Assembly: GCA_002069965.1 (NCBI GenBank)
Contig: MWCI01000031.1
Span: 1 to 36,094 of the forward strand
Reading direction: 5' to 3'
Length of the DNA: 36,094 bases
DNA from: Spirochaetes bacterium ADurb.Bin218
Lineage (GTDB): Bacteria; Spirochaetota; UBA4802; UBA5550
The notes beneath the pieces are model-generated. The model did no database searches, was not told the origin of the DNA, and saw nothing but the letters and a program-made list of their open reading frames with translations. The stretch's first letter is position 1; each line of letters starts with the position of its first letter. Shown one piece after another: positions 1 to 36,094 of the stretch. Made by a program: the position numbers and the translations under genes.

Positions 1-495
1 TTCCTTTTTTTTCAAGACTATCTTAACCTTGTAATCATCAATCTTCACAACATCCTTGATAATATCGTCCATACCCATAGCGCTCCAGTATTTCCATGGA
101 CCATATTTATATGCTGGATGATCTTTTTTGAACTGCCTTGCAAGAGAAAATACAACGGCATCAGCATTAAAATCAGTACCATCATGAAACTTAACGCCCT
201 TTCTTAAGTAAAATATGAATTCAAGGCCGTTTGCAGAAATGTCCCATTTTTCTGCCAGACAGGGCGCAATCTCAGTTGTCCCTGGGACAAACTCCACAAG
301 GTTTTCAAAAACGTTATCAGCGATATACAAAGACTCACCGTCTGTTTCTCTACCAGGATCAAGTCCTGCAGCATCGCCAGAACGGCCAAAAACTAAGACA
401 CCTCCTGATTTTCCCCCGCTTTTGGAGCAAGAGGAAAAAGAAAAAAGAGATAGAGCTGCAATTAAAAGAACAAGAAGCAAGCTTAATCTTTTCAT
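1..495 (-). CDS. ABC transporter substrate-binding lipoprotein, family 5 (peptide/nickel type), 3' part missing
   Basis: Reading the minus strand from an ATG at 495 gives 165 open codons that run off the window edge. The first 22 residues form a lipoprotein signal (charged MKR, hydrophobic core, then SFSSC with Cys23 as the likely lipidated residue). The mature part matches the N-terminal lobe of DppA/OppA-type solute-binding proteins: a GDAAGLDPG segment, then DNVFENLV, LAEKWDIS, and the family hallmark LRKGVKFHDGTDFNADAVVFSL near residues 100-120. Such proteins capture oligopeptides, nickel or similar ligands outside the inner membrane for an ABC permease. The ligand cannot be told from this part. 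GAGG lies 7 nt before the ATG. A good promoter sits about 265 nt upstream inside the 3' end of the MerR gene, so the leader is long. The permease genes would lie outside the window. Confidence 0.9.
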   Translation of the reverse strand, partial: MKRLSLLLVLLIAALSLFSFSSCSKSGGKSGGVLVFGRSGDAAGLDPGRETDGESLYIADNVFENLVEFVPGTTEIAPCLAEKWDISANGLEFIFYLRKGVKFHDGTDFNADAVVFSLARQFKKDHPAYKYGPWKYWSAMGMDDIIKDVVKIDDYKVKIVLKKKE

Positions 496-774
496 ACATA
501 ACCTCTAAATTTATTTAATATTTACTGGCAAAAGCTTAGCCTTAGCAAAAAGAAGACATTTTGATGAAAAAAGCCCCCTTATAAAGCTATAAAACCAGGC
601 AAAGCTCTTTAAAGCCAGAATAAGCCCAAAACATTGTAATAATATTTAAAGAGTTCACTGGGATCAAGTCATTTTTTGGTTAATAAAAAAATCACAAGGC
701 GAGAATACATTTAAAAAAATTCTTTTAAAAATTGAAAATATTAAAATAGAGTCTACAGATTATAATAGATAATG
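496..774 (-). other. Long untranslated leader of the substrate-binding protein gene
   Basis: This stretch of 279 bases has no convincing ORF. From the promoter at 759-787 the transcript would carry about 250 nt of leader before the ATG at 495. The leader holds several short self-complementary segments, such as GGC-TTTAAAGAGCTTT-GCC on the minus strand around 595-620, followed by a G-rich then T-rich stretch at 575-590 that looks weakly terminator-like. I could not match it to a known riboswitch class. Confidence 0.35.
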
Positions 775-787
775 TTAGGACTGACAA
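759..787 (-). promoter_or_regulatory. Sigma70-type promoter for the substrate-binding protein gene
   Basis: On the minus strand TTGTCA (787-782) is followed after 17 nt by a perfect TATAAT (764-759). The -35 box lies inside the last codons of the upstream merR-like gene, whose stop is at 775-777. This suggests the binding-protein gene is transcribed on its own as well as by any read-through. Confidence 0.6.
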
Positions 788-1263
788 AAAGATCTATAAA
801 CAAGATTTTGCACATCTTCGCAGCTTACAATTTTACGATAAACAGGACAATCTCTACAAGAAGGATAAGGGTCTGCGCACTTCTCTTCAGTTGCCCAGCA
901 AGGTCTGGTCTTTATGTTATAAGCAGGGCATTTGGCTCCATGACTGGTATTGCATTTACGTAACTTAAAACATGGCACAAAGGCGAGCAATCTTCTTATG
1001 CCCTCAAAATTAAGTCCTTCTTCCTGAATCATCTTCTTTATACACTTAACCTTCTCAAGCTCAAGGTCAGAATAAAGCCTGCGGCCAGAGTCAGTTTTGT
1101 AAGGTATAATGAGCCCCTCTGTTTCATAAAGGCGTAAAGTATGAACAGAGACACCTAACTTTGCTGCTGCAACACCTATTGTGTATACAGGCTCATAAAA
1201 ATCCCTTGGATCTCCCTTTATATCTGGCATGTATTCTGATTCTTCTCTCTTTAAATTTTTCAT
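775..1263 (-). CDS. MerR-family (HspR-like) regulator with cysteine-rich C-terminus
   Basis: This is a 162-aa transcription factor. Residues about 27-95 form a MerR-type winged helix domain: YTIGVAAAKLGVSVHTLRLY, then GLIIPYKT, GRRLYSDLELEKVKCIKKM and EEGLNFEGIRRLL. The last parts resemble HspR more than metal-sensing MerR proteins. The rest is not the usual dimerisation helix. It is a short tail with Cys at 98, 104, 112, 122, 129, 136, 139, 148 and 160 (plus Cys74), spacing that suits a metal or Fe-S site or a thiol/persulfide sensor. The gene lies just downstream of the terminator of the sulfur-reductase operon on the same strand, so that operon is a plausible target (inference). GAGG lies about 11 nt before the chosen ATG. 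An in-frame ATG at codon 12 is an alternative. An inverted repeat in its upstream region (1333-1350) may be an autoregulatory site. Confidence 0.82.
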   Translation of the reverse strand: MKNLKREESEYMPDIKGDPRDFYEPVYTIGVAAAKLGVSVHTLRLYETEGLIIPYKTDSGRRLYSDLELEKVKCIKKMIQEEGLNFEGIRRLLAFVPCFKLRKCNTSHGAKCPAYNIKTRPCWATEEKCADPYPSCRDCPVYRKIVSCEDVQNLVYRSFCQS

Positions 1264-1332
1264 TAATTTACTTACCTCAATGAGTCATTTGCCATAAAGT
1301 AATATTTTATAGCAATTATTTTTTCTGTAATA

Positions 1333-1350
1333 AACTATATCATAATAGTT
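1333..1350. promoter_or_regulatory. Inverted repeat upstream of the MerR-like gene
   Basis: AACTAT (1333-1338) and ATAGTT (1345-1350) form a perfect 6-bp dyad with a 6-bp spacer, about 70 nt upstream of the regulator's ATG. MerR-family operators are dyads of about this size within the promoter. I could not place -35 and -10 boxes around it with confidence, so the assignment is tentative. Confidence 0.35.
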
Positions 1351-1427
1351 ACATTTTAAATTTTATCTACAGAAAAAATATCCATGGTGACATAAAGCAG
1401 GTTATCTCTTGGTTAACATAAAATTTA

Positions 1428-1455
1428 TTAAGGGGCCGAAATTTCAGCCCCTTAA
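1428..1455 (-). terminator. Rho-independent terminator after the FadL-like gene
   Basis: TTAAGGGGC (1428-1436) pairs with GCCCCTTAA (1447-1455) around a 10-nt loop. On the minus strand the stem is followed by an AT-rich TTAATAAATTTT run. It lies 15 nt beyond the stop codon of the FadL-like gene and closes the sulfur operon, separating it from the MerR-like gene. Confidence 0.8.
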
Positions 1456-1470
1456 ATTTATCTAATTATC

Positions 1471-2649
1471 TTAGAATTTATAAGCAATGCCCATATCCAG
1501 TGCATACTGGCTCATCTTTGACTCACCACCAAAGCTTTTTACCTTTGCCTCTGGTGAATACATATAGCCAAGATCTATGTTAAGCTTATCTGTTAGAGAA
1601 ATTCCCGCACCCACTGTGTAATGCCATTCAGCAACTGCTGGGAAGAACATATTTGCCATCAGGGCATTTTGATTATCTTCACTTAAAGGCATCTTTCCAT
1701 AGTTTACACCTGCTCTAAGTGCGAAGGAAGGCAAAAGCTGATACTGAAGACCAAACTTATAAACTATCTGGTCATCCCATTGCATATCAAAATTTCCACC
1801 AGTAAATTCTGGGAGATCGTTTCCATTAGTCTCTGACCATTTTATCCACTGAACATCAAAGGCTAAAACAAGGCCAGATATAGGTTTTAGACCAAAACCA
1901 AGAGTGGCACTCATAGGCTGATCAAAAGAGAGTTTGTTTTCTGAAACTCCATAATCATTGCCACTGGCATTTGAGGTATACTGGTTGAATTTAAAATCCT
2001 GAAATTTGCTTGTTGTTTCATAGGCAAGCCCAATAGTAAGCATTTCCATAGGCTTTACTGTTATGCCAATGGTTGCTCCATATCCAAAAGAAGAGGCTCC
2101 CATATTTACAACCTCTCCACCTGCCATTGAATTCATCATTGCATATTCCATTGTTGCATACATAATGTTAATTGTAGCACCAACAGATATCATGTCATTA
2201 ACTTTGTAAGATATACCTGGGGCAAACCTCATAAGTGAATAAGAAGTATTAAGAAGCCCCATGGACATTGATTGCATATTGTAATCAACACCCATGCCAG
2301 ATACACCATAAGCTCCAAGGCCAAAGCTTGTTGTGGCATTTAATGGAATAACAAGACCCAATGCTGGGACTGGGGAAGCACCCTTATCTGAGGTAAACTC
2401 ATTCCCCATAACATCAAGCTTTACAGAAGGCTTGAAATAGGATGCTCCGAAATCCACTCTCCCACCAAGAGCCTGAATTCCTGCAGGATTTGTCAATACT
2501 GATGCAGCATCAAGATTCACACCAACGCTTGCACCACCCATGGAATCCTGAGTAGGGCCAAATCCTATCATCCTCATCCCATTTGTTGCAAAGGCACTAC
2601 CTGCCACAAAGAGCACTGAAACAACTGTTAGAAAAATTCTTTTGCCCAT
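1471..2649 (-). CDS. OmpP1/FadL/TodX-type outer-membrane channel
   Basis: The 392-aa product has a clear signal peptide (MGKRIF, hydrophobic core, GSAFA, cleavage before TNGMRMIG). The mature start GMRMIGFGPTQDSMGGASVG and LTNPAGIQALGG near residues 50-60 are typical of FadL, where the NPA region belongs to the plug domain. The rest alternates amphipathic strands and ends in aromatic Phe (GIAYKF), as outer-membrane barrels do. FadL proteins pass hydrophobic molecules by lateral diffusion. The gene has its own AAGGAG site and lies 49 bp after the rhodanese-like gene as the last gene before the terminator, so it is probably in the sulfur operon. I infer, without proof, that its cargo may be elemental sulfur or polysulfide rather than fatty acids. 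A FadL for hydrocarbons that happens to be here is the alternative. Confidence 0.85.
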   Translation of the reverse strand: MGKRIFLTVVSVLFVAGSAFATNGMRMIGFGPTQDSMGGASVGVNLDAASVLTNPAGIQALGGRVDFGASYFKPSVKLDVMGNEFTSDKGASPVPALGLVIPLNATTSFGLGAYGVSGMGVDYNMQSMSMGLLNTSYSLMRFAPGISYKVNDMISVGATINIMYATMEYAMMNSMAGGEVVNMGASSFGYGATIGITVKPMEMLTIGLAYETTSKFQDFKFNQYTSNASGNDYGVSENKLSFDQPMSATLGFGLKPISGLVLAFDVQWIKWSETNGNDLPEFTGGNFDMQWDDQIVYKFGLQYQLLPSFALRAGVNYGKMPLSEDNQNALMANMFFPAVAEWHYTVGAGISLTDKLNIDLGYMYSPEAKVKSFGGESKMSQYALDMGIAYKF

Positions 2650-2670
2650 ATAAAATCTCCTTAAATAAAT

Positions 2671-2690
2671 ATTATTTTATAAAAAATAAT
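2671..2690. repeat. AT-only hairpin between the rhodanese-like and FadL-like genes
   Basis: ATTATTTT (2671-2678) and AAAATAAT (2683-2690) form a perfect 8-bp stem with a 4-nt loop, placed about 20 nt before the FadL ATG and 9 nt after the upstream stop. It could be a weak terminator or an mRNA processing site that sets FadL expression apart from the rest of the operon. Confidence 0.35.
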
Positions 2691-2698
2691 TCCAGGCA

Positions 2699-3331
2699 TC
2701 AACCACATCCAGCCAGCTTCTTCTTTTTTGGCTGTACTGCAGGCTTATTGGCAGGAGTTGATTTATTGTCAGAGCCGGCACTTTCTTTGATCTCTCCTGC
2801 AGAACCAAAAAACTTCGCCACAGATAAAGCTGCATTATATTTAAGCACCTCATCATCCTCCATGGCAACAGTCTTTGAGGGATTTAAAATTGTTTCAACC
2901 CATGAGTTGTATCCCCCTTGCAAGACAAGAGCATCAACACCTGCAGATTTGAGGACAAGCCATGCCTGATGTGCGTGGCTGTTTCCATTGGAATATAAAA
3001 CTACAGTCTTTGGAACATTAAACTCAGAGTTAAGTGTCTCCTTTTTAAGAAGTTTCTGGAGAGGAATATTTACTGCATTCTTTATTGCTCCCTTTGAAAA
3101 GTCCTCCTCACTTCTTATATCTATGATCATGAGATCTGATTTCCCTTGAATAATCCACTCTGACAAAGTTGAAGCGGTAATAGCGTCATCACCTGAGGCT
3201 ATTGCTGCAGCAAGATCCTCTGGCTTAAAGGAAAACTTCCTTGTATCACTTCCTGGCAAAAATAACATGATCACAGCAAGAATCATTGCTGTATATGCAG
3301 CCAGAAGTTTACCCGTAATTTTAATCTTCAT
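2699..3331 (-). CDS. Membrane-anchored rhodanese-like protein lacking the catalytic Cys, with a penultimate Cys tail
   Basis: The start is taken at the ATG at 3331 (AGAGG five bases upstream). A GTG at 3337 is possible. The 210-aa product has a positive N-terminus and one hydrophobic helix (about residues 9-26), which places the rest in the periplasm. Residues about 50-148 are a rhodanese fold: DLMIIDIRSEEDFSKGAI, NAVNIP, TVVLYSNGNSHAHQAW, then LQGGYNSW. The active-site loop, normally Y-C-R-x-G-x-R, reads YSNGNSH, so the persulfide Cys is Ser114. The protein has only one Cys, at position 209 of 210, on a Pro/Lys-rich tail (KPAVQPKKKKLAGCG). A terminal Cys on a flexible arm recalls SoxY (GGCGG) and DsrC. 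I infer a periplasmic sulfur-carrier role. It sits between the YeeE halves and the FadL gene. Confidence 0.82.
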   Translation of the reverse strand: MKIKITGKLLAAYTAMILAVIMLFLPGSDTRKFSFKPEDLAAAIASGDDAITASTLSEWIIQGKSDLMIIDIRSEEDFSKGAIKNAVNIPLQKLLKKETLNSEFNVPKTVVLYSNGNSHAHQAWLVLKSAGVDALVLQGGYNSWVETILNPSKTVAMEDDEVLKYNAALSVAKFFGSAGEIKESAGSDNKSTPANKPAVQPKKKKLAGCG

Positions 3332-3352
3332 AAACACCTCTCTTACAATATG

Positions 3353-3958
3353 TTAACTCTTAACTATATTCCCATTTTTTTTCTCAATCCACTCTGCACC
3401 AAAAAATCCTGCAAGTGCAATGATCATAATAACAAAGCCCACAACACCTGCTGATACTCCAAAGAATTTTTGCAGAGTCACTGTTCCCATATAACCACTG
3501 TATTTTCCGCCATAAAAAGGTTCAATGAATGGAGCAACCTCACCATAAACAAACATTCCAAGCAATGCACCAAAAATATAGAAGTAAGAATCAACCTTTA
3601 AAGTTGCAAATCCAGTAAAGCTTGTGCCAGGGCAATAACCTCCAATTGCGAAACCAATACCCATGATAAGTCCACCCGCAGCTCCAGACCATAAGTATGT
3701 TTCATTTATAAGTATTGAAGACATATCGATCCATCCAAAGGCATCTATAAAAATAAGACCTGTCATTGCAGTTACTATGGCAGTAAACATTACCTTAAAA
3801 ACTGTGAGGTCTCTAAAGTAAAATTGCCATGCCAGTTTCTTGGAATTTCCAAAGCCAGAACTCTCAAGAACCCATCCAAATCCTATTCCTATTATAAAAG
3901 CAAAAATATAGTTTATACCATTGCTCCAATCATTTAAAACAGCTATAGGTGCAAACAT
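3353..3958 (-). CDS. YeeE/YedE-family sulfur transporter, half-size (C-terminal-type half)
   Basis: This 201-aa integral membrane protein has about five to six hydrophobic segments. It contains the family motif GGYCPGTSFTGFATLKVDSY near residues 107-126, whose Cys corresponds to a conserved Cys in the thiosulfate-conducting YeeE/TsuA pathway. Full-length YeeE proteins (about 330-400 aa) carry two such inverted halves. Here the other half (RGCTSG) is the adjacent upstream gene, 9 bp away. The two products probably pair to form one transporter (inference). A strong AGGAGG site precedes the ATG. It moves thiosulfate or another sulfur compound across the inner membrane if it acts like characterised relatives. 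Confidence 0.87.
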   Translation of the reverse strand: MFAPIAVLNDWSNGINYIFAFIIGIGFGWVLESSGFGNSKKLAWQFYFRDLTVFKVMFTAIVTAMTGLIFIDAFGWIDMSSILINETYLWSGAAGGLIMGIGFAIGGYCPGTSFTGFATLKVDSYFYIFGALLGMFVYGEVAPFIEPFYGGKYSGYMGTVTLQKFFGVSAGVVGFVIMIIALAGFFGAEWIEKKNGNIVKS

Positions 3959-3967
3959 AACTCCTCC

Positions 3968-4480
3968 TTATATCCAAAGTTTCCTTACAAAGTAAGCAAG
4001 GCCATAGGCTCCTGCAAAGATGCAAAGCATTGTAACCCAACTTCCAAGAGCAAGAGTAGCACCACCAGATAAAGCAACGCCACTTGTGCAACCTCTGGCA
4101 AGCCTTGCGCCAAAACCAAACAAAGCTCCACCAATGACAGCATAAATCCATCTCTGCTTATCAGAGATCTGAGGACCGCGATTGGTCTCTTTTTTAATCC
4201 TTCCACCAATAAGCCCGGATAAAAAGGCACCTGCAATAACACCAAGAATTTCAAAAACAAGCCAATCATTGAAAGGATTAATACCTGTAGCACCATAATG
4301 AGCAAGATAAGGATTGCTATCCACATGGCCCTGAGCCAGAAACTTCTCAATTGCTACAACAAACTTCATCATTGCGCCAGAAGCGCCAAGTCCTCTACCA
4401 GATATAATGAAAGACAGAAGAAGGACAAGGCCAAGAAGAACTCCCCCAAGATAAGGTGAAATGTAATTTTTTTTCTCCAT
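3968..4480 (-). CDS. YeeE/YedE-family sulfur transporter, half-size (partner half)
   Basis: This 170-aa membrane protein has about four to five hydrophobic segments. The signature FGFGARLARGCTSG followed by LSGGATLALGSWVTM (residues about 120-150) is the GCTSG half of the YeeE/YedE (Sulf_transp) family. A longer periplasmic or cytoplasmic loop (residues about 45-70, AQGHVDSNPYLAHYG) separates the first two helices. GGAGG lies 6 nt before the ATG. It follows psrC and precedes the GYCPGT half, so the two are likely co-translated subunits. The split form is known in many bacteria, but its substrate is less studied than that of fused TsuA. Confidence 0.87.
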   Translation of the reverse strand: MEKKNYISPYLGGVLLGLVLLLSFIISGRGLGASGAMMKFVVAIEKFLAQGHVDSNPYLAHYGATGINPFNDWLVFEILGVIAGAFLSGLIGGRIKKETNRGPQISDKQRWIYAVIGGALFGFGARLARGCTSGVALSGGATLALGSWVTMLCIFAGAYGLAYFVRKLWI

Positions 4481-4521
4481 CTATTCCTCCAAAAAATATT
4501 TTTAGTTATTGATAACAATTT

Positions 4522-5514
4522 CTATAACAAAGCTTTTGTAGAAAGCTCTCTTAATATAAAAGCTCCCTCAACAAGGACGATTCTCAGTGCAAGACCACCA
4601 GCTAAAACAAAAAGCGGTTGAAGCTTTTGTGGAACTTCTATGCCTCTTTCTTCAAGCCACTCAAGAATTAGAGGTAAAAGAAGTCCTGTAAAGACAACAA
4701 AGATCCAAAAGATGGGAGCAAGAATATCCCCTTTAAAGAGAATCATAACAGCATCCCTTCTTTGAGCCCCTCCTGTAATCTGACCAATAAAAAACAGAAA
4801 GAGAATAAAAATCTCTGTGAGTATAAGCTTTGAGTCAACAGAAAGGAGGAGCTTTCTTTCTTTGCCACTGGAAAGCAACAGAACAAAGGCAGTGCCTGTT
4901 GATATTCCTGAAACAAGAAACAGTGGCCCAAGTATTGCAGAATTCCACAGAGGTCTTGCATTAAATGCACTAAGCAATATTCCAGTATAAATACCAAGAG
5001 CTATACCAGAGGGAATTGCAATCTTTGCTATAGCATCTCTTTTTTTTATGGAAAAATCCACAAGGAGATCAAAGACTTTTAAAAGCTTTCCATGGACAAG
5101 TGGTTCTAAGTTTTTTCTTATAAACTTATATATTCCCGGATAACCCTCCTGCATAACAGAAAGCAACAGAAGAATGCTTACAGGATAAATAACAAGCAAG
5201 ATCCATGAACCCCATGACATAACAGATGTTACATGGAAAGTCATGTAAAATCTTAATACATTGATCTTATTTGTAAGATCTAAAAATAGAAAAAACATTC
5301 CAAGGCTTAAAAATATTGGAGCCCACAGTATTGCCAATTTAGAAGAAACTGGAAGCTCCTCTTTCTTTTTAAGAAGGGACATAGCACTTAAAATCAAAAT
5401 ACCTGCAGTTAATCCTCCGAGAAACAAATAAAGTGAAACCTCCCAGCCCCATATATGCCATCCATCAGCAAAGGAGGATGTCATCTTTTGAGTTACAAAA
5501 ACACTTTCATTCAT
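4522..5514 (-). CDS. psrC: NrfD/PsrC-type membrane subunit of sulfur-compound reductase
   Basis: This 330-aa protein has eight to ten hydrophobic helices. It begins with the family-typical WHIWGWEVSLYLFLGGLTAG, in which an acidic residue in the first helix and the GGLTAG turn are conserved in NrfD/PsrC proteins. It has no haem-binding His pattern. Such subunits anchor a periplasmic catalytic dimer and exchange electrons with the menaquinone pool. The gene follows psrB after 11 bp and carries an AAGGAG site. The symbol follows operon context (psrA-psrB-psrC). Substrate specificity of the complex (polysulfide, thiosulfate or tetrathionate) cannot be fixed from this subunit. Confidence 0.85.
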   Translation of the reverse strand: MNESVFVTQKMTSSFADGWHIWGWEVSLYLFLGGLTAGILILSAMSLLKKKEELPVSSKLAILWAPIFLSLGMFFLFLDLTNKINVLRFYMTFHVTSVMSWGSWILLVIYPVSILLLLSVMQEGYPGIYKFIRKNLEPLVHGKLLKVFDLLVDFSIKKRDAIAKIAIPSGIALGIYTGILLSAFNARPLWNSAILGPLFLVSGISTGTAFVLLLSSGKERKLLLSVDSKLILTEIFILFLFFIGQITGGAQRRDAVMILFKGDILAPIFWIFVVFTGLLLPLILEWLEERGIEVPQKLQPLFVLAGGLALRIVLVEGAFILRELSTKALL

Positions 5515-5525
5515 AAATATACTCC

Positions 5526-6077
5526 TTAAACAAGATAGTAGACGTTGGGCTGTGTCCCAGCTTCTGGTTGCAACACCTTGAACTTACGACTCTTCAAAAG
5601 CACAGAGACCTCACTGTTGCTGTCATTTAAATCTCCAAAGTGTATAGCCCTTGCAGGGCAAACAGACATACATGCTGGATTTTCTCCCTTTTCTATCCTA
5701 TGAAGACAGAAGGTACACTTGGTGACATAGCCTTCAGGCATAGTAAACCTGGCATCATAAGGGCATGCTGCCATACAGGCCTTGCAGCCTGTGCATTTTT
5801 TACTATCAACAAGCACAAGGTTTTCAGAAGATTTATGATAATGACTTGCTCCAGTGGGGCATGCGCTTACACATGGAGCATTGGTGCAGTGATTACATCT
5901 TTCGGAACGTATTTCCATTGAAAGCTTTGGATATACACCACTGACCTCTTCAACAACCCAGACCCTGCTTCGACCTTCCGGCACCTCATTTTCTGTCTTA
6001 CAGGCAACCACACAGGCACCACAACCAACACAGAGTTTAGTATCAATAACCATTGCATATTTTATTTTATTATCCAT
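5526..6077 (-). CDS. psrB: Four-cluster ferredoxin-like subunit of sulfur-compound reductase
   Basis: This 183-aa protein belongs to the DMSO-reductase type iron-sulfur subunits. Four Cys groups are visible: DTKLCVGCGACVVACK near residue 16, CNHCTNAPCVSACP near 61, CTGCKACMAACPYDAR near 94, and CTFCLHRIEKGENPACMSVCP near 122-140. They would hold four [4Fe-4S] clusters carrying electrons between PsrC and the molybdopterin site in PsrA. There is no signal peptide. The protein is presumably exported together with the Tat-targeted PsrA, as known for this family. It starts 3 bp after the psrA stop, so translation is probably coupled. Confidence 0.9.
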   Translation of the reverse strand: MDNKIKYAMVIDTKLCVGCGACVVACKTENEVPEGRSRVWVVEEVSGVYPKLSMEIRSERCNHCTNAPCVSACPTGASHYHKSSENLVLVDSKKCTGCKACMAACPYDARFTMPEGYVTKCTFCLHRIEKGENPACMSVCPARAIHFGDLNDSNSEVSVLLKSRKFKVLQPEAGTQPNVYYLV

Positions 6078-6080
6078 ATT

Positions 6081-8294
6081 TTACACCCTGAAAGTAACAA
6101 AATTGCCATGCATACCCTGACCTCCCATTATTGGGTCTACCAGTATACGTGTCATAAGTTCCTGATCATCTGCACCTTTACCAAAGGCACGCCTTAAATT
6201 CTTAGCAGTAGAACCAAAGCCATGGACCATATATACAGAATCAGGTCTAATCCTCTCTGTAACTCGGACCTTTACTTTATTGCTAACAACTCCATCCTGA
6301 TTCTCAAGCCTCACATACTGCCCATTTTTTAATCCCCACTCTATGGCAACTATAGGATTAACCCAGACCTCGTTTTCTGGATCAAGCTCCGAAAGAATTG
6401 GGTTGTTAATAGTTCTTGCAAAGGAATGAGAAGCGGATCTCCCATATAGCAGTCTATAGTAGCCACCTTCAGGCTCATCATGCCTTCGATAAACAGGAAC
6501 AGGATCAAAGCCAAAATTTTTCAGTGTCTCAGAATAAAGCTCAATCTTTCCACTATCAGTAGGAAATTTATAGTCTTCATTCTTTCCGATATATAAAGGA
6601 GTAGTCCTCTCAAGATTTTTTACTCCAAGGCGTTTCATCTCATCTAAAGAAGAGCCTATCTTTTTAAGTTTAAAATCCAGATATTCCTCAACATCCTTCC
6701 ATGGAAAATAATCACCAAGACCCATCTTATAAGCAAGCTCTCGGGCTATCCACCATGCAGGCTTTGAGTTGTATCTCGGCTCAAAAACAGGACTACGCAA
6801 AGCGATTTGAGGAGTTCTACCCTGGGAATGTCTTATATCGTCATATCTTTCAAGGTAGGAGGTATCAGGGAGAACAACATCTGCCCAACCTGTTATCTCA
6901 GTTGGTAAAACATCTATAACAACAACAAGACTCAAATTTTGCAAAGCCTTAATTGTATTTTCTCTCTGAGGCATGGATTTCAAAACATTGCAACCATAGA
7001 TGAACCATCCCTCATAAAAAGCACGCTCGGCCTCACCTGTAACTCCATGGACAGTAGCAGCACAGACCCCTGCAGAAATAGCAAGATTTGCCAGCTGGTA
7101 TTTCTGACCAGCCTCAGTATCCTTAAAACTTCTTTTGGGTTTTGGATAAGCAGGTATTGGCCACTCCGGTAACTCAGCGCTTTCTGGGATAAAAAAGCCT
7201 CCCTTTCTTCCCCAGCTTCCAAGCAGAGCATTTAAAATAGCACCTGCCCTTACCCTCTGAGTATCATCTCCATACCATACATTATGACGACCAGGATGAA
7301 TGAGAGTTGAGGGCTTATGCTTTGCCATTTCTCTTGCTGTTTCTCTTATAACATCAGGAGAGATAGTAGTAATAGGATATGCCCATTCTGGCGTATTATC
7401 CTTAACAGCCTTTTTCAACTCCTCAAAGCCCTTGGTGTATCTACGAACATAATCCTTATCATAAAGCTCTTCGTAGATAATGACATTAATCCATGCAAGC
7501 AGCAATGCAAGATCAGTCCCAGGCTTTATCGGAAGCCAGTATTTAGCTTTACTTGCAGCAATAGAAAATCGCGGATCTACAACAATTAAAGAAGCGCCAT
7601 TGCGCAGAGCCTGGGCAAATTCATTAACCTGCTGGCTATGAGTATTCTCGCCAATGTGAGAACCTATAAGCACAATACACTTACTGTTTTTCATGTCAGT
7701 GCGCTCTGGAGATTCAATTGCCTCACCATAGGTATTCATGTAGGCCTCCTCACGAGGGCCTCTGCAATTTGCATAAGATGGTGCAACAAAATCAGTAGTC
7801 CCATAAGCCTTAAGCAAAGTCTTAAACCAGCTTCCGCCAGAGCCATGACTGAACATAGCAACACTTTCGGGACCATAGGTTTCCTTAATCTCCTTCAACT
7901 TATCAGCGATATAAGTCAAAGCCTCATCCCATGTTGCCTCCCTGAAAACCTGCTTACCTCTCTCACTGGTTCGTATCAAGGGGGTTTTTAACCTGTCAGG
8001 ATCATTATATATCCCAAATCCAGAGGTTCCCTTTGTGCACAATCTTCCATAACAATGCTCATCTAATTCATTACCTACGATCTTCCATGGCTTACCATTT
8101 TTTGTATAAGCCCATCCTGCACACTGGAATGTGCACATCTCACAAAAGGTAGGCACCCTTGTTATAACATCATCGCCAGAATCTCCTTTGATAAGACCAT
8201 AGGCGACCTTCCCCACACCCCCAGCTACAGCAGCGCCGCCAATGCCAGCGCCTGTAATTTTTATAAATTCCCTTCGATTGACCTTTAAAGCCAT
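6081..8294 (-). CDS. psrA: Molybdopterin-dependent polysulfide/thiosulfate reductase catalytic subunit
   Basis: This 737-aa catalytic subunit begins with a twin-arginine signal (NRREFIKITGAGIGG, residues 6-20), so it acts in the periplasm. Cys51, Cys54, Cys58 and Cys86 match the CxxC-x3-C-x27-C site for the FS0 [4Fe-4S] cluster. Cys177 (in SYANCRGPREEAY) is the likely Mo or W ligand. The bis-MGD family blocks follow, including GSHIGENTHSQQ and WADVVLPDTSYLERYDD. The C-terminal cofactor-binding domain follows, with YRLLYGRSASHSFART. Length and order fit PsrA/PhsA. Arsenate or tetrathionate reductases are relatives, but the two YeeE halves and the rhodanese-like gene in the same operon favour polysulfide or thiosulfate. 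First gene of the operon, with AGAGG 6 nt before the ATG and a large inverted repeat about 50 bp upstream. Confidence 0.88.
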   Translation of the reverse strand: MALKVNRREFIKITGAGIGGAAVAGGVGKVAYGLIKGDSGDDVITRVPTFCEMCTFQCAGWAYTKNGKPWKIVGNELDEHCYGRLCTKGTSGFGIYNDPDRLKTPLIRTSERGKQVFREATWDEALTYIADKLKEIKETYGPESVAMFSHGSGGSWFKTLLKAYGTTDFVAPSYANCRGPREEAYMNTYGEAIESPERTDMKNSKCIVLIGSHIGENTHSQQVNEFAQALRNGASLIVVDPRFSIAASKAKYWLPIKPGTDLALLLAWINVIIYEELYDKDYVRRYTKGFEELKKAVKDNTPEWAYPITTISPDVIRETAREMAKHKPSTLIHPGRHNVWYGDDTQRVRAGAILNALLGSWGRKGGFFIPESAELPEWPIPAYPKPKRSFKDTEAGQKYQLANLAISAGVCAATVHGVTGEAERAFYEGWFIYGCNVLKSMPQRENTIKALQNLSLVVVIDVLPTEITGWADVVLPDTSYLERYDDIRHSQGRTPQIALRSPVFEPRYNSKPAWWIARELAYKMGLGDYFPWKDVEEYLDFKLKKIGSSLDEMKRLGVKNLERTTPLYIGKNEDYKFPTDSGKIELYSETLKNFGFDPVPVYRRHDEPEGGYYRLLYGRSASHSFARTINNPILSELDPENEVWVNPIVAIEWGLKNGQYVRLENQDGVVSNKVKVRVTERIRPDSVYMVHGFGSTAKNLRRAFGKGADDQELMTRILVDPIMGGQGMHGNFVTFRV

Positions 8295-8340
8295 AAAAAC
8301 CTCTATTTAGCAAAATAATATTTACCTACCAAATAAGCTA

Positions 8341-8370
8341 TAATATCTATATCAAACAATATAGATATTA
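8341..8370. promoter_or_regulatory. Perfect 12-bp inverted repeat upstream of psrA (candidate operator)
   Basis: TAATATCTATAT (8341-8352) and ATATAGATATTA (8359-8370) are exact reverse complements with a 6-bp spacer (CAAACA), 47 nt upstream of the psrA ATG. A TTGACT (minus strand, 8382-8377) lies just beyond it, and a TATAAT-like word overlaps its outer edge. The size fits a dimeric regulator site. It shares the word CTATATCA with the smaller dyad upstream of the MerR-like gene, but the half-site spacing differs. Confidence 0.5.
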
Positions 8371-8538
8371 TATAAAAGTCAATCTAATTTCTATTTTTTT
8401 AAAAAATTAAAAAAAATTTTAGAAACTTCATTAAGCCCGAAAAAATAGAGGGATTTATGTTCCCATAAAAAAGGAGCAATTCAAAGAGAAGGGCTCTGTG
8501 GTGTGAAATTTAAACTTAATGTAGAATTAAAAATTAGA

Positions 8539-8898
8539 TTAGTGCATGCCTTTATCTGAAAGGCCATTATAAATTTTGTTAGATTTGTATCTGTGGTGAA
8601 TTTCATTCATGAGAACATATCGGGATGAAAAATCCAACTCATCCCAGGAAAAGGGCTTTTCATAACCCCTTACATAAACCTCAATTTCAAGGGTCTCCTT
8701 ATTGAAAAAAATCTTAGTAACCTCAATAGAGGAATACTCCCCTTCTGCATTACAAAAAGTTATAACAGAGCTAAGCTCTGTATAATTATCCCTGAAGGAT
8801 TGTAGTATATCAGAAACAAATAGAGCCATCTCCATATTAAGCTCAAAGTGTTTTCTTTCAAATTCGATCATTTGAATATCAAATCTATCCTTGTCCAT
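8539..8898 (-). CDS. Hypothetical protein, 119 aa
   Basis: I do not recognise this protein. It is acidic, has no signal peptide or membrane helix, and its N-terminal third (FDIQMIEFERKHFELNMEMALFVSDILQSF) looks helical. The middle is beta-rich (VITFCNAEGEYSSIEVTKIFFNKETLEIEVYVRGYE). It follows another unknown gene by 12 bp on the same strand, so the two are probably co-transcribed. Codon usage looks like the neighbours and the reading frame is clean, so I think the gene is real. There is no strong Shine-Dalgarno sequence, which suggests coupling to the upstream gene. Confidence 0.6.
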   Translation of the reverse strand: MDKDRFDIQMIEFERKHFELNMEMALFVSDILQSFRDNYTELSSVITFCNAEGEYSSIEVTKIFFNKETLEIEVYVRGYEKPFSWDELDFSSRYVLMNEIHHRYKSNKIYNGLSDKGMH

Positions 8899-8910
8899 CT
8901 TAATTTGAAA

Positions 8911-9345
8911 CTAAAACCCCTTCATCATGCAGGAAAATCGAAATGGGAGATGAAACCTCTTACCTGTAGATGACTTTTTTTTATCACTCTTATTTTTATC
9001 TTCTTTATCATCCTTTGGGGTTTCAGAGATATACCACCTACCCTCTTTAAGAGCAGAGTTAATAACATCAATCCCCTTAGGACCAATTGAACTTACAATG
9101 TTTCCATAAAGGCATTCCATAAACCCCCCAGAGCCACTTCTAAAGAGGTCAGCGCAGAGATTACCCTCTTCATTGATAAAAACACAGCTAATAGTAATAA
9201 TATTATGGGAAGAGCCCCTAGTGTATTCATTATACACAGCGTTGCGAAGATAGACAATCATACCGCTTTCACCTGCAGTGATCTCAATAATCCTTTCTTT
9301 TATATTAAGGAGAATATCCTCATGCCCTTTATCCAGTTCCTGCAT
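8911..9345 (-). CDS. Hypothetical protein, 144 aa
   Basis: I chose the ATG at 9345 because GGAG lies 7 nt before it. A TTG one codon upstream is possible. The product is about 144 aa, soluble and without signal peptide. Residues about 25-95 alternate predicted strands (MIVYLRNAVYNEYT, NIITISCVFINEEGNLCADLF, GGFMECLYG). A highly charged linker (PKDDKEDKNKSDKKKS) precedes a basic tail KRFHLPFRFS. The family is unknown to me. The gene lies just after tRNA-Leu on the same strand and may be read from the tRNA promoter. Confidence 0.6.
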   Translation of the reverse strand: MQELDKGHEDILLNIKERIIEITAGESGMIVYLRNAVYNEYTRGSSHNIITISCVFINEEGNLCADLFRSGSGGFMECLYGNIVSSIGPKGIDVINSALKEGRWYISETPKDDKEDKNKSDKKKSSTGKRFHLPFRFSCMMKGF

Positions 9346-9437
9346 CAATTTACTCCAGAGGAATTTCTATAGTTGGAATTTATATCGGCAGAAAAAAATT
9401 TTTTGTTTAGAATTATCGGTTGGAAAAAGAGTTAAAA

Positions 9438-9521
9438 TGCCGCGAGAGGGACTCGAACCCTCACAGGCGTCCGCCTACTAGACCCTGAACCTAGCGCGTC
9501 TACCAATTCCGCCATCGCGGC
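9438..9521 (-). tRNA. tRNA-Leu (anticodon CAG)
   Basis: The 84-nt gene folds as a class II tRNA. The acceptor stem pairs GCCGCGA (9521-9515) with TCGCGGC (9445-9439), with discriminator A at 9438. The D arm contains GGTAGACGC and the T arm contains GGTTCGAGTCC. A long variable arm is present. The anticodon stem pairs CTAGG with TCTAG around the loop TTCAGGG, giving anticodon CAG, with G37 as expected for Leu. The 3' CCA is not encoded. Confidence 0.93.
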
Positions 9522-9956
9522 AGGACTTTAATATGCTCTTATTGAGCAAATATGTTAAAGACCCATTCAGATAAAAATTTCAGTCCCTTTTTGTCAAATA
9601 AATTTCACCTTACGGCAATATTTTTATGGGCAATAGCAAAAATTGAGTTCTCACAGAGCGCTAAGGCTTACCAGCTTACTTTAAGCTTTTTGTTTATGAA
9701 GTTTATATTAGAGCTCTTCCATCTTTAAAAAACATTCAAAAAAGCCTGGCAGCAGGCCAATGTGACATAAAATATGTATTGACAGAAAAACACTAATATA
9801 TTAAAATTATTATGTCATATTATAAATTCATGTTAAATTGAACAGACAGTCTCGCTTTTGTGCAGTCTGATCTTATTTAAATGCCAGAAGTATGAACCAT
9901 TTAATTATAATTCTGAGGGAATTATAAACTAAAATTTACAAGACAGGGAACCCACA
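9522..9956. other. 435-bp non-coding interval between tRNA-Leu and the coiled-coil gene
   Basis: No ORF here looks real. It holds a small GCCTG/CAGGC hairpin (9744-9757), the promoter of the coiled-coil gene bracketed by an 8-bp inverted repeat, and a leader hairpin close to the start codon (TTATAATTC 9905-9913 with GAATTATAA 9919-9927). The rest is AT-rich sequence in which I see nothing. Confidence 0.6.
9763..9817 (+). promoter_or_regulatory. Promoter of the coiled-coil gene, bracketed by an inverted repeat
   Basis: A perfect -35 TTGACA (9779-9784) and a -10 TAAAAT (9802-9807) are separated by 17 nt. TGACATAA (9763-9770) and its exact reverse complement TTATGTCA (9810-9817) flank the pair. 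A protein binding both arms could loop across the promoter. The gene start is 140 nt downstream. Confidence 0.55.
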
Positions 9957-12137
9957 ATGATTCTAAACCTTATAACCTTTTTGTCCTGTTTAATAATGAT
10001 GATACTCTTTAGAAGGCTTGATAGAACAAATCTCAGAATGGCAAAGCTTCGCAGATACTCTGCCAGAGTCTTTGATGATTTTAAAAAAATGGCAGAGCTT
10101 GAAAGCCGAAAATTTCAGGATGCCACCATTGAAATAGATGTCCTTATAAAAAAATCAAGTGCCCTGGCCAAAAATATGGCTGAGTCTATAAAAGAAATAG
10201 AAACAAGACTTAAGGGGCTTGATATAGAAAAAACTAATCTCAAAAAGGTTGAAGAAGATATAAAAGTCATTTCTACTGCTGCAAAGGATTTAAACAAGCA
10301 AATTCAGTTCATAGCAAACGCCAAAGAAAATTTTACAGATATGACTAAGAAGGTGACATATCTGTCAGAGAATGTTGATAACCTCAATAACCAGATGATT
10401 CAGATGATAAATGCCTTTGAAGATAAACTGAGAGAACGCTCCAGGGAAATCTCTGAGGAATTCTATGCCTTTGCAGATAATTTAAAAGGAGATGTTGAAA
10501 GGCGAGAGAACGAAGCGATCGCAGCGTCAAAGGATAGAATTTTCCAGCTTTCAGAGGAATTTACAAGAGCTGTCGTTGATATGGAAAGAAGAGTTTCTGA
10601 ATCCTCAGATATGCTCTATGAAAACTTTAAACAGAAAATAGCCCCCCTTGTAAAAGTAGTTGAAAATGCAGATAACCTCAGCGCCCAAATTAACAACATG
10701 AAAGAGACTTTCTCTTACATGGAAAACACCTTCTTTGATGAATTTAAACAAAAATCCACAGAGCTCAAGACAGATATAAATGATCAAATCGATAAACTCA
10801 CACAAAAACTAAAAAATGTAGAAAGCAATATAGACGAGTCAAAATCAAAACTCATAAACACCTTTGAAAATGAGGTAGAAAAAGTCCGCACAGAAATAGA
10901 CAACCTGAGCATACACGCTGTATCCAAAAAAGATGAAATAGTTCAGGCAGCAAGAAGAGAGGCTGAGGCTATACGCAAGAGGATTGACGAATTTGAAGAT
11001 AGATTTACAGAGCTTGAGGCAAGGCTTATTGAGACAGCAGAATCAAAGATCGATGCAATTGACAGTGAATATCAAACAATCGAATCAAGGATCAACTCTC
11101 TCCTGTCCAGAATGAGAGAGGAGGAAACATCTCTTACAAGAAGGCTTACAGATATTAAAGAAGAGATTATAAAATATGAGCAGAGCAACGATGTCTTCGG
11201 CAAAACAGATGCGCTTATCAAGAGAGTTGATTCTGCAGTTGCAGATCTGTCCAGAACCTTAGAAGAAGCTCAAAAAGAGTCAAAGGAGCTACAACAATTT
11301 GTTACAGATGTTGAACAGATCAAGGAGCTTAAAAAGACTGCTGATAAAGAAATCAGAAGCTATTATGCCAAGAAAGAAAAACTTGCAGATATTGAAAATG
11401 AAATCAAGCATCTTATGGAGGTTAATGACCACGTAATAGAAAAAACTGAAAAACTCCTTGAAAACATATCAAAGGTTGATGCCGTAAATTCACGTATCGA
11501 TGCGCTATCTGAGGCCTATGCTGCTGTAGAGCGAAGAATTAAAGAGCTAAGAGAATATGAAGACGTTATAGCCAGAAATCTTGACGCTGTAAATAAATCC
11601 GACATTATCATACAGACAATTGACAGTAGGATCAAAGCCTTTGAAAAGGTTGTGGAGAGATCAGACAAGCGAATTGACAAGATAGCTCAAAACCTGAGGA
11701 AGGTAGAAGAAGAGACCATCATACTTAAAACAAAAGAAAGCGATATCCGTGAGCTTCGTGACAGACTGAGCGAACTGGATGGACTATCTGACCATATGGA
11801 AGAGAGAATAAAACAAATATACGCCATGTTCCAGAAAGTTGAAAAGATACGGAAGGATATTGATCAGACCGACAGCAAGCTCCAGAGCATGTTTGATGAG
11901 ACAGATCGCAAGATGAAGGAATTCTCAGACTTTATTCAGGCTGTGGACAACAATATACCAATACTAAAACAGGTAAAGGGAGATATTAAAAACATACCTG
12001 CAAAAAATCTTAACGATAACATAATCAAGACAGTGAGAGAGCTCTCTAATAAAGGATGGGACCCTGAAGCTATTTCAAAAAAGCTGATGATTGATGAAAA
12101 CTCTGTGAGATTTATTATAAACACAACTCTTCTGTAA
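9957..12137 (+). CDS. Large membrane-anchored coiled-coil protein with C-terminal HTH-like end (spirochaete coiled-coil type)
   Basis: This 726-aa protein begins with one hydrophobic segment (MILNLITFLSCLIMMILF) followed by basic residues, so the bulk is probably cytoplasmic and anchored at the inner membrane. From about residue 40 to 690 it is almost continuous heptad-type coiled coil rich in Glu, Lys, Asp and Ile, with many DxRI, ERRI and IDEF-like repeats and almost no Pro or Gly. The last 30 residues (ELSNKGWDPEAISKKLMIDE then NSVRFII) resemble a small helix-turn-helix, as found at the end of other bacterial membrane coiled-coil proteins. Long proteins of this layout are common in spirochaetes and may have a scaffold or cytoskeletal role. 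The function is not known to me. It is monocistronic. Confidence 0.75.
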   Translation: MILNLITFLSCLIMMILFRRLDRTNLRMAKLRRYSARVFDDFKKMAELESRKFQDATIEIDVLIKKSSALAKNMAESIKEIETRLKGLDIEKTNLKKVEEDIKVISTAAKDLNKQIQFIANAKENFTDMTKKVTYLSENVDNLNNQMIQMINAFEDKLRERSREISEEFYAFADNLKGDVERRENEAIAASKDRIFQLSEEFTRAVVDMERRVSESSDMLYENFKQKIAPLVKVVENADNLSAQINNMKETFSYMENTFFDEFKQKSTELKTDINDQIDKLTQKLKNVESNIDESKSKLINTFENEVEKVRTEIDNLSIHAVSKKDEIVQAARREAEAIRKRIDEFEDRFTELEARLIETAESKIDAIDSEYQTIESRINSLLSRMREEETSLTRRLTDIKEEIIKYEQSNDVFGKTDALIKRVDSAVADLSRTLEEAQKESKELQQFVTDVEQIKELKKTADKEIRSYYAKKEKLADIENEIKHLMEVNDHVIEKTEKLLENISKVDAVNSRIDALSEAYAAVERRIKELREYEDVIARNLDAVNKSDIIIQTIDSRIKAFEKVVERSDKRIDKIAQNLRKVEEETIILKTKESDIRELRDRLSELDGLSDHMEERIKQIYAMFQKVEKIRKDIDQTDSKLQSMFDETDRKMKEFSDFIQAVDNNIPILKQVKGDIKNIPAKNLNDNIIKTVRELSNKGWDPEAISKKLMIDENSVRFIINTTLL

Positions 12138-12176
12138 TTTCGAAGGGTTTAAACTTCATTATATTTATTGCCTAAT

Positions 12177-13153
12177 CAAACCCCTGAAAAAGTCAGGAAG
12201 CCAGTATTTCATTAAAAATATGCAGTTTAAAAGGTAAAAAATATCACTTATATAACAAGGACAAAAGAAGCTTTAATCGCTTCTCTAAATTCATGACCAG
12301 TATAATGAGGCTAATTGATGTCTCATTGGTCTCTTTCAACTTCATCATTATCCTGCCTAATCCATATCGTCTCTTCCCAGTGCCAAAACTTCCTTCAATG
12401 GCATTCCTCTGCGCTCTGTCAGCTTGTTCTTGTTTATCTGAATAGGAATTATCGTTTACCGGACGGCCTAACCGAGGTCCAGATAGACGTATATTGTGCT
12501 CTTTGCAAAATCGTAAGTTTTCACCTGTCCTGTATATTTTATCCGCTAATACCGCCTCAGGATAGTATCCCATACGTTGCTTATATCGCTTTATTTGTTC
12601 TATCAGGAGTGTCGATTCATTGATATTATCCCATGAAATTGCATCAAGAATATGATATCCATTGATGCGCGAAAGAAATATCTTTGCCCCAAATTCAACC
12701 AATGCCTGTGCTTTCCCTCGAACAATTGGTCGTACATGGGGCTGGCTTATATTTACAATGCGGTCTGCTATAGAATTCTTATTCTCATCATACATCTGTT
12801 TTTGTTGTCGATACACTTCCCCAACAACCAAAAGATTCCTGTATTGCTGACGAGTCAACCCTTCAAGTACTGCTCCTCTCTGTATCAGTGCTTCAATATG
12901 ATGAATATCCCTCCGAATATACTGTAATTGCTGCCTCAAAGCCTTCCGTAACCCCTTTTGTGTGTGTTTCCGACGTTTTATAGCCCTGAAGATAATCCTT
13001 TCAAACTCTAACTGTTCTTTATTCTTTGCCTTATACATGGGTTACCTCGTGCAAGAATTTTGCGACATAATTACCATTTTCCTTGCACTTTTTCAAGCTG
13101 TTTTAGCTTTAAACATTTGAAAATTCAATACTTTTCACTTTTTCAGTAAGGCC
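12177..13153 (-). mobile_element. IS5-like element, copy 1 (internally deleted, left end degenerate)
   Basis: Aligning to copy 2 base by base gives a 977-bp element, exactly 633 bp shorter than copy 2 because of one internal deletion. The right end keeps the inverted repeat (minus strand GGCCTTACTGAAAAAGTGA from 13153) next to a TA at 13154-13155. The left end keeps CTGAAAAAGTCAGGAAGCC, but the outer seven bases (CAAACCC) do not match the expected terminus. The element is therefore probably unable to move by itself. Confidence 0.88.
12244..13038 (-). pseudogene. IS5-family transposase, in-frame internal deletion (copy 1)
   Basis: The open frame of 264 codons starts like the full transposase (MYKAKNKEQLEF). 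After three or four altered residues (ERIIF) it jumps to the RAIKRRKHTQKG segment, which in copy 2 lies after residue 220. Relative to copy 2, 211 codons are lost, including the DUF772-type N-terminal domain and the first catalytic Asp (VDAS). The second Asp (VLADKIYRTG) and the Glu (RNAIEGSFGTGKRRYGLGRI) remain. The frame has survived because the deleted length is a multiple of three. It ends 17 codons earlier than copy 2 (TGA where copy 2 has CGA). A functional DDE enzyme is not possible. A DNA-binding fragment is conceivable but unsupported. Confidence 0.88.
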
Positions 13154-13214
13154 TAATTATTCAGCTTTTTTTCTGGAAGCTAAAATGAATGTTAATTTTT
13201 TAAGGTAGAGTATT

Positions 13215-13262
13215 GTGATTAGGGATGAAATACTAAGGCAGATAGAACAATACTATAAAGTG
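13215..13262 (+). pseudogene. Possible 5' remnant of an interrupted gene
   Basis: AAGGTAGAG is followed after 5 nt by GTG, which opens a frame starting V/MIRDEILRQIEQYYK. This is well-formed, gene-like sequence for about 15 codons. It then degenerates into unstructured codons (VIIILNSTQRFQ) and enters the antisense of the endonuclease gene. I read it as the start of a gene broken by arrival of the restriction cassette. Chance cannot be excluded with so few codons. Confidence 0.3.
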
Positions 13263-13292
13263 ATTATTATTTTGAATAGCACACAACGTTTC

Positions 13293-13364
13293 CAGCATAA
13301 AAAAAGTTTTTTTTACGAAGCAAGAATTTGGGTGAGTGTTGTAAGGCACGAACCTTTTATGCTG
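13293..13364. repeat. Imperfect hairpin following the endonuclease gene
   Basis: CAGCATAAAA (13293-13302) and TTTTATGCTG (13355-13364) are exact reverse complements 52 bp apart, with AAC (13287-13289 region) and GTT (13366-13368 region) outside them. It lies about 50 bp past the endonuclease stop on the minus strand. The position and size recall integron attC sites, but the outer core words do not meet the RYYYAAC/GTTRRRY consensus. It may simply act as a terminator or be a leftover of insertion. Confidence 0.35.
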
Positions 13365-13411
13365 TGTTATACTCTGTTCGTCGCTTCTTATCATTGGCAA
13401 AATACTATCAT

Positions 13412-14185
13412 CTATTTGAATCTCGAAAAATACTCATCAATCTCCGACCTCAATTCTATTCCTACTCTTTCAAAACAATTCAGCAGTTCTAAATAAGTCC
13501 CTTTACCACCAAGAAAGTCCCAAAATTCCTCAGCAACCTTTAATTCATTATCTAAATCAAGCATCCCCTTTAATGTCCATCTTTCATAAGGCTTTGGTTC
13601 GTAAGGATTGTATGGAATAGCTATATATGAGTTAACTTTAGCATCTGGATGTTTAAATAAATAAATTGCTACCCATTCTAACAATGTTCTTTTAAAATCT
13701 TTGAAATTACTAATATTAGGCTTAGCTGTCTTCAAATCAAATAGATGAATACTTTCATCATTACCTTTAACAAACAAATCTACTTTAACTGTCTTTAATT
13801 TATTAATTTTACCTTTGATACATACTTTTCTTATTCTTTCAATTTCATTTATTTTATCTGGATTACCACCTATTGTTAATTCGTTCATAATATGCTGGAT
13901 TTCATTTTGTGCTTGTTCGCTTATTTCATCACCCACCACAAATTGCTTTTGAGCAAAAGGGAATTCCAAACTTGCCAGTGTTTCAGCCACTGGTTCAAAA
14001 ATGGAAGTGCCAAAGGTCGTATTTAAAGAGTGGATAAAAGAAAACAATGCCATTCTATCTTTACCAAGTAAACGATAATGAAATGGCATGTTATTTGTTT
14101 CAGGCTTATATGTTAAAAACTTATTCCTTAGACTTTCTCTGATTGTGTTTTCAATCTTTTCTATTTGTTTTTTTGTAAGTGGCAT
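13412..14185 (-). CDS. TdeIII-family type II restriction endonuclease
   Basis: The 257-aa product resembles the TdeIII (Treponema denticola) endonuclease family. Its N-terminal third contains RNKFLTYKPETNNMPFHYRL and LLGKDRMALFSFIHSLNTTF, which I recognise as family-typical. A PD-(D/E)xK-like core is visible around residues 130-160: VDLFVKGNDESIHLFDLKTAKPN, with Asp before the hydrophobic strand and the D-L-K triad end. TdeIII itself is reported to cut GGNCC. Specificity here is inferred from family only. The gene starts 6 bp after the methyltransferase stop on the same strand, the usual M-then-R order. Its base composition is more AT-rich than the genes beyond the IS copies, consistent with acquisition. 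Confidence 0.78.
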   Translation of the reverse strand: MPLTKKQIEKIENTIRESLRNKFLTYKPETNNMPFHYRLLGKDRMALFSFIHSLNTTFGTSIFEPVAETLASLEFPFAQKQFVVGDEISEQAQNEIQHIMNELTIGGNPDKINEIERIRKVCIKGKINKLKTVKVDLFVKGNDESIHLFDLKTAKPNISNFKDFKRTLLEWVAIYLFKHPDAKVNSYIAIPYNPYEPKPYERWTLKGMLDLDNELKVAEEFWDFLGGKGTYLELLNCFERVGIELRSEIDEYFSRFK

Positions 14186-14191
14186 TTTATT

Positions 14192-15796
14192 TTATTTTTC
14201 CTTCAAATGAAATATTATTTCAGCATAAGGAGTATCTCTATCTTTTTCTACTCTATTAAGTACAGGTCTTTTGAATTGGTTGACAATTTTCATTCCAGCC
14301 AATTCTGCAATTTTAGGATAAAGATTATATTTGTCATTTGCAACTAAAAACACATCATAATTGTTCTGAAGATATTTTTTGCAATTTAAAAGAACTTTGG
14401 CTATTCCTTTTGCATAAGAATTTCTTTGCTCTTCTCCCTGACCTTTATATAAAGGACCTATTTCTAACTCATCTCTTCGCTCAAATCCAAATATTTCATA
14501 AGCATAAGCATGCTGTTCATGATAATCAATGAGCCCAACATAAGGTGGGCTTGAAAATATTCCTCTTATTTTTTCCCTTAATAATATTTCTGCAAAATCT
14601 CTGTTTTTCCTTTTAACTTCTTCATAAATATCTATTGTTCTCGAATCTCCGGTTATACAGAGTTGAAAAGTATTTGTTCTTATTTTCTCAAATTGCTTAA
14701 GTCGATTTAGTGTATCTTTAGTGTAAAATTCCCACCATTTTGTAATAGAAAATATCGGCTTACAAATTTTACCATGCTTTTTGCAATAATATGTAGTAGT
14801 CACAGGTTCTTTTAGGGTAGCTAAATCAGCATGTGTTGTTGCCCTGCAAGAGCGAACTGTTCGACTTAATATAATTGATAACACATTCCTTACATCTGTA
14901 TCTTCAATTAATTCTATTTCTTTAGCTAAAAAATCTATTTCTTTCCTTACTGGTTCTAAAAACCATCTATCCAAAAAAGTTTCATCTTTATCTTGTTTTA
15001 CTTTTATTTGATATTTTTGAATCAGGTCGTCATAAATAGGGATAAACTCTCTTTCTTTCTCTTTAGAGTATTCATACTCATTGATTACTCTTTTGGCAAC
15101 TTTCCTTTTATATTCTGGCGATGGAAAATACTTATTGTTAAATTTTGCCAGTTCTACAAGTAAATGTTTTTCAAAAATAGCATTATTTGGAATCCTCTGA
15201 AATTCCTTTAATTTATAGGTCAATGTACGAATTGTATCTGCAATTGCAATTAAATTATGACTATCGACTTTTACATTTGAAATCAAAGTATTAAAGAAAG
15301 AAATATCTATTCCAATGGCATGCATCCCTAATTCATTTGCCTGAACTAATGTTGTCCCACTTCCACAAAAAGGGTCTAATACTATATCGCCTTGATGAAA
15401 ATAGACCTCCTTTTTAAACTCATCTGTATGGAAATCAAGGAAATACTCTACTAATTGAGGAATAAACTTGCCTTTATAAGGATGCAATCTATGAACATGT
15501 TTTGTTCTTTCTGACTCATTATATTGTATAAATGAGAGATGCCAATTAATATCACCCCCTAATTTTTTCCTCCATTTGTTTTCTTGGGATAAAGAATCAT
15601 AATAATCTTTCAATTCCTCTATATTTACTAGTGGATTCCCGTTATTTCCGTATTTATTAATCCTACCATATTGTATTAAATATGAAATATTTGAAATAGT
15701 AACCTTGCGATTTAGATATTGAGAAGCCCATATGCATGCTTCTTTTAAGCTAAGCAATTTTTTATCTTCGTCTTTAAATAATGTAAGTTGGCTCAT
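14192..15796 (-). CDS. DNA methyltransferase (SPPY type, probable N4-cytosine) with N-terminal DNA-binding-like domain
   Basis: This is a 534-aa modification enzyme. The SAM-binding motif DPFCGSGTT is at residues 141-149, preceded by a motif X-like RLHPYKGKFIPQL (103-115) and followed by GMHAIGIDIS. The catalytic SPPY is at 416-419, typical of N4-cytosine methyltransferases. The 265-residue gap between them would hold target recognition, an order resembling the alpha class. Residues about 15-65 (LSLKEACIWASQYLNRKVTI, YLIQYGRINKYG, NIEELKDYY) look like an excisionase/MerR-type winged helix, an extra domain that may bind DNA or regulate the operon. It protects the site cut by the TdeIII-like enzyme encoded next. 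AAAGGA precedes the ATG by about 11 nt. Confidence 0.85.
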   Translation of the reverse strand: MSQLTLFKDEDKKLLSLKEACIWASQYLNRKVTISNISYLIQYGRINKYGNNGNPLVNIEELKDYYDSLSQENKWRKKLGGDINWHLSFIQYNESERTKHVHRLHPYKGKFIPQLVEYFLDFHTDEFKKEVYFHQGDIVLDPFCGSGTTLVQANELGMHAIGIDISFFNTLISNVKVDSHNLIAIADTIRTLTYKLKEFQRIPNNAIFEKHLLVELAKFNNKYFPSPEYKRKVAKRVINEYEYSKEKEREFIPIYDDLIQKYQIKVKQDKDETFLDRWFLEPVRKEIDFLAKEIELIEDTDVRNVLSIILSRTVRSCRATTHADLATLKEPVTTTYYCKKHGKICKPIFSITKWWEFYTKDTLNRLKQFEKIRTNTFQLCITGDSRTIDIYEEVKRKNRDFAEILLREKIRGIFSSPPYVGLIDYHEQHAYAYEIFGFERRDELEIGPLYKGQGEEQRNSYAKGIAKVLLNCKKYLQNNYDVFLVANDKYNLYPKIAELAGMKIVNQFKRPVLNRVEKDRDTPYAEIIFHLKEK

Positions 15797-15910
15797 TGTT
15801 TAATTTTTTCCTTTTGTTATTAAATTTAATCTTAACCGCCCAATTTACTATGGGTTTGGTGATGCCATATCATTTTAAAAACGCAAGAAAAATTTATTTT
15901 TTATATTTAG

Positions 15911-15935
15911 GGCTTCCTGAAAAAGTCAGGAAGCC
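15911..15935 (-). terminator. Perfect hairpin at the left end of IS copy 2
   Basis: GGCTTCCTGA (15911-15920) and TCAGGAAGCC (15926-15935) form a 10-bp stem with a 5-nt loop. It overlaps both the terminal inverted repeat and the transposase stop codon (TGA, 15928-15926). It may insulate the element from outside transcription. In copy 1 the outer arm is partly lost. Confidence 0.5.
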
Positions 15936-17404
15936 AGCATTTCCTTAAAAATATGCAGTTTAAAAGGTAAAAAATATCGCTTATATAATAAGAACAAAAG
16001 AAGCTTTAATTGCTTCTCTAAATTCATGACCAGTATAATGAGGCTAATTGATGTCTCATTGGTCTCTTTCAACTTCATCATTATCCTGCCTAATCCATAT
16101 CGTCTCTTCCCAGTGCCAAAACTTCCTTCAATGGCATTCCTCTGCGCTCTGTCAGCTTGTTCTTGTTTATCTGAATAGGAATTATCGTTTACCGGACGGC
16201 CTAACCGAGGTCCAGATAGACGTATATTGTGCTCTTTGCAAAATCGTAAGTTTTCACCTGTCCTGTATATTTTATCCGCTAATACCGCCTCAGGATAGTA
16301 TCCCATACGTTGCTTATATCGCTTTATTTGTTCTATCAGGAGTGTCGATTCATTGATATTATCCCATGAAATTGCATCAAGAATATGATATCCATTGATG
16401 CGCGAAAGAAATATCTTTGCCCCAAATTCAACCAATGCCTGTGCTTTCCCTCGAACAATTGGTCGTACATGGGGCTGGCTTATATTTACAATGCGGTCTG
16501 CTATAGAATTCTTATTCTCATCATACATCTGTTTTTGTTGTCGATACACTTCCCCAACAACCAAAAGATTCCTGTATTGCTGACGAGTCAACCCTTCAAG
16601 TACTGCTCCTCTCTGTATCAGTGCTTCAATATGATGAATATCCCTCCGAATATACTGTAATTGCTGCCTCAAAGCCTTCCGTAACCCCTTTTGTGTGTGT
16701 TTCCGACGTTTTATAGCCCTCAGATAATCCCGTCGTGCATTGTGCCTATATGTCCGTGGTTTGGGAATTCTTCCTTTCAACTGCTCATACAGTTTATCAA
16801 TAATCTCCTCACATTTTTCCCGACTCTCATTCAGTACATTAAGATCGGTAGGATAGGTTATGTCTGCAGGTGCTACACTGGCATCTACTATCATAATCCC
16901 TGCGTTATCTTCCCCGCTCTCTGCTTTGGGTGTCCTGTCATCTGATGAACAGAAACTATCGCCATTACCCTTATCATTCTTATTATTCTTATCCCGCTTA
17001 CTCAGCGTTCCATTGACAATGATATCATTGATCTTTGATAAAACTTCTTGCGATAAGCGTTTCCTGTAATGAACCATCATCGATGCATCAAACGGCGCTT
17101 TATCGGTATACTCATTAAGCCCAATAAAATATTGTAGATAGGGATTCTCCCGTATCTGCTCAACTGTTTCTTCGTCGGTAATATTCAATTTCTCCTTGAT
17201 GATGAGTGAATCTAATGCCATGCGAAAGGTCTTGGCTGGCGCTCCCATATCTTTACTGAATAAACACGCATAGTGCGTTTCAAGCTCTTCCCAGGGTATT
17301 ATCTTAGCAAGACGTATCCAGCGATTATCACTCCGAAGCTTACCGCCAAAAGGGATATAAAAGTTTTAAAATTCTAACTGTTCTTTATTCTTTGCTTTAT
17401 ACAT
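15926..17404 (-). pseudogene. IS5-family transposase with nonsense codon 13 (copy 2)
   Basis: From the ATG at 17404 the frame has 493 codons including the final stop. Codon 13 is TAA (17368-17366), where GAA would be expected from copy 1 and from the following NFYIPFGGKLRSDNRWIRLA. An internal ATG at 17248 opens a 440-aa product that lacks 52 residues. The rest is complete: ENPYLQYFIGLNEYTDKAPF (DUF772-type), catalytic Asp in MIVDASVAPADITYP, second Asp in VLADKIYRTGENLRF, and Glu in RNAIEGSFGTGKRRYGLGRI. The last 17 codons (RYFLPFKLHIFKEMLAS) run into the terminal hairpin. Whether the internal start yields an active enzyme is unknown, so I mark it as broken. Confidence 0.85.
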
Positions 17405-17520
17405 GGGTTACCTCGTGCAAGAATTTTGCGACATAATTACCAGTTTCCTTGCACTTTTTCAAGCTGTTTTCTCTTTAAACACTCGAAAATTCAATACTTT
17501 TCACTTTTTCAGTAAGGCCT

Positions 17521-17559
17521 AATTGAAAAGCTGCCCACTTTAGGAGCAGCTTTTCAATT
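17521..17559 (-). terminator. Terminator of the AgcS symporter gene, abutted by the IS
   Basis: AATTGAAAAGCTGC (17521-17534) and GCAGCTTTTCAATT (17546-17559) form a perfect 14-bp stem with an 11-nt loop, 20 nt after the symporter stop. On the minus strand the expected T-run after the stem is missing, because the IS end (AGGCCTTAC) begins at once. The insertion probably removed or displaced the T-tract. Confidence 0.75.
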
Positions 17560-17578
17560 TTAAAATTCCTACAAATTT

Positions 17579-18940
17579 TTACTTTTCATTGTTGTATTTA
17601 GTTTCAAAGAAATGCTCTGTCTCTTCAACTATAACCTTACTGAGTAAAATTAACCCTATAAGGTTTGGAATTGCCATAAGGCCATTCATTGTATCTGCAA
17701 AGTCCCATACAAGGGAAAGCTTAACATAGGCGCCAATTGCAACAAAAAGCACCCATAGATATCTGTATGGCTTAATTACCTTAGCGCCAAGGAGATACTC
17801 CGCGCACTTCTCTCCATAGTAAGCCCATCCAAGAATGGTTGAATAAGCAAAAAGTATTATACCAATTGCAACTATCCATCCACCAAGCTTTCCAAGGCCA
17901 GAGGAAAAGGCAGCAGTTGTAAGTGCAGCGCCAGTAAGTCCAGAACCGGCATTTTGCCACAACCCCGTGATTGCAATAACAAGACCTGTAATTGAGCAGA
18001 CAACTATTGTATCAAGGAATGTTCCTGTCATAGAGACAAGGGCCTGTCTTCCTGGATGATCTGTCTTTGCAGCCGCTGCAGCTATTGGTGCACTTCCAAG
18101 TCCAGCCTCATTGGAAAAAACTCCACGGGCAACTCCGAATCTTATGGCCTGAGCAACTGTTGCACCTGCAAAACCTCCTGCAACAGGTTCATGTCCTGCA
18201 AAGGCAGCTTTAATTATATACATAAAGGCCTCTGGCAGTTGAGATATATTCATTATTATTATTACAAGTCCACCAATTATATAAAATATAGCCATAAATG
18301 GAACAATCATCGCAGAGGCTCTTCCAATGCTTTTTATACCTCCAAGAACAACAAGGGCAGTAAGTGCTGCAAGGACAATTCCAGAGGCAATAACTGGAAC
18401 TCCAAAGGTTGTCTCGATGGCAGCGGCAACTGAATTTGACTGAACCATATTACCTATACCAAAGGCTGCAATTGCACCAAAAAGCGCAAAGAGCATTCCA
18501 AGCCATTTCATCCCAAGGCCTCTTTCCAGAAAATACATTGGACCACCAGCCATCTCTCCCCTTTCATCTGTCACTCTGTATTTTACAGAGAGTATAGCCT
18601 CTGAATATTTTGTTGCCATACCCACAAGAGCCGTAATCCACATCCAGAAAACTGCACCAGGCCCACCAAGTGCTATTGCAGTTGCAACCCCTGCAATATT
18701 CCCTGTTCCTATTGTTGCAGCCAGTGCAGTCATAAGTGCCTGAAAGTGATTGATGTCTCCCTCGGAGGTTTCATCCTGATGCTTTGAAAAGGCAAGTTTA
18801 AGTGCATAAGGTAAAAATCTAAAACTGATAAATTTAAGTCTAATTGTTAAAAAAAGACCTGTGCCCACAAGCAAGATAAGCATGTAGGGACCCCAAACAA
18901 GAGAGTTCACCTCTCCAATGATTTTTGCTAAAGTTTCCAA
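17579..18940 (-). CDS. AgcS-family alanine/glycine:cation symporter
   Basis: The start is set at a TTG (18940) because AAGGAGGG lies 7 nt before it and the product then begins [20 protein letters not shown], as relatives do. An upstream ATG at 18979 would bypass that site. The 453-aa protein has about ten or eleven membrane helices. Family signatures are [20 protein letters not shown] followed by [20 protein letters not shown], and [20 protein letters not shown]. It imports alanine or glycine with Na+ (or H+). The gene is monocistronic and ends in the hairpin next to IS copy 2. Confidence 0.93.
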
Positions 18941-19153
18941 AATCAAACCCTCCTTAAATTTAAAACACAGAACCAACAATGTCTCTGTCTATCTGTTTTA
19001 TCTTTTGAAGCTGAATTACTTTTCACGAGCATTAGATAGATGTCAAGAAGATCTCATCACAGGCACCAGAATCCATAGCAAAAAAAACTCTTGACAAAAC
19101 ACTCTTTATAACCATTCTATTTACAATCTAACCTAAAAAAAGGAGTCAACTCT

Positions 19154-19690
19154 ATGAAAAAGTTATTTATATTCATCTTAGCTTTCTCCCTGATCACTGT
19201 TTTTGTAGCAAAAGAAAGTGAAGCTCGTGCTATTGGTATAAAAGCAGGCTATACCATGCCAAAGGATGATCTTAAAGATTTTGATGACACATGGGCCTTT
19301 GGTCTTTATTTTGATATGGGGACATTTCTTATCAACGACTTAGATTTTAGACCAGGTATTGATATGTTCTCCCTCGAAAACCCAGATAATGATGCAAGAG
19401 ATGTTGATGTATGGGGCATACACTTTGATTGGTACTGGCATTTCTTGGGCAAAAGCTCAATTGCTCCTTTCATAGGATTTGGACCTGTGCTAAACTACTA
19501 TGACATGAAAAAGGATGATACTGCAAATGAAGACTCAGATGCAGGCGTTGACCTCTTTCTGGGAGCCGACATTAAAATTGGCGGAACACCTCTTTCTCTT
19601 ATGGTCGAGGGTAGATTTAAATTCCTTGATATTGCAGCAAGAGATGAAACTGCGATGCAATTAAATATTGGTGTTGCCTATAATTTCTAA
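19154..19690 (+). CDS. Small outer-membrane beta-barrel protein
   Basis: The 178-aa precursor has a signal peptide (MKKLFIFILAFSLITVFVAK, likely cleaved near SEARA). The mature domain consists of alternating amphipathic strands (AIGIKAGYTMP, TWAFGLYFDMGTFL, VDVWGIHFDWYWHF, SIAPFIGFGPVLNYY, AGVDLFLGADIKIGG, MQLNIGVAYNF) and ends with Phe, as expected for an eight-stranded barrel inserted by BamA. The function is unknown. It has an AAAAAGGAG site. A TTGACA at 19091-19096 may be its -35 box, but the -10 (TTCTAT, 19115-19120) is weak. A strong terminator follows. Confidence 0.8.
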   Translation: MKKLFIFILAFSLITVFVAKESEARAIGIKAGYTMPKDDLKDFDDTWAFGLYFDMGTFLINDLDFRPGIDMFSLENPDNDARDVDVWGIHFDWYWHFLGKSSIAPFIGFGPVLNYYDMKKDDTANEDSDAGVDLFLGADIKIGGTPLSLMVEGRFKFLDIAARDETAMQLNIGVAYNF

Positions 19691-19704
19691 GAAAAATTAC
19701 CACA

Positions 19705-19741
19705 GCATAAAAAAAGGGGCAGAAGGCCCCTTTTTTTATGC
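19705..19741 (+). terminator. Strong rho-independent terminator after the beta-barrel gene
   Basis: A 16-bp perfect stem (19705-19720 with 19726-19741) has the GC core GGGGC/GCCCC, an A-tract on the 5' arm and a seven-T tract on the 3' arm around a 5-nt loop. It lies 15 nt after the stop and could work in both directions. Confidence 0.92.
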
Positions 19742-19759
19742 TTATACCATTCCTTTCTA

Positions 19760-19787
19760 TTGACATATATTGCAGCCTCATTATTTT
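19760..19787 (+). promoter_or_regulatory. Candidate promoter of ispG
   Basis: TTGACA (19760-19765) and TATTTT (19782-19787) are 16 nt apart, between the preceding terminator and the ispG start at 19817. Its presence argues that the longer open frame beginning with the TTG of this -35 box is not translated. Confidence 0.45.
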
Positions 19788-19816
19788 TATTACAAAGCTT
19801 TGGTGCAGGTAAATTT

Positions 19817-20908
19817 ATGGAAGCAGCAAAAATCAAACGCAGAGAATCAAAAAAAATTCGTGTTGGCAATATATCAATTGGTGGAGATTCACCCATATCT
19901 ATTCAGAGTATGACTAATATCCCAATTGAAGATACAGAGGGAACAATAAAACAAATTACAGAACTTCAGAAGTTGGGAGCTGACATTGTTCGTGTTGCTA
20001 TAAGAAATGAAGAGGGGATTAACTCTCTTAAAAAGATCATAGCCTCTGTTAAAATTCCTCTTGTGGCAGATATTCACTTTGACTACAGGCTTGCTGTTGC
20101 TGCAATCAAGTCTGGCATTTCGAAAGTAAGAATAAACCCCGGAAATATTGGTCAAAGATGGAAAGTGGAAGAGGTAATCCTCGCAGCTCAGGATCACAAT
20201 ATTCCCATAAGAATAGGAGTAAATGGCGGATCCATAAACAGAAAAAAATACAACCACCCATCACCAGAGGCGCTTGTAGACTCTGCTATGGAAAACATTA
20301 AAATCCTTGAGGATTTTGAATACACAAATATTGCTGTGTCTCTTAAGGCCTCAGATCTCTTTACAACCATAGAGGCCAATAAGCTCTTTGCATCAATGCG
20401 CGACTACCCTATTCACATAGGCTTAACAGAGGCAGGATATGGCCTCAACTGCACTGTGCAAAGTTCCATTGCCATAGGTCACCTTCTCTTAAATGGAATA
20501 GGAGATACCATAAGAGTATCCATGACCGGTGATCCAAGAGAGGAGGTTATTGTAGGTAAAAAAATTCTGGAGTCATTGGGGCTTAGATTTTCTCCAATAA
20601 AAATAATCTCCTGCCCAACATGCGGAAGAACAGCTACAGATATAGATCTATTACAGATAGCGAAGACTGCTGAACAACGTCTTATAGAAAATTTTGAAGA
20701 TAGCCTCAAAAAAAACCAAAAGACACTTACTGTGGCGATTATGGGATGTGAGGTAAATGGCCCAGGGGAGGCCAGTGAGGCTGACTTTGGACTTGCAGGA
20801 GGTCAGAGAGGGACCATGCTTCTCTTTGCAAAAGGAGAAAAGAAAAAATTGGTATCCATTGAAAAAGCAGTTGATGAGCTTATTGAAGCGATAGCCAATT
20901 ATATCTAA
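19817..20908 (+). CDS. ispG: 4-hydroxy-3-methylbut-2-en-1-yl diphosphate synthase (MEP pathway)
   Basis: The 363-aa product (start MEAAKIKRRESKKIRVGNIS) is a GcpE/IspG enzyme, which converts methylerythritol cyclodiphosphate to HMBPP with a [4Fe-4S] cluster. The N-terminal TIM barrel shows SIQSMTNIPIEDTEGTI, LGADIVRVAIRNEEG, VADIHFDYRLAVAA and KVRINPGNIG. The C-terminal cluster domain has ISCPTCGRTATDID and MGCEVNGPGEASEADFG, giving the three Cys and one Glu ligands. The length fits the short bacterial form. The ATG was chosen over an upstream TTG because of family length and the promoter overlap. It converges with the M23 peptidase gene, with only 3 bp between the stops. Confidence 0.96.
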   Translation: MEAAKIKRRESKKIRVGNISIGGDSPISIQSMTNIPIEDTEGTIKQITELQKLGADIVRVAIRNEEGINSLKKIIASVKIPLVADIHFDYRLAVAAIKSGISKVRINPGNIGQRWKVEEVILAAQDHNIPIRIGVNGGSINRKKYNHPSPEALVDSAMENIKILEDFEYTNIAVSLKASDLFTTIEANKLFASMRDYPIHIGLTEAGYGLNCTVQSSIAIGHLLLNGIGDTIRVSMTGDPREEVIVGKKILESLGLRFSPIKIISCPTCGRTATDIDLLQIAKTAEQRLIENFEDSLKKNQKTLTVAIMGCEVNGPGEASEADFGLAGGQRGTMLLFAKGEKKKLVSIEKAVDELIEAIANYI

Positions 20909-20911
20909 GCT

Positions 20912-21826
20912 TTACTTTTTTATGAAAATTGCAGGATTTAAGGAATTGCCATTTTTCTTAATTTCAAAATGAAGATGAGGGCCTGTGGATCGTCCTGTAT
21001 TTCCAGAAAAGGCTATTAACTCCCCTGTCTTAACATAATCCCCTAATTTTACCTTGATAGTTGATAGGTGACCATAATAGCTTTGATAGCCAAATTCATG
21101 TTCAATAACTACAAGGTTTCCATAGCCATCCATATATCCACAAAAAACGATCCGTCCGCTCCTTGCAGCATGGACCTTTGTCCCTACAGCGCATCCAAGG
21201 TCAATACCCTTGTGAAATTCCGTTCTTTTTGAATCAAAGGGATCCCTTCTTGAGCCAAAGCCTGATGTTGTCCTTAATTCCTTTAATGGAGACAAAAAGG
21301 CCTTACCGAGAAACAGAGCTCGTTCAATAGCAGATATCTTGCCATTGGGGACAAAAACAAATTTTTTATTCCAAAAATAATCTCCATTTACATGCTTTAT
21401 ATATTTCATATCTATTCCCTCAGTTGCAAGCATATCAATAATGTCTTTTTTCTTTTCAGTTGCAACTATTACACCGCGCATATTGGGAATATAAAGAGTA
21501 GTACCTGCTGTAACCTCAAAGGGAGATGTAAGATTGTTTACACTCATAAGAGTGTCCATGTCCATGGAACACCTTGACAATACCACCCAGAAGTTTTCTC
21601 CCTTTTTGACCTTGTATCTATAAAATTTAAGCTCAGGTAGTTCAGATTCATTTCTTCTGCTTTTTATGGTAAATATGGTCTTTTTGACATCTTCACGGAT
21701 CTCTTTAACCTCCAGATTTACTCTATAGTCCAGGCTTTCCAGGGTTTTAATTGAATCTGCGTATAAATTCAGTGGGGATAACAAAATCCCTACCACAAAA
21801 GCCAATATAAACCTCAATCCCCTCAT
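20912..21826 (-). CDS. LysM and M23-family peptidase (cell-wall hydrolase)
   Basis: This 304-aa secreted protein has a signal peptide (MRGLRFILAFVVGILLSPLN, cleavage near YADS). A LysM domain lies at about 68-115 (YRYKVKKGENFWVVLSRCSM and TAGTTLYIPN). The C-terminal M23 (lysostaphin-type) domain carries FGSRRDPF, the zinc ligand His in EFHKGIDLG with its Asp, and the HLHFE motif in GPHLHFEIKKNG. All metal ligands seem present, so it is probably an active endopeptidase cutting peptidoglycan cross-bridges during growth or division. It is transcribed towards ispG, probably alone. Confidence 0.9.
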   Translation of the reverse strand: MRGLRFILAFVVGILLSPLNLYADSIKTLESLDYRVNLEVKEIREDVKKTIFTIKSRRNESELPELKFYRYKVKKGENFWVVLSRCSMDMDTLMSVNNLTSPFEVTAGTTLYIPNMRGVIVATEKKKDIIDMLATEGIDMKYIKHVNGDYFWNKKFVFVPNGKISAIERALFLGKAFLSPLKELRTTSGFGSRRDPFDSKRTEFHKGIDLGCAVGTKVHAARSGRIVFCGYMDGYGNLVVIEHEFGYQSYYGHLSTIKVKLGDYVKTGELIAFSGNTGRSTGPHLHFEIKKNGNSLNPAIFIKK

Positions 21827-21922
21827 TGCAGATATTATCCTCTAAGTTATATAATCGGCAAAAAAGAAAAATTTTTTATCAAAAAAATTATGTCTCATAA
21901 GCTTAAATTTTGCGATATTTTT

Positions 21923-21949
21923 TTGATTTATAAGGCAATCTTATATAAT
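21923..21949 (+). promoter_or_regulatory. Candidate promoter of the spermidine operon
   Basis: TTGATT (21923-21928) and a perfect TATAAT (21944-21949) are separated by 15 nt, slightly short of optimal. The transcript would carry about 130 nt of leader before speA. Confidence 0.4.
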
Positions 21950-21974
21950 TTTTTATTGTAAAAATAATACTATA

Positions 21975-22024
21975 TTCAAAAAGTGATGAGAATGACCCTC
22001 TTTTTGAAAGAGCAATTACTCTCT
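21975..22024 (+). promoter_or_regulatory. Hairpins in the speA leader
   Basis: TTCAAAAAG (21975-21983) pairs with CTTTTTGAA (22000-22008) around 16 nt. A second small stem, AGAG with CTCT (about 22009-22022), overlaps its right foot, so the two could be alternative structures. I see no match to a known polyamine-responsive element. Confidence 0.35.
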
Positions 22025-22085
22025 CAACCTTTTATTTATTAAATTACTAAACCTAAAGAATTTTATTATTTTAAATAAACAGGTA

Positions 22086-24011
22086 ATGCTAATGATTAAA
22101 AAAGACTTACTTTCACGATGGAATACAGAAAAATCTGAAGAGCTTTACGGTATAAAAAACTGGAGCGCTGGATACTTCAATATCTCCAATCAAGGGGAAG
22201 TAACAATAAGCCCCTTTGGCGCAAAATCTGATGTCAATGTAAGCATGATGGATATTATTTCTGGCATAAAACAGCGTGGGCTTGACATGCCTGTTCTACT
22301 GAGAATTGAAAACCTGCTGGACTCTCAGATTTCCTATATAAACGAATCCTTTCGCAAGGCTATAAAAGAGCTTAACTACCAGGGGGAATACAGAGGGGTT
22401 TACCCAATCAAGGTCAATCAGCAACAACAGGTAATTGAGGAGGTATCAAAGTTTGGTCAACGTTACCACCATGGTCTTGAGGTTGGCAGTAAGGCCGAGC
22501 TTATTGCAGCCCTCTCCATACTCAAGGATAAAGAGGCATGTCTTATATGTAACGGATACAAGGATGAGGAATTCATTGATCTTGGTCTATATGCTATCAA
22601 GATGGGCTTTAAGTGCTTCTTTGTTGTTGAGGTTCCAGGTGAGCTTGATTTAATTCTCTCTCGATCTGAGGCTATTGGCGTAAAACCAAATATTGGGATG
22701 AGAATTAAGCTATCCTCAAAAGCAGGGGGGCACTGGACTGAATCAGGTGGAGACAGGAGTATCTTTGGACTCAACACTGCACAGTTGATTGATGCTGTGG
22801 ATATGCTAAAAAAGCATAATATGCTTGATTGCCTCAAGCTTCTCCACTATCATCTTGGCTCTCAAATACCAAACATCAGAGATATAAGAGCAGCTGTTGT
22901 TGAAGCCGCAAGAATTTATGCTGGACTTGTTAAAGAGGGAGCGCCTATGGGGTTCCTTGATTTAGGAGGAGGTCTTGCTGTTGATTATGATGGTTCAAAT
23001 ACTAATTTTGCAAATAGCAGAAACTACTCCATAGAAGAATATTGTGTGGACATAATTGAAATTGTCCAATCTATTATGAATGAGGAATCAATAGCCCACC
23101 CAACAATAGTTACTGAATCTGGAAGAGCAACTGTTGCATATTACTCTGTCCTCATTTTCAATGTCCTTGATGTTGCAAAATTTGAAATAACAGATATTCC
23201 AGATAACCCACCAGAAGGTGCGCATGATCTAATCAAAAGTCTTTACTACATACTAAAGACTATGAATGTAAAAAATATTCAGGAATGCTATAACGATGCC
23301 CTTTACTATCGCGATGAAATAAGAGAGCACTTTAAACATGGAAAAATTTCTTTGAGAGAGAGATCCTTTGCAGAGATAGTTTTCTGGAATATAATAAGCA
23401 TAATTGCAAAAGAAAAAAAGAAGATGAAGCAATATCCTCCCGATCTTAGCGATATTGAATCAGCAATAGCAGATATATATTACTGCAACTTTTCAGTATT
23501 TCAATCTGTTCCAGATCACTGGGCAATCAATCAACTCTTTCCAATAATGCCTCTCCACAGACTCAATGAGATGCCTGAGAGATATGCTGTCATAGCAGAT
23601 ATCACCTGTGACTGTGATGGGAAGATTGACAGTTTTATAGATCTTCATGATGTAAAACACGTTCTCCAGCTTCATGATTTTCACGAAAATGAAGACTACT
23701 ATCTTGGAATTTTTCTTGTAGGAGCTTATCAGGAAACATTAGGGGATCTCCATAACCTCTTTGGTGATACAAATGTTGTTAGCATAAGAATTTATCCCAA
23801 TGGTGGCTTTGATTTTGTCCGTGAAATAGAAGGGGATACTGTTGCAGATGTTCTTTCTTATGTTGAATTTAACCCAAAACAAATGCTTTTAAATTTTAGA
23901 GAAGCTGCCGAGCAGGCTGTTCGTGACGGCTTTATCTCCGCAGAGGAAAGAAGACGAATTATGAATGCCTATGACAATGGCCTTAGGGGCTATACATATT
24001 TTGAAAAATAG
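22086..24011 (+). CDS. speA: Biosynthetic arginine decarboxylase (arginine to agmatine)
   Basis: The 641-aa length and sequence fit the large SpeA family (alanine-racemase fold, PLP-dependent). The PLP lysine is K109 in GVYPIKVNQQQQ. Other family segments are HHGLEVGSKAELIAAL, HYHLGSQIPNIRDIRAAVVE, LDLGGGLAVDYDGS (phosphate binding), TESGRATVAYYSVLIF, ADITCDCDGKIDSFID (the catalytic Cys region) and GAYQETLGDLHNLFGDTNVV. It makes agmatine and CO2 in the first step of the operon's pathway. Two ATGs (22086 and 22092) could start it. Downstream genes follow at 12 bp and then with 4-bp overlaps. Confidence 0.95.
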   Translation: MLMIKKDLLSRWNTEKSEELYGIKNWSAGYFNISNQGEVTISPFGAKSDVNVSMMDIISGIKQRGLDMPVLLRIENLLDSQISYINESFRKAIKELNYQGEYRGVYPIKVNQQQQVIEEVSKFGQRYHHGLEVGSKAELIAALSILKDKEACLICNGYKDEEFIDLGLYAIKMGFKCFFVVEVPGELDLILSRSEAIGVKPNIGMRIKLSSKAGGHWTESGGDRSIFGLNTAQLIDAVDMLKKHNMLDCLKLLHYHLGSQIPNIRDIRAAVVEAARIYAGLVKEGAPMGFLDLGGGLAVDYDGSNTNFANSRNYSIEEYCVDIIEIVQSIMNEESIAHPTIVTESGRATVAYYSVLIFNVLDVAKFEITDIPDNPPEGAHDLIKSLYYILKTMNVKNIQECYNDALYYRDEIREHFKHGKISLRERSFAEIVFWNIISIIAKEKKKMKQYPPDLSDIESAIADIYYCNFSVFQSVPDHWAINQLFPIMPLHRLNEMPERYAVIADITCDCDGKIDSFIDLHDVKHVLQLHDFHENEDYYLGIFLVGAYQETLGDLHNLFGDTNVVSIRIYPNGGFDFVREIEGDTVADVLSYVEFNPKQMLLNFREAAEQAVRDGFISAEERRRIMNAYDNGLRGYTYFEK

Positions 24012-24023
24012 GAGGAGACTGAC

Positions 24024-25202
24024 ATGGGAAAGGTTTTAATAATTGGCGCAGGTGGGGTTGGCCAGGTTGTAACTCACAAATGTGCTCAGGTGCCTGAGGT
24101 TTTTGAAGAGATTTGTCTTGCAAGCAGAACACTTGAGAAGGTTAAAAATATTGCCTCACAGATAAATAGACCCATAAGGTGTGAACAGGTGGACGCAGAT
24201 GACGTTGCCCAGCTTGTTAAGCTCATAAAGGATTTTAAGCCTGATGTAGTTATAAACGTCGCACTACCCTATCAGGATCTTCCAATAATGGATGCCTGTC
24301 TTGAAGCAGGAGTTCATTACGTTGATACTGCAAATTACGAGCCAAGGGATGAGGCTAAATTCTGCTATAAATGGCAATGGGACTACCATGACAGATTTAA
24401 AAAGGCTGGGATAATGGCTCTCCTTGGCAGCGGATTTGATCCGGGTGTTACAAATGTATTCACAGCCTATGCTAAGAAGCATTACTTTGATGAAATACAT
24501 GAGCTTGATATTGTTGATGTAAATGGCGGAAACCACGGACATCCCTTTGCTACAAACTTTAATCCTGAAATTAATATCCGCGAAGTCACTGCTGTGTGTA
24601 AACACTGGGAAAATGGTCAGTTCGTTGAAACGCCACCAATGTCCATGAAAAAAACCTTTGAATGCCCAGAGAATGTGGGAACATTTACAATTTACAGACT
24701 ATACCACGAAGAGCTTGAATCTCTGGTTAAACATTTCCCAGAGATTAAAAAGGCTCAGTTCTGGATGAGTTTTTCTGATAACTATCTCAAGCACCTTGAG
24801 GTTTTACAAAACGTTGGGATGACCTCCATTGAGCCTGTAAAATTCAATGGCGTTGATATTATACCATTACAATTTCTAAAAGCCCTTTTACCAGATCCAG
24901 CGTCCCTTGGTCCAAAGACAAAGGGGAAGACCTGCATCGGCTGTATATGCAGGGGCGTTAAAAATGGCAAAGAGCTTGAATATTATGTCTATAACATTTG
25001 TGACCATGAGGAATGTTACCGTGAGGTTAAATCTCAGGCCATATCATATACAACAGGCGTTCCTGCCATGATAGGTGCCATGATGATTCTTAAAGGGATA
25101 TGGAAAGGTGAAGGCGTTTTTAATATGGAACAATTTAATCCTGATCCATTTATGGAAGCGCTGAATAAATATGGACTCCCATGGAAGGAGATCTTCAGGT
25201 GA
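24024..25202 (+). CDS. Carboxy(nor)spermidine synthase (saccharopine dehydrogenase family)
   Basis: The 392-aa protein has an N-terminal Rossmann motif (VLIIGAGGVGQVVTHKCAQ) and the saccharopine-dehydrogenase-type segments VINVALPYQDLPIMDACLEA, HYVDTANYEP and GSGFDPGVTNVFTAYA. This set matches bacterial carboxynorspermidine/carboxyspermidine dehydrogenase. The enzyme condenses aspartate semialdehyde with putrescine (or diaminopropane) and reduces the imine with NADPH. The assignment rests also on the next gene, which encodes the matching decarboxylase. AGGAGG lies 8 nt before the ATG. The speA and speB genes in the same operon make putrescine the likely amine, hence carboxyspermidine as product. 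Confidence 0.92.
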   Translation: MGKVLIIGAGGVGQVVTHKCAQVPEVFEEICLASRTLEKVKNIASQINRPIRCEQVDADDVAQLVKLIKDFKPDVVINVALPYQDLPIMDACLEAGVHYVDTANYEPRDEAKFCYKWQWDYHDRFKKAGIMALLGSGFDPGVTNVFTAYAKKHYFDEIHELDIVDVNGGNHGHPFATNFNPEINIREVTAVCKHWENGQFVETPPMSMKKTFECPENVGTFTIYRLYHEELESLVKHFPEIKKAQFWMSFSDNYLKHLEVLQNVGMTSIEPVKFNGVDIIPLQFLKALLPDPASLGPKTKGKTCIGCICRGVKNGKELEYYVYNICDHEECYREVKSQAISYTTGVPAMIGAMMILKGIWKGEGVFNMEQFNPDPFMEALNKYGLPWKEIFR

Positions 25203-26335
25203 TAGACTGGAACATTTTTTCCACTCCTTCTTTTGTTGTGGACCGTGTGCTCCTTGAAAAAAATCTCAAAGTCCTTTCCTCTGTGAGGGAAAGGACTGGT
25301 GTAAAAATACTCCTTGCACTGAAGGGCTTTGCGATGTTTGCTACATTTTCTCTGATAAGACAATATCTTCAGGGAACATGTGCAAGCTCACCCTTTGAGG
25401 CAAGACTTGGGAAAGAGGAATTCGGAGGAGATGTGCACGCCTTTGCTGCTGCATACAGTGATAGTGATTTTAAAGACTTACTTAAAACATCAAACCACAT
25501 AGTCTTTAACTCCATGTCACAATACGAACACTTTCTCCCAATGATAAAAGAGTATTATGGGAAAATATCCTTTGGCTTGAGAATAAATCCTGAGCACAGA
25601 GAAACTGATGTAGAAATTTACGATCCCTGCGCTCCCTTTTCTCGCCTTGGCATAACAAAGAAAAACTTTCCAGAGAGATTACCTCCATACATTGATGGCC
25701 TACACATGCATACGCTATGTCAAAAAAACTCCGACTCCCTTGAACGAACAGTAGCCGCTGCAGAAAAAAATTTTGGCAATTATTTTAAGGAGTGCAAATG
25801 GGTAAACTTTGGCGGAGGTCATCACATAACAAGAGATGACTATGATATTGACAGGCTCTGTAATGTAATTGAAAATTTCAAAAAAAGATATAATACAGAA
25901 ATATATCTTGAGCCTGGAGAGGCAGTTGCACTTAATGCTGGATTTCTGGTCTCTAAGGTTCTGGATATAACCGAAAACAGGATGCCCATTGCAATATTGG
26001 ACACCTCTGCAGCAACGCATATGCCCGATGTCCTTGAAATGCCCTACAGACCATATATACTTAACTCAGGCGCTGCTGGAGAGTATGAATATACATATAG
26101 GCTTGCAGGGCTGTCCTGCCTTGCTGGAGATGTTATTGGCGATTATTCTTTTAAAGAGCCACTTAATATTGGTGACAGAGTAATCTTTACAGACATGGCA
26201 ATTTATTCTATGGTCAAGACAAACACCTTCAATGGAATAAAGTTACCTGATATATATTACTATGACTCAGAAAGTCAGAAGATTTTGCACTATAAATCCT
26301 TTAGTTATGAAGATTTTATATGGAGGCTTTCGTGA
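25199..26335 (+). CDS. nspC: Carboxy(nor)spermidine decarboxylase
   Basis: The 378-aa PLP enzyme starts at a GTG that overlaps the previous stop (GTGA at 25199-25202) and has AAGGAG 8 nt upstream. An ATG at 25181 lies before that site and is less likely. PLP lysine: ILLALKGFAMFATF. Other family features are GTCASSPFEARLG, LRINPEHRETDVEIYDPCAP, SRLGITKKNFP, WVNFGGGHHITRDDYDIDRL (phosphate-binding), YLEPGEAVALNAGFLV and GLSCLAGDVIGDY (active-site Cys). It removes CO2 from carboxyspermidine to give spermidine, or from carboxynorspermidine to give norspermidine. Confidence 0.94.
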   Translation: MIDWNIFSTPSFVVDRVLLEKNLKVLSSVRERTGVKILLALKGFAMFATFSLIRQYLQGTCASSPFEARLGKEEFGGDVHAFAAAYSDSDFKDLLKTSNHIVFNSMSQYEHFLPMIKEYYGKISFGLRINPEHRETDVEIYDPCAPFSRLGITKKNFPERLPPYIDGLHMHTLCQKNSDSLERTVAAAEKNFGNYFKECKWVNFGGGHHITRDDYDIDRLCNVIENFKKRYNTEIYLEPGEAVALNAGFLVSKVLDITENRMPIAILDTSAATHMPDVLEMPYRPYILNSGAAGEYEYTYRLAGLSCLAGDVIGDYSFKEPLNIGDRVIFTDMAIYSMVKTNTFNGIKLPDIYYYDSESQKILHYKSFSYEDFIWRLS

Positions 26336-27189
26336 CGCGACTATTTTTTCTGGAAAGTGAAGGTGGCAAAACAACTGAAGATTCTCTATTTCATATTATT
26401 CCTGTCCCTTATGAAAAAACAGTATCTTATGGTAAAGGCACAGCTTCAGGGCCAGAGGCCATAATCAAAGCATCTCAACAGCTTGAGGCCTTTGACGGTA
26501 AATCTATTCCCTTAGAAAAAGGGATATACACTCATCCGCAAATTGATTGCACAGCTAAAGATAGAGAAGTTCTACATGAGCTCGAATGCAAAACCTTTGA
26601 ACTCCTTAAAAAAAATAAAGTGCCTGTTATACTTGGTGGAGAGCACTCAATATCCTATGGACCAGTGCTGGCCCATAAAAAATATTTTAATACAATAGGA
26701 GTTATTCACTTTGATGCCCATGCAGATTTAAGAGATGAGATGGAAGGCAACAAATTTGCCCATGGATGCGTTATGCGGCGAATTCATGAGCAGGGTATCC
26801 CATTAATTCAAATAGGCACAAGGGCCTATTCCATTGAGGAAAAAACATACAGGAAAGAAAACCCAGATATAAAATTTTATGATGCCTCTGATATATATTT
26901 GAATAACAACTTCTCTCTAAAATTTCCCCACGACTTTCCTGATGATATTTATATCTCAATTGACATTGATGGATTTGATATTTCAATATTTCCACACACC
27001 GGGACTCCTGTCCCCGGAGGTTTATTATGGTATGACTTTTTTAAATTTATAGAATCAATACCTCCAGAGAAAAAGATACGAGGATTTGATGTTGTAGAGC
27101 TTGCTCCAACTAAAAACTCCCGCTCATCTGATTTTGCAGCAGCACAGCTTGTATACAATATGATGGGGATCATATCAAGGAGAATATAG
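26332..27189 (+). CDS. speB: Agmatinase (ureohydrolase; agmatine to putrescine and urea)
   Basis: The GTG start at 26332 overlaps the nspC stop as GTGA, with TGGAGG 5 nt upstream. The product is 285 aa. Ureohydrolase metal motifs are all present: VILGGEHSISYG (His), GVIHFDAHADLRDEM (D-A-H-A-D) and YISIDIDGFDISIF (D-x-D-G-x-D). The HTGTPVPGGL segment and GFDVVELAP follow as usual. The two-Mn centre hydrolyses agmatine. It supplies putrescine to the carboxyspermidine synthase and completes the pathway from arginine. Arginase or guanidinobutyrase are relatives, but adjacency to speA makes agmatinase by far the best choice. Confidence 0.93.
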   Translation: MTRLFFLESEGGKTTEDSLFHIIPVPYEKTVSYGKGTASGPEAIIKASQQLEAFDGKSIPLEKGIYTHPQIDCTAKDREVLHELECKTFELLKKNKVPVILGGEHSISYGPVLAHKKYFNTIGVIHFDAHADLRDEMEGNKFAHGCVMRRIHEQGIPLIQIGTRAYSIEEKTYRKENPDIKFYDASDIYLNNNFSLKFPHDFPDDIYISIDIDGFDISIFPHTGTPVPGGLLWYDFFKFIESIPPEKKIRGFDVVELAPTKNSRSSDFAAAQLVYNMMGIISRRI

Positions 27190-27206
27190 CAAACCTTTAA
27201 ATCAAA

Positions 27207-28148
27207 CTACTGCTGGACCTCAACATCATCAAAAAAAATCTTATCCTTGGAAGTGCCTCCTGCATCCTTTTCATAACAGGCACGGATTGCAACTTTGATG
27301 GCAACAGCATCCTGTGGTATCTGAGAGGAACTCCTTTCATAAAATACTCTCTGCCATTGCCCCTGCTCATCCAGGGATATTTTTGTCATAGTGGCTGATG
27401 CTGTAGAGGCCTTAATGGTACATTCCTTATCTGCAAAATAATAGATCTTTAGACTCACACTTACTCTCTCTGCAACAGCGCCAGATACCTCCTCAAGGAA
27501 AAACCACACAGATAAAATGGAATCCTTTGATGGATTTATCTCTATAGCAGAGCTCATCAATTCTCTCCCGCTTATGGTTGATGTTAAGCTGGCAAAGCTT
27601 GCTGAGTAATTTCCACTATGCGCAAAACTATTGGTTGAAACCACGCCACCTGATCCAGTCATTGTCCATTTAAAAGGTTGGTTTTGATCATTAAATTCTT
27701 CAAAGGAATAATTTTCAATTGGCAGTCTGCTCATCTTTTTAACATCTATGGAATAAACTTTACCTTCACCATAGTTATTATTAAGGTTAATATTGATTGG
27801 ATTATCACTCTCCAGGGGAATTCTCTCCACTTCCCCATTAAGCAAAATAGAACGTCCTCCAATCTCTGCAAAAAAACTTTCACGAGCTATTGCAATTATT
27901 TCTATGGAGGAGACCTCTGCTGGAACAGTAAGATAATACTGTGTAATATCAGGTTTAAACTCTGGCCAAAGCTTACCTGGTGAAGCAGATAAAAAATCCA
28001 AAGCAACATTTTCCTCAAGTGAATAATCTTCTGAATAAACAGCCCTTTGTGATGTCTCTGAAATGCAGGACTTTTCCTCAAGTGCTGGATTGCAACAGAG
28101 GCTTAAAATCAAAAAATAAAGCTGCAATAGTATAATTTTCTTGCCCAC
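27207..28148 (-). CDS. Lipoprotein with Cadherin-like domain and a carbohydrate-binding-like C-terminus
   Basis: The 313-aa protein starts with GTG (GGAGG 6 nt upstream). A short hydrophobic signal ends at LSLCC, so Cys18 or Cys19 is the likely lipidated residue. Residues about 55-145 match the Cadherin-like beta-sandwich often seen in Gram-negative surface proteins: LWPEFKPDITQYYLTVPAEV, then IEIIAIARES and GKVYSIDVKK. The C-terminal half (ENYSFEEFNDQNQPFKWTM, SFAHSGNYSASF, IFFDDVEVQQ) looks like a CBM/discoidin-type jelly roll. It is probably a surface lipoprotein of unknown ligand. It converges with speB (17 bp between stops). Confidence 0.72.
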   Translation of the reverse strand: MGKKIILLQLYFLILSLCCNPALEEKSCISETSQRAVYSEDYSLEENVALDFLSASPGKLWPEFKPDITQYYLTVPAEVSSIEIIAIARESFFAEIGGRSILLNGEVERIPLESDNPININLNNNYGEGKVYSIDVKKMSRLPIENYSFEEFNDQNQPFKWTMTGSGGVVSTNSFAHSGNYSASFASLTSTISGRELMSSAIEINPSKDSILSVWFFLEEVSGAVAERVSVSLKIYYFADKECTIKASTASATMTKISLDEQGQWQRVFYERSSSQIPQDAVAIKVAIRACYEKDAGGTSKDKIFFDDVEVQQ

Positions 28149-28186
28149 AAAGATCCTCCAGAGAAATCATTTTGGCGCTTTGAAAG

Positions 28187-28216
28187 ATTATACGATTGCC
28201 ACAGTTATTATTTAAA
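28187..28216 (-). promoter_or_regulatory. Candidate promoter of the lipoprotein gene
   Basis: On the minus strand a perfect TATAAT (28192-28187) is preceded at 18 nt by TTTAAA (28216-28211). The GTG start is 38 nt downstream of the -10 box. Confidence 0.45.
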
Positions 28217-28250
28217 AATTTTTTGTGCTTTCAAAAATTTTTTACGCAGA

Positions 28251-28979
28251 TCAAATGCTGGCAAGCTCCATATCTCCATAGGATAAATAAAGCTCAACAG
28301 TATTTTCAATATCTGAATTACTCACAATTGAGCCATAGTGTTTTCCTGTAATAACCTTAATTTTTGAATCAGAAAAGAATTTCAATAAAGAAACAAATTC
28401 CTTAACGTCATTGGAATCAAAATCTTCCATGTTACGAATATCAAAAACACAAACCTTGCCATTGACCTGCTTCATAAAAAAGGAGTTAAAAACTGTTTTT
28501 ACATCATTTTTAAATCCATTATCCTTAATGGAACCACGCATTATTATTAAAGCCATTTCCCCTTTTCGTGCAATCTCTATAAAAATATCATCATTTTGAC
28601 TCTTCTTTATATCAGCATGGGCTATTGCTGATTTTATTTTAAGATTAAGTTTATCAGGATCATAGGGCTTCACAATATAATCAGAAATGCCATACCTCAT
28701 GGCCTCAATTACGCTTGTCCTTTCTTTATTACTGGTAAGCATTATCACTGGAATATCTCTTGTAGCCTTATCTCTTTTTAGATTAGCCAAGACATCAAAT
28801 CCACTCATTACTGGCATGTTGATATCAAGCAAAATAACATCAGGGACAAACTCCTTTGCAATCTCAAGACCTCTCTTTGCAGCTCTTTCAACAAAGACTC
28901 TATAGCCAAAGGATGAGAGTTGAGATTCAAGAATCCCAAGAGTAGTTTTGTCATCATCAATTGCAAGAACTGTTTCCAT
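28251..28979 (-). CDS. Response regulator with REC and STAS-like domains
   Basis: Start ATG at 28979 (GAGG 6 nt upstream); a TTG at 28997 is unlikely. The 242-aa protein has an N-terminal receiver domain: VLAIDDDKTTLG (acidic pocket), phospho-acceptor Asp in VILLDINMPVMSGFD, IPVIMLTSN and the KPYDPDKL lysine. Residues about 130-242 resemble a STAS/anti-sigma-factor-antagonist fold (ALIIMRGSI, GKVCVFDIRNMEDFDSNDVK, KIKVITG), with a Ser after Asp at the place where SpoIIAA is phosphorylated. It contains no DNA-binding domain. It sits 19 nt after the hybrid kinase gene and is presumably its partner. It may steer a partner-switching or chemosensory-type output. Confidence 0.83.
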   Translation of the reverse strand: METVLAIDDDKTTLGILESQLSSFGYRVFVERAAKRGLEIAKEFVPDVILLDINMPVMSGFDVLANLKRDKATRDIPVIMLTSNKERTSVIEAMRYGISDYIVKPYDPDKLNLKIKSAIAHADIKKSQNDDIFIEIARKGEMALIIMRGSIKDNGFKNDVKTVFNSFFMKQVNGKVCVFDIRNMEDFDSNDVKEFVSLLKFFSDSKIKVITGKHYGSIVSNSDIENTVELYLSYGDMELASI

Positions 28980-28998
28980 AAAAAACCTCAAATACAAT

Positions 28999-31581
28999 CT
29001 AATTTATATAGCTTTTATAAAGCATAAGTTCATTTTCAGACTCATTTATCATAGATATATAGTCACTATCTTCTTTGTTATGGGCTTTGCTTTCAATTAG
29101 GTCAAAAATTTCAGCCAGAGAGTTCAATCTCAAATTATAAGCTGCACCTTTTAGTTTGTGAGATAACTTTTCTATATCCTGAAAATTCTTTTCTTTCTCT
29201 GCAAGTTTAAGAGAATCGATCACCTCTGCAGCATCATCAAAAAAATCCATTAAAATATTTTCTAAAACATTAACAGGAATTTTAAGCTCCTCTGCAACAC
29301 CTCTAAGGCTATAAAATCCACCATTCCTCCCATCAGATGAAATTTCCATTTCTTCTTTATTTTCTGAAACAGGAAGGTATCTCTCAAAAATTTTCTCAAG
29401 CCTATTCATCTCAATTGGCTTCATGAGATAATCATCCATATCAGAAATACCTGGAACTCCATGCTCCCATGGGATAGTCTTTGCAGTTAAGGCAACTATA
29501 GGAATCTTTTTATCTTTACCAGACTCATACTCTCTTATCATCTTCGCAGTTTCAATTCCATCTGCAACAGGCATGTGTATATCCATAAAGACTAAATCAT
29601 ATTCACCTTGGCAGAACTTGTCAAAAACCTCAAGTCCATTGCCAGCTATATCAACATCCAGCCCATAATCCCTTAAAAGAAGCATGATAAGCTTCTGGTT
29701 TACTTTATTATCCTCACCAACTAAAACTCTTCCATGAAATTTTTTCCTTAATTTTTGCTCAGTATCCTGCCCCTTTGACAATTTTGTTTCTTCAAAATTA
29801 AAACCACAAATTTCCTTCAATAACTTATAAAAGTCATCTGGAAAAATAGGCAAAGAAATTCTATTCCCAAAAAAATTCAAAACATCTTCAGGAGTATCAT
29901 GAATGATTCCAGGAAAAACAAGGATAAATTTATCTTTATTTACAGATAATCCTCCAAGGCTATAAAGTTCAAGTTTAATGTGATCCGAGTATAAAATAAA
30001 ATAAAAATCAAAATCTTGTTTCAAGGAAGATTTAATATCAGAAAAAAAAGACACATCAAAATTAAAGCTATTGAGATAATACTGAATGTTTATAAAATTC
30101 ATATCGTCGGGAATAGAAGAGACAATTACAGCCTTAAGACTTAATCCCTTAACCCTATCAGCCTTGCATTCATCTTGAATAATCTCTGCCTCAAGTGTAA
30201 AATAAAACTTACTGCCAATTCCAGTCTTGCTCTCAAGTAATATCTCACTTCCAAGTAGTTTTGCAAGATTTGCACTTATAGCCAGTCCAAGACCTGTGCC
30301 TCCATATTTTCTGGTAACACTTCCATCAGCCTGAGTAAATGGTTCAAAGATCATCTTCTGCTTTCTTTCAGGAATACCAATACCTGTGTCTGAAACAGAA
30401 AAATTGATCATACAGCGACTTTCTTTTTTTCTAAAAATCTTTGCCTCAACTATTACTGTTCCACCTTCTGGTGTAAATTTAATAGCGTTGCTAATTAAAT
30501 TAGAAAGTATCTGCTTTATTCTCAAAGAATCCTGTTTTATCAAAAGAGGGATCGCTGGATCTATAAAAGTCAAAAAAGTAATTCCCTTATCAAGAGCTTT
30601 AACATTAAAAAGCCTGCATAGAGATTCTACCTCACCATATAGATCAAAAATAAGAGGATTTATAACCAGTCTCTTGCTTTCAATTTTTGAAAAATCCAGT
30701 ATATCATTTATTATCTCAAGAAGATTTGATGCACTTCTTTTTATTATTTCAATGAATTCTTTCTGCTGATCATTAAGCTCAGTTCTCATTAAAAGTTCAA
30801 TAAACCCTGTAATACTATTAAGAGGGGTGCGAATCTCATGACTCATATTTGCAAGAAACTCACTTTTTGTTCTGTTAGCGATTTCTGCAGTTCTTCTGGC
30901 CTTTTCAAGCTCAATAAGGACCTTTTGCTTTTCAGTTGTATTACGCAAAATTACCAGAACCTCATCATCCTCAACAGCTATAAATCTTGCCTCATAAAAT
31001 CTCTCCTCTCCAGATATTACAACAGAATATTCATATACCTGAATTTCTCTTGTTCTTATTGCTTCAGATATATAGCGAACTACCTCCGCTGATATCTCAG
31101 CAGGAAATATTTCGTTAATCCTTAACCCAAGCATTTTATCAAGATAGACACCCCTATTATCAACACGAAACATTATATCCGGTATGGCCTCAATTAGAGC
31201 TCTGTTTCTGGCTTCGCTTTCTCTAAGAGATCTCTCTGCCAAGACTCTCTCTGTAACATCCTCCAGATAAAGCATTATACACTCAAAGGGCTCTTCATCT
31301 ATTTTGAAGGACATGGTCCTGAAATCAAAAAATCTCTTATCTCCATTTACGTCTATTTCTATAGAAAAATTATTGTCCCTTTCTGTAAAAAATTCACTTC
31401 GCAACTCCTGACTTGCATATTTTTTCAAAAAATCTTTAATATTGCTGCCGGGGACAATCTCACCAGCAAGATTTCCTAAAACAACACGAGACTTCTCACT
31501 TAATGTCAAAACTGCCCCATCTTTTTCAAGAAGGACAAGAGGAACAGGCATGGAGTTTATAAATTTTAAAAAATTCTTCAT
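28999..31581 (-). CDS. Hybrid sensor histidine kinase (PAS-PAS-HisKA-HATPase-REC-HPt)
   Basis: This 860-aa cytoplasmic phosphorelay protein has no membrane helix. Two PAS domains (about 8-110 and 122-215) precede the HisKA box with His248 in FLANMSHEIRTPLNSITGF. The ATPase domain follows (LRIKQILSNLISNAIKFTPE, DTGIGIPERKQKMIFEPFTQ, GGTGLGLAIS). A degenerate receiver-like stretch (about 480-590, SSIPDDMNFINIQYYLNSF) lies before a true REC (VLVGEDNKVNQKL, phospho-acceptor in LVFMDIHMPVADG, VALTAKT). A C-terminal HPt domain has His808 in LSHKLKGAAYNLRLNSL. All relay residues are present, so phosphate can pass H-D-H to the REC-STAS protein encoded next. It senses an internal cue, unknown from sequence. 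Confidence 0.93.
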   Translation of the reverse strand: MKNFLKFINSMPVPLVLLEKDGAVLTLSEKSRVVLGNLAGEIVPGSNIKDFLKKYASQELRSEFFTERDNNFSIEIDVNGDKRFFDFRTMSFKIDEEPFECIMLYLEDVTERVLAERSLRESEARNRALIEAIPDIMFRVDNRGVYLDKMLGLRINEIFPAEISAEVVRYISEAIRTREIQVYEYSVVISGEERFYEARFIAVEDDEVLVILRNTTEKQKVLIELEKARRTAEIANRTKSEFLANMSHEIRTPLNSITGFIELLMRTELNDQQKEFIEIIKRSASNLLEIINDILDFSKIESKRLVINPLIFDLYGEVESLCRLFNVKALDKGITFLTFIDPAIPLLIKQDSLRIKQILSNLISNAIKFTPEGGTVIVEAKIFRKKESRCMINFSVSDTGIGIPERKQKMIFEPFTQADGSVTRKYGGTGLGLAISANLAKLLGSEILLESKTGIGSKFYFTLEAEIIQDECKADRVKGLSLKAVIVSSIPDDMNFINIQYYLNSFNFDVSFFSDIKSSLKQDFDFYFILYSDHIKLELYSLGGLSVNKDKFILVFPGIIHDTPEDVLNFFGNRISLPIFPDDFYKLLKEICGFNFEETKLSKGQDTEQKLRKKFHGRVLVGEDNKVNQKLIMLLLRDYGLDVDIAGNGLEVFDKFCQGEYDLVFMDIHMPVADGIETAKMIREYESGKDKKIPIVALTAKTIPWEHGVPGISDMDDYLMKPIEMNRLEKIFERYLPVSENKEEMEISSDGRNGGFYSLRGVAEELKIPVNVLENILMDFFDDAAEVIDSLKLAEKEKNFQDIEKLSHKLKGAAYNLRLNSLAEIFDLIESKAHNKEDSDYISMINESENELMLYKSYIN

Positions 31582-31613
31582 AGCACCTGTTAAATAAAGC
31601 TTACTAAAAATTT

Positions 31614-31643
31614 ATTATAAATAATAGCAATAATCCATTGCTA
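31614..31643 (-). promoter_or_regulatory. Candidate promoter and inverted repeat upstream of the hybrid kinase gene
   Basis: TATAAT on the minus strand (31619-31614) lies 33 nt upstream of the kinase ATG. A perfect 7-bp dyad, TAGCAAT (31625-31631) and ATTGCTA (31637-31643), covers the place of the -35 box, where no consensus hexamer is seen. This suits an activator- or repressor-controlled promoter. Confidence 0.35.
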
Positions 31644-31677
31644 ATTTCAATATAAATTTTAAGAATAATTTTTTATA

Positions 31678-31707
31678 TTGACATAACTTCTCTATGGTTA
31701 CTATATT
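31678..31707 (+). promoter_or_regulatory. Promoter of the orphan membrane protein-glnA operon
   Basis: TTGACA (31678-31683) is followed after 18 nt by TATATT (31702-31707). The first start codon is at 31831, leaving a leader of about 115 nt. No sigma54-type GG-N10-GC pair was seen here. Confidence 0.6.
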
Positions 31708-31830
31708 ATTCAAAATAAATATTTTTAGTAATTCTATCTTTATTCCGATAATTATAAAGGAGCAGAAGCAATAAATTTTTGACTTTTGAGAATTTCTCAT
31801 GTAGGTTTAATAAAATTTACCGGTGACAAT

Positions 31831-32808
31831 ATGGATTCTGGAATTCAGGAAAATTCAACTGACACAATACTCATAGTAAAGGGACGATTTAAATCTTCCT
31901 CCGCAAATCTCTATGGCCTTTTTCTTATGATCTTCAATCAATTTAGAAAGCTGGAAACATATCATGCAATAGTTTCTTCATATTCTGACATGTATGAGTA
32001 TGAGCCTCATCTTTCATGGGAAAAATACGAAGAAATTATAGTAGACCGAAAATGGAGAGGTAATTATAATAACAGCATGACAGCTTCTATTATGGATGCC
32101 TTTACAAACCTCTCCAATGACCCAAAGGCGACAAAATTACTTTATGACCATGTATATAACTACGATTATGACCAGATGGATATCATCCTCTATGATATGA
32201 TCAACAGAATAATACATGACAAAAATCTCACAATGGAGACAATTATAGAAGAACTATCTGCTCAGGAATTTCGTCAGGCAAAGGAAAGCAGAACAACAAA
32301 AAAAGAAGAAGAAAGCCCCAGAGAGGAAGAACAAAAAAAGGATCAATCGGTAATACTGCAGGTAAAACCAATAGTTGCACCTATCCATGGAAAACCAATA
32401 TACAGCCTTCGCATTGGCGACAGGATTATGCTTAGAATAATGCCTGTATCCAGCAGGGAAAATTACTATATAGATTTATTTAACTTGCGAGAGGAGAAGA
32501 CCATAAGGCCAATTCCTGCAACAGTTGTAGACATTAAGGCCTCTATGGGGAAAAATAACCCTACAGAGATACTTACAGAAATATCACCAGGGGTATATGG
32601 ACTCTTTATAGAAGAAGAAAAGCAGGTGAAGCTAAAACTCTATGATCCAATGACAGATGCTGCTATAAATTCAAAGGGGAAAACATTGCTGCCTTCTGGA
32701 GTATCAGAAGAGGAAGAATCATCATCAATGAAAAATATACTGATTTTAGGTGGTCTTTTTATTCTTATTCTATTTTTATTTATTTTACTAATTTTAATAA
32801 GCTGGTAG
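31831..32808 (+). CDS. Tail-anchored protein of unknown function upstream of glnA
   Basis: The ATG at 31831 (MDSGIQENSTDTIL, GGTGA just upstream) is preferred to a TTG at 31786. The product is 325 aa. I do not recognise the family. Residues about 1-145 look helical with many aromatic residues (YHAIVSSYSDMYEYEPHLSW, LLYDHVYNYDYDQMDIILYD). A charged linker follows (ESRTTKKEEESPREEEQKK, about 155-175). A beta-rich domain follows (about 180-290: IYSLRIGDRIMLRIMPV, TEILTEISPGVYGLFIEEEK). The C-terminal 22 residues form a single hydrophobic helix ending in SW, so the protein is probably tail-anchored with its domains in the cytoplasm. It is 12 bp before glnA in the same operon, so a link to nitrogen metabolism or its sensing is possible but unproven. 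Confidence 0.7.
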   Translation: MDSGIQENSTDTILIVKGRFKSSSANLYGLFLMIFNQFRKLETYHAIVSSYSDMYEYEPHLSWEKYEEIIVDRKWRGNYNNSMTASIMDAFTNLSNDPKATKLLYDHVYNYDYDQMDIILYDMINRIIHDKNLTMETIIEELSAQEFRQAKESRTTKKEEESPREEEQKKDQSVILQVKPIVAPIHGKPIYSLRIGDRIMLRIMPVSSRENYYIDLFNLREEKTIRPIPATVVDIKASMGKNNPTEILTEISPGVYGLFIEEEKQVKLKLYDPMTDAAINSKGKTLLPSGVSEEEESSSMKNILILGGLFILILFLFILLILISW

Positions 32809-32820
32809 ATTAGACTTTAT

Positions 32821-34134
32821 ATGAACTCAGATAAAGAATACATTATAAAATTTGCTCACGATAATAAAATTAAATTTATACGGCTGTGGTTTACAGATAT
32901 CTTAGGCTTTTTAAAAAGCTTTGCTATAACAATAGATGAACTTGAAGACGCTATAAATGAAGGCGTAAGGGTAGATGGTTCCACTCTTCAGGGATTCATA
33001 CGCTCAGATGAAGAAGAGATGATAGCTCTGCCAGATATACACACATTCCAGGTCCTTCCATGGAGGCCAAAAGAAGATGCAGTGGCCAGAATGTTCTGCG
33101 ATATATACACTCAAAACATGACACCCTTTGAAGGCGACTGTAGATATATTCTAAAGAAGAATCTCCAGAAGGCCTCAGCTAAGGGCTTGACCTATTACAC
33201 AGGAGCAGAGATTGAATTCTTCTTTTTTAGAAATTTCAACAAGCCAGAGGTTCTTGACCATGGTGGATATTTTGATCTAACCCCTCTTGATACAGCATCA
33301 GATTACAGAAGACAAATAGTTCTCACACTGGAAAAAATGGGAATTGACGTAATCTCTTCTCACCATGAAGGAGCACCCAGTCAGCATGAAATTGATCTCA
33401 GACACGAAGATGCTCTGACAACTGCAGATAACATAATGACATTCAAACTCATAACAAAAGAAATAGGCCAGCTTAACAATATATATGCATCATTCATGCC
33501 AAAGCCTTTAACAGGACAAAACGGTTCTGGAATGCATATTCATCAATCTCTATTTAGAGATGAAACAAATATTTTCTACGATAAAAGCAAAGAATTTTCT
33601 CTTTCCGATGAAGGAAGATATTTTATTGCGGGATTGTTGTGCCATTGCCATGAATTTTCAATAATCACAAATCAATGGATAAATTCATATAAAAGACTTA
33701 TTTCTGGATTTGAGTCTCCTACCCATGCTACATGGAGCACAAAGAGTCAAGCAGCTCTTGTGCGAATCCCGCAAAGCAGATTTAACAAACCAGAATCAAT
33801 GCGCATAGAGCTTAGATCCCCTGATCCTGCATGTAATCCTTATCTTTCTTTTTCTGTAATGCTTGCAGCGGGGCTTAAAGGTATTGAGGAAAAATATGAA
33901 TTGTCAGAGGAGTTAAAGAGCTCATATAATGACTCAAAGGAGATTTCAAAATTTAGACCATTACCAATGCAATTAAATGAGGCGTTGTCTTATTTTGAAA
34001 AAAGTCATTTTATGAAAGAAACTCTTGGAGAATTTATCCATTCAAAGATAATTGAAAACAAGCTCTATGAGCAAGAGCTTTTCAATAAAGTTGTGACAGA
34101 TTATGAAATAAATACATACCTCCCCAAATTATAA
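32821..34134 (+). CDS. glnA: Glutamine synthetase, type I (alpha-like)
   Basis: The 437-aa enzyme makes glutamine from glutamate, ammonia and ATP as a dodecamer. The signatures are complete: IRLWFTDILGFLKSF, DGSTLQGFIRSDEEEMIALP, GAEIEFFFF (metal), SSHHEGAPSQHEIDLRHEDA, NGSGMHIHQSL (ATP and metal), WINSYKRLISGFESPTHATW and MRIELRSPDPACNPYLSFSV. The short length and lack of the adenylylation Tyr loop (NLYDLPPEE) point to the GSI-alpha group. That group is not adenylylated and in other bacteria is feedback-inhibited. No clear Shine-Dalgarno sequence is seen, so translation is probably coupled to the orphan gene 12 bp upstream. Confidence 0.94.
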   Translation: MNSDKEYIIKFAHDNKIKFIRLWFTDILGFLKSFAITIDELEDAINEGVRVDGSTLQGFIRSDEEEMIALPDIHTFQVLPWRPKEDAVARMFCDIYTQNMTPFEGDCRYILKKNLQKASAKGLTYYTGAEIEFFFFRNFNKPEVLDHGGYFDLTPLDTASDYRRQIVLTLEKMGIDVISSHHEGAPSQHEIDLRHEDALTTADNIMTFKLITKEIGQLNNIYASFMPKPLTGQNGSGMHIHQSLFRDETNIFYDKSKEFSLSDEGRYFIAGLLCHCHEFSIITNQWINSYKRLISGFESPTHATWSTKSQAALVRIPQSRFNKPESMRIELRSPDPACNPYLSFSVMLAAGLKGIEEKYELSEELKSSYNDSKEISKFRPLPMQLNEALSYFEKSHFMKETLGEFIHSKIIENKLYEQELFNKVVTDYEINTYLPKL

Positions 34135-34138
34135 AGCA

Positions 34139-35224
34139 ATGAAAAATCTATCCGTTTCACTTATAGGTTGTGGTAGAATTGGTTTTTTACTTGAGGAGGA
34201 TCCTCTGAGGAAAAAGCCCTGTACTCACTTTGGTGGAGCTTTAAAGGCAGGGATCACTATCACCTCTGCCTGTGACAGGAGTTTAGAGAGACTTGAACAA
34301 TTTAGCAAAAGAGCAAATATCCCCAAAAAACACTGTTACTTAGACCACAGAGAATTGCTCAACATTGAAAAACCTCAACTGGTTATAATTGCAACAAACA
34401 CAGACTCCCATGGAGAGATCGCAGTTGATGCAATTAACTCAGGAGCAAAAGTAGTAGTTTTGGAAAAACCCATTGCTCATTCCCTTGAGGCAGCTCAAAG
34501 AATTATAGATGCAGCTGCAAAAAATAAAGCAGCCTTAATAGTCAATCACGAAAGGCGCTTTGATGCAAGATATAAAAAAGTAAAAGAGATGATAGAGAAA
34601 TCCGAGATTGGGGAAATCCGAACAGTCAATGCACGTATACTTACAGGGGGATACAAAGGCAAATCTTCTATACTGGAAGGAGGAGGCCCTCTGCTACATG
34701 ACGGCACTCATATTGCAGATATTTTGAGATTTTTCTTTGGTGAGATTAAACTCTCCAGAGGAAAATTTGAGCGATTTTCTAAAAACTATGGATTTGAGGA
34801 CTTTTCAGTTGCATGGCTTACAACTGAAAATGGAATAGAGATTTTTCTTGAAAGTGGAGGCAAACGGAGATTCTTTCTTTTTGAAATTGAGATCTGGGGA
34901 ACTGATGGGAAAATCTTAATTGGCAACGGTTATAATAAATTATACAAAAGCGAACCATCCAGGCTCTATACAGGATTTCGAGATCTTGTAGAACAACCCT
35001 TCCCTCACTACAAAGAGAACAACTGCTTTCATGAACTTTACAAAAATGCAAAAAAGTTGCTAAAAGACTCCCAAAGCCCAAACCCATCATCTGCCATAGA
35101 TGGATACAGGGCGCTGGAGATTATTCATTCAATATACCTCTCCTCTCATAAAAACGAAAGCATCTCTTTGCCCCTTAAATCGAAATCAGTAAACTTAAAA
35201 AAAATATTCAACCTCAAAGACTAA
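34139..35224 (+). CDS. Gfo/Idh/MocA-family NAD(P)-dependent oxidoreductase
   Basis: This 361-aa protein has an N-terminal dinucleotide-binding domain (SVSLIGCGRIGFLLEEDP), the family motif EKP in VVVLEKPIAHSLEAAQRI, and the C-terminal domain with GPLLHDGTHIADILRFFFG, whose Asp and His correspond to the usual catalytic pair. Members oxidise or reduce sugars, inositols and nucleotide sugars. The substrate is not predictable here. It starts 4 bp after the glnA stop, but the two products have no obvious biochemical link. It converges with the riboflavin synthase gene and their ends overlap by 4 bp. Confidence 0.88.
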   Translation: MKNLSVSLIGCGRIGFLLEEDPLRKKPCTHFGGALKAGITITSACDRSLERLEQFSKRANIPKKHCYLDHRELLNIEKPQLVIIATNTDSHGEIAVDAINSGAKVVVLEKPIAHSLEAAQRIIDAAAKNKAALIVNHERRFDARYKKVKEMIEKSEIGEIRTVNARILTGGYKGKSSILEGGGPLLHDGTHIADILRFFFGEIKLSRGKFERFSKNYGFEDFSVAWLTTENGIEIFLESGGKRRFFLFEIEIWGTDGKILIGNGYNKLYKSEPSRLYTGFRDLVEQPFPHYKENNCFHELYKNAKKLLKDSQSPNPSSAIDGYRALEIIHSIYLSSHKNESISLPLKSKSVNLKKIFNLKD

Positions 35225-35889
35225 AGAAATCCATTCTCCGCAAGCTTTTTAAGCAACTGATTGTCTCTCTCTATGGCCATTTCATCATCACCATGGTATG
35301 AAGAAAATTTTAAAATGCTTTCAACATAACGAGCCAAAATATCTGTCTCAATATTGACATCATCACCTGCCTTCCAGGTCTTTATATTTGTGTTTTCAAG
35401 AGTCTCAGGGATCAGGTAAAGTTTAAATCCACTTTCTTCTACAGATACAACAGTAAGGGAAATACCATCAACAGCAATAGAACCCTTTGGAACAATATAT
35501 TTCATCTCTTTCTGAGGAACAGCAATATCCACCTCAAGTCCCCTATAATCCCGTGACAGACTCTTTACCTTGGCCTTAAAGTCCACATGCCCCTGCACTA
35601 TATGTCCCCCAAGCCTTGAGGATAGAGTTAAAGCTCTTTCAAGGTTTACAATTCTACCGGGCGTAAAATTCCCCAAAGTAGTGACAGAAAGAGTAACCTT
35701 AGAAACAAAGACCGAAAAGGAAGTTTCGCTCCACTGGACAACAGTTTGGCAGGCTCCATTTATTGCAATGGAATCCCCCTTTTTCACCCCCTCTAAAACT
35801 TTTTTGCATCTAACAGTAAGAATTTTACCCTCACCTTCAGGTGTAAGGCCTTCCACAACTCCAAGCTCTTCAATAAGTCCTGTGAACAT
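35221..35889 (-). CDS. ribE: Riboflavin synthase, alpha subunit
   Basis: The 222-aa product starts with the invariant MFTGLIEE and has two lumazine-binding repeats. The first contains KKGDSIAINGACQTVVQW and LSSRLGGHIVQGHVD. The second contains PKGSIAVDGISLTVVSVEES and ILARYVESIL. It joins two 6,7-dimethyl-8-ribityllumazine molecules to give riboflavin. A slight oddity is Gln in GACQTV, where relatives have Leu (GVCLTV). The C-terminal extension (YHGDDEMAIERDNQLLKKLA) goes slightly beyond the usual length. AGGA lies 5 nt before the ATG. The upstream leader is a tandem repeat array, and I see no FMN riboswitch within the 205 bases available. Confidence 0.95.
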   Translation of the reverse strand: MFTGLIEELGVVEGLTPEGEGKILTVRCKKVLEGVKKGDSIAINGACQTVVQWSETSFSVFVSKVTLSVTTLGNFTPGRIVNLERALTLSSRLGGHIVQGHVDFKAKVKSLSRDYRGLEVDIAVPQKEMKYIVPKGSIAVDGISLTVVSVEESGFKLYLIPETLENTNIKTWKAGDDVNIETDILARYVESILKFSSYHGDDEMAIERDNQLLKKLAENGFL

Positions 35890-36094
35890 ATTTCCTCATA
35901 TCCTCAAAAATCTTTTTTTTTAAAGAGATTTTTTTAGAAATCTCTCTGTAACTATATTTCCTCACATCCTCAAAAACCTTTTTTTAAAGAGATTTTTTTT
36001 AGAAATCTCTCTGTAACTATATTTCCTCATATTCTCAAAAACCTTTTTTTAAAGAGATTTTTTTTAGAAATCTCTCTGTAACTATATTTCCTCA
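35889..36094. repeat. Tandem array of 65-66-bp units upstream of riboflavin synthase
   Basis: The word TATTTCCTCA recurs at 35889, 35955, 36020 and 36085, giving three complete units (66, 65 and 65 bp) and the start of a fourth cut off by the window. Units differ by a few substitutions and T-run length. Each holds an 8-bp stem (AGAGATTT with AAATCTCT) next to A/T runs. On the minus strand each unit also contains GAGGAAATAT, the same sequence that provides the ribosome-binding site and start of ribE. In the repeats the ATG is replaced by ATAG. Confidence 0.9.

What the first reader, a model, noticed from the sequence alone, without database searches (positions are those of the whole stretch)
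2699..3331. Rhodanese fold without its catalytic Cys but with a single, penultimate Cys on a flexible arm
The active-site loop reads YSNGNSH instead of YCRxGxR, so it cannot form the normal persulfide. The only Cys in the whole protein is the second-last residue, after a Pro/Lys-rich linker (ending KKKKLAGCG). SoxY (GGCGG end) and DsrC carry sulfur on a Cys in exactly such C-terminal arms. The inference is a novel periplasmic sulfur carrier in which the rhodanese fold is only a docking module and the arm swings between PsrA, YeeE and the outer-membrane supply. Loss of the catalytic Cys together with retention of one terminal Cys is hard to explain by drift.
Basis: partly seen in the sequence, partly recalled or inferred. 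Interest (0 to 1): 0.75.

Follow-up and report, generated by a model that had tools for sequence, protein, structure and literature searches.

The report
Sulfur-carrier arm on a dead rhodanese
A membrane-anchored protein that looks like a sulfur-transfer enzyme has lost its working cysteine but keeps one cysteine at the very end of a floppy tail; the same swap recurs in at least ten bacterial phyla beside a sulfur transporter and sulfur-respiring enzymes, which suggests an unrecognised family of sulfur-carrying arms.

Summary
The 210-aa protein at 2699-3331(-) has a rhodanese fold, Ser114 where the catalytic Cys should be, and a single Cys at position 209 on a disordered tail. I surveyed genomes with a split-YeeE profile that is blind to the rhodanese. 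Among 102 distinct complete rhodanese-like proteins fused or adjacent to YeeE2, 98 have a Cys in the last four residues (EGC, GGC, GCG, GGCGG) and only 4 have a loop Cys. The genes form a conserved operon (psrA-psrB-nrfD-yeeE1-yeeE2-rhodanese) in many phyla. The same YeeE1-YeeE2-Rhd-Cys module also sits beside octaheme tetrathionate-reductase-family cytochromes and active tandem sulfurtransferases. In four genomes the rhodanese keeps its loop Cys and lacks the tail Cys; there PsrA itself ends in EEEEGGC. So the tail Cys is strongly selected and can move between proteins. Best explanation: a SoxY-like periplasmic sulfur-carrier arm that loads a Cys relay in YeeE1/YeeE2. Sulfur on Cys209, transfer direction and any outer-membrane supply are not shown. 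The operon was noted before (PMC6338057), its rhodanese called a sulfurtransferase; I found no description of the dead loop or tail Cys.

The parts
2699..3331 (-). Rhodanese-like protein, 210 aa, catalytic Cys replaced by Ser114, single Cys209
3260..3313 (-). N-terminal membrane anchor (helix, residues 7-24), N-in/C-out by charge
2975..2995 (-). Dead active-site loop YSNGNSH (residues 113-119), Ser114 at the catalytic Cys position
2702..2803 (-). Disordered Pro/Lys-rich C-terminal arm (residues 177-210) ending KKKKLAGCG
2705..2707 (-). Codon of Cys209, the conserved terminal Cys
3353..3958 (-). YeeE2 (PmpB-like N-half of the split YeeE/TsuA transporter), invariant Cys109 in GGYCPGT
   Evidence: PMC11582611
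3968..4480 (-). YeeE1 (PmpA-like C-half of YeeE/TsuA), Cys131 aligned with TsuA Cys293
4522..5514 (-). NrfD/PsrC membrane subunit
5526..6077 (-). PsrB 4Fe-4S subunit
6081..8294 (-). PsrA-like molybdopterin subunit, best PDB match 2vpw_A (T. thermophilus), E 6.6e-213
1471..2649 (-). FadL/OmpP1-type outer-membrane protein; similar genes lie beside the module in several other genomes
775..1263 (-). MerR-family regulator with Cys-rich C-terminus; relatives beside both module types

Best explanation
It is a periplasmic sulfur-carrier protein in which the carrying residue has moved from the rhodanese active-site loop to a terminal Cys on a flexible arm of roughly 35-75 residues. The inactive rhodanese domain is anchored in the inner membrane beside, or fused to, a split YeeE transporter and serves as a docking module. 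The arm Cys takes up sulfane sulfur or thiosulfate, as a persulfide or S-thiosulfonate, made or consumed by the neighbouring periplasmic enzyme: PsrABC here, and an octaheme cytochrome or an active tandem sulfurtransferase elsewhere. It then exchanges that sulfur with the Cys relay of YeeE1 (Cys131) and YeeE2 (Cys109). Shown: fold, dead loop, terminal Cys, its conservation, operon linkage, conserved YeeE Cys, and the swap of the arm to PsrA. Inferred: sulfur chemistry on Cys209, docking, and direction (import more likely than export).
For: 98 of 102 distinct complete rhodanese-like proteins fused or adjacent to YeeE2 have a terminal Cys and 98 of 102 lack the loop Cys; in the subset found through YeeE2 alone the figures are 66 of 70 for each. 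One 'neither' case, L136, is a frameshift whose next frame ends PKKKKREGC; the other, L107, lies beside a protein ending KKRKSVGC. In four genomes the Cys arm is on PsrA and the rhodanese keeps its loop Cys; 25 other PsrAs in these operons do not end in Cys. The YeeE1 Cys is conserved in 104 of 104 and the YeeE2 Cys in 107 of 107 aligned sequences that cover it, and TGA replaces it once at exactly that codon. The operon psrA-psrB-nrfD-yeeE1-yeeE2-rhd is conserved in many phyla. The same module is linked to TIGR04315 octaheme cytochromes and to active tandem sulfurtransferases. In TsuA, Cys293, Cys91 and Cys22 relay thiosulfate towards a Cys of YeeD on the cytoplasmic side (PMC11073785). Periplasmic SoxYZ is proposed to feed the YeeE-like SoxT (PMC11582611). 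Inactive rhodanese domains are regarded as interaction modules (PMC10135228).
Against: There is no biochemical evidence of sulfur on the terminal Cys. The swapped genomes show that the system can work with an active rhodanese plus an arm on PsrA, so the roles of fold and arm are not tied together. L140 and L141 have both Cys. Direction and substrate are unknown, and no cytoplasmic acceptor lies in the operon (one TusA is elsewhere in the genome). The sequences are related to each other and mostly from MAGs, so 98 of 102 is not 98 independent events.
Confidence: 0.62

Rival explanations
1. The terminal Cys is a structural or regulatory tether: it forms a mixed disulfide with PsrA, YeeE or another partner to hold the membrane complex together or to sense redox state, and does not carry substrate sulfur.
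For: A terminal Cys on a flexible arm is also what a tether would need. The inactive fold suggests binding (PMC10135228). The arm can sit on PsrA or on the rhodanese, as expected of a link between the two.
Against: In the octaheme-type and sulfurtransferase-type operons there is no PsrA, yet the arm is kept. The constant partner is YeeE, whose conserved Cys are in-channel relay residues in TsuA. A conserved partner Cys on PsrA was not looked for.
Confidence: 0.17
2. The module handles selenium or another chalcogen oxyanion, as in the respiratory selenite reductase (Srr) operon, where two rhodanese-domain proteins accompany SrrABC.
For: SrrA belongs to the PsrA/PhsA clade (PMC10100899) and rhodanese genes lie in the srr operon (PMC12481199; PMC8528874). 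YeeE-family models include selenium-related members.
Against: [quoted passage not shown] Our module is also tied to tetrathionate-reductase-family cytochromes and sulfurtransferases. I could not compare SrrE/SrrF sequences.
Confidence: 0.09
3. The arm supplies sulfur for maturation of the molybdenum cofactor or Fe-S centres of PsrA, not for respiration.
For: Rhodanese-like proteins do serve cofactor sulfuration in other systems (established knowledge), and PsrA is a molybdoenzyme.
Against: The protein is predicted periplasmic while PsrA carries a Tat-type leader (NRREFIK) and is expected to be folded with its cofactor in the cytoplasm. The octaheme-type operons contain no molybdoenzyme in the stretches read.
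Confidence: 0.05
4. The protein is an ordinary degenerate rhodanese and the terminal Cys is incidental.
For: Loop-Cys-less rhodanese domains are common in general (PMC10135228).
Against: Terminal Cys in 98 of 102 relatives while the linker around it is hardly conserved, against about 1% of unrelated ORFs.
Confidence: 0.02

Closest known systems
SoxY (SoxYZ sulfur carrier)
   Same: Works like it: periplasmic, carries sulfur intermediates on a Cys in a C-terminal Gly-Gly-Cys-Gly-Gly arm (established knowledge); one relative (L100) ends SGGCGG; proposed donor to YeeE-like SoxT (PMC11582611).
   Different: Rhodanese fold, no SoxY or SoxZ domain by Pfam/NCBIfam, membrane anchored, linked to reductases rather than Sox.
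DsrC/TusE C-terminal Cys arm
   Same: Penultimate Cys on a flexible C-terminal arm (established knowledge).
   Different: DsrC is cytoplasmic and of another fold; no DsrC profile match.
Active single-domain periplasmic rhodanese (PspE; Wolinella Sud)
   Same: Same fold, periplasmic; Sud serves polysulfide respiration (established knowledge).
   Different: Those use the loop Cys; here the loop Cys is Ser, Ala, Gly or Thr and the only Cys is terminal.
YeeE/TsuA with YeeD/TusA
   Same: Cys relay plus a small Cys-bearing partner protein, sometimes fused to the transporter (PMC11073785).
   Different: YeeD is on the cytoplasmic side; this partner is predicted on the periplasmic side. The transporter is split (PmpA/PmpB-like), with one conserved Cys per half.
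psrABC-DUF395-rhodanese operon of Ca. Thermonerobacter, with psrABC homologues in Melioribacter roseus and Ignavibacterium album (PMC6338057, PMC3534657)
   Same: Same gene set, including MerR.
   Different: There the last gene is called a rhodanese-related sulfurtransferase; dead loop and tail Cys are not mentioned in the passages found.
Respiratory selenite reductase operon (srrA-F)
   Same: PsrA-clade enzyme with rhodanese-domain proteins (PMC12481199).
   Different: No YeeE pair described; rhodanese proteins of different size.

Membership tests
Catalytic rhodanese (thiosulfate sulfurtransferase) | Rhodanese fold/profile | tested here: met
   PF00581 61.9 bits; AlphaFold2 and Foldseek
Catalytic rhodanese (thiosulfate sulfurtransferase) | Loop Cys in the CX4-5R/T motif | tested here: not met
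   Ser114 in YSNGNSH; 98 of 102 relatives lack Cys there
SoxY sulfur carrier | SoxY domain | tested here: not met
   No SoxY match in Pfam or NCBIfam at E<=0.001
SoxY sulfur carrier | C-terminal GGCGG with substrate-carrying Cys | tested here: inconclusive
   Window ends AGCG; relatives EGC, GGC, GGCG, one SGGCGG; sulfur loading not testable
DsrC/TusE | DsrC domain | tested here: not met
   No match
Split YeeE/YedE (PmpA/PmpB) for the two neighbours | Two half-length Sulf_transp proteins with one conserved Cys each, matching TsuA Cys293 and Cys91 | tested here: met
   PF04143 on both; YeeE1 aligned with the TsuA C-half around Cys293; Cys conserved in both. The Cys91 correspondence of YeeE2 rests on PMC11582611 and profile position, not on a residue alignment made here
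PsrABC/PhsABC for the upstream genes | Mo catalytic, 4Fe-4S and NrfD subunits with PsrA homology | tested here: met
PsrABC/PhsABC for the upstream genes | Polysulfide or thiosulfate reduction | not testable with these tools
   No assay possible
Srr selenite reductase operon | SrrE/SrrF rhodanese proteins homologous to this one | not tested
   Sequences not available here

The most novel reading that the evidence does not exclude
A Gly-Cys C-terminal arm acts as a portable sulfur carrier that evolution attaches to different periplasmic scaffolds (an inactive rhodanese, a YeeE-rhodanese fusion, a multi-sulfurtransferase, PsrA itself). It loads a Cys/Sec relay in split YeeE, which would make it a general covalent substrate-channelling system for anaerobic sulfur respiration, parallel to SoxYZ in sulfur oxidation.
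Probability: 0.5. Interest if true: 0.85.

Novelty: new variant of a known kind. Interest (0 to 1): 0.74.

Why it matters
How sulfane sulfur is held and moved in the periplasm during sulfur respiration, and what feeds YeeE-type transporters, are open questions. A conserved carrier arm beside the transporter and the reductase would bear on both through one testable residue. It would also correct an annotation, since these proteins are called sulfurtransferases although their catalytic Cys is missing. The shift of the arm to PsrA is an unusually clear case of a functional residue moving between proteins of one operon.

Tried and rejected
A scan of GTDB contigs with the single window protein found no relative; the six-sequence alignment did. 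The rhodanese-based patterns could bias the loop residue (one contains LYSN), so I repeated the survey with a YeeE2 profile. The first 'of' calls with locus ids failed. Chance was tested by counting Cys ends in flanking ORFs and rejected. Two apparent exceptions were resolved as a frameshift (L136) and a neighbour protein with the arm (L107). L153/L105 is a PmpAB-like locus with TusA- and DsrE-type genes and an active-loop rhodanese; it was left as an outgroup. A cytoplasmic location was considered and judged unlikely from N-terminal charge (higher before than after the TM in 18 of 25), the added TM in the fusions and a lipoprotein member. A rough control set of other rhodanese domains in the fetched DNA was contaminated with family members and is not relied on. 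The loop residue was read from an HMM column; in the most degenerate octaheme-type domains that column is approximate.

Full report
What is there. The protein at 2699-3331(-) starts at ATG 3331 and is 210 aa long. It has a membrane anchor, a rhodanese domain at 53-146 and a Pro/Lys-rich tail ending KKKKLAGCG. Cys209 is its only Cys. AlphaFold2 with 25 aligned sequences gives a confident core, helix 7-24 and a tail without confident structure. Foldseek finds rhodanese domains. The loop reads YSNGNSH, with Ser at the catalytic position.

Its neighbours. Reading in the direction of the operon: PsrA (best PDB match T. thermophilus 2vpw_A, E 6.6e-213), PsrB, NrfD, YeeE1, YeeE2, rhodanese, a FadL-type outer-membrane protein and a MerR-type regulator. 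YeeE1 matches the C-half of the thiosulfate transporter TsuA around Cys293. The two halves correspond to PmpA and PmpB as described in PMC11582611. In TsuA the relay is Cys293, Cys91, Cys22, then the Cys of YeeD on the cytoplasmic side (PMC11073785).

Is it conserved? The closest orthologues (44-59% identity) all keep YSNG[NDS]SH and the tail Cys. A search of GTDB contigs brought 26 true relatives, from records named Spirochaetae, KSB1, Ignavibacteria, Bacteroidetes, Verrucomicrobia, Acidobacteria, Gemmatimonadetes, Eisenbacteria, Myxococcales, Gammaproteobacteria and Lambdaproteobacteria. In nearly all of those with enough flanking DNA the order psrA-psrB-nrfD-yeeE1-yeeE2-rhd is preserved. 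Several are fused to YeeE2 with an extra TM in between. One (L049) is a lipoprotein.

Test blind to the rhodanese. A YeeE2 profile (A3) was searched in 297 genomes of the phylum centred on an acidobacterium (20 hits), 387 genomes of the window's own phylum (12 hits) and 197 genomes of the class centred on an ignavibacterium (80 hits). I then read what is fused or adjacent. Over all loci, 102 distinct complete rhodanese-like proteins were scored: 98 with a Cys in the last four residues, 4 with a loop Cys, of which 2 have both (L140, L141) and 2 have loop Cys only (L102, L103); 2 have neither (L107, L136). In the subset found by YeeE2 alone: 66 of 70 terminal, 4 of 70 loop. The loop residue is mostly Ser, Ala or Gly. 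L136 is a frameshift whose next frame ends PKKKKREGC. L107 has a neighbour ending KKRKSVGC. Among 676 ORFs in the long loci, GC tails are confined to this module apart from one spurious antisense ORF. The tail after the domain is a median of 46 residues (33-74), rich in K, A, G and P, with almost nothing conserved but a basic run and the final Gly-Cys.

The exceptions help. In L151 and L152 the rhodanese is ordinary, with loop Cys and no tail Cys. But PsrA of the same operon ends GGGQEEEEGGC or SQEEEEEGGC. A class-wide search found two more such genomes. In all four the arm is on PsrA. None of 25 PsrAs from the other operons ends in Cys.

Other partners. In four of five spirochaete loci read, including a second locus of this same genome (G000:C52), YeeE1 and a YeeE2-rhodanese fusion ending GGCG follow an octaheme cytochrome of the tetrathionate reductase family (TIGR04315, 545.7 bits, cut-off 375) and a multiheme cytochrome b; in the fifth (L068) the contig ends inside the multiheme gene. 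Many ignavibacterial and some acidobacterial loci have the same arrangement. In L161 the module follows a tandem sulfurtransferase with an intact YCHIGQQ loop. What stays constant is YeeE1, YeeE2 and the Cys arm; the periplasmic enzyme changes.

Mechanism. The simplest reading is a SoxY-like arm. The Cys accepts sulfur in the periplasm and meets the YeeE relay, whose Cys are invariant (104/104 and 107/107) and in one genome replaced by a TGA codon at exactly that position with SelB present. The inactive fold would be a docking module, as proposed for inactive rhodanese domains in general (PMC10135228). In the PsrABC-type proteins the helix behind the dead loop (QAW) is nearly invariant, which fits a binding face. 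Sulfur loading, docking and direction are inferences.

Known or new. The gene set was described in Ca. Thermonerobacter, with psrABC relatives in Melioribacter and Ignavibacterium (PMC6338057; PMC3534657), as evidence for sulfur metabolism, with a 'rhodanese-related sulfurtransferase'. In the library searched I found no mention of the missing loop Cys, the tail Cys or the arm on PsrA. Most subscription papers are not in that library. It works like SoxY but is not a member of that family by any profile tested.

Limits. Many sequences come from metagenome bins and are related, so counts are not independent events. The loop column is approximate for very degenerate domains. Twenty of the ignavibacterial-class loci were picked by me from the hit list without sight of their tails. 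Genomes in the survey are unnamed.

Noticed in passing
L026 6388-6990 (TGA at 6709-6711), genome G006: YeeE2 has an in-frame TGA exactly at the invariant relay Cys (GGY-TGA-PGT) and the genome has SelB, so this looks like a selenocysteine in the YeeE2 relay. It is a different site from the GUxSG motif listed for YeeE selenoproteins in PMC13188914.
   Followed up: partly
L151 8638-10956(-), L152 3258-5579(-), L191 4532-6847(+), L192 2419-4734(-): PsrA subunits that end in EEEEGGC, in operons whose rhodanese lacks the tail Cys and keeps the loop Cys.
   Followed up: yes
L066 8036-13652 (own genome, contig C52): A second copy of the module beside an octaheme tetrathionate-reductase-family cytochrome and a multiheme cytochrome b; a YeeE2-rhodanese fusion ending SGGCG.
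   Followed up: yes
window 1471-2649(-); L031, L033, L037, L041, L156, L157, L160, L170, L171, L181, L184: FadL/OmpP1-type outer-membrane proteins recur beside both reductase types of the module; a possible channel for hydrophobic sulfur.
   Followed up: no
window 775-1263(-): MerR/HspR-like regulator with many Cys in its C-terminal half; relatives precede both PsrABC-type and octaheme-type operons.
   Followed up: partly
window 12244-13038(-) and 15926-17248(-): Two copies of a transposase-like gene, nearly identical over the shared part, bracket a DNA methyltransferase-like gene and a further ORF (14192-15796, 13412-14185), which looks like an inserted island.
   Followed up: no
L071 4985-6679(-) and 6787-7446(-); L162 4871-6781(-): In one spirochaete and in L162 an 11-CxxCH multiheme cytochrome sits next to the terminal-Cys rhodanese; the L071 rhodanese also contains an internal CPVCH.
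   Followed up: no
L140, L141: Two rhodaneses with both a loop Cys and a terminal Cys, possibly intermediates between the two arrangements.
   Followed up: no
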